Under the pieces are notes generated by a model. The model did not search any database, was not told the origin of the DNA, and saw only the letters and a list, made by a program, of their open reading frames with translations. From assembly GCF_005844425.1 (NCBI RefSeq), contig NZ_SPHL01000001.1, positions 62,001 through 126,000 of the forward strand: a stretch of DNA of 64,000 nucleotides, written 5' to 3'. A program made the translations under genes and the position numbers. This DNA is from Anaerofustis stercorihominis (lineage in GTDB: Bacteria > Bacillota > Clostridia > Eubacteriales > Anaerofustaceae). Of the stretch, positions 1 to 64,000 are shown one piece after another (position 1 is the first letter of the stretch; the number at the start of each line of letters is the position of its first letter).

Positions 1-6
1 CATAAG

Positions 7-128
7 TGGAACATATTCCACAAAATTGACGAGATATATATTTGTTCAAGGAACATATGTGTAACATTTGTTCTTTATGGGAACAAATAATTGACTTGTG
101 TTACTTGTAACATTATTATGTTTACAAG
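7..128. promoter_or_regulatory. Cluster of palindromic operator-like sites
   Basis: Five inverted repeats lie within about 120 bases. TGGAACATATTCCA is at 7-20, TGTTCAAGGAACA at 43-55, and TTTGTTC with GAACAAA (7-base gap) at 67-87. TGTTACTTGTAACA is at 99-112, and CTTGTAA with TTACAAG at 104-128. The first three share GAACA/TGTTC half-sites; the last two share GTAACA/TTGTAA half-sites. The site at 99-112 sits between the -35 and -10 boxes of the promoter, where a bound protein would block polymerase. The operon ends in a SorC-family regulator gene, the obvious candidate ligand-controlled binder, but this is inference. Confidence 0.6.
91..119 (+). promoter_or_regulatory. Sigma-A-type promoter of the sugar-phosphate operon
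   Basis: TTGACT at 91-96 and TATTAT at 114-119 are separated by exactly 17 bases, close to the vegetative consensus. The predicted transcript starts near 126 and gives a short leader before the ATG at 165. Confidence 0.75.
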
Positions 129-164
129 ATTTAGCTTTAATGATAAGCAGAAAGAAGGTATATA

Positions 165-1430
165 ATGAAAACAAAGGCAATAAGGCTATATGGAGAAAAT
201 GATTTAAGACTTGAAGAGTATGAACTACCAAAAATGAAAGATGATGAAATATTAGCAAAGATTATTACAGATAGCGTATGTATGTCTACTTATAAATTAT
301 CAAAACAAGGAGAAAAACATAAAAGAACTCCTGATAATTTAAAAGAAAATCCTGCAGTAATAGGTCATGAGTTATCCGGTATAATAATAGAAGTAGGAGA
401 TAAGTGGAAAGATAAATATAAAAAAGGTCAAAAGTTTACAGTACAACCTGCAGTTAGTGTAGATGGAAAAGTAAAAACAGTAGGGTATTATTATCAGTAT
501 TACGGCGGAGATAGTACATATAGTATTATTCCAAATGAAGTAATGGAAAATGATTGTTTAATTCCTTTTAACGGAGATTCTTTCTTTGAAGCTTCTTTAT
601 CAGAACCTGTTTCTTGTATAATTGCCGGATATAACAGAATATATCATACAAATGATGAAAATCATATTCACTCAATGGGCGTTAAGAAAAATGGAAAGAT
701 AGCAATTTTAGGTGCTTGCGGCCCTATGGGACTAGAATGTATAGATTATGCACTTCAGCTTGAGGATGCACCAAGTCTTGTTGTTGCAGTTGATGTATCA
801 GAAGACAGACTAAAAAGAGCAGAAAAACTTTTATCTAAAAAAGCTCAAAAAGATACAAAAATAGTATTTGTAAATTCAAATGCATATGAAGATTCTACAA
901 GTAAATTGATGGAACTAAGTGATAATGAAGGTTATGACGACGTATTTGTATATGCACCTATTACTCCGTTAATAGAACAAGCTGATAGTATACTTGGTAA
1001 AGATGGGTGTTTAAATTTCTTTGCAGGTCCTATTGATAAAACATTAAGTGCAAATATAAATATGTATAATGTTCATTATAACTACACACATATTACCGGT
1101 TTTACAGGAAGCACAAACCAAGATGTTCTTGATGCTTTATCTTTAATGGAAGAAGGAAGATTAAGCCCTACTATCATGGTAACTCATATTGGTGGACTTG
1201 ACAGTGCAATTTATGCAACTCAAAATGTTCCTGATATTCCAGGGGGTAAAAAGATGATATATACTCAAATTGATATGCCACTTACAGCAATAGATGATTT
1301 TGAAAAACTTGGCGAAGATAATGAATTATTTAAAAGGTTATATGAAGAGTGTAAAAAATATGATGGATGCTGGAATAAAGATGCAGAAAAAGTATTATTA
1401 GACTATTATAATATTTCACTTAATGAATAG
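165..1430 (+). CDS. SorE-like zinc-type sugar-phosphate dehydrogenase (L-sorbose-1-phosphate reductase family)
   Basis: This is a 421-residue medium-chain dehydrogenase, longer than typical sorbitol dehydrogenases (about 350) and similar in size to SorE-type L-sorbose-1-phosphate reductases. The catalytic-zinc region is visible as Cys39 and GHE at 67-69. The Rossmann glycine motif GACGPMG lies near residue 183. The four-cysteine structural zinc lobe of classic alcohol dehydrogenases is absent. It is followed 10 bases later by a class II aldolase and then by PTS and regulator genes, so a role in interconverting ketose and hexitol phosphates is likely. The ATG follows AGAAGG at 152-157. The exact substrate cannot be read from sequence; sorbose-1-P, glucitol-6-P or another polyol phosphate are possible. 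Confidence 0.75.
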   Translation: MKTKAIRLYGENDLRLEEYELPKMKDDEILAKIITDSVCMSTYKLSKQGEKHKRTPDNLKENPAVIGHELSGIIIEVGDKWKDKYKKGQKFTVQPAVSVDGKVKTVGYYYQYYGGDSTYSIIPNEVMENDCLIPFNGDSFFEASLSEPVSCIIAGYNRIYHTNDENHIHSMGVKKNGKIAILGACGPMGLECIDYALQLEDAPSLVVAVDVSEDRLKRAEKLLSKKAQKDTKIVFVNSNAYEDSTSKLMELSDNEGYDDVFVYAPITPLIEQADSILGKDGCLNFFAGPIDKTLSANINMYNVHYNYTHITGFTGSTNQDVLDALSLMEEGRLSPTIMVTHIGGLDSAIYATQNVPDIPGGKKMIYTQIDMPLTAIDDFEKLGEDNELFKRLYEECKKYDGCWNKDAEKVLLDYYNISLNE

Positions 1431-1440
1431 GAGATAAAAT

Positions 1441-2286
1441 ATGTTAGTAAACACAAAAGAATTATTAGTAAATGCACAAAAAAACAAAAAAGCTGTAGGC
1501 GCATTTAACTGCCCTTCTCTTGAAGCAATAAGAGCTACAATAAAAGCAGGGGAAAGCTTAAACTGTCCGATTATTTTACAGCATGCTCAGTCGCATGATC
1601 CGATAATGGAAATGGAAGAGATGTTACCTATATATATGTACTATGCAAAAAGAGCAAGTGTTCCTGTTAGTGTTCACTTAGACCATGGCAGTACTTTTGA
1701 AAAATGTATTATGGCAATAAGAATGGGTGTAAGCTCTATTATGTACGATGCATCAGCAAAGGATTTTGAAACAAATATAGAAGAAACAAAATATATTACT
1801 GAAATTGCTCATGCAGCAGGGGTATCTGTAGAAGCAGAGCTTGGTCATGTTGGAAGTTTTGCTTCATCTGATGAAGGCGGCGGTAAAGATGATGAAGGTA
1901 TATATACAAATCCGGAAAGCGCATATGAATTTGTTCAAAGAACAGGAGTAGACTTTCTTGCAATATCTTTTGGAACTACTCATGGCGTATATTTAACAGA
2001 ACCTAAACTTGATATTGAAAGAGTAAAAACAATAAAAGAAAAAATAGGAATTCCTCTTGTTATGCATGGAGGTTCAGGAGTAAGTGAAGAAGATTATATA
2101 AAATCAATCAAAAATGGTATAAGCAAAATTAATTATTATACATATATGAACTGTGCCGGTGGAGAGGGGATACATGAGTATATAAAGAAAAATCCGAATA
2201 ATATGGCATTTGATAAAATGAGTCTTTATGCAACGGATAAAATGGAAGAAGACGTAAAACGAGCAATGTCTATATTTGACTGTTAG
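1441..2286 (+). CDS. Class II ketose-bisphosphate aldolase
   Basis: This 281-residue zinc aldolase cleaves a ketose 1,6-bisphosphate into dihydroxyacetone phosphate and an aldehyde. Family marks are HLDHGS at 79-84 (catalytic Asp and zinc His), the glutamate/histidine segment AELGHVGSF, the loop AISFGTTHG, and the phosphate-binding MHGGSG. The flexible GGGKDDEG segment after the GHVG motif is typical of the fructose/tagatose-bisphosphate group. It sits 10 bases behind the SorE-like gene in the same transcript, so it probably splits the bisphosphate made from the imported sugar. FbaA-like glycolytic activity versus GatY/tagatose activity cannot be separated here. Confidence 0.85.
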   Translation: MLVNTKELLVNAQKNKKAVGAFNCPSLEAIRATIKAGESLNCPIILQHAQSHDPIMEMEEMLPIYMYYAKRASVPVSVHLDHGSTFEKCIMAIRMGVSSIMYDASAKDFETNIEETKYITEIAHAAGVSVEAELGHVGSFASSDEGGGKDDEGIYTNPESAYEFVQRTGVDFLAISFGTTHGVYLTEPKLDIERVKTIKEKIGIPLVMHGGSGVSEEDYIKSIKNGISKINYYTYMNCAGGEGIHEYIKKNPNNMAFDKMSLYATDKMEEDVKRAMSIFDC

Positions 2287-2373
2287 TCTATATTTATAAT
2301 TTATTTTAATTTATGTTATTATAATATAGCAAATATTTATTATGCAAAGACAACAAAGAAAGTAGGTATTAAA

Positions 2374-2724
2374 ATGGTAAAGACAAAAGTAGTAAGCATA
2401 GGAAAAGAGGCATATTTTGAAGGATATCCTTTACTTGTAATATTCGGTAAAGACTGTCCTGATGAGTTAAAAGATATTTGTATAGTACATGAGTATATTG
2501 ACAATCCCAATGCTGAAATGATTAAAGTAGGCGGTAAAATACTTATTGGTGGAAATGAATATACCGTTGAAAAAATCGGCGGTGATGCAGCAAATGAAAA
2601 TTTATATAATTTAGGGCATATGACTATTAATTTTAGTCCCGATTTAGATTTAATGCCGGGAAGCATACTTGTTTCTCCTTGCGTAGTTCCCGATATAAAA
2701 CAAGGGGATATCATAGAATTTTAA
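2374..2724 (+). CDS. PTS glucitol/sorbitol-type IIA component
   Basis: This 116-residue protein resembles the GutA/SrlB IIA family, a cytoplasmic phosphocarrier that passes phosphate from HPr to the IIB domain. The conserved family features GKDCPDEL near residue 28, VGG and VEKIGGDA in the middle, LGH near 84, and PGS are present. It stands 12 bases before the SorC-like regulator and 87 bases after the aldolase. No IIB or IIC component lies in the window. It might phosphorylate a permease encoded elsewhere, or act as a phosphorylation sensor for the neighbouring regulator. Confidence 0.8.
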   Translation: MVKTKVVSIGKEAYFEGYPLLVIFGKDCPDELKDICIVHEYIDNPNAEMIKVGGKILIGGNEYTVEKIGGDAANENLYNLGHMTINFSPDLDLMPGSILVSPCVVPDIKQGDIIEF

Positions 2725-2736
2725 TGAGGATAAAAT

Positions 2737-3687
2737 ATGGAAAATTATGATGAAAATCGTTTACTAATCGAAATTGCTCATCTATATTACGATAAAAATC
2801 TAACTCAGGCACAAATCGCAAGAAAGTATAACATAAGCCGTTCTTCCATATCGAAAATGATAACAAAAGCAAGGCTTCTTGGAATAGTAGAGGTTGTTAT
2901 TCATGATGAAGGCGTTCATCCTTACAGAGAACTTGAAAGTGAGCTTAAAGAAGCATTGTTTTTAAAAGACGTAATTTGTGTAAATGTTGAATATAAAGAC
3001 TTGCTTATTGATAGATTAAGTTCTGCCGCAAGCAAATATCTGGCAAGAAAAATGAGTAACAATAAAGTTATAGCAATGGCAGGGGGCAGAACCTGTTATC
3101 AGATAGCATCAGGTTTTGTGTGTTCTCTTCCTTTTGATGATGTAACTTTTGTTCCAATATCCGGTGGACTTGGAGATAAGTACAGATATATGCAGGCAAG
3201 TGCAATATGCGAAATGCTTGCCCATAGAAGCGGCGGTAATTATATGGAGCTACATGCTCCTCTTGTTGTAGATTCTCATGAAGCTAAGAAAATGTTAATA
3301 AGTCAAAACTTTATAAAAGAAGTTTTTGATAAAGCAAAAAATGCAGATTTGGCAGTTGTGGGAATAGGGGGGCAAGATAGATATCGTACTTGGGTTGAAA
3401 ATTATATGTATAAACAATATAAAAGTCTTCAAGAATTAGACGAAGCAATTGTAGGGGATATATCCTATAACATATACAATAAAAGAGGAGAAAAAATAGA
3501 TTGCAAATGGCATGATCATTTAATGTCATTAGACTTGAATGAAATAAAAAAGATAAAAGAAGTTGTTGCCGTTGCCGGAGGAGTTGAAAAAGCCGACAGT
3601 ATATATACAGCAATAAGGTGTAATTATATTGATTCCCTTATTACAGATGTAAATACGGCAAAAAAACTTATTTCACTTGCAAGATAA
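2737..3687 (+). CDS. SorC/DeoR-family sugar-responsive transcriptional regulator
   Basis: This 316-residue protein has an N-terminal helix-turn-helix at about 18-46 (LTQAQIARKYNISRSS) and a C-terminal sugar-phosphate-binding domain from about 56 to the end, the SorC domain layout. The C-terminal half has the expected glycine-rich turns (AMAGGRTCYQIA, VPISGGLGD, AVVGIGG) and the terminal AVAGGVEKADSI motif. Regulators of this family bind DNA as oligomers and respond to phosphorylated sugars. The start ATG follows GAGGATAAA. The palindromes in front of the operon are its likely targets, so it would be autoregulatory. Confidence 0.85.
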   Translation: MENYDENRLLIEIAHLYYDKNLTQAQIARKYNISRSSISKMITKARLLGIVEVVIHDEGVHPYRELESELKEALFLKDVICVNVEYKDLLIDRLSSAASKYLARKMSNNKVIAMAGGRTCYQIASGFVCSLPFDDVTFVPISGGLGDKYRYMQASAICEMLAHRSGGNYMELHAPLVVDSHEAKKMLISQNFIKEVFDKAKNADLAVVGIGGQDRYRTWVENYMYKQYKSLQELDEAIVGDISYNIYNKRGEKIDCKWHDHLMSLDLNEIKKIKEVVAVAGGVEKADSIYTAIRCNYIDSLITDVNTAKKLISLAR

Positions 3688-3713
3688 AACACCGCTTAAG
3701 TGGTGTTTTTTTA
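3686..3713 (+). terminator. Rho-independent terminator of the sugar operon
   Basis: AACACCGC and GTGGTGTT pair around a TTAA loop (one G-U pair) and are followed by seven T residues. It overlaps the TAA of the regulator gene and the 3' end of the facing small gene. Confidence 0.85.
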
Positions 3714-3884
3714 ATGCACTATTATAAAATAAATTACATATATCCATCCTAAAAGTCCATGTATTATCGCCCAGAATATAGAATGCCAAGTTGTATAACT
3801 TATAACCATTGCAAGGGCACTTCCGAATGAAATACCTGACTTTACGGTTTTTTTAACAATAGTCGTTGTGTTTCCTGTTTCCAT
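3711..3884 (-). CDS. Small conserved-looking membrane protein, 57 residues
   Basis: On the minus strand an ATG at 3884 follows AGAGGA with good spacing and opens a 57-codon frame. The protein begins METGNTTTIVKKTVKSG. It then has ISFGSALAMVISYTTWHSIF and a second hydrophobic stretch, LLGWIYVIYFIIV, so it probably forms one long or two short membrane helices. The TTWHS plus HGLLGWIYVIYF pattern resembles a family of short uncharacterised Firmicute membrane proteins, though I recall no function. It lies between a terminator and the rhodanese gene and may share the rhodanese transcript. Confidence 0.75.
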   Translation of the reverse strand: METGNTTTIVKKTVKSGISFGSALAMVISYTTWHSIFWAIIHGLLGWIYVIYFIIVH

Positions 3885-3902
3885 AATTATTCCTCTTTTT
3901 AT

Positions 3903-4298
3903 TTATTCTGTCACTGTTTCATATGTCCAGTTCATAATTCCGCCCATATCATATACGTTTTTGTATCCTATGTTTATAAGTTTCATTGCGGCTTTTTTAC
4001 TTCTTGCACCACTTCTACAGTATACGATTATTTTTTGATTTAAGTTACTAACCTCTTTTAATTTTTCATTTCCTATGGTTTCGTTTGGAATTAATACAGC
4101 GTTTTTAATATGAGATGTATTATATTCATCTTCTGTTCTTACGTCAATTATGATTACATCTTCTTTTTCCATCATTTCTTTTGCTTCATCTACAGTAATT
4201 TTATTATAGTTTGATGTAGGTTCTTCTTTTGTAGTAAGAAATTTAAAACTTATAAATAATAAAAGAGCAATAAGTAATATAACGATGATAGTTTTCAT
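3903..4298 (-). CDS. Membrane-anchored single-domain rhodanese
   Basis: This 131-residue protein has an N-terminal hydrophobic anchor (MKTIIVILLIALLLFISF) followed by one rhodanese domain. The domain shows IIDVRTEDEYNTSHI and the active-site loop VYCRSGARS, whose cysteine would carry a persulfide. The ATG at 4298 is preferred over an upstream frame extension because AAGGAG sits at 4305-4310, six bases ahead of it. Likely a sulfurtransferase on the outer membrane face, or a signal-anchored protein. The small membrane protein gene follows in the same direction. Confidence 0.85.
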   Translation of the reverse strand: MKTIIVILLIALLLFISFKFLTTKEEPTSNYNKITVDEAKEMMEKEDVIIIDVRTEDEYNTSHIKNAVLIPNETIGNEKLKEVSNLNQKIIVYCRSGARSKKAAMKLINIGYKNVYDMGGIMNWTYETVTE

Positions 4299-4390
4299 TG
4301 TTTTCTCCTTATATATTTTGTATAGCAAATATTATCACAAATTAAATTCTTTTTAAATAAAAAAATATAATTAATGGAAAAATTTTCGTA

Positions 4391-4438
4391 TTGAATAAAA
4401 TATAAAAAAGTAATATAATTTATTAGAACATATGTTTC
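4391..4438 (+). promoter_or_regulatory. Promoter with LexA-type SOS box
   Basis: TTGAAT at 4391-4396 and TATAAT at 4414-4419 are 17 bases apart. AGAACATATGTTTC at 4425-4438 matches the Gram-positive LexA box (CGAACRNRYGTTYC) at 13 of 14 positions and covers the predicted transcription start. This would place the polymerase gene under SOS control, which is standard for UmuC-like genes in Firmicutes. Confidence 0.75.
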
Positions 4439-4463
4439 AAATAAACGTTTGATAGGTGATGTT

Positions 4464-5738
4464 ATGAAAAGTAACAGAATATATATGTGCATAGATTTAA
4501 AATCCTTCTATGCATCGGTGGAATGCAGACAGCGGGGACTTGATCCAATGACTACAAATTTAGTGGTTGCAGATCCTAAGAGGAGTCAAAAAACAATTTG
4601 TCTTGCGGTATCTCCGGCAATGAAAAAGCTGGGCGTTCCCGGAAGATGCAGATTATTTGAAATACCAAGACACATAAATTATATAATAGCTCCTCCCCAA
4701 ATGAAATTGTATATAGATGTTTCTGCGGATATTTACGGAATATATTTAAAGTATATTTCAAAGGATGATATACATGTTTATAGTATTGATGAAGTTTTTA
4801 TGGATGTAAGTGACTATTTATATATGTATAAAATGAATGCAAAAGAGCTTGCAAAAGAAATTATGAAAGATATTTATGATACTACCGGTATAAGTTCTGC
4901 TTGTGGGATTGGAAGTAATTTATATTTAGCTAAAGTAGCTCTTGATATTATGGCTAAAAGAACAGATGATAACATAGGCGTTTTAAACGAAAAAATGTAT
5001 AGAAGAATGTTATGGGAGCATAGGCCAATAACGGATTTTTGGAGAGTTGGAAGAGGTATTGCAAACAGACTTGAAAAAATAGGGGTTAAAACCATGAAAG
5101 ATTTGGCTAAGACAGATGAAAATATGCTTTATAAAATATTTGGCATAGATGCGGAGCTTTTGATTGATCATGCATGGGGAAGAGAAAGCGTTACAATGCA
5201 AGATATAAAGAAATATAAACCTAAAGCTACATCAGTAGGAAACGGACAAGTCCTTGGAAAAGACTGCGATGTTAAAACAGGAAAAATTATAGTAATGGAA
5301 ATGGTGGATTCTTTATGTCTTGACCTTACAAGAAAAAATCTTGTTTGCAGCTGTATTACTCTTCATGTTAGATATAACAAAAAATACTTTAAAAAATATT
5401 CACATGGAACAATAACCATACCCACTTTAACCAACTCTTCAAAAACAATAAGCTCTTATGTATCAAAGTTATATGATGAAATTGTCTTAAAAGATGCGTT
5501 AATTCATAGGTTTTATATAACATTTAACAATGTTACCAATAATGATATTTATCAGTATAATTTGTTTAGTAATATAGAAGAAAATAAAAAGGAAGAAGTT
5601 CTTCAAAAAACAATTATAAATATAAAAGATAAATATGGAAAAAACTCTCTTTTAAAAGGAATGAGCTTAAAAGAAGGTGCTACGGCAAGGGAGAGAAATA
5701 TGCAAATCGGAGGGCATAGAAGTGGAGAGTCAAAATAG
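4464..5738 (+). CDS. Y-family translesion DNA polymerase (UmuC/UvrX-like)
   Basis: This 424-residue polymerase has the catalytic N-terminal aspartate in MCIDLKSFYASVE and the second acidic motif SIDEVFMDVS, followed by the helix-hairpin-helix thumb region (ACGIGSNLYLAK, IGVKTMKDLA) and a C-terminal little-finger domain. It copies damaged DNA with low fidelity. ATG at 4464 is chosen over TTG at 4449 because AGGTGAT lies at a normal distance from it. A YolD-like gene overlaps its 3' end by 17 bases, the arrangement of yqjW/yqjX and uvrX/yolD pairs in Bacillus. An SOS box precedes it. Confidence 0.9.
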   Translation: MKSNRIYMCIDLKSFYASVECRQRGLDPMTTNLVVADPKRSQKTICLAVSPAMKKLGVPGRCRLFEIPRHINYIIAPPQMKLYIDVSADIYGIYLKYISKDDIHVYSIDEVFMDVSDYLYMYKMNAKELAKEIMKDIYDTTGISSACGIGSNLYLAKVALDIMAKRTDDNIGVLNEKMYRRMLWEHRPITDFWRVGRGIANRLEKIGVKTMKDLAKTDENMLYKIFGIDAELLIDHAWGRESVTMQDIKKYKPKATSVGNGQVLGKDCDVKTGKIIVMEMVDSLCLDLTRKNLVCSCITLHVRYNKKYFKKYSHGTITIPTLTNSSKTISSYVSKLYDEIVLKDALIHRFYITFNNVTNNDIYQYNLFSNIEENKKEEVLQKTIINIKDKYGKNSLLKGMSLKEGATARERNMQIGGHRSGESK

Positions 5739-6063
5739 AATAAAGATGAAAAGGGAAGATAGGGCAAAACAGTTTATGCCTTTTAAAGCATTAAAAGGAT
5801 ATGATGAGGCACTTAGGATAAAAGAAAAAGTTAAAGTGGAAAAAAAGGAATTTTCAAGAGAATATGAAGAAGTGCTTGATTACAAATTAAGACAGTTAAA
5901 AAGAAATGATATTGTTAAGATTATATATTATTTTAAAGGAGAATATATCGAAAAAACGGGAAAGGTAAGTAAAATAGATACTGTTTCAAGATGTTTATAT
6001 ATAACAAATGATAGAATTTTATTTGATAATATATATGACATAGACATAATAAAAGAGAAATAA
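5722..6063 (+). CDS. YolD-like protein
   Basis: This 113-residue YolD-like protein has the family signature REDRAKQFMPFKALKGYDEAL near its N-terminus, a charged middle, and a beta-rich C-terminal half. YolD proteins accompany Y-family polymerases and are thought to be functional partners resembling UmuD in role, though the mechanism is not settled. The best start is GTG at 5722, because CGGAGGG at 5708-5714 lies seven bases upstream; ATG at 5746 is possible. It overlaps the polymerase gene by 17 bases, which suggests translational coupling. Confidence 0.8.
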   Translation: MESQNRIKMKREDRAKQFMPFKALKGYDEALRIKEKVKVEKKEFSREYEEVLDYKLRQLKRNDIVKIIYYFKGEYIEKTGKVSKIDTVSRCLYITNDRILFDNIYDIDIIKEK

Positions 6064-6088
6064 AAAAAGTGCATTTTAATGCACTTAA
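6062..6088 (-). terminator. Terminator after tRNA-Thr (usable both ways)
   Basis: AAGTGCA and TGCACTT form a perfect stem with a six-base loop. On the minus strand it is followed by seven T residues, so it mainly ends the tRNA transcript; the plus-strand T run is interrupted. Confidence 0.75.
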
Positions 6089-6098
6089 ATTTTAAAGG

Positions 6099-6174
<76 letters not shown>

Positions 6175-6217
6175 ACTAACAGTTCATATAATATCATGAT
6201 TTAATATATTTGTAAAT

Positions 6218-7141
6218 TTATTTTACCATATTTTTTTCAATAAATTCTAAAATATCTTTGTACACTTCCTGTTTGTTTTTTTCGTTTAAAATTTCATGAC
6301 GCATACCAAAATATAAAATATGTTTTATATCTTTATATCCTGCTTCCTTTAAAAAATCCATGCTGTTATGGAAATCATCTTCCTCACCTATAACTGGGTC
6401 GTCTTCGCCTGCAATAAATAAAATTGGCAGATTTTTGTTTTTTACTTCATATTTTTCTTTTTTAAAGGCATTTTCGATTAATTTAAACAAATTTCTAAAT
6501 CCGTTTAATGTAAAAACATATCCGCAAAGAGGGTCCTTATTGTATTTTTGAACTTCTTTAACATCGCTGTTTAACCATTTGTTTTTTATATTTTCTTCAA
6601 ATTTATCGTTAAATGAGCCAAAAACAACCATATTTAGTAAGTTGCTTCTATGATGTTTTCCTTTTAATTTTTCAAGATAATCAACTATCTTTATTCCAAG
6701 ACCTGCGGCTTTATTTTCAAAAGGAGCTCCGCATAAAATAAGCCCGTCAATTTCATCATCGTATTTTTGTATATAATTTCTTGTAGCCAAAGTACCCATA
6801 CTGTGAGCAAAAATAAAGTATGGGATGTTCGGATATTCTTCTTTCATTTTTTTTGTTACGGCATACATATCTTCGACTATCATTTCACCTGTTTCATCAT
6901 AAAAATACCCCAGATCCTCTTTTGTTTCAACACTTTCACCGTGTCCTCTGTGGTCATTTATTATGCATGCAATACCGTTATTTGCAAGATATTCCATAAA
7001 AGGATAATATCTTTCTTTATGTTCTGCCATACCATGAGCAATTTGAATAACTGCTTTTGCATTTTCTTCTGGTGCTTTTATATAACATGAAAGTTGAAGT
7101 TTCTCATCAGATGAATTAATTGAAAATAATTGTTCTTTCAT
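6218..7141 (-). CDS. Alpha/beta hydrolase, monoacylglycerol lipase/lysophospholipase type
   Basis: This 307-residue serine hydrolase of the Hydrolase_4 group shows the oxyanion region IAHGMAEHKERY, the NDHRGHGES motif near 63-70, the nucleophile elbow AHSMG with Ser114, an acid in the GEDDPVIG turn, and a C-terminal histidine in MRHEIL. These match bacterial monoglyceride lipases and lysophospholipases. There is no signal peptide, so it acts in the cytoplasm. It is a single-gene unit with its own intergenic region on both sides. The natural substrate is not predictable beyond lipid esters. Confidence 0.85.
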   Translation of the reverse strand: MKEQLFSINSSDEKLQLSCYIKAPEENAKAVIQIAHGMAEHKERYYPFMEYLANNGIACIINDHRGHGESVETKEDLGYFYDETGEMIVEDMYAVTKKMKEEYPNIPYFIFAHSMGTLATRNYIQKYDDEIDGLILCGAPFENKAAGLGIKIVDYLEKLKGKHHRSNLLNMVVFGSFNDKFEENIKNKWLNSDVKEVQKYNKDPLCGYVFTLNGFRNLFKLIENAFKKEKYEVKNKNLPILFIAGEDDPVIGEEDDFHNSMDFLKEAGYKDIKHILYFGMRHEILNEKNKQEVYKDILEFIEKNMVK

Positions 7142-7265
7142 TTTTAAATTACCTCTGTGTAAATTTTAAAATTGAATTAAGCCGATTTATATAAACATTA
7201 TATCACAAAAGATAGGATTAAATATAATCATGTCATTTTATTTATATAAATTTAATAATTTATAA

Positions 7266-7302
7266 AAAAAGTAAAAGAAGATATATTCCTCTTTTACTTT
7301 TT
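7266..7302 (-). terminator. Terminator of pth
   Basis: AAAAAGTAAAAGA and TCTTTTACTTTTT pair, and on the minus strand the stem ends in a T run. The stem includes the last codons and stop of pth. Confidence 0.75.
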
Positions 7303-7854
7303 GTTATACATATTCATTGCTTTGTCAAGATCTTTGTCAAGGGCAGTATAGATTGCTTTTGACGTAGTTTTTACAAGTTCTCTTATTATAGGAAGTTCTT
7401 CTTCGCTAAATCTTCCAAGAACATAATTTACAAGATCACCATGTTCAGGGCTTCCAACTCCAAGGCGAAATCTTGGGAAGTTTTTTGTAGCGATTTCTTT
7501 TATTATTGATTTCATTCCATTATGGGTTCCTGCTCCGCCGTTTTTTCTTATTCTAAGTTTTCCTTTTGGAAGTTCTATATCATCATAAATTATAAATATA
7601 TTTTCTTCAGGAATTTTAAAATAATCTTTAAACAGTTTTACGCTTTCACCGCTTAAATTCATGTAAGTTCTCGGTTTTACCAAAAATACATCTTCTCCGG
7701 CAATTTTACCTTTGCCAAAATCTGCCTTGAATTTTGTTTTGTTTATTTTTATATCGTATTCTTCACTTAAATAATCTATTGTTTCAAATCCTATATTATG
7801 TCTTGTAAGATTATATTCGTTTCCTATATTGCCAAGTCCCACTATTAAGTACAT
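7294..7854 (-). CDS. pth: Peptidyl-tRNA hydrolase
   Basis: This 186-residue Pth releases peptides from prematurely dropped peptidyl-tRNA. Visible marks are the N-terminal VGLGNIGNEYNLTRHNIGF with the catalytic His19, KPRTYMNLSGESV, the YDDIELPKGK aspartate segment, and GGAGTHNGMKSI. The length is normal for bacterial Pth. ATG at 7854 follows AAGGAGAAAG. It stands alone here, without the usual mfd or prs neighbour; mfd lies 9 kb away. Confidence 0.95.
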   Translation of the reverse strand: MYLIVGLGNIGNEYNLTRHNIGFETIDYLSEEYDIKINKTKFKADFGKGKIAGEDVFLVKPRTYMNLSGESVKLFKDYFKIPEENIFIIYDDIELPKGKLRIRKNGGAGTHNGMKSIIKEIATKNFPRFRLGVGSPEHGDLVNYVLGRFSEEELPIIRELVKTTSKAIYTALDKDLDKAMNMYNKK

Positions 7855-7920
7855 TTCTTTCTCCTTAAGTATAAAATAGCTTATTTATTATATCATTTAT
7901 TTTTAAATTTCAATAAGATT

Positions 7921-8118
7921 TTATTCATTTATTTTATCAATAATCGCTTTTGATACCATTTGCACCATATTTGTCATTGATGTTATAGCCATTATTGCAA
8001 CCATGCTCACATCTTCTATGGTTTTTTCATTAGGCTTAAGGGATATATTTTCTTTCTCTTTTTCATTTTTGTTAAGTATATCTTTACTGTAAGGGACATA
8101 TTCGTTAAAAAATTCCAT
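7921..8118 (-). CDS. Hypothetical protein, 65 residues
   Basis: A perfect AAGGAGG precedes the ATG, so the frame is probably real. The protein is acidic and lysine-rich in its first half. Its second half is predicted helical and methionine-rich (SMVAIMAITSMTNMVQMVSK), amphipathic to weakly hydrophobic. I recognise no family. It lies between pth and a divergent peptidase gene. Confidence 0.6.
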   Translation of the reverse strand: MEFFNEYVPYSKDILNKNEKEKENISLKPNEKTIEDVSMVAIMAITSMTNMVQMVSKAIIDKINE

Positions 8119-8197
8119 TTATCCTCCTTAATTAATTTATATATTTTATTTGAAAATTATGGTATATTAAAATAAATATTAAATTAAAGAGGCAATT

Positions 8198-9130
8198 ATG
8201 AACAGTTTAATAAAAACTATACTGGATAAATATCAAGTAAGAAAATCATATAAAGATAAAAGCAGATTTATAGAATTGTTAACTGAATATTTTAATAATA
8301 ACAATATTAAATATGATATTGAAGAATATAATGATTTCTTTAAGACAAGAAATATTGTAGTGGGTGATATAAATGAAGCGGATACAGTATTTACCGCTCA
8401 TTATGATACGTGTGCAAGAATGATTTTCCCTAATTTTATTACTCCGAAGAATCTATTTATATATGCTATTTATTCAATCCTTTTAGGATTTTTTCTTGTA
8501 TTGCCTGCTTTAGCGGTAAAATTTACTTTAATATTATTTACTAAAAGTGAGATTATCGGGAATATAGGTTATATTTTAATTATTATATTAGATTTATATT
8601 TAATGATGTTTGGTTTTAAAAACAAACATACTGTAAATGACAATACTTCAGGAGTTGTAACTTTACTTAATATAATGGATAAACTTAGCAGTGAAGAAAT
8701 AAATAAGTCTGCTTTTGTGTTTTTCGATAACGAAGAAATAGGACTCGTAGGTGCATTCAAATTTAAGAAAAAACATAAAGATATTATAGATAATAAAGTT
8801 ATTATAAATTTTGATTGTGTAAGTGACGGAGATAATATACTTTTTGTTACAAAGGAATTGACTATGCATAGTGATATTTATAAAAAAATGCAGAATATCA
8901 TAGAAAGAGTAAAGCATAAATATAATAAAGAAATACTTTTAGAAAACAGCAAAAAGACGTTTTATCCTTCAGACCAAATGGTGTTTAAAAATGCTATTGG
9001 TGTTGCGGGGCTTAAGAAGAATAAAATACTTGGATATTATCTTGATAAAATACACACAAATAAAGATATAGTATTTAAAAAAGAAAACATAGATCTATTG
9101 ACTGACATTATGGTTGAGTTAAAAAAATAA
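8198..9130 (+). CDS. M28-family-like metallopeptidase with internal membrane segments
   Basis: This 310-residue protein carries all five ligand positions of the M28 aminopeptidase fold: His68 in TAHYDT, Asp148 in NDNTSG, the Glu pair in FFDNEEIGL (about 179-180), Asp206 in NFDCVSDGD, and a late His in KIHTNKD. Unusually, about 80 residues between the first two motifs hold two or three hydrophobic helices (about 86-112 and 119-140), so the domain is tied to the membrane. It is a single gene with a purine-rich ribosome site. Substrate unknown; it may trim peptides at the membrane. Confidence 0.75.
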   Translation: MNSLIKTILDKYQVRKSYKDKSRFIELLTEYFNNNNIKYDIEEYNDFFKTRNIVVGDINEADTVFTAHYDTCARMIFPNFITPKNLFIYAIYSILLGFFLVLPALAVKFTLILFTKSEIIGNIGYILIIILDLYLMMFGFKNKHTVNDNTSGVVTLLNIMDKLSSEEINKSAFVFFDNEEIGLVGAFKFKKKHKDIIDNKVIINFDCVSDGDNILFVTKELTMHSDIYKKMQNIIERVKHKYNKEILLENSKKTFYPSDQMVFKNAIGVAGLKKNKILGYYLDKIHTNKDIVFKKENIDLLTDIMVELKK

Positions 9131-9154
9131 AGCCTTTTACGGCTTTATTTTTTT
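9125..9154. terminator. Bidirectional terminator
   Basis: AAATAAAGCC and GGCTTTATTT form a stem with loop TTTTAC between two converging genes, with a T run on the plus strand. Confidence 0.8.
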
Positions 9155-9639
9155 ATTATATTTGAATTTAGAATTTCAATGCATTCATCTGCACTTCCCT
9201 TTATAAAGCTATCCTTTTTTAAAGGTATTGTCATTTTACCTTGTAAAAATACAACAATAAAGTTATCTGTTTCATCAAAGCCTTTAACGCTTTCAAATGG
9301 AACAGATCTTTCTGTTTTGTCAGATTTCATAGTTATTTTATCGTTTATGGTGATGTTAAATATAGGGTACTCTTCTTTATTTAAAAGTAAAGCCCTTTCT
9401 TTTTCTGCTTTAATATTTTTTCTCATGGCAAATTTACCTGAAAGAAAACTTACTATAGACAGTAGTACTGCAACAACGCCAAGTGAATTTTTAAAGGCAA
9501 TAAAATATGCTGTGCCTATAATAAGTAAAATAAAAGATGAAATATAAAGTTTCTTAAATTCTTTTTTACACCAAAAAGCCATTACTTCGTTTATTGCATT
9601 TTCATCATACACAAATTCATTTATTACTTCTTTGTTCAT
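9145..9639 (-). CDS. YcxB-like membrane protein
   Basis: This 164-residue protein begins with a short soluble segment, then has two hydrophobic helices (about 31-47 and 53-67), followed by a C-terminal beta-rich domain. The domain reads FNITINDKITMKSDKTERSV, FESVKGFDETDNFIVVFL and PLKKDSFIKG. This is the pattern of the YcxB-like C-terminal domain family. Function is unknown. ATG follows AGAGGGT. Confidence 0.65.
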   Translation of the reverse strand: MNKEVINEFVYDENAINEVMAFWCKKEFKKLYISSFILLIIGTAYFIAFKNSLGVVAVLLSIVSFLSGKFAMRKNIKAEKERALLLNKEEYPIFNITINDKITMKSDKTERSVPFESVKGFDETDNFIVVFLQGKMTIPLKKDSFIKGSADECIEILNSNIIKK

Positions 9640-9693
9640 TTTTTTTACCCTCTGTTTTTATTTATGTATATTATACACTATACTTTATGTAGA

Positions 9694-9726
9694 AATAAAA
9701 AAATTACCTTTAAAAAAGGTAATTTT
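9694..9726 (-). terminator. Terminator after yqeK
   Basis: AAATTACCTTT and AAAGGTAATTT pair, and the minus-strand read continues into T residues. It closes the long rplU-to-yqeK operon. Confidence 0.75.
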
Positions 9727-10306
9727 ATTTATTTTTTATTTCTTTTTCCATTACAAGATAATTTCTTGCATTTACTGTATTTGGATGAAGTAATTTCCCG
9801 CTTTTTAGAATTGAAAGAATTGTTCTGTTAAGGCTCATTACAATGGCTTTGTCAATATTTTGATATGCCATTTCTCTTACTTCTTCAACGCCTTCATATG
9901 TTCTTGTTTCTTCTATAACATCGGCAAGAAAAACTATTTTTTGAAGCATAGTCATGTTTTCTTTTCCCGTTGTATGATATTCTATGGCACTTAATACATC
10001 TTCATCCGTTATGTTAAACTTGAATTTTGCAACTATTCTTCCTGCTTTTCCATGTAACAATGCGGTATTTACTCTTTCGATTTCATCTATTTTAAAATAT
10101 TGTTTTTTTAAGATATCAATCATTGCATCAGGATCCATATTTTTCGCACAGTCATGAAGAAGAGCCGCAAGGGAAGCCTTTTCTGTATCATATCCATAGT
10201 TTTTAGCAAGTTTTACTGCTTCTCTTTGTGTTGCAAGGGTGTGAATATATCTGTCTTCTTTTAGCATTTTCTTTAATTCGTGTTTGATGTTTGTGTATTC
10301 TTTCAT
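9725..10306 (-). CDS. yqeK: YqeK-type HD phosphohydrolase (diadenosine tetraphosphatase)
   Basis: This 193-residue HD-domain protein has the metal-binding HD in ALLHDCAKN and a second histidine in AIEYHTTG, with the downstream LADVIEETRTYEGVEEVR typical of YqeK. YqeK enzymes cleave Ap4A symmetrically to two ADP. It follows nadD directly, the usual neighbour in Firmicutes, and ends the operon that starts at rplU. Confidence 0.9.
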   Translation of the reverse strand: MKEYTNIKHELKKMLKEDRYIHTLATQREAVKLAKNYGYDTEKASLAALLHDCAKNMDPDAMIDILKKQYFKIDEIERVNTALLHGKAGRIVAKFKFNITDEDVLSAIEYHTTGKENMTMLQKIVFLADVIEETRTYEGVEEVREMAYQNIDKAIVMSLNRTILSILKSGKLLHPNTVNARNYLVMEKEIKNK

Positions 10307-10318
10307 GTTACTCTTCCT

Positions 10319-10915
10319 CTAATCGTTATAATATAAATTATTCTCTATTATATATTGTGCCACTTTTTCAGGAATTTTTAAAGAGTTATTTTTTAAAATA
10401 TTCTTTCTTATTTCACTGGAAGATAAATCTATAAGGTTAAAATTTTCTAAAAGGGTTATTTTTGCATTGTATTCTTTATTTAAAAGATCTGTTTTTTCTT
10501 TAAGCTCTTCTTTTTTATAAGGTGGTCTGTTGGCTATTATGAAATTTACTTCTTTTAAAAGAGTTTCATAATCTTTCCATTTGTGTATTTCAAACACTAA
10601 ATCAGCTCCTCCTATAAAAAATAAGTCATTGTATTTATCTTTTAAATAAGATACCGTATCAATTGTGTAACTTACCCCTTTTTTGTCTATTTCATAAGTA
10701 TCTATTTCAAAAAAAGGGTATTCTTCTATTGCAAGTTCAACCATTTTAAGTCTTTGCATTGTTGAAACTTTGCTTTTATTTTCTTTTATTGGATTGATGT
10801 TTGTTGGTATAAATAATACTTTATCAAGAGAAAACTCTTTCTTTGCCGATAAAGCGAGCTTTATATGCCCGTTATGTATCGGGTTAAAGCTTCCTCCTAA
10901 AAACCCGACTTTCAT
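10319..10915 (-). CDS. nadD: Nicotinate-nucleotide adenylyltransferase
   Basis: This 198-residue enzyme transfers AMP to nicotinate mononucleotide in NAD synthesis. The nucleotidyltransferase motif GGSFNPIHNGHIKLA is at the N-terminus, and the second ATP motif is LSSSEIRKN near 169. FIPTNINPIKENK and FIGGADLVFEIHKWKDYE also match NadD. It sits between yhbY and yqeK with very short gaps, so it is co-translated in the operon. Confidence 0.95.
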   Translation of the reverse strand: MKVGFLGGSFNPIHNGHIKLALSAKKEFSLDKVLFIPTNINPIKENKSKVSTMQRLKMVELAIEEYPFFEIDTYEIDKKGVSYTIDTVSYLKDKYNDLFFIGGADLVFEIHKWKDYETLLKEVNFIIANRPPYKKEELKEKTDLLNKEYNAKITLLENFNLIDLSSSEIRKNILKNNSLKIPEKVAQYIIENNLYYND

Positions 10916-10918
10916 TAA

Positions 10919-11206
10919 TTATAATACCTCATATTTATTTTTGTCAGGATTTCTTTTATAAAGTATAAAAGTATTTCCTATTGTTGTAACAACTTGACTG
11001 TTTGTTTTATCTGCTAAATAATTAGCTACTTCTCTTACATCTTCAAGTGAATTTTGTTGGATTTTTCCCTTTATAAGTTCTCTGGCTTTTAATGCGTCTT
11101 TTACTTGAGTTACTATATTGTCGCTCATTCCGTCTTTGCCTATGTGAATTATAGGCTGCATTTTACTGGCTTCTTTTCTTAAATAACTTCTTTCTTTGCT
11201 GTTCAT
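10919..11206 (-). CDS. yhbY: YhbY-type ribosome assembly RNA-binding protein
   Basis: This 95-residue CRM-domain protein has the family's conserved LRKEASKMQPIIHIGKDG and a late GNTFILYKRN. YhbY binds pre-50S particles and aids assembly of the large subunit. Its position between obg and nadD is the standard Firmicute arrangement and joins it with another 50S assembly factor. Confidence 0.92.
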   Translation of the reverse strand: MNSKERSYLRKEASKMQPIIHIGKDGMSDNIVTQVKDALKARELIKGKIQQNSLEDVREVANYLADKTNSQVVTTIGNTFILYKRNPDKNKYEVL

Positions 11207-11216
11207 TTTTTACTTC

Positions 11217-12500
11217 CTATTTATAATATTCAAATTCAAAACCTTCTATGTTTACTATATCGCCGTCTTTAATACCCATTTTTTCCATTTCTTCAAAGAT
11301 TCCTTTGTTTTTAAGAACTCTTTGGAAATACATACTTGATTCATAATCTTCAAGGTTTACGGATTTTATAAGACGTCTCATCATTTTTCCTTCAACATAA
11401 TATACGTTATCTTCAACTTCAATTTCGTATTCTTTTTCTGCTTTTGGTGCGTAGATTACTTTTTCTTCGGTTGTAAAGAATAAAGGTGTTTTTGGTGTTT
11501 CAGGCAGTAATTCAACTATACAGTCCATTATTTTATCAAGACCGTCATTCATTGCCGCACTGGAATTAAATACCTTATATCCTTTGTCTTCAAAGTATTT
11601 TGTAAGTTCGTTTATTTTTTCTTCTTTTTCGTCAGGATTAATTAAATCTGTTTTATTAAGAACTACAATTTGAGGTCTTTCCTTTAATTTCTCAGAGTAT
11701 AGGGAAAGTTCGTTGTTAATTATATCAAAATCTTTTTTAGGGTCTCTTCCTTCTATTGATGATGCGTCAAGAACATGAACAAGAAGTCTTGTTCTTTCAA
11801 CGTGTCTTAAGAATTGATGACCAAGTCCTTGTCCATCACTTGCTCCTTCGATAAGTCCCGGAATATCAGCAAGAACGAATTCTTCGCTGTTTTTATATTT
11901 TACTATTCCAAGATTTGGTGAAAGAGTTGTAAAGTGATAATTTGCAATTTTGGGAGTTGCATTTGTTACCATTGAAAGTATTGTAGATTTTCCTACATTA
12001 GGGAAACCTATTAAACCAACATCGGCAATTGTTTTAAGCTCTAATATAAGCTCTTTTTCTTCTGCTTCGTCTCCCGGTTTTGCAAATTTAGGAGATTGTC
12101 TGGTTGAAGTTGCAAAATGTTGATTACCTCTTCCTCCTCTGCCTCCTTTTAAAACCGTAACTTCTTGGTGGTTTTCTACCATATCACAAATAAGCTGACC
12201 GGTTTCACTGTCAAAAATAACTGTACCTACGGGAACTTCAATTCTAATGTCGCTACCGTCTTTACCGCTCATGTTGCTTCTGCTTCCGTTTTCACCTGCT
12301 TGAGCTGCGAACTTTCTTTTGTATCTAAATGCTTCAAGTGTATTTAAGGCATTATTAGCAACAAAAATAACGTCTCCGCCTTTTCCTCCGTCTCCGCCTG
12401 AAGGACCGCCGTTTGGAACGTATTTTTCTCTTCTGAAAGCTACAGCACCGTCTCCGCCTTTTCCGCTTTTAACATTAATTTTTACTTTATCTACAAACAT
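11217..12500 (-). CDS. obg: Obg/CgtA GTPase
   Basis: This 427-residue GTPase has three domains: the glycine-rich Obg fold (1-158, with GGPSGGDGGKGGDV and KGGRGGRGN), a G domain with GFPNVGKS and DIPGLIEGAS plus NKTD, and the C-terminal OCT domain (about 345-427) found in Gram-positive Obg. It is essential for 50S maturation and, in sporulating Bacillus, links to the stress and sporulation pathways. It follows rpmA after a partial terminator. Confidence 0.97.
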   Translation of the reverse strand: MFVDKVKINVKSGKGGDGAVAFRREKYVPNGGPSGGDGGKGGDVIFVANNALNTLEAFRYKRKFAAQAGENGSRSNMSGKDGSDIRIEVPVGTVIFDSETGQLICDMVENHQEVTVLKGGRGGRGNQHFATSTRQSPKFAKPGDEAEEKELILELKTIADVGLIGFPNVGKSTILSMVTNATPKIANYHFTTLSPNLGIVKYKNSEEFVLADIPGLIEGASDGQGLGHQFLRHVERTRLLVHVLDASSIEGRDPKKDFDIINNELSLYSEKLKERPQIVVLNKTDLINPDEKEEKINELTKYFEDKGYKVFNSSAAMNDGLDKIMDCIVELLPETPKTPLFFTTEEKVIYAPKAEKEYEIEVEDNVYYVEGKMMRRLIKSVNLEDYESSMYFQRVLKNKGIFEEMEKMGIKDGDIVNIEGFEFEYYK

Positions 12501-12515
12501 AATTTATTCCTCTAT

Positions 12516-12551
12516 AAAAAATTAAACTCCACACCTTTTAGTATGGAGTTT
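12516..12551 (-). terminator. Internal terminator between rpmA and obg
   Basis: AAACTCCATAC and GTGTGGAGTTT pair (one G-U) around TAAAAG, with AATTTTTT after the stem on the minus strand. As obg has no clear separate promoter, this probably lowers expression of obg and downstream genes relative to the ribosomal proteins. Confidence 0.7.
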
Positions 12552-12566
12552 ATTAATTAAATTATT

Positions 12567-12860
12567 CTATTGAGCTTTTGGATAAACACTAACTTGTTTT
12601 CTTGTTTTGCCTTTTCTTTCGAATTTAACAACTCCGTCAGCTTTAGCAAATAATGTATCGTCTCCGCCGATTCCAACGTTTACTCCAGGATAAATTCTAG
12701 TTCCTCTTTGTCTTACTAAAATGTTACCTGCTAATACATATTGGCCGTCGCCTTTTTTTGTTCCAAGTCTTTTTGATTCACTATCTCTACCATTCTTTGT
12801 ACTACCCATCCCTTTTTTGTGAGCGAATAGTTGTAAGTTATCTAAATTAAATTTAATCAT
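12567..12860 (-). CDS. rpmA: Ribosomal protein L27 with cleavable N-terminus
   Basis: This 97-residue bL27 carries the Firmicute N-terminal extension: the protein starts [12 protein letters not shown], then [15 protein letters not shown]. The mature protein begins after the LQLF site, which Prp protease must cut because the L27 tail reaches the peptidyl-transferase centre. The prp gene is the immediate upstream neighbour, one base away. Rest of the protein is standard. Confidence 0.97.
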
Positions 12861-12861
12861 T

Positions 12862-13188
12862 TTATTCCTCCATGATATTTACTTTTACAAACTCAGGGTT
12901 TTCTTCGCTAAGACTTTCTACAGATAGTAAGAATGTCTTTGTCAAAACATCAGTTTTTATTTTCTTTTCTTGATTTGCTTCATTTATTTTAACAAGAGAA
13001 TAACCTTCTTTAACTTTAACATCAATATCAGCTTTTATATATTCGCTTAATCCGTTTATTAAAGCTATTAACAAGGTTGATACACTGCAACAAATCAAGT
13101 CATAACCTTTTTCACCGCTTCCGGCATGTCCCTTAAGTTCAATTTGTTTTATAAAATTCGATTTAATATTAATGTCGATATTAATCAT
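12862..13188 (-). CDS. prp: Ribosomal-processing cysteine protease Prp
   Basis: This 108-residue Prp homologue has the catalytic dyad positions: His in [13 protein letters not shown] and Cys in [10 protein letters not shown]. It removes the N-terminal extension of L27. It sits between rplU and rpmA, overlapping the last base of rplU's stop, the invariant gene order rplU-prp-rpmA. Confidence 0.95.
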
Positions 13189-13523
13189 TATTCAGCTTTT
13201 TCTTCAGCTTTTACTAAACCTGTAATTTCAACTTTTGTGTATGGTTGACGATGTCCTTGTTTTCTTCTGTAGTCTTTTTTAGCTTTGTATTTATATACAA
13301 TAACTTTTTCGCTTTTTCCTTGTTCAAGGATTTTTCCTTCTACTTTGTAGCCTTCTACTACAGGAGTTCCAACAAGAATATTTGAATCTTCATTTACCAT
13401 TAATACTTCATCAAAAGTAACTTTCTTTTGATTTTTTCTTTTTGGAACAATTTTTTCAACGTTTATAACGTCACCTTTTTGAACACGGTATTGTTTACCG
13501 CCAGTTTTAATAATTGCATACAT
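13188..13523 (-). CDS. rplU: Ribosomal protein L21
   Basis: This 111-residue bL21 starts [18 protein letters not shown] and keeps the conserved [18 protein letters not shown] segment that contacts 23S rRNA. A few extra residues ([10 protein letters not shown]) form the C-terminus. It is the first gene of the seven-gene operon, behind a strong promoter and an RNA leader. Confidence 0.97.
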
Positions 13524-13606
13524 ATCTTTCTACCTCCACTATCCTGTCTCGCCGTCTAAGGTGTGAAAATCAACTTCTTTTTACCTTTTTCAGTGCGGAT
13601 ACATGC
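13524..13606 (-). promoter_or_regulatory. Candidate L21 autoregulatory leader
   Basis: The 80-base leader between the predicted start of transcription and rplU contains CACCTTAGACGGCGAGACAG and GATAGTGGAGGT, a GC-richer block unlike surrounding AT-rich intergenic DNA. The CACCT and AGGTA ends could pair and hide the AGGT of the ribosome site. This resembles the L21 leader family known upstream of rplU in Firmicutes, where the protein represses its own operon. A covariance-model scan would confirm it. Confidence 0.6.
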
Positions 13607-13612
13607 TTATTT

Positions 13613-13641
13613 AGTATATCATAGCCTTTTTTTGCTGTCAA
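13613..13641 (-). promoter_or_regulatory. Promoter of the rplU operon
   Basis: On the minus strand TTGACA (13641-13636) and TATACT (13618-13613) are separated by exactly 17 bases, a near-consensus vegetative promoter, as expected for ribosomal protein genes. Confidence 0.85.
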
Positions 13642-13772
13642 CAAAATAAAATATTTTTATTATAAAATTAAAAGAATTTTTTTATTAAACTTAAAAATTA
13701 TTTTGAACAAAAATTATTTATGTATTCATATTAAAAATAAAGAATAAATATATATGACTAAGGAGGAAGTTT

Positions 13773-14486
13773 ATGAAAAAATATGTATATATTGCTCTTT
13801 TTGCTGTTATATTAATAGCTTTTATGTTTGGAATATGCTGCTACCTTCTTGTTACGGCTTCTTATGTTGATAATTCACTTTATATATTGGAAGGTAAAAC
13901 CATTTGTATAGATGCAGGGCATGGGGGAAAAGACCCGGGGAAAGTGGGAAATATAAAAAATGAAGATGACCTTAATCTTGACGTAACTTTAAAATTAAAA
14001 GATATTCTTATGAGTATGGGAGCAAATGTTGTTTTAACCAGAGATAGTGAAAACGGGCTTTATGAAGACGGAAGTCTTGTTTGGAGAAAAAAAGATGATA
14101 TGAAAATAAGAAGAGAAATAATAAAAGAATCAAACTGCGATATATTAATAAGCATACATATGAACTCTCATACTGATAACAGCAGAGGTGCAGAAGTTTT
14201 ATACTTAAAAGACCATGAAAAAAGTGAACTTCTTGCAAAAAGAATAAAAGAACAATTGGATAATACATCAAAATATTCAAAAGAAAGAAATATAGAGCCT
14301 CATGATGATTTATATATATTAAAAAATGATAATATACCAAGTGTACTTATAGAATGTGGGTTTATGAGTGAAGTAAACGAAGAAAAGCTTCTTAATGATG
14401 AAGAATATCAAAAGCAGCTTTCTAATTATATAGCTCTTGGAGTAGTAAAATATTTTTATAACAATGATTTTACTCATAATAAATAA
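13773..14486 (+). CDS. cwlD: N-acetylmuramoyl-L-alanine amidase, CwlD-like
   Basis: This 237-residue Amidase_3 enzyme has an N-terminal anchor or signal helix (about 5-27), then the zinc ligands: His in DAGHGGKDPG, Glu in NEDDLNL, His in SIHMNSH, and the catalytic Glu in LIECGFMS. Length and layout match CwlD, which removes stem peptides so that muramic lactam can form in spore cortex. That would suggest the organism can sporulate, but vegetative Amidase_3 homologues of this size exist. ATG follows AAGGAGG. Confidence 0.8.
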   Translation: MKKYVYIALFAVILIAFMFGICCYLLVTASYVDNSLYILEGKTICIDAGHGGKDPGKVGNIKNEDDLNLDVTLKLKDILMSMGANVVLTRDSENGLYEDGSLVWRKKDDMKIRREIIKESNCDILISIHMNSHTDNSRGAEVLYLKDHEKSELLAKRIKEQLDNTSKYSKERNIEPHDDLYILKNDNIPSVLIECGFMSEVNEEKLLNDEEYQKQLSNYIALGVVKYFYNNDFTHNK

Positions 14487-14512
14487 AACAGTTGTAAAAA
14501 CAACTGTTTTAT
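14485..14512. terminator. Bidirectional terminator between amidase and fbp
   Basis: AAAACAGTTGT and ACAACTGTTTT form a perfect 11-base stem; the symmetrical A and T arms allow it to work for both converging genes. Confidence 0.85.
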
Positions 14513-16473
14513 TGTGATTTTATTATACCCTTTAAATATGCACTTAGAAGCATTTCAAGATAATATATTTCTTTATTTATTTCCTTTGCTTTATCCGTAT
14601 CTTTTACAAGAATTCTTTTATTGTTGTCATATAAAAACCTTTGTTCACTTTTTATATCTATTTCATTTTTTACCGCATAATCAATATTTTCAAAAGGGTG
14701 ATGGGCTATTAAATTCATTCCGTAAGAATTGTAAGTTAATGTAAAACCTGCAATACCCGTTACGCTTCTATATGCTTTTGAGTATCCTCCGTCAATTAAA
14801 AGAAGTTTCCCGTCTGCTTTTATAGGGCTTTGACCTTCTTTTAATTTAATGGGAACATGACCGTTTATTATTTTTGCATTTTCATCATTAAGAGAAAACT
14901 CTGCAAGTATTTCTCTTGCAACTTCTTTATTTGCCGCTTTTGTAAAATATGCAAGATATTTTTCTTTGTGAGTTTCCTTGTCATCTATAAAATACCTTTC
15001 AAAGGTTGCCATTTTGCTTTTTCCAAAAAGAGGAGAGTTTGGAGAGCACCATAAATACCAGAAGTATGATTTGTCGCTTTGCTCGCTGTTTGCAATACTC
15101 CTTAAATGAAGTTCCATTTTATCTAACAGTTCTTTTCCTTTATAATATTCTTCACAAACTTTTACTTCTTTAAATGTTCCGTCTTCGTTTAGGGGTATAC
15201 ATCCGTGGAAAAGAAGATTTCCGTTGTAAACTAGGTACATGCTTCCTTTTGTAAATAACGTATCTACATGTTCACTTAGTTTTTCACTTGATATAAAACT
15301 TTGTTTTAAAGATTTTATTATTTTTTCTTCTTCTTCTGTAAGTTTTGCAGGGTTATTTTTATCTATTGTAGGAAAATCTTTTGTGTTAAGTTCATATTCC
15401 TTTTCATCTATTAGGATTGTTCCTTTTTCAAAATCACATTTTGAAAGTAAATCTCTGTTATCCATATTATATTCAGGGTGATTTTTTATTACCTGGCTTT
15501 CGAGTTTAAATTGAATAACGGCTATTGCCTTTTGCATTTTAGCAAGAATTATTTCATCTATATCGGGATTTTCATCGCTTAGCCTTGGAAGAAAGTTTTT
15601 TAAATCTTCTTTTGTTGAGTTTTTATAAGTTTCTTGAGCGAATAGAGATAACATTAAAATGCCTATTCCATAACCATCCCTTAAGGTTTCGATGTTTCCG
15701 TATCTTAAACATATTCTTATTACGTTTGCTATGCAGGCTTCATCTCCGTAATTTGCACCCATCCATACTATATCATGGTTGCCCCACTGAATATCAACGC
15801 TGTGGTGATTTGTTATAATATCCATCGCCTTATGTGCACCTTTACCTCTGTCATATATATCTCCTATAATATGAAGATGGTCAAGGTTTATTTTTCTTAT
15901 GGCTCTGCATATTTTTATTATGAAGTCATCGCTTGCTTTTGTATCTATTATTGTGTCTAAAATATTTTCAAAGTATAATGTTCTCTTTTCGTCTTTATTG
16001 TTTACATACAAAAGTTCTTCTATGATATTTACATAATTTTTATCTAAAACATTTCTTATTTGTTCTTTTGTTGCTTTTGCCGATACGGTAGAAAGAATTT
16101 CAATAAGATATTTTAAAGTTTGTTTATACCAGATTTTATGGGTCTTGTTTTCTTCGTGAAGAAGTTTTAATTTTTTATGCGGGTAATAAATAAGAGTTGT
16201 AATTGTTCTTATTTCATCTTCGCTGGCTATACTTCCTATGGTTTCTTTAACTTTTCTTTTTATACTTCCTGAACAGTTCCTAAGTACATGTTCAAATGCT
16301 TCGTTTTCTCCGTGTATATCGGTAATGAAGTGTTCCGTTCCCTTTGGAAGATTAAGAGAAGAGTTTAGCTCTATTATTCTTGCTCTTACATGAGAAGGGT
16401 TTTGATACTGTTTAGAAAACAAATTTAGGTAGTCAATATTATCATATATTTCTTTTGTGTTAAATTTTCTCAT
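14509..16473 (-). CDS. fbp: Fructose-1,6-bisphosphatase class III
   Basis: This 654-residue protein is the size of the Firmicute class III FBPase, the gluconeogenic enzyme that hydrolyses fructose-1,6-bisphosphate. It belongs to the metallophosphoesterase fold: DIHGENEAFEHVL, GDIYDRGKGAH, WGNHDIVWMGA and NGHVPIK mark metal-binding positions in order. It is monocistronic on the minus strand; ATG at 16473. Confidence 0.95.
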   Translation of the reverse strand: MRKFNTKEIYDNIDYLNLFSKQYQNPSHVRARIIELNSSLNLPKGTEHFITDIHGENEAFEHVLRNCSGSIKRKVKETIGSIASEDEIRTITTLIYYPHKKLKLLHEENKTHKIWYKQTLKYLIEILSTVSAKATKEQIRNVLDKNYVNIIEELLYVNNKDEKRTLYFENILDTIIDTKASDDFIIKICRAIRKINLDHLHIIGDIYDRGKGAHKAMDIITNHHSVDIQWGNHDIVWMGANYGDEACIANVIRICLRYGNIETLRDGYGIGILMLSLFAQETYKNSTKEDLKNFLPRLSDENPDIDEIILAKMQKAIAVIQFKLESQVIKNHPEYNMDNRDLLSKCDFEKGTILIDEKEYELNTKDFPTIDKNNPAKLTEEEEKIIKSLKQSFISSEKLSEHVDTLFTKGSMYLVYNGNLLFHGCIPLNEDGTFKEVKVCEEYYKGKELLDKMELHLRSIANSEQSDKSYFWYLWCSPNSPLFGKSKMATFERYFIDDKETHKEKYLAYFTKAANKEVAREILAEFSLNDENAKIINGHVPIKLKEGQSPIKADGKLLLIDGGYSKAYRSVTGIAGFTLTYNSYGMNLIAHHPFENIDYAVKNEIDIKSEQRFLYDNNKRILVKDTDKAKEINKEIYYLEMLLSAYLKGIIKSQ

Positions 16474-16712
16474 TTTTTTACCATCCTTTGTATTATAATA
16501 CTATAATGCTTTGGTTTTATAAATAATAATGATATAAAGTTTTTTTTAATATGTATGAGAAGTAAGTTAAAAAAGAATAAAAATATTTAAAAAATACAAT
16601 TAATTTGATATGTTTATTATTTGGAAATATGATATATTTTAAAATGCAATTTTTTAATTATGTTATAATAATATATAATTTATGCGTTTAATAAAACATT
16701 AAGAGGGTATTT

Positions 16713-19700
16713 ATGTTTGGTAGGATATTTAACGAAACAAAATTAGGTGAAAGAATAAAATTTGATGATAAAAAAGGAAGCATATTTGTTCATGGCGTAA
16801 GTGCGAATTTAAAAAATATGCTTAGTTTGTATACTTATGAAAAAGAAAACAATCCTATAATATATATTTTAAAAGATGATTTGGCGGCAAAGGAAGTATA
16901 TAAAGAACTTATAGATATTAAAGGTGAAGACGATATTTTATATTATCCACAAAAGCCTATAACTCATGAGTTTATAGATGCACATTCAATGGAGCTTACA
17001 AATAAAAGAGTAAGTGTAATAAAAAATGCATTAATGGATGAGAAAAAGATTATTGTAACATCTATAAATGCAATATGTGAAAAGGGTGTATTTTTTACTA
17101 AAGAAGATATTATTACAAAAAAAGTAGAAGATATATGGGATATAGATGATTTTATAAAAACTCTTGAGTACTTCGGCTATGAAAGAGAATATGAAGTAAG
17201 TGGGCAAGGTGTATACAGCGTAAAAGGCGGGATTGTCGATGTATTCGTTATGGGGGAAGAAAAACCTGTAAGAATAGAGTTTTTTGATGATGAAATAGAT
17301 TCAATAAGAACATTTGATACTGTAACAGGTAAAAGTATTGATATGCTTGAAAGTTTTACTTTAGTTCCCGCAAAAACAAGTATTTTAAATTTTGAGAAAT
17401 TAAAGGAACTTAATAAAAAAGCAAGAGGAAAATTAGAAAAAGATATCGCAAAGAATACGGACGAAGAAATAGACAAAAATTACAGAGAACTTTATGAAAA
17501 AATAAAAGATAATACAAATTTTACAACCAAGTATGTTTTCTATGCCTTAAAAGAATTAAAGTCTGTTTTAGATTTATTTACAGATCCTATAATTATTTTT
17601 GATGATTATAGTCTACTAAAGAAAAGCTACAATTCTTTTTACAAAAAAAACAAAGAAGAATTAAAAGACCTTTATGAACATGGAAAAATTCTTAATAATC
17701 AGGTAAACAATCATTTTACTTTTTCACATGTAGAGGAAATATTTATAAGGAATAATTCCATGATTTATTTTGATTTGTCTATGACATCAAATAATCTTTT
17801 CTGCAAAGATATAATAGAAATAAAATCTGCAGACAATATCAATTATGTAAAAAACATTCATTTTTTAATAGACAGTATAGTTTCTTTTCTAAAAGATGAT
17901 TACAAAGTTTTAATGACATATAGAAATGAAAAAGAGAAAAAGAACTTAAGCGAGTTTTTGGATAATTACAAATTAACTTACAGCGAAAATATTGCAAAAG
18001 GAAGAATTGCTTTTGTAAAGGAAAATATAAAGTACGGTGTAAATATATTAAGTGAAAAAATGTTTATTCTTTCTTATAATGATATTTTAAAGAAGAAAGA
18101 AACAAAAAAAACAGTAAAAAAATCTGATAAAAAGAAAGAGAAAGCATTTTTCAGCGAGATATCAAAAGGGGACTATGTAGTTCATGAAACATATGGTATA
18201 GGTAGATATCTTGGTATGGTAAACATGGAAGCCGGAGGATTATATAACGACTATTTGGAGATAGAGTTTGCGGGAAGTGACAAACTTTATGTAATTGCAA
18301 ATAAGATGCATCTTGTAAGTAAATATATAGGAAGTGACGATGCACCTCCAAAGCTTAACAAGTTAGGTTCTCAGGTTTGGGAAAATACAAAAGCCAGAAC
18401 AAAAAAGGCTGTAAAAGAGCTTGCCAAAGAATATATAACCCTTTATGCAAAAAGAAGAGAAATAAAAGGATATGCTTTCTCTTCCGATACTCCTTGGCAA
18501 AAAGAATTTGAAGATAGTTTTGGATATGAGCTTACTGAGGATCAGGAAAGATGTGTAAGGGAAGTAAAGGAAGACATGGAAAAACCTTATCCTATGGACA
18601 GGCTTGTATGTGGGGATGTAGGTTTTGGGAAAACAGAAGTTGCCATGCGAGCTGTATTTAAAGCCTGTATGGATTCAAAACAATGTGCAGTTTTGGTACC
18701 AACGACAATTCTTGCTATGCAGCATTACGATACTTTCGTTGAAAGGTTTAAAGATTTTCCCGTAAGTATAGAAATGCTATCCAGATTCAAGACGAAAAAA
18801 GAGCAAGATAAGATAATAGATAAATTAAAAAGAGGAAAAGTGGATATTGTAATAGGAACGCATAAACTGCTTTCCGATAGTATTCAGTTTAAAGATTTAG
18901 GACTTCTTGTTGTAGACGAAGAACAGAGGTTTGGAGTTGCGCATAAGGATAAGCTTAAACTTTTAAAAGAAAATGTAGATACTCTTACTTTATCGGCAAC
19001 ACCTATTCCAAGGACTTTAAATATGTCTTTAATAGGTATAAGGGATTTATCCACAATAGAAAAACCTCCAAAAGAAAGAGAAGAAACAGAAACATATGTA
19101 CTTGAGTATGATGATTATATAATCAAGGAAGCTATAAACAGAGAACTTAGAAGAGATGGGCAAGTATTCTTTGTTTATAATTCAGTAAAGAATGCTGAAA
19201 GTACTTGTTCTTATTTAAGGAAATTAATTCCAGGGTTAAAAGTTGAATTTGCAAATGGGCAGATGCCTGAAAGAGAGCTTGAAAAAACAATGTTTAGCTT
19301 TTTAAATAAGGAATTTGATGTGCTTGTATGTACGGCGATAGTTGAAAATGGGCTTAACATATTAAATGCAAATACCATGATAATAAAAGACGGTAATAAT
19401 CTTGGACTTTCTCAGTTATACCAGCTTAGAGGAAGAGTTGGAAGAAGCAATAAAAATGCTTATTGCTATATAACCTATGAAAAAAACAGAGCTTTAAACG
19501 AAACTGCCGTAAAAAGACTTAAAGCAATAAATGAATTTACAAAATTTGGTTCGGGATTTCAAATTGCCATAAGAGATTTGCAGATAAGAGGTGCAGGTAA
19601 TCTTTTAGGAGCAAATCAAAGCGGACATTTTTCTTCGGTTGGATATGAGCTTTATACAAAAATGCTTTCAGAGGCTTTAAAAGAAAGCAAAGGAGAAAAG

Positions 19701-20159
19701 CTAAAAAAAGAAGTGGAAACAAGTATAAATATGAAAGTAGATGCTTATATAGGAAAGAATTATATTGAAGATGAAATGCAAAGAATCCTTACTTATAAAG
19801 AAATAGCGGGTGTTGAAACAGAATCTGACAAAGAAGACCTTATAGATCATTTAATAGATGTATATGGAGATATTCCGTCTGCAACAATGAACCTAATTAA
19901 TATATCCCTTCTTAGAAATAAGGCATCTATGAAAGATGTATTAAGCATTAACGTAAATGAACAAAATAGAGAAATATATTTTGATTTTGATAAAGACATT
20001 GAAATTAATATAGATGTAATAAATAACCTATATGAAATGTTTAAGGGTAAATTTATAAAAAATGCAAAATTCATTAGAATATGTTTCCCTTATAAAAAGA
20101 CCAGAAATGTTCATGTAAATATCATGAAGCTTATAGATAAAATAATTGATAATCTATGA
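16713..20159 (+). CDS. mfd: Transcription-repair coupling factor
   Basis: This 1148-residue protein has the Mfd layout. A UvrB-like N-terminal part comes first, then an RNA-polymerase-interacting domain at about 480-560 (SEISKGDYVVHETYGIGRYLG). The superfamily 2 translocase follows, with the Walker A motif GDVGFGKTEVA, the DEEQRFG box, and LSATPIPRTLNMSL. Last are the motor half with QLRGRVGRSNKNAYCY and the TRCF C-terminal domain. It removes stalled RNA polymerase and recruits UvrA. It is followed 69 bases later by a PrsA-like foldase, the pairing seen in many Clostridia. Confidence 0.97.
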   Translation: MFGRIFNETKLGERIKFDDKKGSIFVHGVSANLKNMLSLYTYEKENNPIIYILKDDLAAKEVYKELIDIKGEDDILYYPQKPITHEFIDAHSMELTNKRVSVIKNALMDEKKIIVTSINAICEKGVFFTKEDIITKKVEDIWDIDDFIKTLEYFGYEREYEVSGQGVYSVKGGIVDVFVMGEEKPVRIEFFDDEIDSIRTFDTVTGKSIDMLESFTLVPAKTSILNFEKLKELNKKARGKLEKDIAKNTDEEIDKNYRELYEKIKDNTNFTTKYVFYALKELKSVLDLFTDPIIIFDDYSLLKKSYNSFYKKNKEELKDLYEHGKILNNQVNNHFTFSHVEEIFIRNNSMIYFDLSMTSNNLFCKDIIEIKSADNINYVKNIHFLIDSIVSFLKDDYKVLMTYRNEKEKKNLSEFLDNYKLTYSENIAKGRIAFVKENIKYGVNILSEKMFILSYNDILKKKETKKTVKKSDKKKEKAFFSEISKGDYVVHETYGIGRYLGMVNMEAGGLYNDYLEIEFAGSDKLYVIANKMHLVSKYIGSDDAPPKLNKLGSQVWENTKARTKKAVKELAKEYITLYAKRREIKGYAFSSDTPWQKEFEDSFGYELTEDQERCVREVKEDMEKPYPMDRLVCGDVGFGKTEVAMRAVFKACMDSKQCAVLVPTTILAMQHYDTFVERFKDFPVSIEMLSRFKTKKEQDKIIDKLKRGKVDIVIGTHKLLSDSIQFKDLGLLVVDEEQRFGVAHKDKLKLLKENVDTLTLSATPIPRTLNMSLIGIRDLSTIEKPPKEREETETYVLEYDDYIIKEAINRELRRDGQVFFVYNSVKNAESTCSYLRKLIPGLKVEFANGQMPERELEKTMFSFLNKEFDVLVCTAIVENGLNILNANTMIIKDGNNLGLSQLYQLRGRVGRSNKNAYCYITYEKNRALNETAVKRLKAINEFTKFGSGFQIAIRDLQIRGAGNLLGANQSGHFSSVGYELYTKMLSEALKESKGEKLKKEVETSINMKVDAYIGKNYIEDEMQRILTYKEIAGVETESDKEDLIDHLIDVYGDIPSATMNLINISLLRNKASMKDVLSINVNEQNREIYFDFDKDIEINIDVINNLYEMFKGKFIKNAKFIRICFPYKKTRNVHVNIMKLIDKIIDNL

Positions 20160-20228
20160 TGGATTGTGTATAATTTATAAGATTAATCATTATTAATATA
20201 AAAGTTTATGTAACAGAAAGGAAATGTT

Positions 20229-21734
20229 ATGAAAATTATTATAAATAAAGTTGTTGGTATTGTTGTATCGCTGCTTTTTGTATTATCTGTATGCGGATGT
20301 ACAGTAAATGAAGAAAAACTTGCTTCAAGTGCTGTTGCAAAAGTTAATGATACAGAAATTTTAAAATCACAAATGGATGAAATTGTTAATTTTACAGCTG
20401 TATATTATTATGCTACAACAGGACAAGATATAACTGAAGATGAAGACTCTTTTAAAACTATGAAAGAAGATATTGTTAATGATATGGTTGAAAGAGAACT
20501 TCTTAAAACAGTAGCTGATAAATACGATTATAAAGTTAATGAAAAAGAAGTTGAAGAAGGCGTAAATAATTTACTTGCCGGAATTGAAGAAAGTCAATAT
20601 ATGACAAATGATGATTATTTGGAAATTTTACAAAAATATGGTTTTAAAGATGAAAAAAGTTTTAAAGAAGCCGCAAAAACATATTCAGAAGCAATGACTT
20701 ATACTAATGGTTTCATGGATAAATTCAGAAATGAAGTTCAAGGTAAAGGCTATGCAACTTCAACATATATGACTGTTGATGATATAGAAGTTCCAGCATA
20801 TGTTTATTATTATATATATATTCAAAAAACAATAGAAGAAGAATATAACAGCTATATGAATTCTTATTATTCAAGCGGGGATTCTTCAACTACGGAATCG
20901 AAAACTCCTGAAGAAATAAAAGAAGACACAGAAGAAACAATAAAAGAAAAAGCTGCTTTTTATGCCGAAGGAACAGCAAAGAAACTTGAAGTTACAGAAG
21001 AAACAATTAATAATATAAAAGAACAAAATTCAACATATGATTCAATGTATGGTTCAGAAACAATGGAATCTGTATATAATGCATATGGAATAACTAAAAA
21101 ACAATATGATGAAGCTGCTACATGGGTAGCAACTGCCGATGCATATAAAGATAAACTTCATGATGAAGTTTCATATGAAAAACCTACAGAAGATGATGCA
21201 AAGAAAGAATTTGAAAAAAATACAAAACAATATGATACTTCAACAGTAAGCGCAAAACATATTTTGACACAAGATAAAGATTTGGCAAAAGAAATTTATG
21301 AACAAGCAAAAAAAGAAGGGGCAAATTTTGATGATTTAATGAGCAAATATCAAAATGATGAAAGTGTTGAACAGGCATCTGATCTTGGCGCTTTTAAGTA
21401 TTCAGATATGGTTGAAGAGTTTTCTGAAGCTGTATTTGATGCTGAAAAAGGTGAAGTTATAGGACCTGTTAAAACAGAATATGGTTATCATGTAGTTTAT
21501 GTTTATGATAAAAATATCGTAGAACCTAAGTTTGAAGATTCTATGGATCAAATTTTAGTTGCACTTGATGCCGACAGAAAGGCAGAAGCTGCTTCTAAGT
21601 TAGATGAAGAAATTAAAAAAGAACATAAATATGATATTTTAAGAACAGAAATAGATGAGCCATTTAATATGTTTATGGCTGATTTAAAAGAAAACAATAA
21701 GATTAAAACTTATAAATCTATAATTAAAAAATAA
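20229..21734 (+). CDS. PrsA/SurA-like peptidyl-prolyl isomerase lipoprotein
   Basis: This 501-residue protein begins with a lipoprotein signal (hydrophobic core 8-21, then the VCGC lipobox, lipidated Cys24). A SurA-type N-terminal chaperone domain starts at VAKVNDTEILKSQMDE. A parvulin (PPIC) domain spans roughly 338-428, with AKHILTQDKDLAKEIYEQAK, SDLGAF and GPVKTEYGYHVVYV. It folds exported proteins at the outer membrane face. A tyrosine-, serine- and threonine-rich linker around 195-230 separates the two parts. AAAGGAAATGTT precedes ATG. Confidence 0.9.
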   Translation: MKIIINKVVGIVVSLLFVLSVCGCTVNEEKLASSAVAKVNDTEILKSQMDEIVNFTAVYYYATTGQDITEDEDSFKTMKEDIVNDMVERELLKTVADKYDYKVNEKEVEEGVNNLLAGIEESQYMTNDDYLEILQKYGFKDEKSFKEAAKTYSEAMTYTNGFMDKFRNEVQGKGYATSTYMTVDDIEVPAYVYYYIYIQKTIEEEYNSYMNSYYSSGDSSTTESKTPEEIKEDTEETIKEKAAFYAEGTAKKLEVTEETINNIKEQNSTYDSMYGSETMESVYNAYGITKKQYDEAATWVATADAYKDKLHDEVSYEKPTEDDAKKEFEKNTKQYDTSTVSAKHILTQDKDLAKEIYEQAKKEGANFDDLMSKYQNDESVEQASDLGAFKYSDMVEEFSEAVFDAEKGEVIGPVKTEYGYHVVYVYDKNIVEPKFEDSMDQILVALDADRKAEAASKLDEEIKKEHKYDILRTEIDEPFNMFMADLKENNKIKTYKSIIKK

Positions 21735-21763
21735 AAAGAACTGCTTTGTCAGTTCTTTTTTTA
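21733..21763 (+). terminator. Terminator after the foldase gene
   Basis: AAAAAGAACTG and CAGTTCTTTTT pair around CTTTGT, ending in T residues. Confidence 0.9.
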
Positions 21764-21771
21764 TAAAAGTA

Positions 21772-21802
21772 TTGACTTAGAGTTAACTCCAAGGTGTAAA
21801 TT
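21772..21802 (+). promoter_or_regulatory. MerR-type promoter with 19-base spacer
   Basis: TTGACT at 21772-21777 and TAAATT at 21797-21802 are 19 bases apart, the stretched spacing that MerR-family activators correct by twisting DNA. A palindrome, CTTAGAGTT with AACTCCAAG (one mismatch), at 21776-21793 fills the spacer. It is the likely operator of the MerR gene that follows. Confidence 0.85.
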
Positions 21803-21860
21803 ATATATAGAAAATAAAAATAGCTATAAATTATATATTTAAAATATAGAGGTAAGAAAA

Positions 21861-22238
21861 ATGAAAATAGCCGAAGTTAGTAAAAAAATGAATTTATCTC
21901 AAGATACACTTAGATATTATGAGCGTATTGGACTTATTCCGCCGGTAAAAAGAAATTCTTCAGGGATAAGAGATTATACTGAAAAAGATATTGGATGGGT
22001 AGAATTTATTAAATGTATGAGAGGAGCAGGGCTTTCAATTGAAAGTTTAATAGAGTATGTAAAATTATTTGAAGAAGGTGACAAAACTGCGAGAGCAAGA
22101 AAAGATATATTATTTGAAGAAAGAGAAAAGTTAATTGAAAGAATTAATTCAATGCAGGAAACTCTTGAAAGATTAAATAAAAAAATTGAAAGATATGAAA
22201 AATGTCTTAAAAAAGAAAAGGAACTCAGAGGTGAATAA
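21861..22238 (+). CDS. MerR-family transcriptional regulator
   Basis: This 125-residue regulator has the winged helix-turn-helix MKIAEVSKKMNLSQDTLRYY at the N-terminus with ERIGLIPP, then IRDYTEKDIGWVEFIKCMRGAGLSIE, and a long C-terminal coiled coil. There is no cysteine pair for metal sensing, so it is nearer to AdhR/NmlR-like regulators that respond to aldehydes or stress than to metal sensors. It likely controls its own promoter and the following gene, three bases downstream. Confidence 0.9.
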   Translation: MKIAEVSKKMNLSQDTLRYYERIGLIPPVKRNSSGIRDYTEKDIGWVEFIKCMRGAGLSIESLIEYVKLFEEGDKTARARKDILFEEREKLIERINSMQETLERLNKKIERYEKCLKKEKELRGE

Positions 22239-22240
22239 AA

Positions 22241-22999
22241 ATGAAAGATGACAGAATAGGTTTAGCAAAAGAAAATTTGAAAAAACTTGTTAAAAATGAA
22301 AATATTGAAGATTTGTTAGATTCAGAATTTGAACAAATAATGAATTATTTTATTTATGGAGAGGTATTTGAAAACAGTGATTTAATAGATAAAAAATTTA
22401 GGGAGCTTATTACAATAAGCGTTTTAACCGCAAGCGGTTTATTTTCATCTCTTAAAGAACATATTGAATATGCATTAAATTTAAATATAAGCAGTGTAGA
22501 AATAAACGAAACAATATTACAGTGTTCTCCTTATATTGGTTTTGCCAAAGTTAAGGAAGCTATAAAGGTAATGAAAGAAGTTTTTAAAGAAAACAATATT
22601 GAGTATTCTGTAAAAAGCCAAAGTACAACAAGTGAAGATAATAGATTTGAAAAAGGGTTGGAAGTTCAAAAAGAAATTTTTGGAGAAGTTATTGATAAAT
22701 TACACGAAAATGCACCAAAAAACCAAAAGCATATACAAAATTATCTATCTGCAATGTGCTTTGGAGACTTTTATACAAGAAAATGTCTTGATTTGAAACA
22801 AAGAGAAATAATTACTTTAAGTTGTTTAATATCTCTTGGAGGGTGTGAAAGTCAAGTTAAATCTCATATTCAAGGAAATATTAATGTAGGAAATACAAAA
22901 GAAATACTTATTGCGGTTATAACCCAGTGTCTGCCATATATAGGCTTTCCAAGAACGTTAAATGCCTTTAATTGTTTAAATGAAGTCATACCTGATTAG
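22241..22999 (+). CDS. Carboxymuconolactone decarboxylase (AhpD-like) family protein, two domains
   Basis: This 252-residue protein has two copies of the alpha-helical CMD fold: one around 45-115 (FRELITISVLTASGLFSSLK) and one around 160-250 (REIITLSCLISLGGCESQVK). AhpD-type redox members carry a CxxC followed by His; here the first copy has neither cysteine and the second keeps only the first (Cys in GGCESQVKSH). It may therefore not be a disulfide reductase. It is co-transcribed with the MerR regulator, a pairing seen for stress-induced CMD proteins. Confidence 0.8.
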   Translation: MKDDRIGLAKENLKKLVKNENIEDLLDSEFEQIMNYFIYGEVFENSDLIDKKFRELITISVLTASGLFSSLKEHIEYALNLNISSVEINETILQCSPYIGFAKVKEAIKVMKEVFKENNIEYSVKSQSTTSEDNRFEKGLEVQKEIFGEVIDKLHENAPKNQKHIQNYLSAMCFGDFYTRKCLDLKQREIITLSCLISLGGCESQVKSHIQGNINVGNTKEILIAVITQCLPYIGFPRTLNAFNCLNEVIPD

Positions 23000-23000
23000 T

Positions 23001-23041
23001 AAAAAACACTTAAACTTTATATAGAGTTTAAGTGTTTTTTT
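23001..23041 (+). terminator. Terminator of the merR-CMD operon
   Basis: AAAACACTTAAACT and AGTTTAAGTGTTTT form a 14-base perfect stem with a run of T after it. Confidence 0.9.
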
Positions 23042-23061
23042 ATATATAAAAAATTTACAGC

Positions 23062-23099
23062 TTTACTTTTATTTTACATTCCTTTTACTTAAGTATGAT
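23062..23099 (+). promoter_or_regulatory. Pho box and promoter of pstS
   Basis: TTTACT at 23062-23067, TTTACA at 23073-23078 and TTTACT at 23084-23089 repeat with an exact 11-base period. A further TTTACA lies at 23054-23059. This matches the Firmicute PhoP box (TTWACA-type repeats about one helical turn apart). TATGAT at 23094-23099 fits the -10 position downstream of a PhoP-activated promoter. Confidence 0.8.
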
Positions 23100-23162
23100 T
23101 TCCAAAGTTTAAATATTGGTATATCATAGCACCATATTAAATAAAGAGAGGAAATGAAGAAT

Positions 23163-23966
23163 ATGAAAAAGAAATTATTAGCTGTAGGTTTAGCAGCATT
23201 ATGCTTAATGGGATTTGCCGGATGCGGTTCAAGCTCTGAAGGAACTGGATCAATAACAATGGCAGGTTCTACATCAATGGAAAGCGTAGCAAAAGCATGG
23301 GGTGAAGATTACCTTGCTAAAAACGGAGTAACAATCTCAGTTCAAGGCGGAGGTTCATCAGCAGGTGTAACAAGTGTTGTTGATGGAAGCGCTCAAGTTG
23401 GTATGTTAAGTAGAGATGTTAAAGATGAAGAAAAATCAGATGATTTACAAATTACTCAAGTAGCAATCGATGGTATTGCAATCGTAGTAAATCCTGAAAA
23501 TGGTGTTGAAGATTTAACATCTGCTCAAATTGCTGATATTTACACAGGAAAAATCACAAACTGGAAAGAAGTTGGCGGAGCTGACGAAGAAATCGTAGTT
23601 GTTGGCAGAGAAGCTGGTAGTGGTACAAGAGATGGTTTTGAAAGCATTCTTGGTGTTGAAGAAAAATGTAAATACAAAGCTGAACTTAACGAAACAGGTC
23701 AAGTTAAATCAACAGTTGCTTCAACAAAAGGCGCTATCGGATATATGTCTTTAGGATATGTTGATGATGAAGTTAAAGCTGTAAAAGTTGACGGTGTTGC
23801 TCCAACAGAAGCAACAGTATCAGACGGAAGCTACAAGGTTCAAAGACCATTCATCGTAGTAACAAAAACAGATGCTTCTGAAGAAGTAAAAGCATATGTT
23901 GAATATATGTTAAGTGAAGAAGGTCAAGCTATCGTTGAAAGCAGCCACTTTGTAAAAGTAAAATAA
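23163..23966 (+). CDS. pstS: Phosphate-binding lipoprotein of the Pst transporter
   Basis: This is a 267-residue periplasmic-type binding protein with a lipoprotein signal (MKKKLLAVGLAALCLMGFAGC). After a short serine/glycine linker come SITMAGSTSMESVAKAWGED, the phosphate-loop region QGGGSSAGVTSVVDGSAQVG, and GREAGSGTRDGFESI, all conserved in PstS. ATG at 23163 is preferred to 23154 because the GAGAGG site lies at normal distance. It captures inorganic phosphate outside the membrane and delivers it to PstCA. First gene of the Pho operon. Confidence 0.95.
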   Translation: MKKKLLAVGLAALCLMGFAGCGSSSEGTGSITMAGSTSMESVAKAWGEDYLAKNGVTISVQGGGSSAGVTSVVDGSAQVGMLSRDVKDEEKSDDLQITQVAIDGIAIVVNPENGVEDLTSAQIADIYTGKITNWKEVGGADEEIVVVGREAGSGTRDGFESILGVEEKCKYKAELNETGQVKSTVASTKGAIGYMSLGYVDDEVKAVKVDGVAPTEATVSDGSYKVQRPFIVVTKTDASEEVKAYVEYMLSEEGQAIVESSHFVKVK

Positions 23967-23990
23967 TAAATTACATAAATTAAATAATTA

Positions 23991-24024
23991 AAACATTAAT
24001 GCACCATATGGTGCATTAATGTTT
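23991..24024 (+). other. Perfect 34-base palindrome between pstS and pstC
   Basis: The two arms AAACATTAATGCACCAT and ATGGTGCATTAATGTTT are perfect complements. No T run follows, so it is not a standard terminator. Such a hairpin typically protects the 3' end of the abundant binding-protein message and dampens the permease genes downstream. Confidence 0.8.
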
Positions 24025-24041
24025 ATTGAAGAGGAAAATAA

Positions 24042-24929
24042 ATGAAACTAAAAAATACATATAAACAAGATAAAATATCAAGTATATTTGAAAAAATATT
24101 TTTTGTTTGCGCAGTAGTTTCTATTATTAGTGTAGTTGTGATAAGTTTATACATGATTATTTCAGGATTCCCTGCAATAAAAGATGTAGGGCTTTTTCAT
24201 TTCTTGTTTGGGACAGAATGGAATCCAACAGGAAGTAACCCAAGCTTTGGTATTTTACCGATGATACTTTCAAGTATATGTGCTACTCTTGGTGCAATAA
24301 TAATAGGAGTTCCCGTGGGAGTATTAACAGCAGTATTCTTAAGTGAAGTAGCAAACAAAAAAGTTGCTAATATTATAAGACCATTTATTGAAATTCTTGC
24401 TGGTATACCTTCTGTAATTTACGGGTTTGTAGGATTAATATTGGTTGTACCTTTTATTGCTAATGTATTTAATTTATCATACGGAGCATGTTTGTTTACA
24501 GGTATGCTTGTACTTGCGATAATGATACTTCCTACAATCGTAACAATAAGTGAAGATAGTTTAAGAGCTCTTCCAAATGAATATAAAGAAGCTTCTTTAG
24601 GTCTTGGCGCAACAAAAATGCAAACAATTTTTAAAATATTAATTCCTGCTGCAAGAAGCGGTATTACAACAGGGGTTGTTCTAGGTATTGGCAGAGCGAT
24701 CGGGGAAACAATGGCAGTTATTATGGTAACGGGAAACAGCGTTAACTTACCAAAATTATTCGGTTCAGTTAGACTGATGACAAGCGGTATCGTATCTGAA
24801 ATGTCATATGCCGTTGGAACTCATAGAGATGCATTATTTGCAATAGGTCTTGTATTGTTCATTTTCATTATGATAATAAACTTTGTTTTAAATATGATTT
24901 TAAATAAAGCAGATAAAAAATACGATTAA
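24042..24929 (+). CDS. pstC: Phosphate ABC transporter permease PstC
   Basis: This 295-residue inner-membrane permease has about six helices. The ABC-coupling motif EYKEASLGLGATKMQTIFKILIPAARSG lies near residue 190. TEWNPTGSNPSFGILPMI and RPFIEILAGIPSVIYGFVGL are characteristic of PstC. It pairs with PstA as the channel. The RBS is GAAGAGGAAA. Confidence 0.95.
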   Translation: MKLKNTYKQDKISSIFEKIFFVCAVVSIISVVVISLYMIISGFPAIKDVGLFHFLFGTEWNPTGSNPSFGILPMILSSICATLGAIIIGVPVGVLTAVFLSEVANKKVANIIRPFIEILAGIPSVIYGFVGLILVVPFIANVFNLSYGACLFTGMLVLAIMILPTIVTISEDSLRALPNEYKEASLGLGATKMQTIFKILIPAARSGITTGVVLGIGRAIGETMAVIMVTGNSVNLPKLFGSVRLMTSGIVSEMSYAVGTHRDALFAIGLVLFIFIMIINFVLNMILNKADKKYD

Positions 24930-24944
24930 GGACAGGAGGGTAAT

Positions 24945-25793
24945 ATGAAAAATAAAAAGTTAAGAATTAGTGATACTATACTAAGACTCTTAGTTATTTT
25001 ATGTGCGGGATTTACAGCATTACTTGCCTTGTCTTTAGTTCTATATGTTTTATTTAAAGGCGTAGGCAGCATAAACTGGGAAATGCTTACAACATCTCCG
25101 AGCGAACTTAAAGGAACAGTTGGGGTTCTTCCAATGATTGTAAATACTCTTTATATGATAGTACTTACACTTATCGTATCTGTTCCAATAGGAATCGGAA
25201 GTGCAATATACCTTAATGAATATGCAAAGAAAGACAGCAAAATCGTAAGACTTGTTGAATTCACAACACAAACTCTTGCGGGTATACCTTCAATTATTTA
25301 CGGTTTGTTTGGATATATGTTCTTTTCTATATTCTGTGGTTTTGGTGTTTCAATTTTATCAGGAGCTTTAACTCTTGCGATTATGGTTCTTCCTACTTTA
25401 ATAAGAACTACACAAGAAGCTTTAAGCAGTGTGCCTGATATGTACAGAGAAGGTGCTCTTGGTATGGGAGCAAGAAAAATTCATTTAATAAGAACTATTT
25501 TACTTCCATGTTCAATGCCTGGTATCGTAACAGCTGTAATTTTAAGTATAGGTAAAGTCGTAGGAGAAAGTGCAGCTTTGATATTTACATCAGGTATGGG
25601 ATATATGTTAACAGACGGAGTAATAAGTCATATATTTAAAAGCGGTGCAACACTTACCGTTCAACTTTATTTATATGCATCACGTGGAGAAAACTTATCA
25701 GTATGTTTTGCCCTTGCAAGTATACTTATAGTTATTGTTTTAATAATAAATGTATCAGCGAGATTGCTTTCAAAGAAATTGGAGGCTAAGTAG
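24945..25793 (+). CDS. pstA: Phosphate ABC transporter permease PstA
   Basis: This 282-residue permease has six predicted helices and the EAA loop [44 protein letters not shown] is the PstA counterpart of the PstC motif. It lies 15 bases after pstC. Confidence 0.95.
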
Positions 25794-25801
25794 GAGGAAA
25801 A

Positions 25802-26563
25802 ATGGAAAAGAGAAAAAAGATTATTACTAAAGATATGAATCTTTATTATTCAGAAAACCATGCTTTAAAAAATATAAACATGGATATTTTAGAAAATGAA
25901 GTAGTATCATTAATAGGTCCAAGTGGATGCGGTAAGTCTACATATTTAAAAAGTTTAAATAGAATGAATGATTTGGTAGATGGAGTAAAAATTACCGGGG
26001 AAATATTAATTGATAATGAAAATATATATGATAATGATATTGATGTAACATTGCTTAGAAAAAAAGTAGGTATGGTATTCCAAAAACCAAACCCATTCCC
26101 AATGAGCATATATGATAACATTGCTTATGGTCCGAGAGTTCACGGAATAAAAAATAAAAGCGAACTTGATGAAATTGTAGAAAGAAGTTTAAGAGGTGCT
26201 GCTTTATTTGATGAAGTAAAAGACAGACTTAAAAAATCTGCTTTTGGTTTATCAGGTGGTCAACAACAAAGACTTTGTATTGCCAGAGCATTGGCAGTTG
26301 AACCTGAAATTCTTCTTATGGATGAACCGACTTCAGCTTTAGACCCTATTTCTACAATGAAGATAGAGGAATTGGTATTTGACCTTAAAAAGAAATATAC
26401 TGTTGTAATTGTAACTCATAATATGCAACAGGCTGCAAGAATTTCTGATAAAACAGCATTTTTCTTGCTTGGAGAATTAATTGAATACAATAAAACTTCT
26501 TCTTTGTTTGCTAATCCAAAGCATCCAAAAACAGAAGAATACATAACAGGAAGATTTGGTTGA
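25802..26563 (+). CDS. pstB: Phosphate ABC transporter ATPase PstB
   Basis: This 253-residue ABC ATPase has Walker [10 protein letters not shown], the Q loop [15 protein letters not shown] that is diagnostic of PstB, signature [15 protein letters not shown], Walker [13 protein letters not shown] and the switch His in VTHNM. It powers phosphate import by PstCA. The gene begins eight bases after pstA. Confidence 0.97.
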
Positions 26564-26605
26564 TACTTAACTATAACTTATCAAACAGGAAGGAGAAATA
26601 TATAA

Positions 26606-27280
26606 ATGAGTGCAAGAAGAAGATTTGATGAAGAACTTGGTTTATTACATAATGAGCTTATTGAAATGGGTTCTATGATTGAAAAGGCAATAAAGTCTTC
26701 ATTTGAAGCAATTGAAAGTGATGATGAAGATATTGCAAGAGATATTATTGAAAATGATAAAGCAATAAATGAAATGGAAAGAAAAATCGAAGCAAGATGC
26801 CTTAAATTAATTTTAAGACAACAGCCCGTTGCTTCCGATTTAAGACTTATATCAACGGCTATGAAGATGATTACCGATATGGAAAGAATAGGTGACCATG
26901 CTGCTGATATAGCATCAATCTGCATACCTGACGAAAGAGAAAAAAATCAAGAAAAATTTAAAATTGTAGATGAAAAGATTATACAAATGTCAAACATAGA
27001 TTTGGAAATGGTTGCTTCGAGCATTTCTGCTTTTGTCAACGACAATTTGGAACTTGCAAAAACTACCATTAAAACGGATGCCGAAGTTGACGAGTTGTTT
27101 TATGAAGTCAGAGATGATATAATAAAAGGGCTTAAAAATGATGAAATCTCTCCGGGACTTGCAATGGATACGTTAATGCTTATTAAGTATCTTGAAAGAA
27201 TAGGAGACCATGCGACAAATATTTGTGAATGGGTAATCTTCTATTTGACGGGAGAACATAAAAACAAAAAATTATTGTAA
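26606..27280 (+). CDS. phoU: Phosphate-signalling protein PhoU
   Basis: This 224-residue protein has two PhoU three-helix repeats, each with the metal-binding (E/D)xxxD-type motif seen in MITDMERIGDHAADIA and LIKYLERIGDHATNIC. PhoU links the Pst transporter to the PhoR kinase and shuts down phosphate-starvation signalling when phosphate is plentiful. Position between pstB and the two-component genes is standard. Confidence 0.95.
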   Translation: MSARRRFDEELGLLHNELIEMGSMIEKAIKSSFEAIESDDEDIARDIIENDKAINEMERKIEARCLKLILRQQPVASDLRLISTAMKMITDMERIGDHAADIASICIPDEREKNQEKFKIVDEKIIQMSNIDLEMVASSISAFVNDNLELAKTTIKTDAEVDELFYEVRDDIIKGLKNDEISPGLAMDTLMLIKYLERIGDHATNICEWVIFYLTGEHKNKKLL

Positions 27281-27298
27281 TAAAGGATAGTGAAAATT

Positions 27299-27979
27299 AT
27301 GGGAAATTATATTTATGTAGTTGAGGATGATAACAATATAAGCGAATTATTGAAATGTTCATTGGAAGCATTTAATTTTTACGTAAAAGTATACGAAAAT
27401 TGTGAAGACATGATGGTTGCATTAAAAGAGGAAAAACCTAAATTAATGCTTCTTGATATTATGCTTCCAGGAATGAGCGGCATAGATGCATTAAAACTAC
27501 TTAAAAACAGTAAAAAATATAAAGAAATTCCCATAATTATTCTAAGTGCAAAAAGCAGTGAAATAGACAAAGTAAATGCTTTAGAGCTTGGTGCCGACGA
27601 TTATGTTACTAAACCTTTCTCTGTTTTAGAGCTTTCTTCAAGAATTAAAAGCGTGCTTAGAAGAAGTTATAAAGAGGAAAATAATATATTGAGTTATAAA
27701 GACATAACCATAGATAAAGAAAATTATTTGGTTACACATTCCGGAGAAGAAGTGGTTCTTACGAAGAAAGAATATAAAATACTTCTTTATATGTTTGAAA
27801 ACGAAGGAAGGGTAGTAACCAGAGAAGAACTTTTGAACGAAGTATGGGGATATGATTTTGAAGGTGAAAGTCGTACTCTTGATATGCATATGAAAACTTT
27901 AAGAAATAAAATCGGAAGCGAAGACGATAAGTATAAGTATATAAAAACCGTTAGAGGAATAGGTTATAAATTAGGATAA
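27299..27979 (+). CDS. phoP: OmpR/PhoB-family response regulator (PhoP)
   Basis: This 226-residue response regulator has a receiver domain with the acidic pocket VVEDDNN, phosphoacceptor Asp53 in LLDIMLPGMSG, and Lys in VTKPFS. The C-terminal winged-helix domain contains LTKKEYKILLYMFENEGRVVTREELLNEVWGYD and TVRGIGYKLG. ATG at 27299 is favoured over GTG at 27290 because AAAGGA would be only two bases from the latter. It probably binds the Pho box in front of pstS. Confidence 0.9.
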   Translation: MGNYIYVVEDDNNISELLKCSLEAFNFYVKVYENCEDMMVALKEEKPKLMLLDIMLPGMSGIDALKLLKNSKKYKEIPIIILSAKSSEIDKVNALELGADDYVTKPFSVLELSSRIKSVLRRSYKEENNILSYKDITIDKENYLVTHSGEEVVLTKKEYKILLYMFENEGRVVTREELLNEVWGYDFEGESRTLDMHMKTLRNKIGSEDDKYKYIKTVRGIGYKLG

Positions 27980-29226
27980 TGAGAAAATTCGTATTTGTAA
28001 GAAGTTTTCTTGTAGGTCTTATTTGTACTTTAATACTTAGTTTGTCCTTCTTTTTCGTATTATCCAAAAATCAAGATAATGGCTATCATACTACAATAGA
28101 ATCTTTCCTTCATACCGTTAAAGAAACCTACGAATTTAGTACTGATTATGAAAAAGACGCAGAATATTTAGAAGCAATTTCAACCGATAATTACAGAGTA
28201 ACAATTATTTCTCCTAATGGAACTGTTTTGGCTGATTCAACACACAAAGAACTTACCGAAAATCATAAAAATAGAGAAGAAGTTAAACAGGCACTTAAAG
28301 AAGGAGAAGGTTATTCCATAAGAAGTTCTTCAACTCTTGATAAAAAAGTTATGTATGGGGCTATTGTGTTAAAGAATGGTAACATTTTGAGAGTCATGGT
28401 TTCTATGGGTACAATTTACAGTAATTTGGCTACAAAAATTATTATATTTATTTTAGCTATAGTAATTTCTTTTATTATATCTTGGGTTGCAGCGAGGAAG
28501 TTTGCGAACGACTCCATAAAACCTTTTGGAAGTGCCGTTGATATATATAAAAAAGAATTTTTTGCAAATGCCTCTCATGAGCTTAAAACTCCCATTACTT
28601 CAATAAGAGGATTTGCAGAGCTTATTTCTTCCGGGCTTATAAATGATAAAGATAAGATAATTGAATACAGCACGACAATAAAAAGAGAAGCCATAAGGAT
28701 GGATACAATGGTAGAAGAAATACTTAAGTTATCCAGCCTTGAAGATATAGATGAAAATGAAATGCCTCTTGAAAAATTAAATGTTGCAGAAATTATAAAA
28801 GAAGCAGTTGAAGTTCTTGATTATAAGTTATACGAAAAGAAAATCATAACAAATGTAGATGTGCATGATGTATATATCGAAAGTGTGCATGAAGATATAT
28901 TAAGAGTTTTTACAAATCTTATTGAAAACGGCATTAAGTATAATAAAGATAACGGAAAGATATATATTTCTTTACGTAAAGTAAAAAATAAAGCTGTTAT
29001 TACTATTAAAGATACCGGAATAGGAATAAAAGAAGAAGATCTTCCTCACATTTTTGAAAGATTTTATCGTGTTGATAAAAGCAGAAATAGAAAGGTTGAA
29101 GGGACGGGTCTTGGGCTTTCTATAGTTAAAAGAATAGTTATGAAATACAAAGGTGAAATAAGTGTTAAATCTACCTATAACGTTGGTACGGAATTTATTA
29201 TAAAATTTGATGCAGTAACAAAATAG
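27979..29226 (+). CDS. phoR: PhoR-like sensor histidine kinase
   Basis: This 415-residue kinase has TM1 at about 8-28, an extracellular domain of roughly 120 residues (including VTIISPNGTVLADST, a PAS-like fold signature), and TM2 at about 154-172. It then has only a short linker before the H box ASHELKTPITSIRGF with His200. N, G1 and G2 boxes (ENGIKYN, DTGIGI, GTGLGLSI) follow. HAMP and cytoplasmic PAS domains, present in Bacillus PhoR, are not visible. The ATG overlaps the phoP stop by one base, so the pair is translationally coupled. Confidence 0.9.
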   Translation: MRKFVFVRSFLVGLICTLILSLSFFFVLSKNQDNGYHTTIESFLHTVKETYEFSTDYEKDAEYLEAISTDNYRVTIISPNGTVLADSTHKELTENHKNREEVKQALKEGEGYSIRSSSTLDKKVMYGAIVLKNGNILRVMVSMGTIYSNLATKIIIFILAIVISFIISWVAARKFANDSIKPFGSAVDIYKKEFFANASHELKTPITSIRGFAELISSGLINDKDKIIEYSTTIKREAIRMDTMVEEILKLSSLEDIDENEMPLEKLNVAEIIKEAVEVLDYKLYEKKIITNVDVHDVYIESVHEDILRVFTNLIENGIKYNKDNGKIYISLRKVKNKAVITIKDTGIGIKEEDLPHIFERFYRVDKSRNRKVEGTGLGLSIVKRIVMKYKGEISVKSTYNVGTEFIIKFDAVTK

Positions 29227-29254
29227 ACAAAGCAAAATGCTTTGTCTATTTTTT
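29221..29254. terminator. Bidirectional terminator between phoR and nth
   Basis: AAATAGACAAAGC and GCTTTGTCTATTT form a 13-base stem with T residues on the plus side; it includes the phoR stop codon. Confidence 0.85.
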
Positions 29255-29893
29255 AATTTTTTGAGTTTTTTTATAAAAATCACATAAGTCTTTTAACATA
29301 CATTCACTACATTTTGGATTTCTTGCACTACATACTTTTCTTCCGTGCCATATAATCCAGTGATGTGCATCAGACCAATATTCTTTAGGGATTTTCTTCA
29401 TTAAAGATTGTTCAGTCTTTAATACATCGTCGCTTTTTGCAAGACCTAATCTATTAGATACCCTTTGAACGTGAGTATCAACAGCTATTGCAGGAATTCC
29501 AAAAGCATTAGACATTACAACATTTGCTGTTTTTCTGCCTACACCGTTTAATTTTATAAGTTCTTCCATTGTGCTTGGAACTTCTTCATTGTATTTATCG
29601 CAAAGAGTAAAGCAAGTTTTCATTATGTTTTTTGCTTTTGTGTTTGAAAGACCACAACTTTTTATGTATTCATGAAGTTTCTCTTCGCCAAGCTCTAAAA
29701 TTTCTCCCGGAGTGTTTGCGGCTTTAAATAATTCTTTTGTAACTATATTAACTCTTTCATCTGTGCACTGAGCAGAGAGAATTGTTGCGATTAAAAGTTC
29801 AAAAGGAGAATTAAAATTAAGCCCGCATTTATATTCTCCGTATTCTTTACTTAATATATCTATTATTTCTAATGTTTCTTTTTTTGTTTTCAT
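29246..29893 (-). CDS. nth: Endonuclease III
   Basis: This 215-residue DNA glycosylase/AP lyase removes oxidised pyrimidines. It has the helix-hairpin-helix LNGVGRKTANVV with the catalytic Lys, the catalytic Asp in AVDTHVQRVSNRLGL, and an iron-sulfur cluster loop with cysteines spaced C-x6-C-x2-C-x5-C near the end. The frame extends further upstream, but ATG at 29893 is the family-typical start and follows AAGGTAA. Confidence 0.95.
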   Translation of the reverse strand: MKTKKETLEIIDILSKEYGEYKCGLNFNSPFELLIATILSAQCTDERVNIVTKELFKAANTPGEILELGEEKLHEYIKSCGLSNTKAKNIMKTCFTLCDKYNEEVPSTMEELIKLNGVGRKTANVVMSNAFGIPAIAVDTHVQRVSNRLGLAKSDDVLKTEQSLMKKIPKEYWSDAHHWIIWHGRKVCSARNPKCSECMLKDLCDFYKKTQKIKK

Positions 29894-30000
29894 AAAAATT
29901 ACCTTAACTTTTATTACCTTTTTTAATTTTTTATTTATTGTATCATAGAGTAAAAAAATTGGAACAATAAATATGAAATAAATAAGAAAGGAAAATAAAA

Positions 30001-30186
30001 ATGAGAAGAAATACAATGACAATGCTTACGAGCTTAACTACCGGTATGATAGCGGGGATAGGGCTTGCTTCTTATGTTTCATCTAACAAAGAACTTAAAA
30101 AGCCCGTAAGGAAAATGAAAAATGCAGTTGAAAAGGCTGCAAAAGAGGCAGTAAACGAAATACAGGATATGACAATGAAAAACTAA
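30001..30186 (+). CDS. Small YtxH-like protein, 61 residues
   Basis: AAAGGAAAATAAAA precedes the ATG. The protein has one short hydrophobic segment (SLTTGMIAGIGLASYVSS) and a lysine/glutamate-rich helical tail (MKNAVEKAAKEAVNEIQDM), the plan of a short YtxH-type protein. It is closed by its own terminator. No function known; a longer relative occurs at 55104-55466. Confidence 0.6.
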   Translation: MRRNTMTMLTSLTTGMIAGIGLASYVSSNKELKKPVRKMKNAVEKAAKEAVNEIQDMTMKN

Positions 30187-30190
30187 TGAT

Positions 30191-30224
30191 AAAAGAGTTT
30201 TAATATTTATATTAAAACTCTTTT
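30191..30224. terminator. Bidirectional terminator
   Basis: AAAAGAGTTTTAAT and ATTAAAACTCTTTT pair around ATTTAT between two converging genes. Confidence 0.8.
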
Positions 30225-30894
30225 AAATATTATATAAGTTAATTAAAGATTTTGTGTATTCCATTAAATCAATTGTATATTTTTCAAATTGTAATTCATC
30301 TATGTTATTATTTATTTTTAAATTAAAAAATGAATTAAGAATATTTTTATCTTCATTTTCTATTTTTTCCATTAAATCAATATTTTTATGTATGTATTTA
30401 TTGGTTTTTAAATAATATTTAGCTTTTATGCAAAAAGACATTGATTTATAAAGTGAAAGTAAAATGTCACTGCTTTTTTCATATAAAAAATTATGAACTG
30501 TCATGTGATAGGTATTACAAGCATTTAGTAACACTGCACGTTTTATATCTTCATTTTTTATAAGAGGTTTTAAAAATTCTAAACTTTTGTATATTGGAAG
30601 TGTATCAAAATAAAACTGAAAAAGGTCTGATTTTTCCCAGTTTTTTATTTCTTCAATTCCTGAGATAAAACCGCAAAATAAATTATTATGTTCTAATGAA
30701 GATATTATTTCTTTATAAGTTTTTAAATCATTTATTGATAATTTATCTAAAATCACAACAATGTCAATATCACTGTTTTCATTTGCTTCTTTTCTTGCTC
30801 TGCTTCCTTGAAGTCCCAAAAATATAAGTCTATTTTTAAATTCTTCTATAAGTTTATTTTTTAATGTTTTTAAAACTACATTTACATCAATCAT
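30223..30894 (-). CDS. Nucleotidyltransferase-domain protein with helical C-terminus
   Basis: This 223-residue protein has the minimal nucleotidyltransferase motif GLQGSRARKEANENSDIDIV at about 28-47, with the catalytic GS and DxD. The C-terminal half is helical (NACNTYHMTVHNFLYEKSSD, LYKSMSFCIKAKYYLKTNKY) and could be a substrate-binding or HEPN-like bundle, though the RNase motif R-x4-6-H of HEPN toxins is not seen. It resembles stand-alone aminoglycoside-type nucleotidyltransferases. Substrate unknown. AAGGAGG lies before the ATG. Confidence 0.65.
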   Translation of the reverse strand: MIDVNVVLKTLKNKLIEEFKNRLIFLGLQGSRARKEANENSDIDIVVILDKLSINDLKTYKEIISSLEHNNLFCGFISGIEEIKNWEKSDLFQFYFDTLPIYKSLEFLKPLIKNEDIKRAVLLNACNTYHMTVHNFLYEKSSDILLSLYKSMSFCIKAKYYLKTNKYIHKNIDLMEKIENEDKNILNSFFNLKINNNIDELQFEKYTIDLMEYTKSLINLYNI

Positions 30895-30960
30895 TCTTAA
30901 CCTCCTTATATCAGTGTTATATTATTATATTATAAAATAATTATAATAAATAAAAAAATG

Positions 30961-30989
30961 TTTACTTTTTATAGTCATAGTGCTATTAT
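30961..30989 (+). promoter_or_regulatory. Promoter of the pantothenate/CoA operon
   Basis: TTTACT at 30961-30966 and TATTAT at 30984-30989 are exactly 17 bases apart. The predicted start near 30996 gives a leader of about 120 bases. Confidence 0.75.
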
Positions 30990-30995
30990 TTATGC

Positions 30996-31115
30996 GGATG
31001 GTATTCTTTTGAAACTATACCGAGAAAAATATTAATAGTCTTCAATCTACCTAATTGCTATAAAGCTTTTATCGAAAGAAAGAGACTTTTGACTATCAAA
31101 AGGAAGAAAAGAAGA
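30996..31115 (+). promoter_or_regulatory. Structured leader of the pantothenate operon
   Basis: GGTAT/ATACC (31000-31004 and 31017-31021) forms a first hairpin. CTTTTGA/TCAAAAG (31086-31092 and 31096-31102) forms a second that overlaps the AGGAAG ribosome site at 31101-31106. ATAGTC at 31035-31040 can instead pair with GACTAT at 31091-31096, which would break the second hairpin. A switch that opens or hides the start of panG is plausible. Firmicute panB operons can carry the pan RNA motif, but I cannot confirm a match. Confidence 0.5.
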
Positions 31116-31958
31116 ATGAAAATCGGATTTATTGGTGCCGGCAAAGTAGGCGTAAGTCTTGGAAAATATTTTGCTATGCACGAAAAAAAAGTAATGGGGT
31201 ATTATAGTAATACTCCCTCTTCTGCAGTTGATGCTGCAAATTTTACAAATACTAATTATTTTAATTCTTTGGAAGATATTATATCTTTCTGTGATATTTT
31301 ATTTTTGACTGTTCCTGATTCAAAGATAAAAGAAGTATGGGAACAAATATGTAAATTTGATATAGAAAATAAAATATTTTCTCATTGTAGCGGAGCTATG
31401 TCTTCTGCTGTCTTTCAAAAGTGTGACCAAGACATTCTTGGTTTTTCCATTCATCCAATGTATGCTTTCAGCGATAAGTATACTTCTTACAAAGATCTTT
31501 CAAAGGCTTACTTTACAATTGAAGGAAACGAAAAGAGAATTAATGTTATTAAGGATTTTTTTGAAAGCCTTGGAAATCATGTAAAAATCATTCCAAAAGA
31601 CAATAAAACCAAATATCATTTATCTTGCGTTTTTGCGAGTAATTTAGTTGTAGCTTTGTTTTATAAGAGTATAAAAATTCTTATGGAAACAGGGTTTACT
31701 TTTGATGAAGCTAAAAATGCACTACTTCCTCTTTTTATGAATAATGCAGAGAATATTGCTTCAAAAGGTGTAATAAATGCATTAAGCGGTCCAATTGAAA
31801 GGAACGATGTAAAAACAGTAAAAGAGCATTTATCTGTTATAAACGGAAGTGAAAAGGATATTTATAAATTGTTGTCCAAGGAGCTTATTGATGTTGCAAT
31901 GAAAAAAGATAATACAAAAGATTATTGCAATATGAAAAAAATTATTAAAGAGGAATAA
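31116..31958 (+). CDS. panG: Ketopantoate reductase, PanG type (Rossmann/DUF2520)
   Basis: This 280-residue protein has an N-terminal NADP-binding Rossmann motif ([19 protein letters not shown]), the substrate-site segment HCSGAMSS and [11 protein letters not shown], and a C-terminal DUF2520-type helical domain. PanG, known from Francisella and with active orthologues in Clostridioides difficile and Enterococcus, replaces PanE in reducing ketopantoate to pantoate. Placement directly before panB supports this. ATG at 31116 is preferred over a TTG at 31089 that lies inside the leader hairpin. Confidence 0.85.
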
Positions 31959-31962
31959 GAGG

Positions 31963-32790
31963 ATGAAAAACACAGTAACAACATTCAAAAAACAAAAAGA
32001 AGAAAATAGTAAGATTTCCATGCTTACGGCTTATGATTATTCAATGGCAAAATTAATCGATCAGGCAGGTATTAACGGGATTTTAGTAGGGGATTCACTT
32101 GGTAATGTAATCCTTGGTTATGAAGATACAATACCTGTCACTATGGAAGATATGATCCACCACGGAAGAGCCGTTGCAAGAGGGGCAAAAGATGCATTGG
32201 TTGTTATAGATATGCCTTTCATGTCATATCAAACAAGTGTATATGATGCAGTTAAAAATGCAGGAAGACTTATGAAAGAAGGGCTTGGAGATGCCGTTAA
32301 ACTTGAAGGCGGCAGGGAAGTATGTGAACAGATAAAAGCAATAACTTCTGCCGGTATACCTGTAATGGCACATCTTGGATTAACACCACAAAGCATTAAT
32401 GCATTCGGTGGATTTAAGATACAAGGAAGAGATGAACAAAGAGCAAAACAAATTCTTGAAGATGCTTTATTGGTTGAAGAAGCTGGAGCATTTGCAATTG
32501 TTCTTGAATGTGTTCCGGAAAAATTAGCAAAACTTATTACAGAAAAAGTAAATATTCCAACAATTGGAATAGGTGCAGGAAAATACTGCGACGGACAAAT
32601 TTTGGTTTATCAAGATATGCTTGGAATGTTTTCTGACTTTACACCAAAGTTTGTAAAAAAATACGCAAACATAGGCGAAATAATGCAGGATGCATTTAGA
32701 ACTTATCATAAAGAAATAAATGAGGGTAAATTCCCTATGGAAGAAAATACATATAAAATTGATGATGAAGTTATAGAAAAATTATATTAA
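31963..32790 (+). CDS. panB: Ketopantoate hydroxymethyltransferase
   Basis: This 275-residue PanB makes ketopantoate from alpha-ketoisovalerate and methylene-THF. Marks are [63 protein letters not shown] and [15 protein letters not shown]. The start follows AATAAGAGG, four bases after panG ends. Confidence 0.97.
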
Positions 32791-32804
32791 TTATGGAGAG
32801 AAAT

Positions 32805-33650
32805 ATGAAAGTAGTACATAAAATCAGTGAAGTAAGAGAAATTGTAAATAAATGGAAAAGAGAAGGGCTTAGCGTTGGGCTTGTTCCTACAATGGGTTAT
32901 CTTCATGAAGGACATCAAAGCTTAATTAAAAAAGCCGTAGAACAAAATGACAGAGTAGTTGTAAGCGTATTTGTAAATCCTATGCAATTTGGTGAAAACG
33001 AAGATTTAGCAAGCTACCCAAGAGATCTTGAAAAAGATACAAATTTATGTGAAGAAACAGGAGCAGATTTAATTTTTAATCCAACACCTGAAGAAATGTA
33101 TCCTGAAGGTTTTTGTTCGTATGTTGATATGAACGGACTTACAAAAGAACTTTGCGGAAAAAGTAGACCTATTCATTTTAGAGGTGTTATGACTGTTGTA
33201 AGTAAGCTGTTTAATATCGTTACACCTAATAAAGCATACTTTGGAATGAAAGATGCACAACAGCTTCTTATAATAAAAAGAATGGTAAAAGATTTAAGTT
33301 TTGGTATAGAAATAGTAGGATGTCCAATAGTAAGAGAAGAAGATGGTCTTGCTAAGAGTTCAAGAAACACTTATTTAAGTGAAGAAGAAAGAAAAGCAGC
33401 TTTGATATTATATAAAACAATTAATTTAGGTAAGAAACTTCTTGAAGAAGGTGAAAGAGACAGCGCTGTTTTACTTTCAAAGATGAAAGAAAACATAAAT
33501 AAAGAACCACTTGCAAAAATTGATTATGTTGAAGCAGTCGATATTGAAAAGGTAGAAAAAGTGGATAAAATCGAAGGTACGGTTCTTGTTGCAATGGCTG
33601 TATATATTGGCAAAACAAGATTAATTGACAACTTTGTGTTTGAGTGTTAG
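32805..33650 (+). CDS. panC: Pantothenate synthetase
   Basis: This 281-residue ligase joins pantoate and beta-alanine using ATP. The HxGH-type signature is in TMGYLHEGHQSLI, followed by VVVSVFVNPMQFGENED, the pantoate site MKDAQQLL, and KSSRNTYLS. ATG at 32805 is used rather than 32793, because GGAGAG inside the first five codons is a good ribosome site for it. Confidence 0.97.
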   Translation: MKVVHKISEVREIVNKWKREGLSVGLVPTMGYLHEGHQSLIKKAVEQNDRVVVSVFVNPMQFGENEDLASYPRDLEKDTNLCEETGADLIFNPTPEEMYPEGFCSYVDMNGLTKELCGKSRPIHFRGVMTVVSKLFNIVTPNKAYFGMKDAQQLLIIKRMVKDLSFGIEIVGCPIVREEDGLAKSSRNTYLSEEERKAALILYKTINLGKKLLEEGERDSAVLLSKMKENINKEPLAKIDYVEAVDIEKVEKVDKIEGTVLVAMAVYIGKTRLIDNFVFEC

Positions 33651-33665
33651 GAGGAATATAAAAAT

Positions 33666-34067
33666 ATGTTACTGAATATGTTAAAAGGAAAAATTCACAG
33701 AGCAACAGTTGTTCAAGCAGAGCTTGATTATGTAGGAAGTATTACTGTTGATGAAGAACTTCTTGAAAAAGCCGGAATATATGAATATGAAAAGGTTCAA
33801 ATTGTAGATGTAAATAACGGAAGTAGATTTGAAACTTACACAATTGCTGGAAAAAGAGGCAGTGGTATGATATGCTTAAATGGAGCCGCAGCAAGAGAAG
33901 TTCAAGTAGGGGATAAAATTATAATAATGGCTTATGCAAACATGAGTCCTGAAGAGGTAAAAGATAATCCTCCGAAAGTGCTTTTTGTTGATGAAGATAA
34001 TAAAATAAAAAGAATAACAAGATATGAAAAACACGGGCTCTTAACGGAGGATATGATTAATGAATAA
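33666..34067 (+). CDS. panD: Aspartate 1-decarboxylase proenzyme
   Basis: This 133-residue proenzyme self-cleaves between Gly24 and Ser25 in [12 protein letters not shown] to form the pyruvoyl cofactor, then makes beta-alanine from aspartate. [17 protein letters not shown] is also conserved. It supplies the beta-alanine used by the preceding panC and overlaps coaBC by eight bases. Confidence 0.96.
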
Positions 34068-35274
34068 AATTTTAGAGGGTAAAGTAGTAACCCTTGGTAT
34101 AACGGGCAGTATTGCTGCTTATAAAATGGCAAATGTTGCCAGTATGCTTATAAAATTAGGTGCTGAAGTTCATGTAATAATGACTAAAAATGCAACTAAT
34201 TTTATAAATCCAATAACATTTGAAACTTTAACAAATACAAAATGCCTTGTTGATACATTCGATAGAAATTTTGAATTTCATGTGTCTCATGTAAATCTTG
34301 GTCAAAAATCAGATGTAATGCTTATTGCACCTGCAAGTGCAAATATTATTGCAAAAATGGCTTATGGAATAGCAGATGATATGTTATCAACTACTGTTTT
34401 GGCAGCTACTTGCAAAAAGATAGTATCTCCTGCAATGAATACACATATGTACCATAATCAAATAGTTCAAGATAACATAGAAAAATTAAAAGAATATGGT
34501 TTTGAAATAATAGAGCCTGCAAAAGGCATGCTAGCGTGTAGAGACATTGGAGACGGTAAACTTCCTGATGAACAGACTCTTGTAAATTATGTATTAAAAG
34601 AAATAGCTCATGAAAAAGATTTACAAGGTATGAATGTTATGGTTACGGCAGGAGCTACAATGGAAGCTATAGACCCTGTAAGATACATAACAAATCATTC
34701 AAGCGGTAAAATGGGATATGCAATTGCAAGAAATGCAATGTTAAGAGGTGCAAAGGTAACTTTAGTAAGTGCCAATAGCAGTGAAGAAGTTCCTCCTTTT
34801 GTTGAATTAATTAAAGTCAAAAGCGCAAAAGATATGTTTGAAGCTGTAAAAGAAAAGAGCAGTGATATGGATTTTATCATTAAGGCTGCTGCAGTTTCTG
34901 ATTATACGCCTATTGATGTAAGTGATGAAAAAATAAAGAAAAAAGATGGAGATCTTTCCATAAAACTAAAAAGAACAGATGATATTTTGATGTATCTTGG
35001 AGAAAATAAAAAACAAAATCAAGTTTTATGTGGTTTTGCAATGGAAACTCAAAACTTAATAGATAATGCAAAAGCTAAATTAAAAAAGAAAAATGCTGAT
35101 ATTATAGTGGCTAACTGCTTAAAAGAAGAGGGAGCAGGTTTTAAGGGTGATACAAATAAAGTGACATTCCTTACAAAAGACAATATTGAGAAAAAAGAGC
35201 TTATGAGTAAATATGAAGTAAGCGAGATTTTACTTGATAAATTAATTGAAATAAAAAATAAAAAGACCGATTAA
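34060..35274 (+). CDS. coaBC: Bifunctional phosphopantothenoylcysteine synthetase/decarboxylase
   Basis: This 404-residue fusion has an N-terminal FMN decarboxylase half ([48 protein letters not shown]). The C-terminal half is the CTP-dependent synthetase ([35 protein letters not shown]-like [13 protein letters not shown]). It performs two steps from phosphopantothenate to phosphopantetheine. Its presence joins pantothenate synthesis and CoA synthesis in one transcript. Confidence 0.96.
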
Positions 35275-35286
35275 TCGGTCTTTTTT
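35261..35286. terminator. Bidirectional terminator, end of the pan-coaBC operon
   Basis: AAAAGACCGATTAATCGGTCTTTT is fully self-complementary and contains the coaBC stop; T or A runs flank it on both sides, serving prfB as well. Confidence 0.85.
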
Positions 35287-36371
35287 AAATATGCATCAAT
35301 AAATAAATCAATATCTCCGTCCATTACTGATTGAACGTTTGATGTTTCGGCTTTAGTCCTATGGTCTTTTACCATGCTGTATGGGTGGAAAACATATGAG
35401 CGAATTTGATTTCCCCATGCGATTTGTCCATAGTCGCCTTTTATTTCATCAAGTTTTTCTTTATGTTCTTCCATTAATATTTTGTATAGTTTACCCTTTA
35501 AAATCTTCATCGCTGTTTCTTTGTTTTGGAACTGGCTTCTTTCGTTTTGGCATGATACTACGATTTTTGTAGGAAGATGAGTTATTCTAACAGCTGAGTC
35601 GGTTTTGTTTACATGTTGTCCTCCTGCTCCTCCTGAGCGGTAAGTATCTATTTTTAAATCACTTGGATTGATTTCAAGGTTTATATCTTCTTTTATTTCC
35701 GGTTCTACATCTACTGATGCAAAAGAAGTATGTCTTCTGTTGTTGCTGTCAAAAGGTGAGATTCTTACAAGTCGATGTACCCCTTTTTCGCTTTTTAAAT
35801 ATCCGTAAGCATTTTCTCCCTTAATAAGAATCGTAACACTTTTTATTCCTGCAACATCCCCCGATAACTCTTCGAGAATTTTTATTTTAAAATTTCTCTT
35901 TTCTGCAAATCTTACAAACATTCTATATAGCATTTCTGCCCAGTCTTGGCTTTCTGTTCCTCCTGCTCCTGGGTGAATTGAAAGAATGGCATTGTTTGAA
36001 TCGTATTCTCCTGATAAAAGAGTTGTTAGTGCAAAATTATTTACATCTTTTTTTAGCATGTTTAATTCTTTTAAGGTATTATCTGCTTCTGTTTCTATGA
36101 ATTCTTCACTTAACATTTCCATTATAATGCTGATATCTTCTTTTTTGTTTTCAAGAGATGTAAATGATGTTATTTGTGATTTTAAAGTTTTAACGTCCTT
36201 TAAAATTTGATTTGCATTTTCGCTGTCATTCCAAAAATTTTCATCATTCATTAAGCTTTCTTTTTCTTTTAGATTTTGTTGTAAACTTTCAATGTTAACG
36301 GAGTTTGATAAATCATCAAGTTCCTTTGATATATCATTAAGTAAATTTTTTAATTCAATTAATTCAGTCAT
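35271..36371 (-). CDS. prfB: Peptide chain release factor 2
   Basis: This 366-residue RF2 has the tripeptide SPF (RISPFDSNNRRH) that reads TGA/TAA stops and the GGQ motif (RSGGAGGQHVNKTDSAV) that triggers peptide release. The family's in-frame TGA programmed frameshift near codon 25 is absent: the frame reads straight through LSNSVNIESL. RF2 level is therefore not autoregulated by frameshifting here. AAGGAAGTAATAAA precedes ATG. Confidence 0.96.
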   Translation of the reverse strand: MTELIELKNLLNDISKELDDLSNSVNIESLQQNLKEKESLMNDENFWNDSENANQILKDVKTLKSQITSFTSLENKKEDISIIMEMLSEEFIETEADNTLKELNMLKKDVNNFALTTLLSGEYDSNNAILSIHPGAGGTESQDWAEMLYRMFVRFAEKRNFKIKILEELSGDVAGIKSVTILIKGENAYGYLKSEKGVHRLVRISPFDSNNRRHTSFASVDVEPEIKEDINLEINPSDLKIDTYRSGGAGGQHVNKTDSAVRITHLPTKIVVSCQNERSQFQNKETAMKILKGKLYKILMEEHKEKLDEIKGDYGQIAWGNQIRSYVFHPYSMVKDHRTKAETSNVQSVMDGDIDLFIDAYLKKTD

Positions 36372-36709
36372 TTTATTACTTCCTTTTAAATATTAAATTT
36401 ATTATATATTATATGACGATATTAAACAATACTATCGTTAAAATGCTTTAATGCAATTAAAGTTTGATTATTGTTTCCTTTTATAAAAAACAGCTGTTAA
36501 TAAATAATTTGTAACATGATTACAATTGTTTATTAGTTGAATATGTAAAGGTTACACATTTAAAAAGATAATCATGTTTGTTTAAAAGATGTAAATTTTT
36601 ATGACCTTTTTTTTTCTTTTTTTATGAAAGTACTTGTAATTATATTTTTTATCATATATAATTTTTTTAGTAAAAATCAAGTGTTATATAAAACAAGGAG
36701 AGATTACAA
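36372..36709. promoter_or_regulatory. Intergenic region with palindromes before the aldolase gene
   Basis: This 338-base gap has no gene. It contains AACAGCTGTT at about 36490, TTGTAA with TTACAA (5-base gap) at 36509-36525, and TGTAA with TTACA (3-base gap) at about 36545-36557. ACGATA and TATCGT, 11 bases apart, lie near 36415-36437. The TTGTAA/TTACAA half-sites are the same type as those at the start of the window. These sites are 75 bases or more upstream of the promoter. Confidence 0.5.
36634..36662 (+). promoter_or_regulatory. Candidate promoter of the fructose-6-phosphate aldolase gene
   Basis: TTGTAA at 36634-36639 and TATAAT at 36657-36662 are 17 bases apart. The -35 matches consensus at four of six positions. 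A leader of about 40 bases would precede AAGGAGA and the ATG. Confidence 0.6.
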
Positions 36710-37375
36710 ATGTTATATTTAATCGATGATGCTAATATCGAAAGCATTAAAACAATTACTCAATATTTCCCAATTACAGGGGTAACAACAAATCCAAGCA
36801 TTATTGCTGCAAACGGAGAAAATGTTTATAAAAAAATTAAAGAAATAAGAGACGTTATTGGTCCTGACTGTGAACTTCATGCTCAAGTTTTAGCTTCAAC
36901 TTGTGATGAAATCGTACAAGAAGCAATTAGACTTAGAGATGCTGTAGGCGGAAAATTCTTTGTAAAAGTTCCTGTAACAGGTGAAGGTTTAAAATCAATC
37001 AGCGTTCTTAAAGAACTTGGCTTTGGTGTAACAGCTACAGCTATCTTTACAGCTCAACAAGCTTTACTTGCTGCTACAGCAGGTGCTGACTATGTAGCTC
37101 CATATGTAAACAGAATAGATAATTTCTCTTCTGACGGTATCGGAGTTGTTGCTGACATCGTTGAATTATTCGATATGTACGGAAAAGATACAAAAGTATT
37201 AGCTGCAAGCTTCAAAAATACACAACAAGTTCACAATGTAGCTATGGCTGGTTCTCATGCTGCAACAATCAGCTGTGATTTATTTGAAAAATTAATCTAT
37301 CATCCACTTACAACAGCTGCAATTATGGAATTTGAAGAAAAAGGTGCAGAATTCTATACATACGAAGAAAAATAG
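36710..37375 (+). CDS. Fructose-6-phosphate aldolase / transaldolase-like protein
   Basis: This 221-residue protein of the small transaldolase (FSA/TalC) group starts MLYLIDDANIESI, with TGVTTNPSIIAANG and the Schiff-base lysine Lys86 in FFVKVPVTGEG. GVTATAIFTAQQALLAATAGADYVAPYVNRIDN is split across the later barrel strands. It either cleaves fructose 6-phosphate to dihydroxyacetone and glyceraldehyde 3-phosphate or acts as a transaldolase. Codon choice is biased toward well-expressed gene codons and the RBS AAGGAGA is strong. Confidence 0.9.
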   Translation: MLYLIDDANIESIKTITQYFPITGVTTNPSIIAANGENVYKKIKEIRDVIGPDCELHAQVLASTCDEIVQEAIRLRDAVGGKFFVKVPVTGEGLKSISVLKELGFGVTATAIFTAQQALLAATAGADYVAPYVNRIDNFSSDGIGVVADIVELFDMYGKDTKVLAASFKNTQQVHNVAMAGSHAATISCDLFEKLIYHPLTTAAIMEFEEKGAEFYTYEEK

Positions 37376-37390
37376 TATGTTAAATAAAAA

Positions 37391-37419
37391 AATCAGGCGG
37401 ATTTTTATCCGCCTTTTTT
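37391..37419 (+). terminator. Terminator after the aldolase gene
   Basis: GGCGGAT and ATCCGCC pair around a TTTT loop and are followed by six T residues. Confidence 0.9.
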
Positions 37420-37525
37420 ATTTGCAAAATTATAAAAAATAATGTATATTTAAGATTTCTTACTTTAGGGTAGAAAAGTGAGAAAAATATTGTATAATGG
37501 TTTAAATGGAAAGTGGAGGAGAAAA

Positions 37526-38299
37526 ATGAAGAGTAATTTAAAAGTAAGTTTAGTTAGATACACTCCTGAACCTGTAAAGACTGTGGCAATGGCTGCTAAG
37601 CTTTGTTATTCAAAGGTTGGGGTTGAAGATATAAGTGAAAAAATGAGTAATGAAGATGCTGAAAAATTTGTAAAGATGCTTATGGGATTTTCTCATATGT
37701 CACCCCTTGAACATATAAGCTTTTCTTTTGCAATAGAAGGAGTAAGCAGAACTTTAACTCATCAACTTGTTAGACATAGAATTGCAAGTTATTCTCAACA
37801 ATCACAAAGATATGTTGACGAAAACGAGTTTGATTATATAATACCTCCTCAAATCGAAAAAGACGAAGAAGCCTTAAAAGTATTTGAGGAAAGTATGAGT
37901 ATGATTCAATCTTCATACGAAAAGCTAAGAGATGTTCTAACAAAAAATGTTACAAAACAAATTATGGACGAAGACGGACTTGAAGAAAGCGAAGCTAGAA
38001 AAAAAGCCGTTAAACTTGCAAATGAAGATGCAAGATTTGTTTTGCCTGGAGCTTGTGAAACAAAGATTATAACTACAATGAACGCAAGACAACTTCTTCA
38101 TTTCTTTGAAGAGAGAACATGTGTAAGAGCTCAATGGGAAATAAGAGAACTTGCGACACAGATGTTAAAACTTGTTAAAGAAGTTTGTCCTGTTATTTTT
38201 GAAAGTGCAGGTCCTGGATGTGTAAAAGGCGGCTGTCCGGAAGGAAAGATGACTTGCGGAAAAGCAAAAGAAATAAGAGAAAAATTTAAAAATTTATAG
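37526..38299 (+). CDS. thyX: Flavin-dependent thymidylate synthase
   Basis: This 257-residue ThyX makes dTMP using FAD and methylene-THF. The defining RHRxxSxxxxSxR motif is present as [36 protein letters not shown] and [13 protein letters not shown] follow. ATG at 37526 follows GGAGGAGAAAA; the longer upstream frame lacks support. It shares a transcript with rlmB, nine bases downstream. Confidence 0.96.
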
Positions 38300-38308
38300 A
38301 GGTAAGAT

Positions 38309-39037
38309 ATGAGTAATTATGAAAGAGTAAGCGGACGTAATGCCGTAAGAGAAACTTTAAAATCAGGAAGAAACATAAATAAATTATATATTAGCGAAAA
38401 CCATGATTCTGGACTTGTTAACATAATTAAAATGGCAAAAAGCAAAGGTATTTCAATACAAAAAACAAACAGACATAAACTTGACAGCATTGCAGGGAAT
38501 CCTCATCATCAAGGAGTTATTGCTCTTTGCTCTCCTGTTGAAACAGTATCTTTAAGAGAGCTTACAGATAAGCTTAATAAAAAAGAGGGAAAACCTCTTG
38601 TTGTAATTCTTGATAATATAACAGACCCTCATAATGCAGGGGCAATAATCAGAAGTGCGTACTGCGCAGGTGCTGACGGTGTAATTATGCAAAACAGAAG
38701 AAGTGCATCAATAGGGGAAGGTATGTATAAATCTTCTGCAGGTGCTTTAGAATATATCGATATATGCGAAGTGTCAAATATATCGCAGACAATAGATGCA
38801 TTAAAAAAGGAAGGACTTTTTGTTGTAGGTCTTGATATGGACGGAGAAAATTATTACGATATCGATTATGATATGCCTCTTGCCATAGTTGTAGGTGCAG
38901 AGGGTAAGGGACTTGGAAGACTTGTTAAAGAAAAATGCGACTTTATAAGTTCTATTCCACTAAAAAATAATTTTGACTCGTTAAATGCTTCTGTTGCAGC
39001 GGGAATTGTTTTATTTGAAGCGGTAAAATGCAGATAG
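38309..39037 (+). CDS. rlmB: 23S rRNA 2'-O-methyltransferase RlmB / TrmH family
   Basis: This 242-residue SPOUT methyltransferase has the N-terminal substrate-binding domain (YERVSGRNAVRETLKSGRNI) and the trefoil-knot motifs DNITDPHNAGAIIRSA, VVGAEGKGLGRLV and PLKNNFDSLNASVAAGI. RlmB modifies G2251 in 23S rRNA. It commonly follows thyX in Clostridia, as here. Confidence 0.9.
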   Translation: MSNYERVSGRNAVRETLKSGRNINKLYISENHDSGLVNIIKMAKSKGISIQKTNRHKLDSIAGNPHHQGVIALCSPVETVSLRELTDKLNKKEGKPLVVILDNITDPHNAGAIIRSAYCAGADGVIMQNRRSASIGEGMYKSSAGALEYIDICEVSNISQTIDALKKEGLFVVGLDMDGENYYDIDYDMPLAIVVGAEGKGLGRLVKEKCDFISSIPLKNNFDSLNASVAAGIVLFEAVKCR

Positions 39038-39067
39038 AAAACAGCACTTTTAAGGTGCTGTTTTTTT
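39037..39067 (+). terminator. Terminator after rlmB
   Basis: AAAACAGCAC and GTGCTGTTTT pair, with further T residues after. Confidence 0.9.
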
Positions 39068-39086
39068 ATAATATATTGCTAACTTA

Positions 39087-39115
39087 TGGACTTAAACAAT
39101 ATAAAATGATAGAAT
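39087..39115 (+). promoter_or_regulatory. Promoter before the leader ORF
   Basis: TGGACT at 39087-39092 and TAGAAT at 39110-39115 are 17 bases apart. The transcript would start near 39122, 32 bases before the leader ORF, and carry a 160-base leader before the transporter gene. Confidence 0.7.
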
Positions 39116-39153
39116 AGTCTAAATATAATTATGAAAGGAGAATAGAATCAAAA

Positions 39154-39237
39154 ATGAACGATGACGATAGTGACGCGGCGAACAAACCGATACCTCTGAT
39201 AGTGCGTTTTATATATTTTAGATATAAAAAAGAATGA
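39154..39237 (+). CDS. Short leader ORF (27 residues), candidate Mg2+-sensing peptide
   Basis: ATG at 39154 opens a 27-codon frame with GAAAGGAG 13 bases upstream. The peptide begins MNDDDSDAANKPIPLIV, then has an aromatic and basic end (RFIYFRYKKE). Four Asp among residues 3-7 followed by Pro-Ile-Pro recalls MgtL of enterobacteria, whose acidic and proline-rich start destabilises ribosomes at low Mg2+. The codons are GC-richer than the surroundings (GCG GCG, GAC GAT). It lies in the leader of a CNNM/CorC-type cation transporter gene. No alternative RNA stem of note is visible. Function is inference. Confidence 0.5.
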   Translation: MNDDDSDAANKPIPLIVRFIYFRYKKE

Positions 39238-39283
39238 TAGAAATAAATATCGAATAAAAAAAACGTATTTAGGAGGTAAGATT

Positions 39284-40600
39284 ATGAAAAGTTCGATAAT
39301 ATTAATGATTTTATTACAAATTGTTTTAATTGCGTTAAATGCTGTATTTGCCTGTGCTGAAATTGCCGTTATATCCATGAACGATAACAAGCTTGAAAAA
39401 ATGGCGGCAAAAGGAGATAAAAGGGCAATAAGACTTTCAAAATTAACCGAGCAGCCTGCAAGATTTTTAGCAACAATTCAAGTTGCAATTACTCTTTCCG
39501 GATTTTTGGGCAGTGCTTTTGCTGCGGAAAACTTTTCTGATGGGTTGGTTAATTTAGCTGTGAAATTAGGGGTGCCAGTTTCCCCAAGCGTTTTAGATTC
39601 TATCTCTGTAATTTTGATTACAATTATATTGTCTTACGTAACTCTTATTTTTGGTGAGCTTGTTCCAAAAAGAGTTGCTATGAAAAAAGCAGAATCTTTG
39701 GCTCTTGGTATGTCAGGGCTTACATATTCTATTTCAAAGATATTTGCGCCTTTGGTAAGTATGCTTACTGCGTCAACAAACTTTGTTTTAAGGCTTATAG
39801 GTATTGATCCTGAGGAAGAAGACGAAGATGTCAGCGAAGAAGAAATAAGAATGATGGTTGATGTGGGAAGCGAAAAGGGGACTATTGACCATGAAGAAAG
39901 AGAATTCATTCAAAATGTTTTTGAATTTGATGATTTATCTGCTGATGAAATATTAACACATAGAACTGATGTTATTACTCTTGATATGGAAGAAAGTCTT
40001 GAAAAGTGGAAAGAGATTATATTTAATACAAAGCATACTCTTTATCCTGTTTGTGACGGTTCAATAGATAAAATTATTGGAGTTCTTGATTCAAAGAAAT
40101 ATTTTCGTTTGGAAGATAAAAATATTGAAACTATAATAGAAAATACCATGTCAAAAGCATATTATGTTCCTGATACAATAAAAGCAGATGATTTATTCAG
40201 AAATATGAGAAAAACAGGCAATACAATGGCTGTTGTTTTAGATGAGTACGGTGGAACTGCCGGGATAATTACAATAAATGACTTGGTAGAACAGCTTGTT
40301 GGAGACCTTGAAGAAGATAATGAGATTGTAAAAATAGATGATGTAACATGTAAAGTAAAGGGAATTGCCTCTTTAGACGAGCTTTCAAAACAAATGGGTG
40401 TATCATTATCTACCGAAGAATACGACACAATCGGAGGGCTAATATTCCATGTTCTTCAAAGTATTCCGGAAAAAGGAGAAAATATTGAATTTGATTTTGA
40501 AGGAATAAAAGTAATGGATGTTAAAATATATGACCATAAAGTAGTAAGTGCGGTTGTAAAGAAAAATTCACCGAATGAAGAAGATAAAGATAATGAATAA
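39284..40600 (+). CDS. CNNM/CorC (HlyC) family membrane protein with DUF21 and CBS pair
   Basis: This 438-residue protein has an N-terminal DUF21 membrane domain with about four helices (1-150; NAVFACAEIAVISMND, ARFLATIQVAITLSGFLGSAF, ELVPKRVAMKKAE). A CBS pair follows at about 205-325 (ADEILTHRTDVITLDM, AVVLDEYGGTAGIITINDLVE), and a C-terminal CorC_HlyC domain ends the protein. Relatives such as CNNM, CorC and MpfA move or regulate Mg2+ and are sometimes labelled haemolysins. RBS TAGGAGGTAAG is strong. Ion specificity here is by family only. Confidence 0.9.
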   Translation: MKSSIILMILLQIVLIALNAVFACAEIAVISMNDNKLEKMAAKGDKRAIRLSKLTEQPARFLATIQVAITLSGFLGSAFAAENFSDGLVNLAVKLGVPVSPSVLDSISVILITIILSYVTLIFGELVPKRVAMKKAESLALGMSGLTYSISKIFAPLVSMLTASTNFVLRLIGIDPEEEDEDVSEEEIRMMVDVGSEKGTIDHEEREFIQNVFEFDDLSADEILTHRTDVITLDMEESLEKWKEIIFNTKHTLYPVCDGSIDKIIGVLDSKKYFRLEDKNIETIIENTMSKAYYVPDTIKADDLFRNMRKTGNTMAVVLDEYGGTAGIITINDLVEQLVGDLEEDNEIVKIDDVTCKVKGIASLDELSKQMGVSLSTEEYDTIGGLIFHVLQSIPEKGENIEFDFEGIKVMDVKIYDHKVVSAVVKKNSPNEEDKDNE

Positions 40601-40603
40601 ATT

Positions 40604-40632
40604 AAAGACTCTAAAAAATTTAGAGTCTTTTT
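40604..40632. terminator. Bidirectional terminator
   Basis: AAAGACTCTAAA and TTTAGAGTCTTT pair around three A residues, with T on the plus side; it ends the transporter gene and the convergent fic remnant. Confidence 0.85.
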
Positions 40633-41187
40633 AAATTATATAATTTGTCATTCCTTCATAGTTAAAGGAAGCATTAATCACTTTTTTATATATTGCATTA
40701 TTATTTATTTCACTGGTTAGTGCATTTTTAATTAAATTCATTATTTCTTTTTCGTTAATAGGTGAGATAATCATTGCATTAAGATATTCATTTTTAGGAA
40801 TTTTATCCCATCTTACAATAACATTTAATTTTTCTTTAAGCATAAAATCAAGCCATATTCTCATTGCTCTGCCGTTTCCTTCTTTAAAAGGATGTGTGAT
40901 ATTCATTTCTATATATTTTTTATTATTTTTTCATAAGAATCAATAGGCATATTATCAATAATTCTTAAACTTTCATTTAAAAATTTTACAGGTGCAAATT
41001 TAAAATTTCCTTTAGATAAATCTACACTGCGTATTTTTCCCGCAAAAGAAAATACATCCATAAACAGATATCTATGGATTTGAATTAATTCGATGGTTTT
41101 ACCGTTTATTTGATTTATTTTTAATGTGTTTTCATAAAGTTGTAATGCTCTTTGTTTTGAAAAAATTTCTTCTTTTTCTATGTTCAT
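40631..41187 (-). pseudogene. Class III-type Fic protein gene broken by a one-base frameshift
   Basis: Two abutting frames on the minus strand (41187-40909 and 40906-40631) together form a Fic AMP-transferase. The first holds the Fic N-terminal helices (IHRYLFMDVFSFAGKIRS, the flap region). The second begins with the catalytic motif THPFKEGNGRAMR, intact. Near the C-terminus SFNYEG matches the inhibitory (S/T)xxxE(G/N) motif of class III Fic proteins. One extra T in the six-T run at 40916-40921 would restore a single frame of about 185 residues (EKIIKKYIEMNITHPF). It could be a real loss, a phase-variable tract, or a sequencing error. Confidence 0.85.
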
Positions 41188-41347
41188 TTTTACCTCTGTT
41201 TTATTATATCATTAAAATTTATGTTAGAAATAAATATCAAAAAAATACATTTAATTTTGTAAGAAAAAAATTTTTTTAAGATAAAAAAAGAAATAAAAAT
41301 TAATATAATTAAAACGTTATTATATGTTAAATTAAACGCATATTTCG

Positions 41348-41376
41348 TTGACTTTATTAGTGTAATTTTATATAAT
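41348..41376 (+). promoter_or_regulatory. Promoter of the pyr operon
   Basis: TTGACT at 41348-41353 and TATAAT at 41371-41376 are exactly 17 bases apart, near-consensus. Transcription would start near 41383. Confidence 0.85.
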
Positions 41377-41393
41377 AAACAAAAATACTTTTA

Positions 41394-41497
41394 ACTTAGC
41401 ACGAGAGGCTAAAAAGGTTATATCCGATTTATGAGTAGCTTGATGGACAAGCTATGCATTTTTTGCGAATACCTGGCCTAAGTGCAGGTATTTTTTT
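41394..41497 (+). promoter_or_regulatory. PyrR-type transcription attenuator before pyrB
   Basis: TTAGC and GCTAA (about 41396-41412) enclose a loop ACGAGAG, so that GAGAGGCT plus a downstream AAAAAGG matches the PyrR-binding element (AGAGAGGCU then AAGG). TAGCTTG/CAAGCTA forms a middle hairpin at 41436-41454. ACTTAG at 41394-41399 can pair with CTAAGT in the terminator loop, an antiterminator. The terminator is AATACCTG/CAGGTATT (41468-41492) followed by T residues. With UMP and PyrR bound, the first hairpin forms and transcription stops before pyrB. No pyrR gene is in the window. Confidence 0.75.
41468..41497 (+). terminator. Attenuator terminator hairpin before pyrB
   Basis: AATACCTG and CAGGTATT pair over a nine-base loop and run into seven T residues, 24 bases before the pyrB ATG. 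It is the conditional terminator of the leader. Confidence 0.9.
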
Positions 41498-41520
41498 ATA
41501 AATATCGGAGGTATAAAACA

Positions 41521-42447
41521 ATGTTAAAAGGTCGCAATTTGATTGAGCCAACGAATTTTACTGTAGAAGAATTAGATGAAATATTTGAGCTTGCTAATGA
41601 TATTCTTAAAGACGAAAAGAAGTATGTTAACGTATGTCATGGGAAATTATTGGCAAGCCTTTTTTATGAGCCGTCAACAAGAACAAAATTTTCTTTTGAC
41701 GCAGCCATGTATAGATTAGGTGGAAATGTACTTGGTTTTTCAGACCCAAATACATCAAGTACATCAAAAGGTGAATCTCTTGCAGATACAACAGTTGTAA
41801 TTTCAAATTATGTTGATATTATCGTTGCAAGACACCCAAGAGAAGGTACTGCAAAGCTTATGAGCGAACATTCAAGTGTTCCGGTAATTAACGCAGGAGA
41901 CGGTGGACACCAACATCCGACACAAACATTAACAGACCTTCTTACAATTCAGTACTATAAACATAGATTTAATAATTTAAAAATCGGTGTTTGTGGGGAC
42001 TTGATGTTTGGAAGAACAATTCACTCTTTGGTAAAAGCAATGTCAAGATATGAAAATATAGAGTTTGTATTTATTTCTCCAAAAGAACTTGCTATGCCTG
42101 AATATATTAAAGAGGAAATCGAAGGAAAAGTTAAATACTCTGAAACAAATTCTCTTGATGAAGTAATAGGTGATTTAGACGTACTTTATATGTCAAGAGT
42201 ACAAAGAGAAAGATTTGTAAACGAAGAAGAATATTTAAGACTTAAAGATTATTTCATACTTACAAAAGAAAAACTTGAAAATGCAAAAGAAGATATGATA
42301 GTTATGCATCCACTTCCAAGAGTAAACGAAATTTCAACAGATGTTGACAGTGATAAAAGGGCTGTATACTTTATGCAAGGAAGACTTGGAATGTATGTAA
42401 GAATGGCTCTTATAATGAAATTATTGGGGGTAAGTTTAGATGATTAA
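41521..42447 (+). CDS. pyrB: Aspartate carbamoyltransferase catalytic chain
   Basis: This 308-residue chain joins carbamoyl phosphate and aspartate, the first committed UMP step. The carbamoyl-phosphate motif [19 protein letters not shown], the 80s-type loop [19 protein letters not shown], and [10 protein letters not shown] are present. ATG at 41521 follows CGGAGGT; the frame reaches back into the attenuator but that extension is not translated. It overlaps pyrI by eight bases. Confidence 0.97.
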
Positions 42448-42874
42448 TGTTTCAATGTTAAAACAAGGTATTGTTATTGACCATATAAAAGTAAATCATG
42501 GTTATGAAGTTTTTAAACAACTTAAACTTGATGAAATAGATGATGTTATTGTTCTTATGAGAAATATTCCAAGTCATAAAATGGGAAGAAAAGACATTAT
42601 TAAAATAGAAACAGACTTAAAACTTGACCTTACAATACTTGGATTAATTGACCCAAACATTACAGTAAGCTACATTAAAGACGGAAAAAGAATAAAAAAA
42701 GTTCAACCTAAATTACCTGAAGTTGTAGAAGGTATTTTAAAATGCAAAAACCCAAGATGTATTACTCAATATGAAAAGGTAGAAAATATTAAATTCTATC
42801 TTGCAAATGCAGAAAAAAGAGAATATAGATGTTCATACTGTGATTCAAAAACAACATTGGTTGAACATAAATAA
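42440..42874 (+). CDS. pyrI: Aspartate carbamoyltransferase regulatory chain
   Basis: This 144-residue regulatory chain has an allosteric domain ([19 protein letters not shown]) and a C-terminal zinc domain with cysteines spaced C-x4-C then C-x2-C (CKNPRC and CSYC). It binds nucleotides and gives feedback inhibition. It is translated coupled to pyrB, as in many Clostridia; Bacillus lacks it. Confidence 0.95.
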
Positions 42875-42882
42875 GGAGAGAT

Positions 42883-44037
42883 ATGAAAACATTATTTACT
42901 GACGGTGTACTAATTGATGCAACCAAAACAGTAAAAGAAGATGTTTTGGTTGAAGATGGAAAAATAATAAAAGTTGGAAAAGATATTGATAAAACGAACT
43001 GCGAAGTAATTGACTTAAAAGGTAAAACATTACTTCCTGCCTTTATAGATATGCATTCTCATTTTAGAGACCCTGGATATACCTATAAAGAAGATATTGA
43101 AACCGGTATGAAAGCAAGCGTTAAAGGCGGATATAGCGTTGTTTGCACTATGGCAAACACAAAGCCTGTTTGTGATAATACGGAAGTTTTACAATATGTT
43201 AAAGAAAAATCAGAAAAAGTAGGTTTAAATAAAGTAATCCAAATTAGTGCAATCGGAAAAGACCTTGAAGATAAAGAGTTTGTAGATATAAAAGAAAATA
43301 TGAAATACACAAACCTTTTCTCAAATGACGGAAAAACAATTTTCAGCGATGAATTTATGGAAGAGGCTTTGAAAAAATCCACAGAATATGGTTTCCATTT
43401 ACTAACTCATTGCCAGCCTGAAGAAGAAATAATCGAAAGAGATATGAAACTTCTTGAAAAGGTTGGAGGAAATCTTCATGTATGCCATATCAGTACAAAG
43501 AAATCTTTAGAGCTTATAAAAGCAGCAAAGGAAAAAGGATTAACGGTAACTTGTGAGGTTGCACCACATCATTTATTTGCCGACAGCCTTTCTTATAGAG
43601 TAAATCCTTCTTTTGCAACACCTAAAGACAGAATGGCACTTATAGAAGGAGTAAGGAATAACGATATAGATATTCTTGCAATAGACCATGCTCCTCATTC
43701 AAAAGAAGATAAAGAAAAAGGAGCTCCGGGAATTGACAATATCGAAGTTGCTTTTTCTATGTACTATAAAGTATTCTTTGATAATGATATCAGCATAAAT
43801 AGATTAAGCGAAATGATAAGTTTAAATCCGGCAAAGAAAATAGGTTTAAACAAAGGTTTAATTAAAGAAGGTTACGATGCAGATTTGGTTGTTGTTGATA
43901 CTGACTATGAAGGCGTTATAAACAAAGACGAATTTATTTCAAAATCAAACAACACACCTTTTAATAAAGAAAAAATTAAGGGCAAAGTTTTAATGACATT
44001 TGTCGGGGGAGAAAAGAAATATGAAGCTGATAGATAA
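42883..44037 (+). CDS. pyrC: Dihydroorotase
   Basis: This 384-residue amidohydrolase cyclises carbamoyl aspartate. The zinc motif DMHSHFRDPGYTYKED, then LTHCQPEEE, CHISTKKSLELI and AIDHAPHSKEDKEKG show the metal-site residues in order. It is similar to the class of dihydroorotases in Gram-positive pyr operons. It overlaps pyrF by 17 bases. Confidence 0.95.
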   Translation: MKTLFTDGVLIDATKTVKEDVLVEDGKIIKVGKDIDKTNCEVIDLKGKTLLPAFIDMHSHFRDPGYTYKEDIETGMKASVKGGYSVVCTMANTKPVCDNTEVLQYVKEKSEKVGLNKVIQISAIGKDLEDKEFVDIKENMKYTNLFSNDGKTIFSDEFMEEALKKSTEYGFHLLTHCQPEEEIIERDMKLLEKVGGNLHVCHISTKKSLELIKAAKEKGLTVTCEVAPHHLFADSLSYRVNPSFATPKDRMALIEGVRNNDIDILAIDHAPHSKEDKEKGAPGIDNIEVAFSMYYKVFFDNDISINRLSEMISLNPAKKIGLNKGLIKEGYDADLVVVDTDYEGVINKDEFISKSNNTPFNKEKIKGKVLMTFVGGEKKYEADR

Positions 44038-44881
44038 ATTATATGAAAGAAGCAAGAAAAACATGGCTGTATGTTTGGGGCTTGATACAAAAGAAGCATT
44101 TTTACCTGAATATATAAGCAAAATGGATATATCTTTAGGAGAAAAGTATTTTTTGTTTAATAAAGCTATAATAGATGCCACAAAAGATATTGTAGCTTGT
44201 TATAAAGTTCAAATTGCTTGTTATGAAGCTCTTGGAATGGACGGGCTTAACGCATATCAAAAAACACTTAAATATATAAGAGAAAATGACGGCATTGTAA
44301 TTGCAGACATAAAAAGAGGAGATATTTCTTCAACTGCTGCAATGTATGCAGACGGTCATTTCAAAGGAGACTTTGAGGCTGACTTTATTACTATAAACAC
44401 ATATATGGGACTTGATGCAATCAGCCCATATTTTGACTATATGAAAGACGGAAATAAAGGGCTTTTCGTTTTAGTAAAAACATCTAATCCAAACGGACAT
44501 CAAATTCAAGACTTGGAAGTAAAAGATGGCGAAAAAGTTTATGAAAAGATGGCTAAATACGTTGATGAGTGGGGAAGCGACTTTGTAGGAGAATGTGGAT
44601 ATAGCAGTGTCGGAGCTGTTGTTGGACTAACTTATCCTAAAGAATTTATAGAAGTAAAGAAATTTATGCCAAAAGCATTCTTCTTAATTCCTGGATATGG
44701 CGCTCAAGGTGGAACAGGAAAAGATATTGCGGAAATCTTCAAAGATGATATTTGCGGAGTTGTTAATTCTTCAAGAGGAATTATATCTGCACACAAAGGT
44801 AAAATCGAAGATGAAAACTTTACCGAACTTACTGTAAAAGCAGTAAAAGATATGCAAGAGGATATAGGACAATGGCTATAG
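44021..44881 (+). CDS. pyrF: Orotidine 5'-phosphate decarboxylase
   Basis: This 286-residue enzyme is the longer (type 2) OMP decarboxylase. It has CLGLDTKEAFLPEY, the catalytic cluster IVIADIKRGDISSTA, NTYMGLDAI and FLIPGYGAQGGTGKD. ATG at 44021 is chosen because GGGGGAG lies ahead of it within pyrC. It makes UMP from OMP. Confidence 0.96.
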   Translation: MKLIDKLYERSKKNMAVCLGLDTKEAFLPEYISKMDISLGEKYFLFNKAIIDATKDIVACYKVQIACYEALGMDGLNAYQKTLKYIRENDGIVIADIKRGDISSTAAMYADGHFKGDFEADFITINTYMGLDAISPYFDYMKDGNKGLFVLVKTSNPNGHQIQDLEVKDGEKVYEKMAKYVDEWGSDFVGECGYSSVGAVVGLTYPKEFIEVKKFMPKAFFLIPGYGAQGGTGKDIAEIFKDDICGVVNSSRGIISAHKGKIEDENFTELTVKAVKDMQEDIGQWL

Positions 44882-45570
44882 TATTATTTAATGAAAAAAT
44901 AAAAGATGATATCTACATGATGAAACTTGAGGGAAAGTTTGAAGGAAAAGAAGGACAGTTTTATATGCTTCGCTCTTTAAATACATTTCTTGCAAAACCT
45001 ATAAGTATTCATGATATAGATGAAGAAGGTATAACTTTCTTATATCAAATAAAGGGAGAGGGTACAAAGTACTTTAAGACTCTTCAAAAAGGAATGGAAC
45101 TTGATTTATTTGGTCCAAGAGGTAACGGGTTTGATATAGAAAATATCGAAAAAGACGTTACATTAATAGGCGGAGGTATAGGAACTGCTCCGCTATATTA
45201 TCTATGTAAACAAATAAGAAAAAAATATCCTGATAAAAAAATAAGAGTATATCTTGGTTTTACTAAACAAGATTATCTTGTAGATGATTTTAAGAAAATT
45301 GCAGATGAAGTTATAGTTGATGTAGGCGGAATAATAACTCATAAAGTTGATTTTACAAAGGATGATATTTACTTTACTTGTGGTCCTGATATTATGATGA
45401 GAAGTGCATATGATCTTGCTAACAAAGCAGGAAGAGAAATATATGTGTCCCTTGAAAACAGAATGGCATGTGGTGTAGGAGCTTGTCTTGGATGTAATGT
45501 TGAGACTCCAAATGGAAATAAAAAAGTATGTAAAGACGGTCCTGTATTTGAAGGAAGCGAGGTATACTAA
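44872..45570 (+). CDS. pyrK: Dihydroorotate dehydrogenase electron-transfer subunit
   Basis: This 232-residue flavoprotein carries FAD and a 2Fe-2S cluster that pass electrons from PyrD to NAD. It has an FAD/NAD fold with LIGGGIGTAPLYYLCKQI. The C-terminal cysteine cluster RMACGVGACLGCNVE has spacing C-x4-C-x2-C and a later Cys in KKVCKDGPVF. It overlaps pyrF by ten bases and precedes pyrD by one. Confidence 0.95.
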   Translation: MAIVLFNEKIKDDIYMMKLEGKFEGKEGQFYMLRSLNTFLAKPISIHDIDEEGITFLYQIKGEGTKYFKTLQKGMELDLFGPRGNGFDIENIEKDVTLIGGGIGTAPLYYLCKQIRKKYPDKKIRVYLGFTKQDYLVDDFKKIADEVIVDVGGIITHKVDFTKDDIYFTCGPDIMMRSAYDLANKAGREIYVSLENRMACGVGACLGCNVETPNGNKKVCKDGPVFEGSEVY

Positions 45571-45571
45571 A

Positions 45572-46474
45572 ATGGATAGATTAAAAGTAAATTTCTTAGG
45601 TAAAGAATTTAGTAATCCATTGGTTGCCGCAAGCGGAACTTTTGGTTTTGGAAGAGAATACAGCGAGTTTTTTGATGTAAAAGAAATTGGCGGTATATGT
45701 TCAAAAGGACTTACATTAAATCCTCAACCCGGTAATACCGGAGTTAGAATTTGGGAAACTCCAAGCGGGGTAATAAATAGTATTGGACTTGAAAATCCCG
45801 GTGTTAAAAGTTTTATAGAAAACGAACTTGGATATATGAATTCTACCGGCAGCAGGGTTATAGTAAACTTTGGGGCTCACAGCAAGGAAGATTTTCTTGA
45901 TGGAATAGAGCTTTTAAATGAACAAGAACTTGATTTTATAGAGCTTAACATTTCATGCCCAAATGTTAAGGAAGGCGGAATGGCTTTTTGTATGCATTCA
46001 GCAAGTGCTTATGATATTACAAAGTCCGTAAAGGAAAAATCAAAACATCCTATTATTGTTAAATTATCGCCAAATGCACCAAGTGTTACAGATGTTGCAA
46101 AAGCAGTAGAAGATGGAGGAGCTGATGCTGTAAGCTTAACAAATACATTTCTTGCAATGGCTATTGATATAAATAAAAAGAAACCTGTGTTTGATAATGT
46201 ATATGCAGGTTTGTCAGGAAGTGCAATAAAACCTATTGCTCTTAGAATGGTACATCAAGTTGCTAAGGAAATAAAAATTCCTATATTGGCTTACGGAGGA
46301 GTAAGCAATTATAAAGATGCTCTTGAATTTGTAATGGCAGGAGCAACTTTGGTAGGAGTTGGAAGTGCAATTTTTGCAAATCCTATGGTAATGCTTGAAA
46401 TAAGAGATGATTTAGATAAATATTTAAAAAATAATAATATAAACAATATAAGTGAACTTATAGGTATAGTATAA
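45572..46474 (+). CDS. pyrD: Dihydroorotate dehydrogenase, type 1B catalytic subunit
   Basis: This 300-residue FMN barrel enzyme oxidises dihydroorotate. LVAASGTFGFGREYSEFF, SKGLTLNPQPGN, the catalytic Cys in LNISCPNVKEGGMAF, and LAYGGVSNYKDALEF are present. ATG at 45572 follows AAGGAAGCGAGG within the end of pyrK; the upstream frame lies in pyrK. It is paired with PyrK as type 1B. Confidence 0.96.
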   Translation: MDRLKVNFLGKEFSNPLVAASGTFGFGREYSEFFDVKEIGGICSKGLTLNPQPGNTGVRIWETPSGVINSIGLENPGVKSFIENELGYMNSTGSRVIVNFGAHSKEDFLDGIELLNEQELDFIELNISCPNVKEGGMAFCMHSASAYDITKSVKEKSKHPIIVKLSPNAPSVTDVAKAVEDGGADAVSLTNTFLAMAIDINKKKPVFDNVYAGLSGSAIKPIALRMVHQVAKEIKIPILAYGGVSNYKDALEFVMAGATLVGVGSAIFANPMVMLEIRDDLDKYLKNNNINNISELIGIV

Positions 46475-46487
46475 AGGAGAGTATGTA

Positions 46488-47075
46488 ATGAGTGAACAAA
46501 GAGTAAAAGAAATTTTAAAAGAAACTGAAGCATTTTTAGAAGGTCATTTTCTACTTTCATCAGGAAGACATTCAAATCAATATGTACAATGTGCAAAACT
46601 TTTAAGATTTCCTGATAAAGCAGCAGAAGTATTAAAAGATGTTGCTGAACAAGTAAAAGATTTAGGTATTACAAAAATATGCGGACCTGCAATGGGCGGT
46701 GTTATAGTTTCTTACGAACTTGGAAGACAACTTGGAATAGAAAGTATCTTTACAGAAAGAAAAGACGGTAACATGGAACTTAGAAGAGGGTTCACTGTAG
46801 GAAAAGGCGATAAAGTCTTAATAAGTGAAGATGTTATTACAACAGGTAAAAGTACACTTGAAACAGTAAAAGTTTTAGAAGATATGGGAGCTGAAGTTGT
46901 TGGGGTATGTTCAATAGTAAATAGAACAAGTGATGATCTTAATTTCCCACTTCCTATTTATTCTGCAATAAGACTTAACATTGTTTCTTATGATAGTGAA
47001 GAATGTCCACTTTGCAAAGAAGGAAAAATTGAACTTGTAAAACCGGGCAGCAGAGATTTTAAAAAAACTAAATAA
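46488..47075 (+). CDS. pyrE: Orotate phosphoribosyltransferase
   Basis: This 195-residue transferase adds orotate to PRPP. It has GHFLLSSGRHSNQYVQCAKL, CGPAMGGVIVSYELGR, and the PRPP motif VLISEDVITTGKSTLET. It stands between pyrD and carA in the operon. Confidence 0.96.
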   Translation: MSEQRVKEILKETEAFLEGHFLLSSGRHSNQYVQCAKLLRFPDKAAEVLKDVAEQVKDLGITKICGPAMGGVIVSYELGRQLGIESIFTERKDGNMELRRGFTVGKGDKVLISEDVITTGKSTLETVKVLEDMGAEVVGVCSIVNRTSDDLNFPLPIYSAIRLNIVSYDSEECPLCKEGKIELVKPGSRDFKKTK

Positions 47076-47087
47076 AGAGGTTAGAAG

Positions 47088-48146
47088 ATGAAAGGATACT
47101 TACAACTTGAAAATGGAATGACTTTTGAAGGTGAACTTTTCGGTAAGATAGAAGAAAAAGTAATAGGTGAAGTTGTATTTAACACATCTATGACAGGTTA
47201 TCAAGAAATCCTTACAGATCCTTCATATTATGGTCAAATAGTAACAATGACATATCCTTTAATCGGTAATTATGGGGTTAATTTTGATTATGAACAATCT
47301 GCTTGTTGTAAGGCAAGAGGATTTATTGTAAAGGAAGTAAGCAATAAACCAAACAATTTCAATAATGAAATGACTCTTCCCGATTATTTGGAAAGTGAAG
47401 ATATTACAGCAATAAGTGGTGTAGATACAAGAATGCTTACAAAAGTACTTAGAAATGAAGGTGTTATGAGAGGTATGATTACAACTCATATGATGCCAAA
47501 AACAAAACTTATTGAAATACTTGACGAATTTGATAATTCAAAAAGTGTATTCAGCGTTTCAACTTCTGCTCCTTTTGAAGTTGAAGGTGATAAGGATGGA
47601 AAACATATTGTTGCAATAGATTATGGTATAAAAGCAAATATTATCAATATGTTTAAACAAAGAGGTGTAAATTTAACTGTAGTTCCTTTTGATACAAAGG
47701 CGGAAGATATATTAAAAATGAATCCTGATGCCGTATTTTTATCAAACGGACCTGGAGACCCTGCTGATTTACCTGAATGTGTTGAAGAAATTAAAAAATT
47801 AATAGGAAAACTTCCTATAATAGGAATTTGTCTTGGACATCAGTTAGCATCTCTTGCTCTTGGAGGAAAGACTTCAAAACTTAAATTTGGTCACAGAGGT
47901 GGAAACCATCCTGTAAAAAATTTAGATAATGAAAAAGTATTTATGACAAGTCAAAACCATGGTTATGTAGTAGATGAATTACCTGAAGGTGTAGAAGTTA
48001 CTTATAGAAATATAAATGACGGAAGTATAGAAGGAATGAGATGTAAGGATAAGAAGATATATACAATTCAATTCCATCCTGAAGCTTGTCCTGGACCTTA
48101 CGAAGGCGTTCATATTTTTGACGAATTTTTAAAGGTGATAGAATAG
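47088..48146 (+). CDS. carA: Carbamoyl-phosphate synthase small subunit
   Basis: This 352-residue glutaminase subunit has the conserved [20 protein letters not shown] near the start. It also has the class I glutaminase triad: Cys in GICLGHQL, then His-Pro-Glu in [10 protein letters not shown]. It feeds ammonia to CarB. Confidence 0.96.
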
Positions 48147-48159
48147 GAGGAATGTACAA

Positions 48160-51100
48160 ATGCCAAAAAGAGATGATATAAAGAAAGTATTGGTTATAGG
48201 TTCTGGTCCTATTATTATCGGTCAAGCTGCAGAATTTGACTATTCAGGAACACAGGCCTGTGAAGCATTAAAAGAAGAAGGTGTTGAAGTTGTACTTGTA
48301 AACTCTAACCCTGCAACAATAATGACAGATAAACAAACTGCTGATAAAGTATATATTGAACCTTTGAATGTAGAATCTTTGGAAAAAATTATTGCGAAAG
48401 AAAGACCGGATTCAATCATTGGCGGTATGGGTGGTCAAACTGCTCTTAATATGACAATGGAGCTTCACAATAAAGGTATTCTTGATAAATACGGAGTAAA
48501 AGTAATAGGTACAAGTATTGAAGGAATCATTAAAGGTGAAGACAGAGATGAGTTCAGAAAGTTAATGAAAGAAATAGGACAACCTATTATTGAAAGTAGA
48601 ATTGTAAATACTTTGGAAGATGCGAAAAAAGCAGCTTTAGAAATAGGTTATCCGGTTGTTGTAAGACCTGCTTATACACTTGGCGGTACAGGCGGCGGTA
48701 TCGTTAATAATGAAGAAGAGCTTTTAAAAATTGCAGAAAGCGGTCTTGCTTTATCAATGACTACTCAGGTTTTAATTGAAAAGAGTATTAAAAACTGGAA
48801 AGAAATTGAATACGAAGTAATGAGAGACGCAAAAGGTACTTGTATTACAATTTGTAATATGGAAAATATCGACCCTGTAGGTATCCATACAGGAGACAGT
48901 ATTGTTGTTGCTCCAAGTCAAACCCTTTCAGATAAAGAATATCAAATGCTAAGAACAGCATCTATAGATATAATTAATGCAGTAGGTATTGAAGGTGGAT
49001 GTAACGTACAAATTGCCCTTCATCCAGACAGTATGGAATATGCAATTATTGAAATTAACCCAAGAGTTTCTCGTTCTTCAGCTCTTGCATCAAAAGCTGC
49101 AGGTTATCCTATTGCTAAAGTTTCAGCTAAAATTGCTCTAGGATATTATCTTGATGAAATTAAAAATGCAGTTACAAAAGAAACTTATGCATGTTTTGAA
49201 CCTGCTCTTGACTATGTTGTAGTAAAAATTCCTAAATGGCCTTTTGATAAGTTTTTAAATGCAAAAAGAGATTTAGGTACAAAAATGATGGCTACAGGAG
49301 AAGTAATGGCTATAGGTAGAACTTTTGAAGAAGCATTCTTAAAAGCTATACGTTCTCTTGAAATTAAAAAACATACTTTAGTACATGATAAAGTAAATGA
49401 TATTCCAATCAAAGAACTTAGACATAAAGTATTTAAAGCAGATGATGAAAGGATTTTTGTTCTTGCTCAAATGCTTAGAATGAAATATTCTGTAACACAA
49501 GTAAGTAAAATAACAGGTATTGATTTATTCTTTGTAAATAAGATAAACGAAATTGTAAAAAGAGAAGAACATTTAAAAACTCTAACTTTAGAAACTTTAA
49601 CAAAAGATGAACTTCTTGATTTAAAGAAAAAAGGTTTCTCTGATAAAGGTATTAGTTTCTTAATGGGCGTTAGAGAAAAAGATATATATGAAATGAGACA
49701 AATGTGGAATATTAATCCTGTATATAAAATGGTTGATACATGTGCAGGGGAATTTGAAGCAAATACTCCATATTATTACTCAACATATGACACTGAAGAT
49801 GAAGTAGTAGTAACAGATAAAAAGAAAGTTATGGTTATCGGTTCAGGTCCTATTAGAATCGGTCAAGGTATAGAATTTGATTACAGTTCAGTACATTGTG
49901 TATATGCTCTAAAACAACTTGGAATAGAAACAATAGTTGTAAACAACAACCCTGAAACTGTAAGTACAGACTTCGATATTTCAGATAAACTTTATTTTGA
50001 ACCATTAACAGATGAAGATGTTCTTAATATTTATAATAAAGAAAAACCTGATGGAGTTATTTTACAATTTGGTGGACAAACAGCTATCAAGCTTGCAGAA
50101 ATGTGTGTAAGAGAAAATATTCCAATTCTTGGAACTTCTCCTGACAGTATCGATAAAGCTGAAGATAGAGAAAGATTTGAAGAAATGCTTACAAAGCTTG
50201 GTGTAAAACAACCAACAGGAAAAGGTGTATTTACAGTTGAAGAAGGTATTGAAACAGCTAATAGAATCGAATATCCTGTACTTGTAAGACCTTCATATGT
50301 TCTTGGTGGTAGAGGTATGATGATTTGCCATGATGAAGAAAGTCTTGTAAAATATCTAACAAATGCAATTAAAGAAGACCCTAAAAATCCAGTTCTAATT
50401 GATAAATATTTATATGGTCTTGAACTTGAAGTTGATGCTGTGTGCGATGGTGAAGAAGTTTTTGTTCCTGGTATCATGGAACATCTTGACAGAGCAGGGG
50501 TTCACTCAGGAGATAGTGTAACAATTTATCCAACAATTCATGTAAGTGATAAAATTAAAGAAACATTATATGACTATACAAGAAAAATTGCTCTTGAGCT
50601 TGATGTTAGAGGTATGATAAATATTCAATTTATCGTATTTAGAGATGAGTTATATGTTATCGAAGTTAATCCTCGTTCAAGTAGAACAGTTCCATATATT
50701 ACAAAGATTACAAATGTTCCAATTCTTGAAATGGCAGTTAGATCTATGTTTGGACCTTGCATTAAAGAAATGGGATATGGAAGTTATATAAATGAAGACA
50801 GCGAATATTATGGAATTAAAGTTCCGGTATTCTCAACAGAAAAACTTCCTAATGTAGAAGTAAGTCTTGGACCTGAAATGCGTTCAACTGGTGAAGTACT
50901 TGGTGTAAGCAAAAATTATCTTGAAGCACTTTATAAAGGATTCCTTGCTGCAGGATTTGATTTAAGCAGAAGAAAGAGAAAACTTCTTATTTCTCTAAAT
51001 GACGAAAGTAAAGATGAACTTATAGACTCACTAAAAAATATGTCAGATATTGGATATGAATTCTTTGCAACAGGAAATACAAAGAAATTTATGGAAGAAC

Positions 51101-51384
51101 ATGGTGTAGAAAATGTTACTGAAGTGTATAAGATTGGTTACGAAGGAGAACATAAAGAACTTGGTATTCTTGATGTAATTAAAAATCATAAAATTGATTT
51201 AATAATCAATACTCCTCAAAGCTCTTCTGATTCTGAAACAGACGGATTCAAAATAAGAAGATGTGCTGTTGAATGTGGAGTAAGCATAGTTACTTCAATA
51301 GATAGTGCAATGGCTCTTGCTAAATTATTCTGTGAAGATTTAGACTATGATAAATTTGATATTACAGATGTAGCAAATTATTAA
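48160..51384 (+). CDS. carB: Carbamoyl-phosphate synthase large subunit
   Basis: This 1074-residue protein has two ATP-grasp halves, each beginning with VIGSGPI (near residues 12 and 560), an oligomerisation domain between, and the C-terminal MGS-like allosteric domain. [24 protein letters not shown] lies in the first half and [15 protein letters not shown] in the second. It makes carbamoyl phosphate for PyrB, and also for arginine if the cell makes it. Last gene of the operon. Confidence 0.97.
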
Positions 51385-51391
51385 TAAAAGT

Positions 51392-51419
51392 AAAAAGACG
51401 GCTTGTTGCCGTCTTTTTT
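51392..51419. terminator. Terminator of the pyr operon, shared with queH
   Basis: AAAAAGACGGC and GCCGTCTTTTT pair around TTGTT; six T residues follow on the plus strand and the arms are symmetrical. Confidence 0.9.
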
Positions 51420-51990
51420 ATTTGCTTTCATGGGATTCTTTTTGTAAAAGTTCTCTTCTTCTCTTTTTAGAAAATCGTTCTTCTTCGCTAAAAATACATC
51501 CGCAGTAGTTTTGTCTGTATAAACCGAGTTCTATGGCTTTTTCCTGTCCTTCGTTAAAATAAGGTCTAAAATCTCTATATAGAAATTTAACATCATATTT
51601 TTTTGCTGCAGCTTTTGCAATGGAGCAAATCAAATTATGGTCTTGAAAAGGACTAATTAACAAAGTTGTAGAAAAGGCATCAAATCCATTTTCTTTTGCG
51701 TATCTTGCTGTTTCAAAAAGACGCATATTATAGCATACACCACATCTGTTATCAAAATTAGGGTAAATATTATCAATGAACTCTCTAAGTCCATATTCAT
51801 TTTCTATAATAAGTTTTATATTAATGCTTTCAGTATAATCAATAAGTGTTTTTTTTCTTTTTTTATATTCATTAAAAGGATGAATATTTGGATTATACCA
51901 AAAACAAGTTGGTTCTATATTTTCTTTTCTAAGTGTATCAATGCACATTATTGAACATGGAGCGCAACACGAATGTAATAATACTTTCAA
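51418..51990 (-). CDS. queH: Epoxyqueuosine reductase QueH
   Basis: This 190-residue QueH (DUF208) reduces epoxyqueuosine to queuosine in tRNA. It has the paired cysteines LLHSCCAPCSIMC at the N-terminus, then CGVCYNMRL in the middle and QNYCGC near the end; these hold the iron-sulfur cluster and second metal. TTG at 51990 is the start codon, with AAGGAG eight bases upstream. Confidence 0.95.
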   Translation of the reverse strand: MKVLLHSCCAPCSIMCIDTLRKENIEPTCFWYNPNIHPFNEYKKRKKTLIDYTESINIKLIIENEYGLREFIDNIYPNFDNRCGVCYNMRLFETARYAKENGFDAFSTTLLISPFQDHNLICSIAKAAAKKYDVKFLYRDFRPYFNEGQEKAIELGLYRQNYCGCIFSEEERFSKKRRRELLQKESHESK

Positions 51991-52066
51991 AATAAATCTC
52001 CTTTATGTATAATAATATATTATAAAATAAAATTGGTTAATTGCAACAAGATAAGGAAATAATAAT

Positions 52067-52396
52067 ATGGTAAATATAATAGCTTTGGGGATTGTTTTAA
52101 TTTTAGTTTTAATATTTATTATAATTGGCATTTCAATGATTAATACAAAAGATAAACCTATACAGTATTTATCAAATACAAAAAAACTACCAAATGTAAA
52201 AGACATAAGAGGATATAATAAGGCTATTGGTAAAATATTTACTATTTTTGCTTTGCTTCTTTTACCTATTTTATCACCTGTAGTTTTATTTGTTCAAAAT
52301 TCAAAGTATTCGTTTTTATCAATTTTATTAATGCCCTTTTGGGTGATAGGACTTATTATTTCTTGTGTATTTACGGAAGGGAAATATAAAAAATAA
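52067..52396 (+). CDS. Hypothetical membrane protein, 109 residues
   Basis: Three hydrophobic helices are predicted at about 4-25, 57-78 and 83-101, with a soluble loop between the first two. AAGGAAATAATA precedes ATG and its own terminator follows. No family recognised. It is transcribed divergently from queH. Confidence 0.6.
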   Translation: MVNIIALGIVLILVLIFIIIGISMINTKDKPIQYLSNTKKLPNVKDIRGYNKAIGKIFTIFALLLLPILSPVVLFVQNSKYSFLSILLMPFWVIGLIISCVFTEGKYKK

Positions 52397-52435
52397 ATTA
52401 GATATTATAATATATTTTATGTCTATTAATGTTAT

Positions 52436-52472
52436 AAAAAAAGAAACATCTAATATTTAGATGTTTCTTTTT
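52436..52472. terminator. Bidirectional terminator
   Basis: AAAGAAACATCTAA and TTAGATGTTTCTTT pair around TAT, between converging genes. Confidence 0.85.
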
Positions 52473-52482
52473 ATTTTAAATA

Positions 52483-54570
52483 TTATTTTTTAGCTTCTTT
52501 TCTTGCATTTGCTTCTTCGATTATTTTAGCGCTTGCCATTTGAGGAACTTCATCATATCTTTCAAATTCCATTGTGAAAGATCCTCTTGCTTGAGTCATT
52601 GAACGAAGTTCTGTAGCATATTTGAACATTTCTCCTAAAGGAACTTCAGCAGTAATCATTGTTTTACCGTTTCCTACAGGATCCATTCCAAGAACTCTGC
52701 CTCTCTTCTTGTTTAAGTCTCCCATTACATCTCCTGTGTTATCATCAGGAATTGTAATTTCAACTTTATAAATAGGTTCAAGAAGTACAGGATCAGCAGC
52801 TGCCATACCTTGCTTATAAGCTATGCTTGCAGCCATTTTAAAGCTCATTTCGTCTGAATCTACAGGATGGAATTTTCCGTCAAACAATGTAGCTTTAAGA
52901 CCAACAACAGGATATCCTGCTAGAACACCATGTTCTATACATTCTCTTAATCCTTTTTCTACAGCAGGAATGAAGTTTCTTGGAACTGCACCGCCTACGA
53001 CAGCATCTACAAATACTAAATCATCTTCAAGATTATATGTAGGTTCAAAATCAATGTTTACAACACCAAATTGACCTCTACCACCTGATTGTTTTTTATG
53101 TTTACCTTCAGCAGTTGCTTTTTTCTTTATTGTTTCTCTGTAAGGTATAATAGGTGGAGTTAATACAACTTCTATGCCAAATTTATTTTTAAGTTTTTCT
53201 TTAACAACTTCAAGATGTGTTTCTCCCATACCGTAAAGTACGTTTTGATGTGTTTCATCATCTCTTTTAACAACAATTGTTGGGTCTTCTTCTCTTAGTT
53301 TATTAAGACCTGTTGAAAGTTTATCTTCATCTCCTCTTGATTTAGGTTCGATACCTGTAAAGATAATAGATTGAGGGAAGTTGATTGGGTTAAACTTAAT
53401 ATGGTCTTTAGGATCGCATAATGTATCTGATGTTTTAGTATATGCAAGTTTTGCAAGTGCACCGATATCTCCAGGATGCATTTCCATAACTTCTTCTTGT
53501 TTTTTACCTATTAAAGTATAAACCTTAGCAATTTTTTCTTTTTTGTCTTGTGTTGTATTGTTAAGCTCCATACCAGGTTTTAAAATACCACTTTTAACTT
53601 TGAATAAAGAAAGTTTTCCAACAAATGGGTCAGCAATTGTTTTAAATACGAAAGCACTAAGTGGAGCATCATCTTCGTAATGTCTTTGTGCTTCTTTTCC
53701 ATCTTGATCAACTTTTGCAGCTTTTGCTTCTATTGGTGTTGGGAAGTTATATACAATTGCATCTAAGAATTTATCGATAGCTATATCATTTAAAGCACTT
53801 ACGCAAAATACTGGTATAAGTTCTTCGTTTGCTATTGCTGTTTTAACACCTGAATGTAATTCTGCCTCTGTTAACGTTCCATCTTCATCTTCAAAATATT
53901 TTTCCATTAATTCTTCATCTGTTGTTGCAGCAATTTCAAAAATAATGTCTTTATATTTTGTTGATTTTTCAATTGTAGAGTCAGGTACATCCGTAATTGT
54001 CATTTTGCCTTTTTCGTATGTATAAGCCTTATTATCAAAAATATCAGCTACGCTGTTAAAACCAACTCCTTCGTTGATAGGGATTTGGAATGGAACAATC
54101 TTAGGTCCTGTAAGGGCTCTTAATTCTTCCATAACTTTATGTGTATCTACATTTTCTCTGTCTAGTTTATTGATTACAAAGGCAATTGGTATTCCTCTTT
54201 CAACAGCCATTTCATAAGCTTTTTCTGTTCCTACTTGAACTCCGCTTACAGCATCAACTACTATTACTGCAGTATCAGCAACTCTTAGAGCCGAGCATTG
54301 TTCTCCTATGTAATCAAAATATCCCGGAATATCTAGAACATTAATTTTAACGCCACCGTGTTCTATAGGGATAAGTGATGTAGATATGGAACTATGTTTA
54401 CTTTGTTCGCACGAATCATAATCTGAAATTGTTGTTCCATCTTCTGTTCTTCCAAGTCTTTCTATTAGACCTGCTTTAAGAGCCATAGCCTCTGCAAGCA
54501 AGGTCTTACCTGAGCCTCCATGGCCAAGTAGTGCAATGTTTCTTATGTCCTTGGTTTTATACGTTTTCAT
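52483..54570 (-). CDS. EF-G paralogue (elongation factor G-like, FusA2 type)
   Basis: This 695-residue translation GTPase keeps the EF-G domain order I-V. The P loop is GHGGSGKT instead of AHIDAGKT. The G3 motif is DIPGYFDY where canonical EF-G has DTPGHVDF, so the catalytic histidine is replaced by tyrosine. NKLDREN and the domain IV segment SGGRGQFGVVNIDF are present. These are the marks of the EF-G-like group of uncertain function, separate from the main fusA. The gene follows a bulged hairpin (54612-54653). Confidence 0.9.
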   Translation of the reverse strand: MKTYKTKDIRNIALLGHGGSGKTLLAEAMALKAGLIERLGRTEDGTTISDYDSCEQSKHSSISTSLIPIEHGGVKINVLDIPGYFDYIGEQCSALRVADTAVIVVDAVSGVQVGTEKAYEMAVERGIPIAFVINKLDRENVDTHKVMEELRALTGPKIVPFQIPINEGVGFNSVADIFDNKAYTYEKGKMTITDVPDSTIEKSTKYKDIIFEIAATTDEELMEKYFEDEDGTLTEAELHSGVKTAIANEELIPVFCVSALNDIAIDKFLDAIVYNFPTPIEAKAAKVDQDGKEAQRHYEDDAPLSAFVFKTIADPFVGKLSLFKVKSGILKPGMELNNTTQDKKEKIAKVYTLIGKKQEEVMEMHPGDIGALAKLAYTKTSDTLCDPKDHIKFNPINFPQSIIFTGIEPKSRGDEDKLSTGLNKLREEDPTIVVKRDDETHQNVLYGMGETHLEVVKEKLKNKFGIEVVLTPPIIPYRETIKKKATAEGKHKKQSGGRGQFGVVNIDFEPTYNLEDDLVFVDAVVGGAVPRNFIPAVEKGLRECIEHGVLAGYPVVGLKATLFDGKFHPVDSDEMSFKMAASIAYKQGMAAADPVLLEPIYKVEITIPDDNTGDVMGDLNKKRGRVLGMDPVGNGKTMITAEVPLGEMFKYATELRSMTQARGSFTMEFERYDEVPQMASAKIIEEANARKEAKK

Positions 54571-54611
54571 TTGTCTTTCTCCTTTTGCTTTTATTTTTGA
54601 TGATAATATTC

Positions 54612-54653
54612 AAAAAGGCCGCAGCAATCTCACGAGATTATTTAGCTACAACC
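54612..54653 (-). promoter_or_regulatory. Bulged hairpin with T tract before the EF-G paralogue
   Basis: On the minus strand GGTTGTAGC (54653-54645) pairs with GCTGCGGCC (54625-54617) using three G-U pairs. A five-base TAAAT bulge and an inner AATCTC/GAGATT stem with a GT loop lie between, and TTTTT follows. It could end the upstream small-gene transcript or act as an attenuator for the EF-G paralogue. Its wobble-rich bulged form differs from the simple terminators elsewhere in the window. Confidence 0.6.
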
Positions 54654-54667
54654 TTATGTCAACGATA

Positions 54668-55087
54668 TTATTTACTTTTTCTTTTTTTTCTTTTTTTCAT
54701 GTGGAAAAAATCCTTAACAACCATTACAGCAAACATTACGTTTTTTGCGGTGGAATAATATTGTTTTATTTTCATCGTACTATGCATTATTCCATTTGGA
54801 TCATCAAGCGGTGTTTTAAGTGCTGTTTCAATTCCTTTTACAGAGTTATTTACTTTGTTTGTCAGCTCCTTTGCATCGCTTGTTATTCCCTCAACATTTT
54901 CAATTATTGAATTAATTTTGTTTGTATTTGCACTGGTAAGTGTTTGCACGTCTCTTAGTACATCGTTAAGTTTAGTCATTGTTTTTGATAGTTTGCTAAC
55001 GGTTACAATTAAATATAAAATTAATACGACCAAAACAACGCATACAATTATTAAGGCTATATCTAAGGGACTAAGGTTTATAATCAT
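54668..55087 (-). CDS. DUF948/YtxG-like membrane protein
   Basis: This 139-residue protein has one N-terminal transmembrane helix (IALIIVCVVLVVLILYLIVTV) and a long helical region typical of DUF948 (VSKLSKTMTKLNDVLRDVQT and the following coiled coil). It ends in a lysine/arginine-rich tail. It follows a YtxH-like gene with a short gap, the ytxH-ytxG pairing of Bacillus. Role unknown. Confidence 0.75.
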   Translation of the reverse strand: MIINLSPLDIALIIVCVVLVVLILYLIVTVSKLSKTMTKLNDVLRDVQTLTSANTNKINSIIENVEGITSDAKELTNKVNNSVKGIETALKTPLDDPNGIMHSTMKIKQYYSTAKNVMFAVMVVKDFFHMKKRKKRKSK

Positions 55088-55103
55088 TTAATTTTATTCT
55101 CCA

Positions 55104-55466
55104 TTATAAAAGTTCTTCGTCAAATTTTAATTCGAAATCATCAAGATTTTCTTTTTTAGTTTCTTCTTTAGCTTCTTGAACCATATCTTTTAAGTCATCG
55201 ATTTGTTCATCTGCATAATTAGCAACATCATCAATTCTTTCTTTAGCTGTGTTTAAAGCTAAATCAGCACTTGCTTTTGCTTGTTTAGAAAGTTTTTCTG
55301 CTTTTTCAAGTGAATGTTGCGCAAATGTGCAAAGTTCATCTTTTGCAATATAATAATTATCAATGGCAATATCCATTAATTCTTCTTTATTGTCGTAAGC
55401 ATATTTTGCAGCTATACCTGCAGCTATTCCAACTATTAATCCTGCTAAAAATTTTCCGTTTGACAT
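55104..55466 (-). CDS. YtxH-domain protein
   Basis: This 120-residue protein starts MSNGKFLAGLIVGIAAGIAA, a short glycine-rich membrane segment, then a long charged helix with alanine and lysine repeats (AQHSLEKAEKLSKQAKASAD). This is the YtxH pattern, linked to stress in Bacillus. ATG at 55466 is preferred to 55475, since AAGGAGG touches the latter. Confidence 0.75.
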   Translation of the reverse strand: MSNGKFLAGLIVGIAAGIAAKYAYDNKEELMDIAIDNYYIAKDELCTFAQHSLEKAEKLSKQAKASADLALNTAKERIDDVANYADEQIDDLKDMVQEAKEETKKENLDDFELKFDEELL

Positions 55467-55548
55467 AATCTCCATCCTCCTTAATACATCTAATAATATA
55501 TTATCACATTTTATACAAAAAATACATAGAAATTTAACTCTAAATTTT

Positions 55549-56853
55549 TTATGATAAATTTTTACCTTTTGAATTTATATTTTTTAGCTTGTTTATTAAT
55601 ATACTTAACACAAAAGCAATAAGCGTTGGCACTATCCATGCAAAACCTATATCATAAAAAGGTAAATTTTTGCTTAATCCTGAAAATAAAGGTATGTTTA
55701 TTAAAATACTTATTATTAAACATACTGATATTGTAAGTGGATATACAATATTATTGTTACTTATTTTCTTATTTATACATGCAAGTATAATTAATACAAT
55801 TGATACAGGGTATAAAATATTAAGTACGGGAACCGAATATTTTAAAATTGGTGTAAGACCTATTATTGAGATTAAGAAAGAAACAAGAGCAAAAATTATA
55901 ACCCAGCTTCTATAGCTAAGTTTCGGAAATGTTTCATTAAAATAAGTTCCGCAGCAGCTAAAAAGTCCTATGCAAGTATTTAAACATGCTATAACAAATA
56001 TCATTGCAAGAATTATTAATCCTACTTTACCGTAAATCAAAGAAACTACATAAGTTAAAGTTTGGGCTCCATTTTCTGTCATTTGTCCGCTTATTCCCGT
56101 AAAAAGTCCTGTTATTCCAAGCATAAAATATATGATTAAAAGAAATATTCCTGCTAAAAATCCAGCTTTAATCGTATATTTTGTAACTTTGTTACTATCT
56201 TTTATTCCTTTTTCGATTATATTCATTGAAATAATCATGCCGAAGTTTAATGCCGCAAGGGTGTCCATAGTTTGATATCCATCAATAAATCCCTTTACAT
56301 ATGAAAGGTTTTTATATGTATCTATTGGCTGTACTACGTTACCAAATAATGTAAAGCAAGTTCCCACAAAAACTATAAAAATAAGAACAAGCAAACAAGG
56401 GGTAAGTCTTTTACCCAAATACTCCGTTAGTTTTTCCGGTTTTTGTGCAATGATGCCTGCAATTAAGAAAAAAATAAAGGAATAAATTATACTTGGTATA
56501 ATACTGTTTACATTAAAAAATGGTAAAACTGCCATTTCAAATGAAGTACTTGAGGTTCTTGGAATTGCAAGGCAAGGTCCTATTGCAAGGTATAGAACTA
56601 GAATAAAAACAAAAGAAAAAACAGGATGAACCCTATTTGTTAATTGTTTTAATCCTCCTGATTTTGTGACTGCGTATACCGCCAGTACAGGAAGCCCTAT
56701 TGCACTTAAGGAAAACCCAATAAAAGCAGGTAAAAAATTTGTCCCTGCGTTTGTTCCAAGGTATGGCGGAAATATTAAATTTCCTGCTCCGAAGAACATT
56801 GAAAATAATGTAAGTCCGATTAGTAATGTGTCTTTCTTATTTAATTTGTTCAT
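55549..56853 (-). CDS. brnQ: Branched-chain amino acid carrier BrnQ
   Basis: This 434-residue transporter of the LIVCS family has about 12 helices and the conserved GLTLFSMFFGAGNLIFPPYLG start, a sodium-coupled importer of leucine, isoleucine and valine. YLAIGPCLAIPRTSSTSFEM is a second family motif. It is monocistronic on the minus strand. Confidence 0.92.
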   Translation of the reverse strand: MNKLNKKDTLLIGLTLFSMFFGAGNLIFPPYLGTNAGTNFLPAFIGFSLSAIGLPVLAVYAVTKSGGLKQLTNRVHPVFSFVFILVLYLAIGPCLAIPRTSSTSFEMAVLPFFNVNSIIPSIIYSFIFFLIAGIIAQKPEKLTEYLGKRLTPCLLVLIFIVFVGTCFTLFGNVVQPIDTYKNLSYVKGFIDGYQTMDTLAALNFGMIISMNIIEKGIKDSNKVTKYTIKAGFLAGIFLLIIYFMLGITGLFTGISGQMTENGAQTLTYVVSLIYGKVGLIILAMIFVIACLNTCIGLFSCCGTYFNETFPKLSYRSWVIIFALVSFLISIIGLTPILKYSVPVLNILYPVSIVLIILACINKKISNNNIVYPLTISVCLIISILINIPLFSGLSKNLPFYDIGFAWIVPTLIAFVLSILINKLKNINSKGKNLS

Positions 56854-56913
56854 GATATGTCCCTCTTAAAAAATGTTTGAGTTATTTTACCATAAAATTA
56901 CTTTTTTGTAAAA

Positions 56914-56944
56914 ATAAAAAAAGCATACCAAAAGGTATGCTTTT
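56914..56944 (-). terminator. Terminator of the rpsF-ssb-rpsR operon
   Basis: AAAAGCATACC and GGTATGCTTTT pair around four bases; the minus-strand read runs into seven T residues. Confidence 0.85.
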
Positions 56945-56956
56945 AATTTTTAATTA

Positions 56957-57205
56957 TTATTCAGCTGTATATGGTAATAAAGCAGCATTTCTTGCAATAT
57001 TAACAGCTTGAGTAACGCCTCTTTGATGTTTTGCACAAGTTCCTGTTACTCTTCTAGGTAAAATTTTGTATCTTTCAGATACGTATTTCTTTAATACTTT
57101 TGTATCTTTATAATCAATGTGTTCAATTTTGTTTTCACAGAAGTAGCAAACTTTTTTTCTTCTTCTGAAACCGCCATTAGAACCACCTTGTCTTTGCATA
57201 GCCAT
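56957..57205 (-). CDS. rpsR: Ribosomal protein S18
   Basis: This 82-residue bS18 has [18 protein letters not shown] and [19 protein letters not shown]. The CxxC at the start plus a later Cys make it a zinc-type (C+) S18. It follows ssb in the standard rpsF-ssb-rpsR order. Confidence 0.97.
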
Positions 57206-57231
57206 AGCTTTTCTCCTTTTTTAATATTTAA

Positions 57232-57657
57232 TTAAAATGGCATATCGTCATCATCCATTTCACTGAATCCATCCATAGGAACACCGAATTCATTGTCAGG
57301 GGATGAGAAGTTATTGTTATTTCTGCTCATGCCGTCATTTTTAGAGCCTAAAAATGTAACTTCTTCGGCAACAACTTCCGTAACATATCTTTTTGAGCCA
57401 TCATTGGCGTCATAACTTCTTGTTTGAATTCTGCCTGCAACGGCTGTTTGTCTGCCTTTGCTTAAATATTGTCCGCAAAGTTCCGCAGTTTTTCCCCATG
57501 CAACGATAGGAATGAAGTCTGTTCCTCTTTCTCCGTCTCTTGATTTAAATGTTCTATCAACTGCTAACGTAAATGTGCTAACACTTGAACCTGAAGATAA
57601 AACTCTTGTTTCAGGATCTCTTGTTAGACGACCGATTAATACTACTTTGTTTAGCAT
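57232..57657 (-). CDS. ssb: Single-stranded DNA-binding protein
   Basis: This 141-residue SSB has an OB fold starting MLNKVVLIGRLTRDPETRVL, a short flexible linker, and the acidic tip EMDDDDMPF that binds partner proteins. It lies between rpsF and rpsR. Confidence 0.97.
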   Translation of the reverse strand: MLNKVVLIGRLTRDPETRVLSSGSSVSTFTLAVDRTFKSRDGERGTDFIPIVAWGKTAELCGQYLSKGRQTAVAGRIQTRSYDANDGSKRYVTEVVAEEVTFLGSKNDGMSRNNNNFSSPDNEFGVPMDGFSEMDDDDMPF

Positions 57658-57670
57658 TTTATTCTCCTAA

Positions 57671-57958
57671 TTAATATCTTTTAACGATAATGTCTCTTAA
57701 GATATCTTCTGTAATTCTGAATGTGTGATTTAATTCATCAAGACATGCTTTTTCAGCTTCAAAATTAATTAATGTATAATATGCATCACGATATTTATTT
57801 TTAATTTTGTAAGCAAGTTTTCTCATGCCCCATTCTTCAACTTCTTCAACGTTACCACCGTTGTTTTTGATTACGTTTTGAATTCTTTCTATTATTCCTT
57901 TGATTTCTTCTTCAGTCATGTCAGGTCTAATAGCGAAAAGTGTTTCATATTTTCTCAT
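57671..57958 (-). CDS. rpsF: Ribosomal protein S6
   Basis: This 95-residue bS6 starts MRKYETLFAIRPDMTEEEI and has GMRKLAYKIKNKYRDAYYTL. ATG at 57958 is chosen because AAGGAGGTGAAAG lies directly ahead; the GTG in that site is not the start. It binds S18 and 16S rRNA. Confidence 0.97.
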   Translation of the reverse strand: MRKYETLFAIRPDMTEEEIKGIIERIQNVIKNNGGNVEEVEEWGMRKLAYKIKNKYRDAYYTLINFEAEKACLDELNHTFRITEDILRDIIVKRY

Positions 57959-57964
57959 ATCTTT

Positions 57965-58029
57965 CACCTCCTTGTGGACTTATGGGGAAAACATCATGTT
58001 TTCCCAAGGATGCGACTTTTCGTCACAGT
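57965..58029 (-). promoter_or_regulatory. Leader of the rpsF operon (possible S6:S18 regulation)
   Basis: GTGAC/GTCGC forms a small hairpin around GAAAA. GGGAAAACAT and ATGTTTTCCC form a perfect 10-base stem. CCTTG before that stem can pair with CAAGG, which overlaps the ribosome site AAGGAGG. S6:S18 leader RNAs are known before rpsF in Firmicutes; whether this is one needs a covariance scan. Confidence 0.5.
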
Positions 58030-58035
58030 TTACTA

Positions 58036-58065
58036 ATTATAGCATTATAAAAGGATTCTTGTAAA
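58036..58065 (-). promoter_or_regulatory. Promoter of the rpsF operon
   Basis: TTTACA (58065-58060) and TATAAT (58041-58036) on the minus strand are 18 bases apart, with a second TATAAT a few bases upstream. Confidence 0.7.
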
Positions 58066-58083
58066 GTTTTTTTTGAAAAAAAA

Positions 58084-58115
58084 ATAAAAAAAGAGCAGTA
58101 TTCTGCTCCTTTTTT
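58084..58115 (-). terminator. Terminator after the LCP gene
   Basis: GAGCAG and CTGCTC pair with A and T runs on both sides; on the minus strand seven T residues follow. Confidence 0.85.
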
Positions 58116-58126
58116 GTATAAATTTT

Positions 58127-59440
58127 TTATTTCGTATAAACTTTTGAATCTATTGCATATTTTGTTACATATAATGTTTTTTCTTCATAAGCACTGTTTC
58201 TTTCTTCAACTGTTGGAGAAACCGTATAGTCGCTTCCGTAAATCATTTTATGAAGATATTCTACATTTGATTTAAGTGTATCAAATACAAGGCACCATGC
58301 TCCGTTTATTGTTGCTGATTTTACTATGTTTTCATCAGTAAGGGATTGTGATTTTGGACCTTCTTCGCTTTTAAAGTATGCTCTTAATATTGGCCACATA
58401 TCGTTTGATTCAAGTGATGTTGTAATATAAGGAAGTACTGATTCCATCGCCTTTTTTTGTGTTAATAAGTCACTGCTTTTAAGCTTTTCATATATTTTAT
58501 TCATTACTATTCTTTGTCTTGCGGTTCTTTGGTAATCCCCGTTTCCTGCATATCTTATTCTGCAATATGATAAAGCTTGTTTTCCGTCAAGAACCTGTTC
58601 ACCTGATTTTGTAAGTTCTTTTGAAGGTGTTCCTCCAAGGAGTTTATTGTTTTCTCTTATAAATTTATTTAAGTTTTCTATTTCATCTTCTTTTACATCC
58701 AAAGTAATTCCGCCTAAAGCATCAACAATATCTGCAACTGCTTCAAAGTTTACTTCAACATAATCAGTTATGTTTAAATCAAAGTTTTCATTTAAAGTTT
58801 TAACAGTCATTAGTGGTCCGCCATAAGAATGGGCAGCATTAATTTTATCAAATCCATAGTCTTGACCGTCTGTTTGTGCAATTTGAATATAAGAGTCTCT
58901 TAGTATTGATGTAAGAGAGATTTCTCCTGTTTTTGTGTTAACGGAGCATATCATTAAAGAGTCTGTTCTTCCGCTTTCTTCTCCTCTTGAGTCTACACCG
59001 AATAAAGCATAATTTTTAATATATTTACTTTGTTCTCCATAATAGTCTTCCACATAAGAAGAAATTCCTAGTTCTTCATTGCTTGTAGGGAAATCTACAG
59101 TATTCATCTTAGCAAATATTTGATTTACTTGATAATATGCAAAAGCAGCACCTATTATTAAAAATACTAAAATGAAGATTGCTATTTTCTTAAGTCTTCT
59201 TCTCCATTTTTTTTGCGGTTTTTTTCTTCTTTTTCTTCTTTTTTGATCAACCGGGATTCTGTTTTTAGGATCGTTATTTCTATTGGTTGTTTTCCTTTGT
59301 TTTCTTTTTGGACGGCTTGGCCTTTTTTTGTTATGGCTTCTTTGTTCCTTATCTCTTATTTTTCTAAGTTCACCCAAAGCTTCGTTCTCATCAATTTTAA
59401 TGATTTCGCCGTCAGCTCTTTTTACTACAATTTTACCCAT
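58127..59440 (-). CDS. LytR-CpsA-Psr (LCP) family wall-polymer ligase
   Basis: This 437-residue protein has a very basic cytoplasmic N-terminus (about 40-90, rich in K and R), a single transmembrane helix (about 87-106), and an extracellular LCP domain. The domain shows ALFGVDSRGEESGRTDSLMI, SILRDSYIQI and KINAAHSYGGPLMTVKTL. LCP enzymes attach teichoic acids or other polymers to peptidoglycan. It is monocistronic. Specificity unknown. Confidence 0.9.
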   Translation of the reverse strand: MGKIVVKRADGEIIKIDENEALGELRKIRDKEQRSHNKKRPSRPKRKQRKTTNRNNDPKNRIPVDQKRRKRRKKPQKKWRRRLKKIAIFILVFLIIGAAFAYYQVNQIFAKMNTVDFPTSNEELGISSYVEDYYGEQSKYIKNYALFGVDSRGEESGRTDSLMICSVNTKTGEISLTSILRDSYIQIAQTDGQDYGFDKINAAHSYGGPLMTVKTLNENFDLNITDYVEVNFEAVADIVDALGGITLDVKEDEIENLNKFIRENNKLLGGTPSKELTKSGEQVLDGKQALSYCRIRYAGNGDYQRTARQRIVMNKIYEKLKSSDLLTQKKAMESVLPYITTSLESNDMWPILRAYFKSEEGPKSQSLTDENIVKSATINGAWCLVFDTLKSNVEYLHKMIYGSDYTVSPTVEERNSAYEEKTLYVTKYAIDSKVYTK

Positions 59441-59772
59441 TATAAACCTCAGCTCATTATAAAATATTGTAAATATTCTAACGTAATAATATTACGAAAA
59501 TATTATGACCTAATTAATTTTTTATTAAGAAAAAGTTTTCTCGAATTTAATATTTTAACAAAAAAATTGTTAATTACAATAATATAATAAATTTTTAATC
59601 ATAATATAATAAATTTTTTTATAAATATATTTATAATACATATTGTTTAAAATAATTTGTAAATAAATATCTAAAATTATATTTTTTTTAAGTATATCAT
59701 AAAAACTTATAATAGTATAATATTTATTGATTTAACCTTGATAATTGAGGAGTACTTGTTTAAAATACTATT
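59441..59772. other. AT-rich intergenic region with a short direct repeat
   Basis: This 332-base divergent gap is almost all A and T. AATATAATAAATTTTT is repeated twice near 59580 and 59602, separated by a few bases. Possible -10 boxes for tilS lie near 59708-59720. No gene or RNA is seen. Confidence 0.5.
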
Positions 59773-61152
59773 ATGGAATTATCTAAGAGAATAGAAAATA
59801 AAGTAAAACAATTTATCATTGATAACAATTTAATAAAGAAAAATGAAAGAGTAATGATTGCGTTGTCAGGTGGAAGCGATTCTGTCTGTCTTTTTCATAT
59901 TTTAAATAAACTTAAATTATCTTTGTCTTTTGAACTTTTTGCTTTTCATTTGAATCATAATATTAGAAAAGAAGCTAAAGATGATGAAATGTTTGTCAGA
60001 AAATTATGTGACAATTATGGCGTAACATTATTTTTAAAGAGTGTAGATATTCCGAGTATTCAAAAGGAAGAGAATTTAGGACTTGAAGAATTAAGCAGAA
60101 ATATTCGTTATAATTTAATAAATGAGGTTTCTAAAGAAAACAAAATAGATAAAACCGCAACCGCACATCATTTGCTTGATCATAGCGAAAGCATTATTTT
60201 AAATATGGTAAGAGGAAGCGGTATAAGAGGTCTTAGAGGGATTGGCGTAAAAAACGGTAATATAATAAGACCTATGCTTATTTTATCAAAAGATGAAATT
60301 CTTTCTTATATTGAGGAAAATAATTTAAAATACGTAACGGATAAAACGAATTTTGATACAGACTATAGCAGAAATAATATAAGACATAATGTTTTACCAC
60401 ATTTAAAAGAAATAAACAATAAAGCTTTTATGCATTTCTTTGAGCTTTCTTTGGTTTGTGAAGAAATTGAAGATCTTCTTAATGAACTCAGCAGTAATGT
60501 AGATATTTATCATGAAAAAAATTTGGTTTATGTTTATGTAAATGAATTTAAAAAGTTAAATAGAGCTGTAAAAAAACAGGTATTGTTTAATATGTTAAGG
60601 TCAATAAAGGTTACAAAAGATATAAGCAGTAAACATGTTAATAAAATTATAGAACTTATACAAAAAAATAAAACTACATTTGATCTTAATATATCAAATG
60701 ATATAGTTGTTAAGAGAAGATATGAAAAACTTTATTTTGAATATAAAATAAAAGAAAATAACATACAAAATAAAAAAATAAATATTAAGGTTGATAATTT
60801 AGATAATTTTAAAGCACAAATAAATAATTACAAAATTAATTTAAAAAAAATTAAATTTTTAGAAAAAAATACTGAAGATAAATACGTTGATTATGATAAA
60901 ATAAAAAATAACCTTATTATAAGAACAAGAAAAGAGGGAGATGTGTTTTATCCTTTTGGATTAGAGGGGAGTAAGAAATTAAAAAAATATTTCATAGATA
61001 AGAAAATTCCAAGAGAAAAAAGGGATGAAATTCCTCTTTTAGTTGACGGAGAAAATATAGTTGCTGTAATAGGATACGAAGTAAGTGACAAATATAAGGC
61101 AGATAAAAATACAAAAAATATATTAAACATACATTATAATATTGAGAGGTAA
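59773..61152 (+). CDS. tilS: tRNA(Ile)-lysidine synthetase
   Basis: This 459-residue enzyme attaches lysine to C34 of the tRNA reading ATA. It has the PP-loop ALSGGSDSVCLFHIL, then AFHLNHNIRKEAKDDE, ATAHHLLDHSESIILN and a C-terminal TilS domain. The ATG at 59773 has GAGGAG only at 20 bases upstream, longer than usual. It is the first gene of tilS-hpt-ftsH, the standard order. Confidence 0.93.
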   Translation: MELSKRIENKVKQFIIDNNLIKKNERVMIALSGGSDSVCLFHILNKLKLSLSFELFAFHLNHNIRKEAKDDEMFVRKLCDNYGVTLFLKSVDIPSIQKEENLGLEELSRNIRYNLINEVSKENKIDKTATAHHLLDHSESIILNMVRGSGIRGLRGIGVKNGNIIRPMLILSKDEILSYIEENNLKYVTDKTNFDTDYSRNNIRHNVLPHLKEINNKAFMHFFELSLVCEEIEDLLNELSSNVDIYHEKNLVYVYVNEFKKLNRAVKKQVLFNMLRSIKVTKDISSKHVNKIIELIQKNKTTFDLNISNDIVVKRRYEKLYFEYKIKENNIQNKKINIKVDNLDNFKAQINNYKINLKKIKFLEKNTEDKYVDYDKIKNNLIIRTRKEGDVFYPFGLEGSKKLKKYFIDKKIPREKRDEIPLLVDGENIVAVIGYEVSDKYKADKNTKNILNIHYNIER

Positions 61153-61156
61153 AAAA

Positions 61157-61690
61157 ATGAAAGAAGATATCAAAAAAGTTTTAATTACAGAAGAAGAAAT
61201 TAAAGCAAAGGTAGAAGAACTTGGAAAAGTTTTAACAGAAGATTATAAAGACAAAAACCCACTTGTAATTTGTGTTTTAAGAGGGGCTGTTATGTTCTTA
61301 AGTGATTTACTAAGAGAAATAGATACTTTTGTTGATATGGACTTTATGGCTGTATCAAGTTATGAAGGAACAAGTTCTTCAGGAGTTGTAAATATCGTAA
61401 AAGACTTAACAACAAACATTGAAGGAAGAGATATTCTTATAGTTGAAGATATTTTAGATACAGGAAGAACTTTGGATTACTTAATAAGAATTCTAAAAGA
61501 AAGAAATCCAAAGAGTATAAAAGTATGCTCTTTACTTATTAAAAAAGGAAGAGAAGAAATAAAAGTTCCTGTTGACTACTATGGATTCTATATTCCAAAT
61601 GAATTTGTTGTAGGTTATGGACTTGACTACAACGATAAATACAGAAACTTAAAATATATCGGAATTTTAAAAGAAGAGATATATTCTTAA
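61157..61690 (+). CDS. hpt: Hypoxanthine phosphoribosyltransferase
   Basis: This 177-residue enzyme salvages hypoxanthine and guanine. The PRPP motif VEDILDTGRTLDYL is clear, and DMDFMAVSSYEGTSSSG also matches. ATG at 61157 follows GAGAGG; an in-frame extension overlaps tilS and is not used. Confidence 0.95.
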   Translation: MKEDIKKVLITEEEIKAKVEELGKVLTEDYKDKNPLVICVLRGAVMFLSDLLREIDTFVDMDFMAVSSYEGTSSSGVVNIVKDLTTNIEGRDILIVEDILDTGRTLDYLIRILKERNPKSIKVCSLLIKKGREEIKVPVDYYGFYIPNEFVVGYGLDYNDKYRNLKYIGILKEEIYS

Positions 61691-61784
61691 AAAGGGTTAA
61701 TATCTGCTTAAATTATTGTTAATAATGAATAAGTATGATAAAATATAAAAATTAATTTAAAAGGAAAGGATTGGAGCAGAAAAT

Positions 61785-63665
61785 TTGAACAATAAAAAAT
61801 TTAGAACCATAATTATATATGTTGTGCTTATATTTGGCGTATATTTTCTTATAAGCATGGTCACAGGTTCTGTAAATCCGCTTTCAAATGCAAAAGTGGA
61901 AAAGGCTTCATACAGTAAGCTTGTTCAGAATTTAGAGGCCGATAACGTAAAAAGTATAACCATAAACAGAAATAAACAAAGTGCCGAAACTACATTAAAA
62001 AGCGGTGATACAATTTTAGTATCAAATGTTGCTTTATCTGAATTAGACAGTCTATTGACAGACTATATTAAAGCAAATCCGGGAGAAATTGATGTTAATT
62101 ATGAAATATCAAATTCAACAGGTTGGACCAATATTTTAATGGTTCTTGTATCTCTTGGATTAATGGGCTTTTTAATTTTTGTTTTCTTCTCTCAACAAGG
62201 TGGGGGCGGAAGCAAAGTTATGTCTTTCGGTAAGAGTAAAGCAAAATTATATACAAAAAGCGATAAACAATATACATTTGATGATGTCGCAGGCGCAGAT
62301 GAAGAAAAAGAAGAACTTGCAGAAGTTGTTGACTTTTTAAGATCACCAAAAAGGTACATTGATTTGGGAGCGAGAATTCCAAAAGGTGTGCTTCTTGTAG
62401 GACCTCCTGGAACAGGTAAAACATTACTTGCAAAAGCAACTGCAGGGGAAGCAAAAGTTCCGTTCTTTAGCATAAGCGGTTCTGATTTCGTTGAAATGTT
62501 TGTAGGTGTTGGTGCCAGCAGAGTAAGAGATTTATTTGAAACAGCAAAGAAAAATGCACCATGTATTGTATTCATAGACGAAATTGATGCCGTTGGACGT
62601 CACAGAGGTGCCGGACTTGGCGGTGGCAATGATGAAAGAGAACAAACTCTTAATCAACTATTGGTTGAAATGGACGGATTCTCAAATCAAGAAGGAATAA
62701 TCATAATAGCAGCAACAAACAGAGCTGATATATTAGACCCTGCTATATTAAGACCGGGAAGATTTGACAGACAAATTCTTGTAGCCCCTCCTGATGTAAA
62801 AGGAAGAGAAGATATCTTAAAAGTTCATGCAAAAGGCAAACCATTAGAAGATGATATTGATTTAAGCATTATTGCAAAAAGTACTGCCGGATTTACAGGT
62901 GCAGACCTTGAAAATGTAATGAATGAAGCAAGTTTACTTGCTGCAAGAAAAAGAGAAAAGAAAGTTTCTATGAAAGACATAGAAGAAGCTATAAAAAGAG
63001 TTATTGCAGGACCCGAAAAGAAAAGTAAGGTTATTACTGATGAAGATAAAAAAATTACAGCTGCCCATGAAGCTGGTCATGCAATTGTAATGAAGAGTCT
63101 TCCTCAATGTGATGAAGTAAGAGAAATTTCAATCATTCCAAGAGGAATGGCTGCAGGGTATACAATTTCGCTTCCTGACAATGATAATTCTCATATGCCA
63201 AAAGGTAAACTTCTTGATATGATTTGTGGTTTACTTGGTGGTAGAGCGGCAGAAGAAGTTATGCTTGATGATATTTGCACAGGTGCTTCAAATGATATTG
63301 AAAGAGCAAGTAAAATTGCAAGAAGCATGGTAACCGAATGGGGTATGTCAGATTTACTTGGACCTTTATGCTTAGGCAGCGGACAAGATGATGTATTTAT
63401 AGGAAGAGACTTCTTAAGAAGTAAAAACTACGGAGAAGAAGTTGCCAGTGCAATAGATAAAGAAGTAAGAGATATTATAAACGAATGTCATGAAAAAGCT
63501 ATTAATATTTTAGCTGAAAATAAAGATAAGCTTGAACTTATCACAAACGAATTAATCAAAAAAGAAACTCTAACCGGAGAAGAATTTGCAAGTTTATTTG
63601 AAACAGGAAAATATCCGGGGGAAGAAGAAAAAAACAATGAAGAAGAGGACAATATAAATGAATAA
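61785..63665 (+). CDS. ftsH: ATP-dependent zinc metalloprotease FtsH
   Basis: This 626-residue membrane protease has two N-terminal helices around an extracytoplasmic part (about 7-25 and 110-132). The AAA domain follows, with Walker A GPPGTGKT, Walker [13 protein letters not shown] and RPGRFDR. Last is the M41 protease with HEAGH. The start is TTG at 61785, with GGAG nine bases ahead; no ATG fits. It degrades membrane and regulatory proteins. Confidence 0.96.
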
Positions 63666-64000
63666 AGAATTAACTGTCGGATTAAAAAATGAAAGAGAAA
63701 TGGTTGTAAAGGAAGAACATCTTGCATGTTCAAAAGGAAGTGGAGCTGCAAAGGTTTTTTCAACTCCTGATTTGCTTTTACTTATGGAAGGCGCTTGTTT
63801 TAAACTTGCAGAAGAATACTTAAATGAAGGAGAATCAACTGTTGGAACTTTAGCAAACTTTAAACATCTTGCTGCAACACCACTTGGAATGAAAGTAAGA
63901 TGTGAATGTGAGCTTATAGAAATTGACAGAAGAAGATTAATATTTAAAGTCGAAGCTTATGACGAAAAGGAGAAAGTCGGTGAAGGAATTCACGAAAGAT
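63658..64000 (+). CDS. Thioesterase-like hotdog protein, cut off at the window end
   Basis: A frame starting ATG at 63658 overlaps the ftsH end by eight bases. The first 114 residues show [20 protein letters not shown] and [20 protein letters not shown], the Thr/Glu/His arrangement of FlK-type (fluoroacetyl-CoA thioesterase-like) hotdog proteins. The gene continues past base 64000. Confidence 0.75.

Follow-up and report, generated by a model that had tools for sequence, protein, structure and literature searches.

A tandem pan RNA before the pantothenate/CoA operon of Anaerofustis stercorihominis, a putative feedback-off leader, and a predicted antiterminator in the pan family

The window, that is, the whole stretch of 64,000 nucleotides analysed here (Anaerofustis stercorihominis, contig NZ_SPHL01000001.1, positions 62,001 to 126,000), carries on its forward strand an operon for pantothenate and CoA synthesis, in which a leader is followed by panG-panB-panC-panD-coaBC:

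31116-31958, + strand: DUF2520/Rossmann protein, PanG-type ketopantoate reductase (Pfam PF10728, 5.9e-37; operon position)
31963-32790, + strand: panB (TIGR00222, over cut-off)
32793-33650, + strand: panC (TIGR00018, over cut-off)
33666-34067, + strand: panD (TIGR00223, over cut-off)
34060-35274, + strand: coaBC (TIGR00521, over cut-off)

The DUF2520 domain is the one linked to the name of PanG-type ketopantoate reductase. The name panG is supported by the available part of PMC4207893. The original prediction for this DNA had the operon holding all steps from ketopantoate formation to phosphopantetheine, and here one step falls out: PanB, the DUF2520 reductase, PanC, PanD and CoaBC are present, and a pantothenate kinase is missing from the five genes, a type III pantothenate kinase being located on the same contig outside the window (G000:C11:41335-41946). 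Among the neighbours, a nucleotidyltransferase-domain protein (30223-30894, minus strand, PF01909) is divergent from the operon, and a frame resembling, by eye, peptide chain release factor 2 (35271-36371, minus strand) is uninterrupted and without the usual programmed frameshift site. Further upstream, a cluster similar to phosphate uptake genes (25802-29226, plus strand) comprises, by eye, an ABC ATPase, a PhoU-like protein, a response regulator and a sensor kinase.

When all 64,000 nucleotides were scanned against Rfam, only two matches exceeded the curated cut-off, one tRNA and the pan motif RF01749, the latter at 30995-31092 of the forward strand with 45.2 bits against a gathering cut-off of 36.2 and over the full model (1-92 of 92). 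This full-model match over the cut-off identifies the leader as a tandem pan RNA; it is therefore a pan RNA, RF01749, in its full-length tandem form. Pan RNAs have been described as usually tandem elements, with two bulged As in the stem, before panB, panC or panD genes (Weinberg 2010; PMC2864571), and transcriptome studies place pan upstream of panB, as far as the available parts of these reports go (PMC5670726; PMC4342826). In the window, the cmscan alignment leaves an unpaired A on either side of both stems, the two units lie in tandem and the leader precedes a panB-panC-panD operon. The window's copy is thus a new pan RNA of an already known family, and the original prediction, which had proposed both this family and a regulatory leader for the pantothenate operon, was right on the two counts. 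The parts of the leader are the following:

30961-30989, + strand: promoter-like sequence, TTTACT at 30961-30966 and extended -10 TGCTATTAT at 30981-30989 (from sequence)
30995-31092, + strand: pan RNA RF01749, tandem (cmscan)
30995-31022, + strand: pan stem 1 (P1), CGG/CCG, AUGGU/ACUAU with a bulged A on each side, UUC/GAA (cmscan alignment, unit finder)
31023-31062, + strand: linker between P1 and P2, with AUAGUC at 31035-31040 and UCUUC-UCU-CCU at 31039-31052
31063-31088, + strand: pan stem 2 (P2), AAG/CUU, CUUUU/AAGAG with a bulged A on each side, UC/GA, loop GAAA (cmscan alignment, unit finder)
31086-31102, + strand: hairpin CUUUUGA-CUA-UCAAAAG (from sequence; -3.4 kcal/mol)
31098-31105, + strand: Shine-Dalgarno site AAAAGGAA (duplex computed with a typed anti-Shine-Dalgarno sequence; gap of 10 to the AUG)

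Both stems are built on the same plan: a foot of 3 bp is followed by a bulged A in the 3' strand, then by 5 bp and a bulged A in the 5' strand, and the stem ends in a short inner helix. P1 has a minimum free energy of -7.6 kcal/mol, and P2 is the weakest among the 65 scored in the family (-3.2 kcal/mol versus a median of -7.0). The start ATG is at 31116-31118, and the gene begins 27 nt past P2. A search past P2 in the window's leader for a terminator-like hairpin followed by a run of U gave nothing; the terminator between pan RNA and gene that marks a transcription attenuator is lacking.

Pan matches are present in 3/3 genomes of the genus, 14/67 of the order and 56/391 of a class sample, and every match from the order and class-sample scans was taken into the family set (L001-L067); the match in the A. 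stercorihominis DSM 28733 record (L068) is identical to that of L003. The element is patchy, since only 9 of 80 loci around the nearest relatives of PanB have a pan match, some of these loci ending short upstream of panB. The base pairs of the stems vary compatibly over 65 of the 67 loci (P1 m1 with five pair types and P2 m3 with six, all paired), counts that lean towards structure in that the finder required both bulged As and scored pairing; L054 and L067, each with one poorly scored stem, were excluded here and from the accessibility test discussed below.

Upstream of the RNA, TTTACT and TATTAT are separated by 17 nt, and the extended -10 TGCTATTAT stops five bases short of stem 1 in all three Anaerofustis members (window, L002, L003). 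In 35/67 loci of the family the best -10 box stands 5-7 nt ahead of stem 1, versus 6/67 in a control placed 35 nt further upstream. The genus-wide extended -10 and the family-wide peak together suggest, from sequence, that the transcript probably starts at or beside stem 1. The window also holds a second ATAGTC, at 30971-30976 within the promoter spacer; with the start at stem 1, these letters would be part of the promoter and probably outside the RNA.

The genes behind pan are more diverse than panB, panC and panD. The first recognised gene in the 67 loci is of the panG type in 35, panT in nine, panC in nine, panB in eight and coaBC in one, five loci having none of these. The panT genes encode ECF S components (PF12822 in the two tested, the remaining seven being assigned by their resemblance to this pair), and one PanT searched against the PDB gave as its best match chain S of 4rfs (E 1.7e-18), which we take to be a pantothenate transporter. 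In 6/9 panT loci, as judged from the positions of pan and of the type III kinase, coaX is directly downstream of panT (order pan-panT-coaX at L007, L010, L057, L059, L064 and L066), so pan RNA seems to control coaX, the type III pantothenate kinase gene, jointly with a pantothenate transporter gene. In all nine panT leaders GGAGG or GGGAG is found at the P2 foot, with the AUG 10-13 nt further on. The five loci with none of the recognised first genes lead into an OPT-family frame about 100-200 nt further on, with the Pfam assignment made for L055. These loci (L055, L056, L058, L060 and L046) display a panT-form pan, with ACGGGGG or ACGGAGG at the P2 foot, then a very short frame and then the OPT-type frame; the short frame, which by eye reads MMYFISVFQT in L055, L056 and L058, is possibly a leader peptide or what is left of a lost panT. 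In L045 and L052, panC is about 420-520 nt away from the pan leader; by eye, the gap in L045 resembles a decayed panG frame, and the genome of L045 (G105) has another pan RNA, L024, which precedes a gene of the panG type. Furthermore, PanB had no match in 6 of the 16 pan-bearing genomes searched and a weak one in a seventh, and the presence of pan in genomes without PanB indicates that the element also occurs independently of pantothenate synthesis. With panT-coaX and OPT among the targets, the range of candidate ligands becomes broader, and the occurrence of pan in PanB-less genomes narrows that of candidate proteins.

The sign of the regulation can be approached in the leaders that have a terminator. 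Thirty-eight leaders have at least 60 nt from P2 to the gene, and 34 of them have a terminator, the other four (L020, L039, L041 and L045) being left out of the terminator analysis. The P2 3' strand pairs downstream at p <= 0.05 against dinucleotide shuffles in 12 of the 38 (mean z -1.06). When the P2 5' strand was kept open and the RNA folded up to the terminator loop, the P2 3' strand and the terminator 5' arm or loop were paired in 26/34 leaders versus 12.3 expected. The outer three bases of the P2 3' strand took part in 19/34 versus 4.85 expected, with 15/34 at p <= 0.05. Counted by genus, the pairing is 0.51 versus 0.18 in shuffles (Wilcoxon p = 6e-4, 20 genera; 10 genera versus 3.2). P2 arms swapped between genera pair equally (0.49 versus 0.51 for the native ones), which points to a match to the conserved motif rather than to locus-by-locus covariation. 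The gain in antiterminator energy is at p <= 0.05 versus shuffles in 7/34; L004 and L005 pair chiefly by other parts of the arm, and little pairing is found in L018, L029, L030, L035, L037, L040, L050 and L052. These folds suggest a design in which segments 1:2 would form P2, 2:3 the antiterminator and 3:4 the terminator. Since the P2 3' strand is common to P2 and the antiterminator, a formed P2 should stop transcription, and the model predicts the sign of each change in stem 2. We regard this family-level antiterminator and the panT, coaX and OPT targets as useful additions to the known pan motif.

The leader of the window, in which the gene soon follows P2, must be read differently, and the original prediction had put forward a two-state switch in which ATAGTC in the linker and a hairpin over the start of the ribosome site compete for GACTAT. 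The letters are as described (ATAGTC at 31035-31040, GACTAT at 31091-31096, CTTTTGA at 31086-31092 and TCAAAAG at 31096-31102), and the 3' arm of the hairpin does cover the first part of AAAAGGAA; the competition itself was not supported. In such a switch, the linker AUAGUC would pair with GACUAU, opening the hairpin CUUUUGA/UCAAAAG, and the leader would toggle translation unaided, a reading that we consider very improbable in spite of the complementary letters and of the contact between hairpin and ribosome site. In fact, complementarity over six or more letters between linker and post-stem segment is also found in 305/2000 shuffled linkers, which places the ATAGTC partner not above chance; with everything upstream shuffled, the count is 674/2000. 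Aligned with the window, the two same-genus leaders (L002 and L003) keep the stems nearly unchanged, but their linkers are without ATAGTC and their hairpin is a different one, ATCACC/GGTGAT or GGTGGT. The P1 5' arm is a better partner of the post-stem segment than AUAGUC (p = 0.053), and the predicted accessibility is unchanged; the ATAGTC/GACTAT switch was accordingly rejected as chance-level and unconserved in the genus. An anti-sequestor of more general form, pairing the post-stem segment with upstream parts, was also rejected, no general signal being found in the directly started leaders (the 0.053 of the window being the nearest, the others far off).

As for the hairpin, shuffling yields a perfect 7-bp one with a loop of 3-8 nt in about 4% of regions of 60 nt and in 13% of leaders of 121 nt, and against shuffles of its 5' side only the window's hairpin has p = 0.07. 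It overlaps the foot of P2 by the three bases CUU (31086-31088), vanishes once these stay with P2, and would, if taken as the off-state, make the formed pan stem turn the operon ON, contrary to the logic of the terminator-type members. An exchange of strands built on this overlap, in which CUU pairs either with AAG of the P2 foot (31063-31065) or with AAG of the ribosome site (31100-31102) and the effector, bound to the pan stems, would leave the ribosome site free and turn expression on, strikes us as improbable. The two helices have like energies (-3.2 and -3.4 kcal/mol) and hairpins occupy the equivalent place in most leaders of the window's sub-type, but the bases common to both helices are confined to the window, the same-genus leaders having none, and an effector acting as ON has the sign opposite to that of the terminator leaders. 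In the equilibrium model, the accessibility of the window's ribosome site goes from 0.38 to 0.32 on opening P2. More generally, opening P2 alone brought no general change in accessibility over the 12 loci tested, being clear only in L051 (0.30 to 0.55).

Hairpin energy was used to examine the ribosome site in leaders without a terminator. The 20 terminator-less leaders, L051 being left out for having no spacer, have a mean z of -1.6 versus shuffled spacers, with 8/20 at p <= 0.05; the strongest hairpins, those of Clostridium L105, L142 and L147 and of the Lachnospiraceae record L143, are related sequences and not independent. The probability of the ribosome site being paired, versus spacer shuffles, had been tried as statistic and was replaced by hairpin energy (3/13 at p <= 0.05), being weak because the G-rich site pairs with almost anything. 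The predictions suggest that in terminator-less leaders whose gene comes soon after P2 the ribosome site is usually covered by a hairpin, and to this extent the original prediction agrees with the sub-type. In the window, the hairpin at 31086-31102 is the positional counterpart of this element, but a weak one (-3.4 kcal/mol, p = 0.07). A second contact is offered by the linker, whose UCUUC-UCU-CCU is complementary to AGG-AGA-GAAGA in the ribosome-site region 31101-31115: pairing between linker and initiation region has p = 0.066 in the window, and in the two relatives of the genus, where it covers the AUG, p is 0.013 and 0.017.

Taken as a whole, we find it reasonably probable that the tandem pan RNA, at or next to the 5' end of the transcript, is a device for switching off the supply of pantothenate and CoA by feedback. 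When the product of the pathway is plentiful, an effector would hold both bulged-A stems. In terminator leaders, the antiterminator would then be lost and transcription would stop. In terminator-less leaders, with the gene 14-43 nt after P2, the held stems would act at the ribosome site, possibly aided by the hairpin or by pairing of linker and ribosome site, and at panT, where the ribosome site is the P2 foot, binding of the effector could by itself keep the ribosome off. For the window, we infer from the logic of the pathway and from the terminator leaders that held stems would lower translation, and pantothenate or CoA is a plausible putative signal for this leader, as the original prediction had it.

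What the effector may be is weighed as follows. The contact between P2 and the ribosome site at panT makes a protein somewhat likelier than a small molecule, and we give about even chances to a protein that binds the RNA as a dimer and responds in its activity to CoA or pantothenate. A dimeric protein site was already suggested from the tandem form (PMC2864571, in the part available), and it would suit both the tandem of like units and the ribosome site adjoining P2. CoaX is one candidate, being present by eye in 56/56 pan-bearing genomes of the class sample and encoded after panT in 6/9 loci, but it is near-universal in the class (337/391 genomes), which makes its presence say little, and CoaX as partner from co-occurrence alone was set aside as uninformative. 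PanB was likewise rejected as an unlikely RNA partner, given the 6/16 pan-bearing genomes in which it has no match and the seventh in which it is weak.

A riboswitch, in which the stems directly bind a small molecule such as pantothenate, CoA or an intermediate, is possible, and we hold it only tentatively. The gene set, transporters included, is that expected for sensing the product of a pathway, the antiterminator design is riboswitch-like, and the tandem simple hairpins of guanidine-II are also said to have been first read as protein sites. On the other hand, few bases outside the helices are invariant and the loops are unconserved, and the block at panT needs no rearrangement, which suits a bulky protein. 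According to the available part of a 2022 review, no CoA riboswitch is known (PMC9971707), so that the niche is open. The full form of this idea, namely that pan directly senses a metabolite of the CoA/pantothenate pathway and jointly switches panGBCD/coaBC synthesis, import by PanT and perhaps OPT, and the CoaX step, by means of P2 as anti-antiterminator or of a covered ribosome site, we consider unlikely; if true, pan would be the missing natural RNA sensor of CoA or pantothenate. The question of the pan effector dates from 2010, and in the available text of the same review (PMC9971707) CoA stands out as missing from the ligands of riboswitches. Searches of the literature for the pan motif by name and more widely, in so far as the texts were available, led to no work that we recognised as addressing effector or mechanism: the word riboswitch was not found in the available part of a study of CoA synthesis in B. 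subtilis (PMC11487621), nor riboswitch or pan motif in that of PMC12570885.

Compared with the described members of RF01749, the window's leader has the same two tandem stems, with two bulged As each, before a panB-panC-panD operon, and differs in its very weak P2, in the gene following 27 nt on without a terminator and in the hairpin overlapping the P2 foot. In attenuation of the PyrR type, a protein stabilises an anti-antiterminator stem. The pan stem of the terminator-type leaders similarly competes with an antiterminator, whereas the leader of the window is without a terminator; we know of no PyrR-like partner for pan. In the guanidine-II or mini-ykkC riboswitch, two small tandem hairpins stand before metabolic genes, as they do in pan, but the loops of pan are unconserved and its conserved features are the bulged As in the stems.

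Follow-up and report, generated by a model that had tools for sequence, protein, structure and literature searches.

A short acidic reading frame in the leader of a CNNM/CorC transporter gene of Anaerofustis stercorihominis probably forms, at a probability of roughly 0.6, part of a ribosome-sensing leader-peptide switch. A ribosome that survives the acidic start of this upstream ORF (uORF) would turn the CNNM gene on, and the copy in the window (the whole stretch of 64,000 nucleotides analysed here) would do so at the level of translation. The ribosome would then probably serve as a cation gauge that turns on a gene of the exporter type. In structure models, the uORF holds the 5' strand of a structure predicted to silence CNNM. 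The 27-codon acidic leader ORF of the original prediction is present at 39154-39237 on the plus strand (MNDDDSDAANKPIPLIVRFIYFRYKKE, starting MNDDDSDAANKPIP...), ahead of a gene of the DUF21-CBS-CorC type, and a gap of 46 nt separates it from the CNNM ATG. Judged from its sequence features, namely its own Shine-Dalgarno sequence (SD), the coding selection in its homologues, its position before CNNM and its overlap with a putative controlling RNA structure, it qualifies as a candidate leader-peptide regulator.

The gene upstream, an rRNA methyltransferase gene of the rlmB type, has its own terminator-like hairpin, recognized by direct reading at 39040-39069 of the plus strand (AACAGCAC...GTGCTGTTTTTTT), so that CNNM appears to lie on its own transcript and the leader of about 160 nt would be that of CNNM. 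A promoter-like site with the predicted spacing of 17 was found at 39087-39115 on the plus strand (TGGACT-17-TAGAAT, a 9/12 match with an extended -10, TG before the -10), but such sites occur at chance density in the AT-rich window DNA (29 versus 24.6 expected), and the site alone is not above chance. The SD of the leader ORF (AAAGGAG, 39134-39140, plus strand) stands at a long spacing of 12 nt from the ATG in the GGAGG register. The median spacing was also 12 for homologous uORFs, 8 for CNNM starts and 7 for control genes, and the long spacing suggests weak initiation at the uORF. Codons 3-7 (D D D S D; 39160-39174, plus strand) are the proposed site of ribosome drop-off or slowing, by analogy with known acidic leaders (PMC11282234, PMC8092293). 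Among the 9 SD-preceded short ORFs that start in gaps of the window, the leader ORF alone has at least 4 acidic residues at positions 2-11. The GC-rich codons that had been remarked on in this AT-rich DNA are there: codons 1-17 are 49% GC versus 30% for the window, and the leader uses rare codons (GCG GCG, CCG, CTG, GTG and CGT, each accounting for 1-10% of the usage of its own amino acid). The peptide had no match in Pfam or PHROGs. Searches of Rfam gave no match in the window leader at gathering or permissive thresholds and none in 20 homologous leaders, and the M-box model (RF00380) matched neither the leader nor any other part of the genome. Elsewhere in the window, a pan-motif RNA (RF01749, 45.2 bits) was found at 30995-31092, directly 5' of an apparent panE-like/panB/panC/panD/coaBC run.

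The downstream gene (39284-40600, plus strand) encodes a CNNM/CorC-family membrane protein, the sole CNNM of the genome. The CNNM transmembrane domain (DUF21), the CBS pair and the CorC_HlyC domain all scored above the Pfam cut-offs (PF01595, PF00571, PF03471), and the closest solved structure was that of the archaeal CorB 7m1u (E=6e-41). The best curated match was the polyamine exporter PaeA, at 234 of 500 bits and thus well below the cut-off. Polyamines also stabilise ribosomes, so either Mg2+ or a polyamine as substrate would be compatible with the switch. The strong ribosome site assigned to this gene in the original prediction proved to be an SD of the sequence AGGAGG (39271-39276, plus strand; spacing 7), which is predicted to be masked in the folded leader. 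The nearest relatives of the protein are 55-66% identical. On the CNNM tree the window protein clusters with Lachnospiraceae and not with its own order, in a group with 97% support that also holds the proteins of leaders L057, L078 and L135. The two genus mates of the window genome have no close CNNM; together with the clustering, this suggests that the gene and its leader may share one acquisition. On the minus strand at 40631-41187, two adjoining ORFs resemble one Fic-domain protein (HPFKEGNGRAMRIW) that a frame break has divided.

At the DNA level, searching the genus, family and order with the window leader returned only the self-match, as the genus mates carry no close CNNM, and homologues were reached via the protein. 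By a looser, hand-checked call, an acidic and often proline-containing uORF stands before 74 of the 85 CNNM orthologues at 50% identity or more, before 4/14 at 38-50% identity, and before none of 6 paralogues under 38%. These uORFs are preceded by an SD, have an acidic, often proline-bearing start, and lie 130-260 nt upstream of CNNM. They occur in Lachnospiraceae, Oscillospiraceae, Butyricicoccaceae, Syntrophomonadaceae, Thermacetogenium and members of the order of the window genome; the CNNM copies of Lentisphaerota, Kiritimatiellota and one alphaproteobacterium had no acidic uORF. Samples of two further Lachnospiraceae genera had the uORF in 20/20 readable loci, with new starts such as MDGDPDTCSC, MEDSDDSDS, MDDDPANNC, MDDSPENYP and MDPDVSWTVD. 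With fixed criteria, at least 3 acidic residues at positions 2-11 were found at 63/105 CNNM loci as compared with 9/183 other genes of the same loci, and at least 4 at 35/105 CNNM loci, as compared with 3/183 other genes and 4/2100 shuffled CNNM leaders. Residues 2-11 of the uORF contain a mean of 4.4 D, E or P. The acidic and proline chemistry is kept while the sequence shifts (MDDGDS, MEEEPDS, MDDEPGE, MDDSPFPE, MDGDPDT, MDPDVSW), as would be expected if the property and not the exact peptide matters. The uORFs vary in length from 16 to 60 residues and widely in their C-terminus and sequence, and their 3' half is set by the terminator described below. In the Blautia-group leaders L146-L160, the uORFs share an ending of the form PC-x-IM-x-R (CCATGT..ATTATGAATAGATAACGG) just 5' of the terminator.

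The uORFs evolve as coding sequence. The test for this used alignable leader pairs of less than 35% divergence which have no member in common, yet are not fully independent on the tree; it rests on homologous leaders, the window leader itself having no close relative. In 24 disjoint pairs, the differences at the three codon positions numbered 83, 91 and 155 (third position 155/329, p=1.6e-7). Codons with a single change comprised 77 synonymous and 88 nonsynonymous cases, where the neutral synonymous share would be 21% (p=4.6e-13), giving an omega-like ratio of 0.31. Closest-first pairing agreed (p=1.3e-4 and 2e-8), and the signal was weaker (p=0.018) under less strict pairing, which let in leaders that align poorly. 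The frame is kept, and the start codons are ATG in 86, GTG in 8 and TTG in 3 cases. The original prediction had proposed selection on the peptide, had put forward the codon substitution pattern as a check, and had named the lack of a conserved peptide, or frameshifts and stop changes in the ORF, as evidence against it; the peptide is conserved before CNNM orthologues across Clostridia, its substitution pattern is that of a coding sequence, and few stop or frame losses were seen.

The same data bear on the idea that the leader is a riboswitch-like RNA element in which the ORF is incidental. Such an element would account for the GC-rich island within the AT-rich leader and for the strong stems. 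It is quite improbable, given a coding pattern at p=5e-13, the retention of start codon, SD and open frame through divergent sequences, and the absence of an Rfam family match. Codon usage in the uORFs is peculiar in a way that would also suit an RNA element. In the D-x-D-S class (L057-L136, codons 5-6), the serine codon after GAC is almost always AGT, in spite of codon bias, and AGT persists even in GC-rich hosts, in which one would expect mostly AGC. Likewise, Asp codons in the uORFs end in C in 160/221 cases versus 113 expected from the gene itself, and in AT-rich hosts in 20/42 versus 8.6. No common RNA pairing partner was found for the conserved GAC-AGT nucleotides in the 39 leaders searched, which argues against an RNA element. 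The near-invariant AGT after GAC points to a constraint at the level of RNA or decoding that our best model does not explain. Both the long SD spacing and GAC-AGT look selected, which suggests a constraint on decoding or initiation.

Selection at the peptide level would equally be found if the uORF product were itself functional, as a small membrane or regulatory protein that is co-produced with CNNM. We regard this as very improbable, since length, C-terminus and sequence vary so widely, the terminator determines the 3' half and is crossed by the frame in some leaders, and the peptide belongs to no recognized family.

In most relatives the putative silencing structure is an intrinsic terminator, often nested in an SD-masking helix. 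An acidic uORF together with an intrinsic terminator of at least -10 kcal/mol was present in 65 relatives. In 63 of them the uORF ends within 6 nt of the terminator 5' arm or reaches into it, whereas the other frames read from the same start do so in 30/65 and 9/65. These alternative frames were also considered as the conserved product and were rejected, being far more often closed before the terminator. The uORF stop codon typically falls inside the terminator loop, so a ribosome completing the uORF would block the hairpin; in some leaders the uORF frame reads through the terminator, and in L101 the uORF extends across the CNNM start. An anti-Shine-Dalgarno sequence, CCUCC, read as Pro-Pro or Pro-Leu, is found in the middle of the uORF in relatives. 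The CNNM SD is predicted to be at least 80% paired with the uORF in 17/48 distinct leaders, the window included, versus 1.0 expected from dinucleotide-shuffled uORFs.

The overlap of uORF and terminator resembles that of trp-type attenuators, and Asp, Ser, Asn and Pro are abundant in the leaders, with rare codons in the window leader, so that a classical amino-acid attenuator sensing a lack of charged tRNA-Asp (or tRNA for Asn, Ser or Pro) instead of cations has to be considered. It is unlikely: D, E and P are interchangeable among the leaders (MEEEPDS, MDDEPGE, MDPDVS, MESPDPYP), so no one amino acid is needed; the downstream gene belongs to a cation transporter family and not to a biosynthetic pathway; and no alternating antiterminator that would sequester the terminator 5' arm had a consistent partner in the 39 leaders searched.

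The window copy has no terminator, and its uORF region alone folds worse than shuffled sequences. It does contain a masking helix, in which 39191-39210 pairs with 39260-39278, just beyond the acidic codons. The original prediction had taken it as support that no strong RNA stem competes in the leader. This is incorrect, as the helix pairs the CNNM SD with uORF codons 13-15 at a probability of 0.9-1.0, and the stem is now part of the proposed mechanism. The pairing strand is an anti-Shine-Dalgarno sequence, UACCUCU, in these codons (I-P-L; 39191-39197, plus strand), which pairs with 39272-39278 at a probability of 0.88-1.0. It is followed by the 5' arm of an inner helix inside the uORF (AGUGCGUUUU, 39201-39210, plus strand), predicted to pair with a 3' arm at 39260-39269 on the same strand (AAAACGUAUU). 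Equal masking of the SD was reached in 2/500 dinucleotide shuffles of the window leader. The Blautia leaders L078, L135 and L145 show an SD mask like that of the window, and no terminator was found in L078 and L135.

In a footprint model of the window leader, the SD is open in 2% with a ribosome at codon 5, in 87% at codon 10, in 44-52% at codons 15-20, and in 2% at the stop codon. A ribosome parked on the stop codon thus leaves the helix shut in the model, so opening would have to come during passage. The acidic codons are codons 3-7, ahead of the masking strand, whose first codon is 13, so ribosomes lost at the acidic codons would, in the model, never open the SD.

We propose that at low Mg2+, or with a low pool of ribosome-stabilising cations including polyamines, ribosomes would drop off or slow down on the N-terminal D, E and P codons. 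The drop-off would be intrinsic ribosome destabilisation (IRD), as in MgtL. With the ribosome lost early, the downstream strand would stay unoccupied, the silencing structure would form and the exporter would be off; at high Mg2+, ribosomes would pass and displace the 5' strand, and the exporter would be on. Three outputs (terminator, SD mask and overlap with the CNNM start) would follow one logic, a completed uORF promoting CNNM. The sign, in which completed translation means ON, is taken from the anatomy, the silencing strand lying in the uORF 3' of the acidic codons, and Mg2+ is proposed as the signal by analogy, from the peptide chemistry and the role of CNNM/CorC proteins in high-Mg2+ tolerance. 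IRD at acidic or proline-containing starts is established in E. coli and Salmonella (PMC11282234; PMC8092293), and the acidic codons of mgtQ control a masked ribosome binding site in Salmonella (PMC8092293). High Mg2+ raises the expression of Salmonella CorC-family genes, for which leader or IRD control has been suggested (PMC12421838), and S. aureus requires MpfA to tolerate high Mg2+ (PMC5122736).

The opposite sign, with early ribosome loss exposing an antiterminator or ribosome site and CNNM on at low Mg2+, is the direction in which MgtL and MgtQ run with similar acidic starts (PMC8092293). It is rather improbable for these leaders, because the silencing strand lies 3' of the acidic codons in the same uORF, where ribosome loss would free it to silence, because the terminator 5' arm has no consistent alternative pairing in the 39 leaders searched, and because CNNM/MpfA proteins are needed in high Mg2+ (PMC5122736). 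The reversed logic that the original prediction had mentioned as a possibility is the one which the modelled anatomy favours, a completed uORF being predicted to open the terminator, the CNNM ribosome site or both. In regard to the ribosome-sensing switch itself, Bacillus RNA polymerase outruns ribosomes ('runaway transcription'); this would weaken the terminator version of the mechanism, and would leave the translational version of the window unaffected.

There is perhaps an even chance that the Clostridia carry an ancient family of acidic, proline-containing ribosome-stability sensors, in which completed translation opens both the terminator and the anti-SD helix and the exporter is on at high Mg2+ (or Mg2+ plus polyamines). 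Known Mg2+ sensors (M-box, PhoPQ, MgtL) serve uptake, to our knowledge. The ribosome is the cell's largest Mg2+ store, and if the proposal is true, it gauges cation sufficiency across gut Clostridia by its survival of an acidic start. We know of no IRD-based regulator outside Proteobacteria, and the Clostridia family, if true, would be the first; IRD regulation would be extended to Gram-positive bacteria by convergence and with its output reversed, a mirror image of MgtL. No earlier description of a Clostridia CNNM leader peptide was found in the literature searched, most subscription journals being outside its reach. The kind of regulation, leader-peptide attenuation by ribosome destabilisation, is known; new here are the clade, the target, the reversed predicted sign and the combined terminator and anti-SD output.

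The closest comparison is with MgtL, the mgtA leader of E. coli and Salmonella, which is likewise a short uORF with an acidic, proline-containing start before a Mg2+-related transporter, and is proposed to sense through the survival of the ribosome (PMC11282234). Like MgtL, the window leader and its homologues carry acidic residues, prolines or both among their first ten codons. They do not share a Rho-dependent terminator or an mgtA-type importer downstream, and there is no sequence homology between MgtL and the Clostridia leader peptides. MgtL controls an importer by Rho-dependent termination and induces it at low Mg2+, whereas leaders of the window type precede an exporter-type gene, have an intrinsic terminator, a masked SD or both, and are predicted to give induction at high Mg2+. 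MgtQ, with 8 codons located between mgtC and mgtB of Salmonella, is similar in its acidic codons, masked ribosome site and translational output (PMC8092293); it lies inside an operon, and loss of the ribosome promotes expression of the importer MgtB, while the window leader has the opposite predicted sign and carries its anti-SD within the uORF. In the YoaL-YoaE (MgpA) pair of E. coli and Salmonella, a uORF again precedes a CorC-domain protein and overlaps its start, as in L101; loss of the yoaL start codon lowers expression of the YoaE gene, which is up at high Mg2+ (PMC12421838). YoaL, of 52 residues, differs in its start, which is not acidic, and YoaE is a TerC-CBS-CorC protein and not a CNNM. 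YoaL was considered as a homologue of the Clostridia leaders and rejected on its non-acidic sequence. Finally, ribosome-mediated attenuators of the trp and antibiotic types are similar in that the leader ORF overlaps an intrinsic terminator. The Clostridia leaders differ from these in having no run of a single codon and no antiterminator that could be found in the 39 leaders searched, and the quantity proposed to be sensed is the stability of the ribosome.
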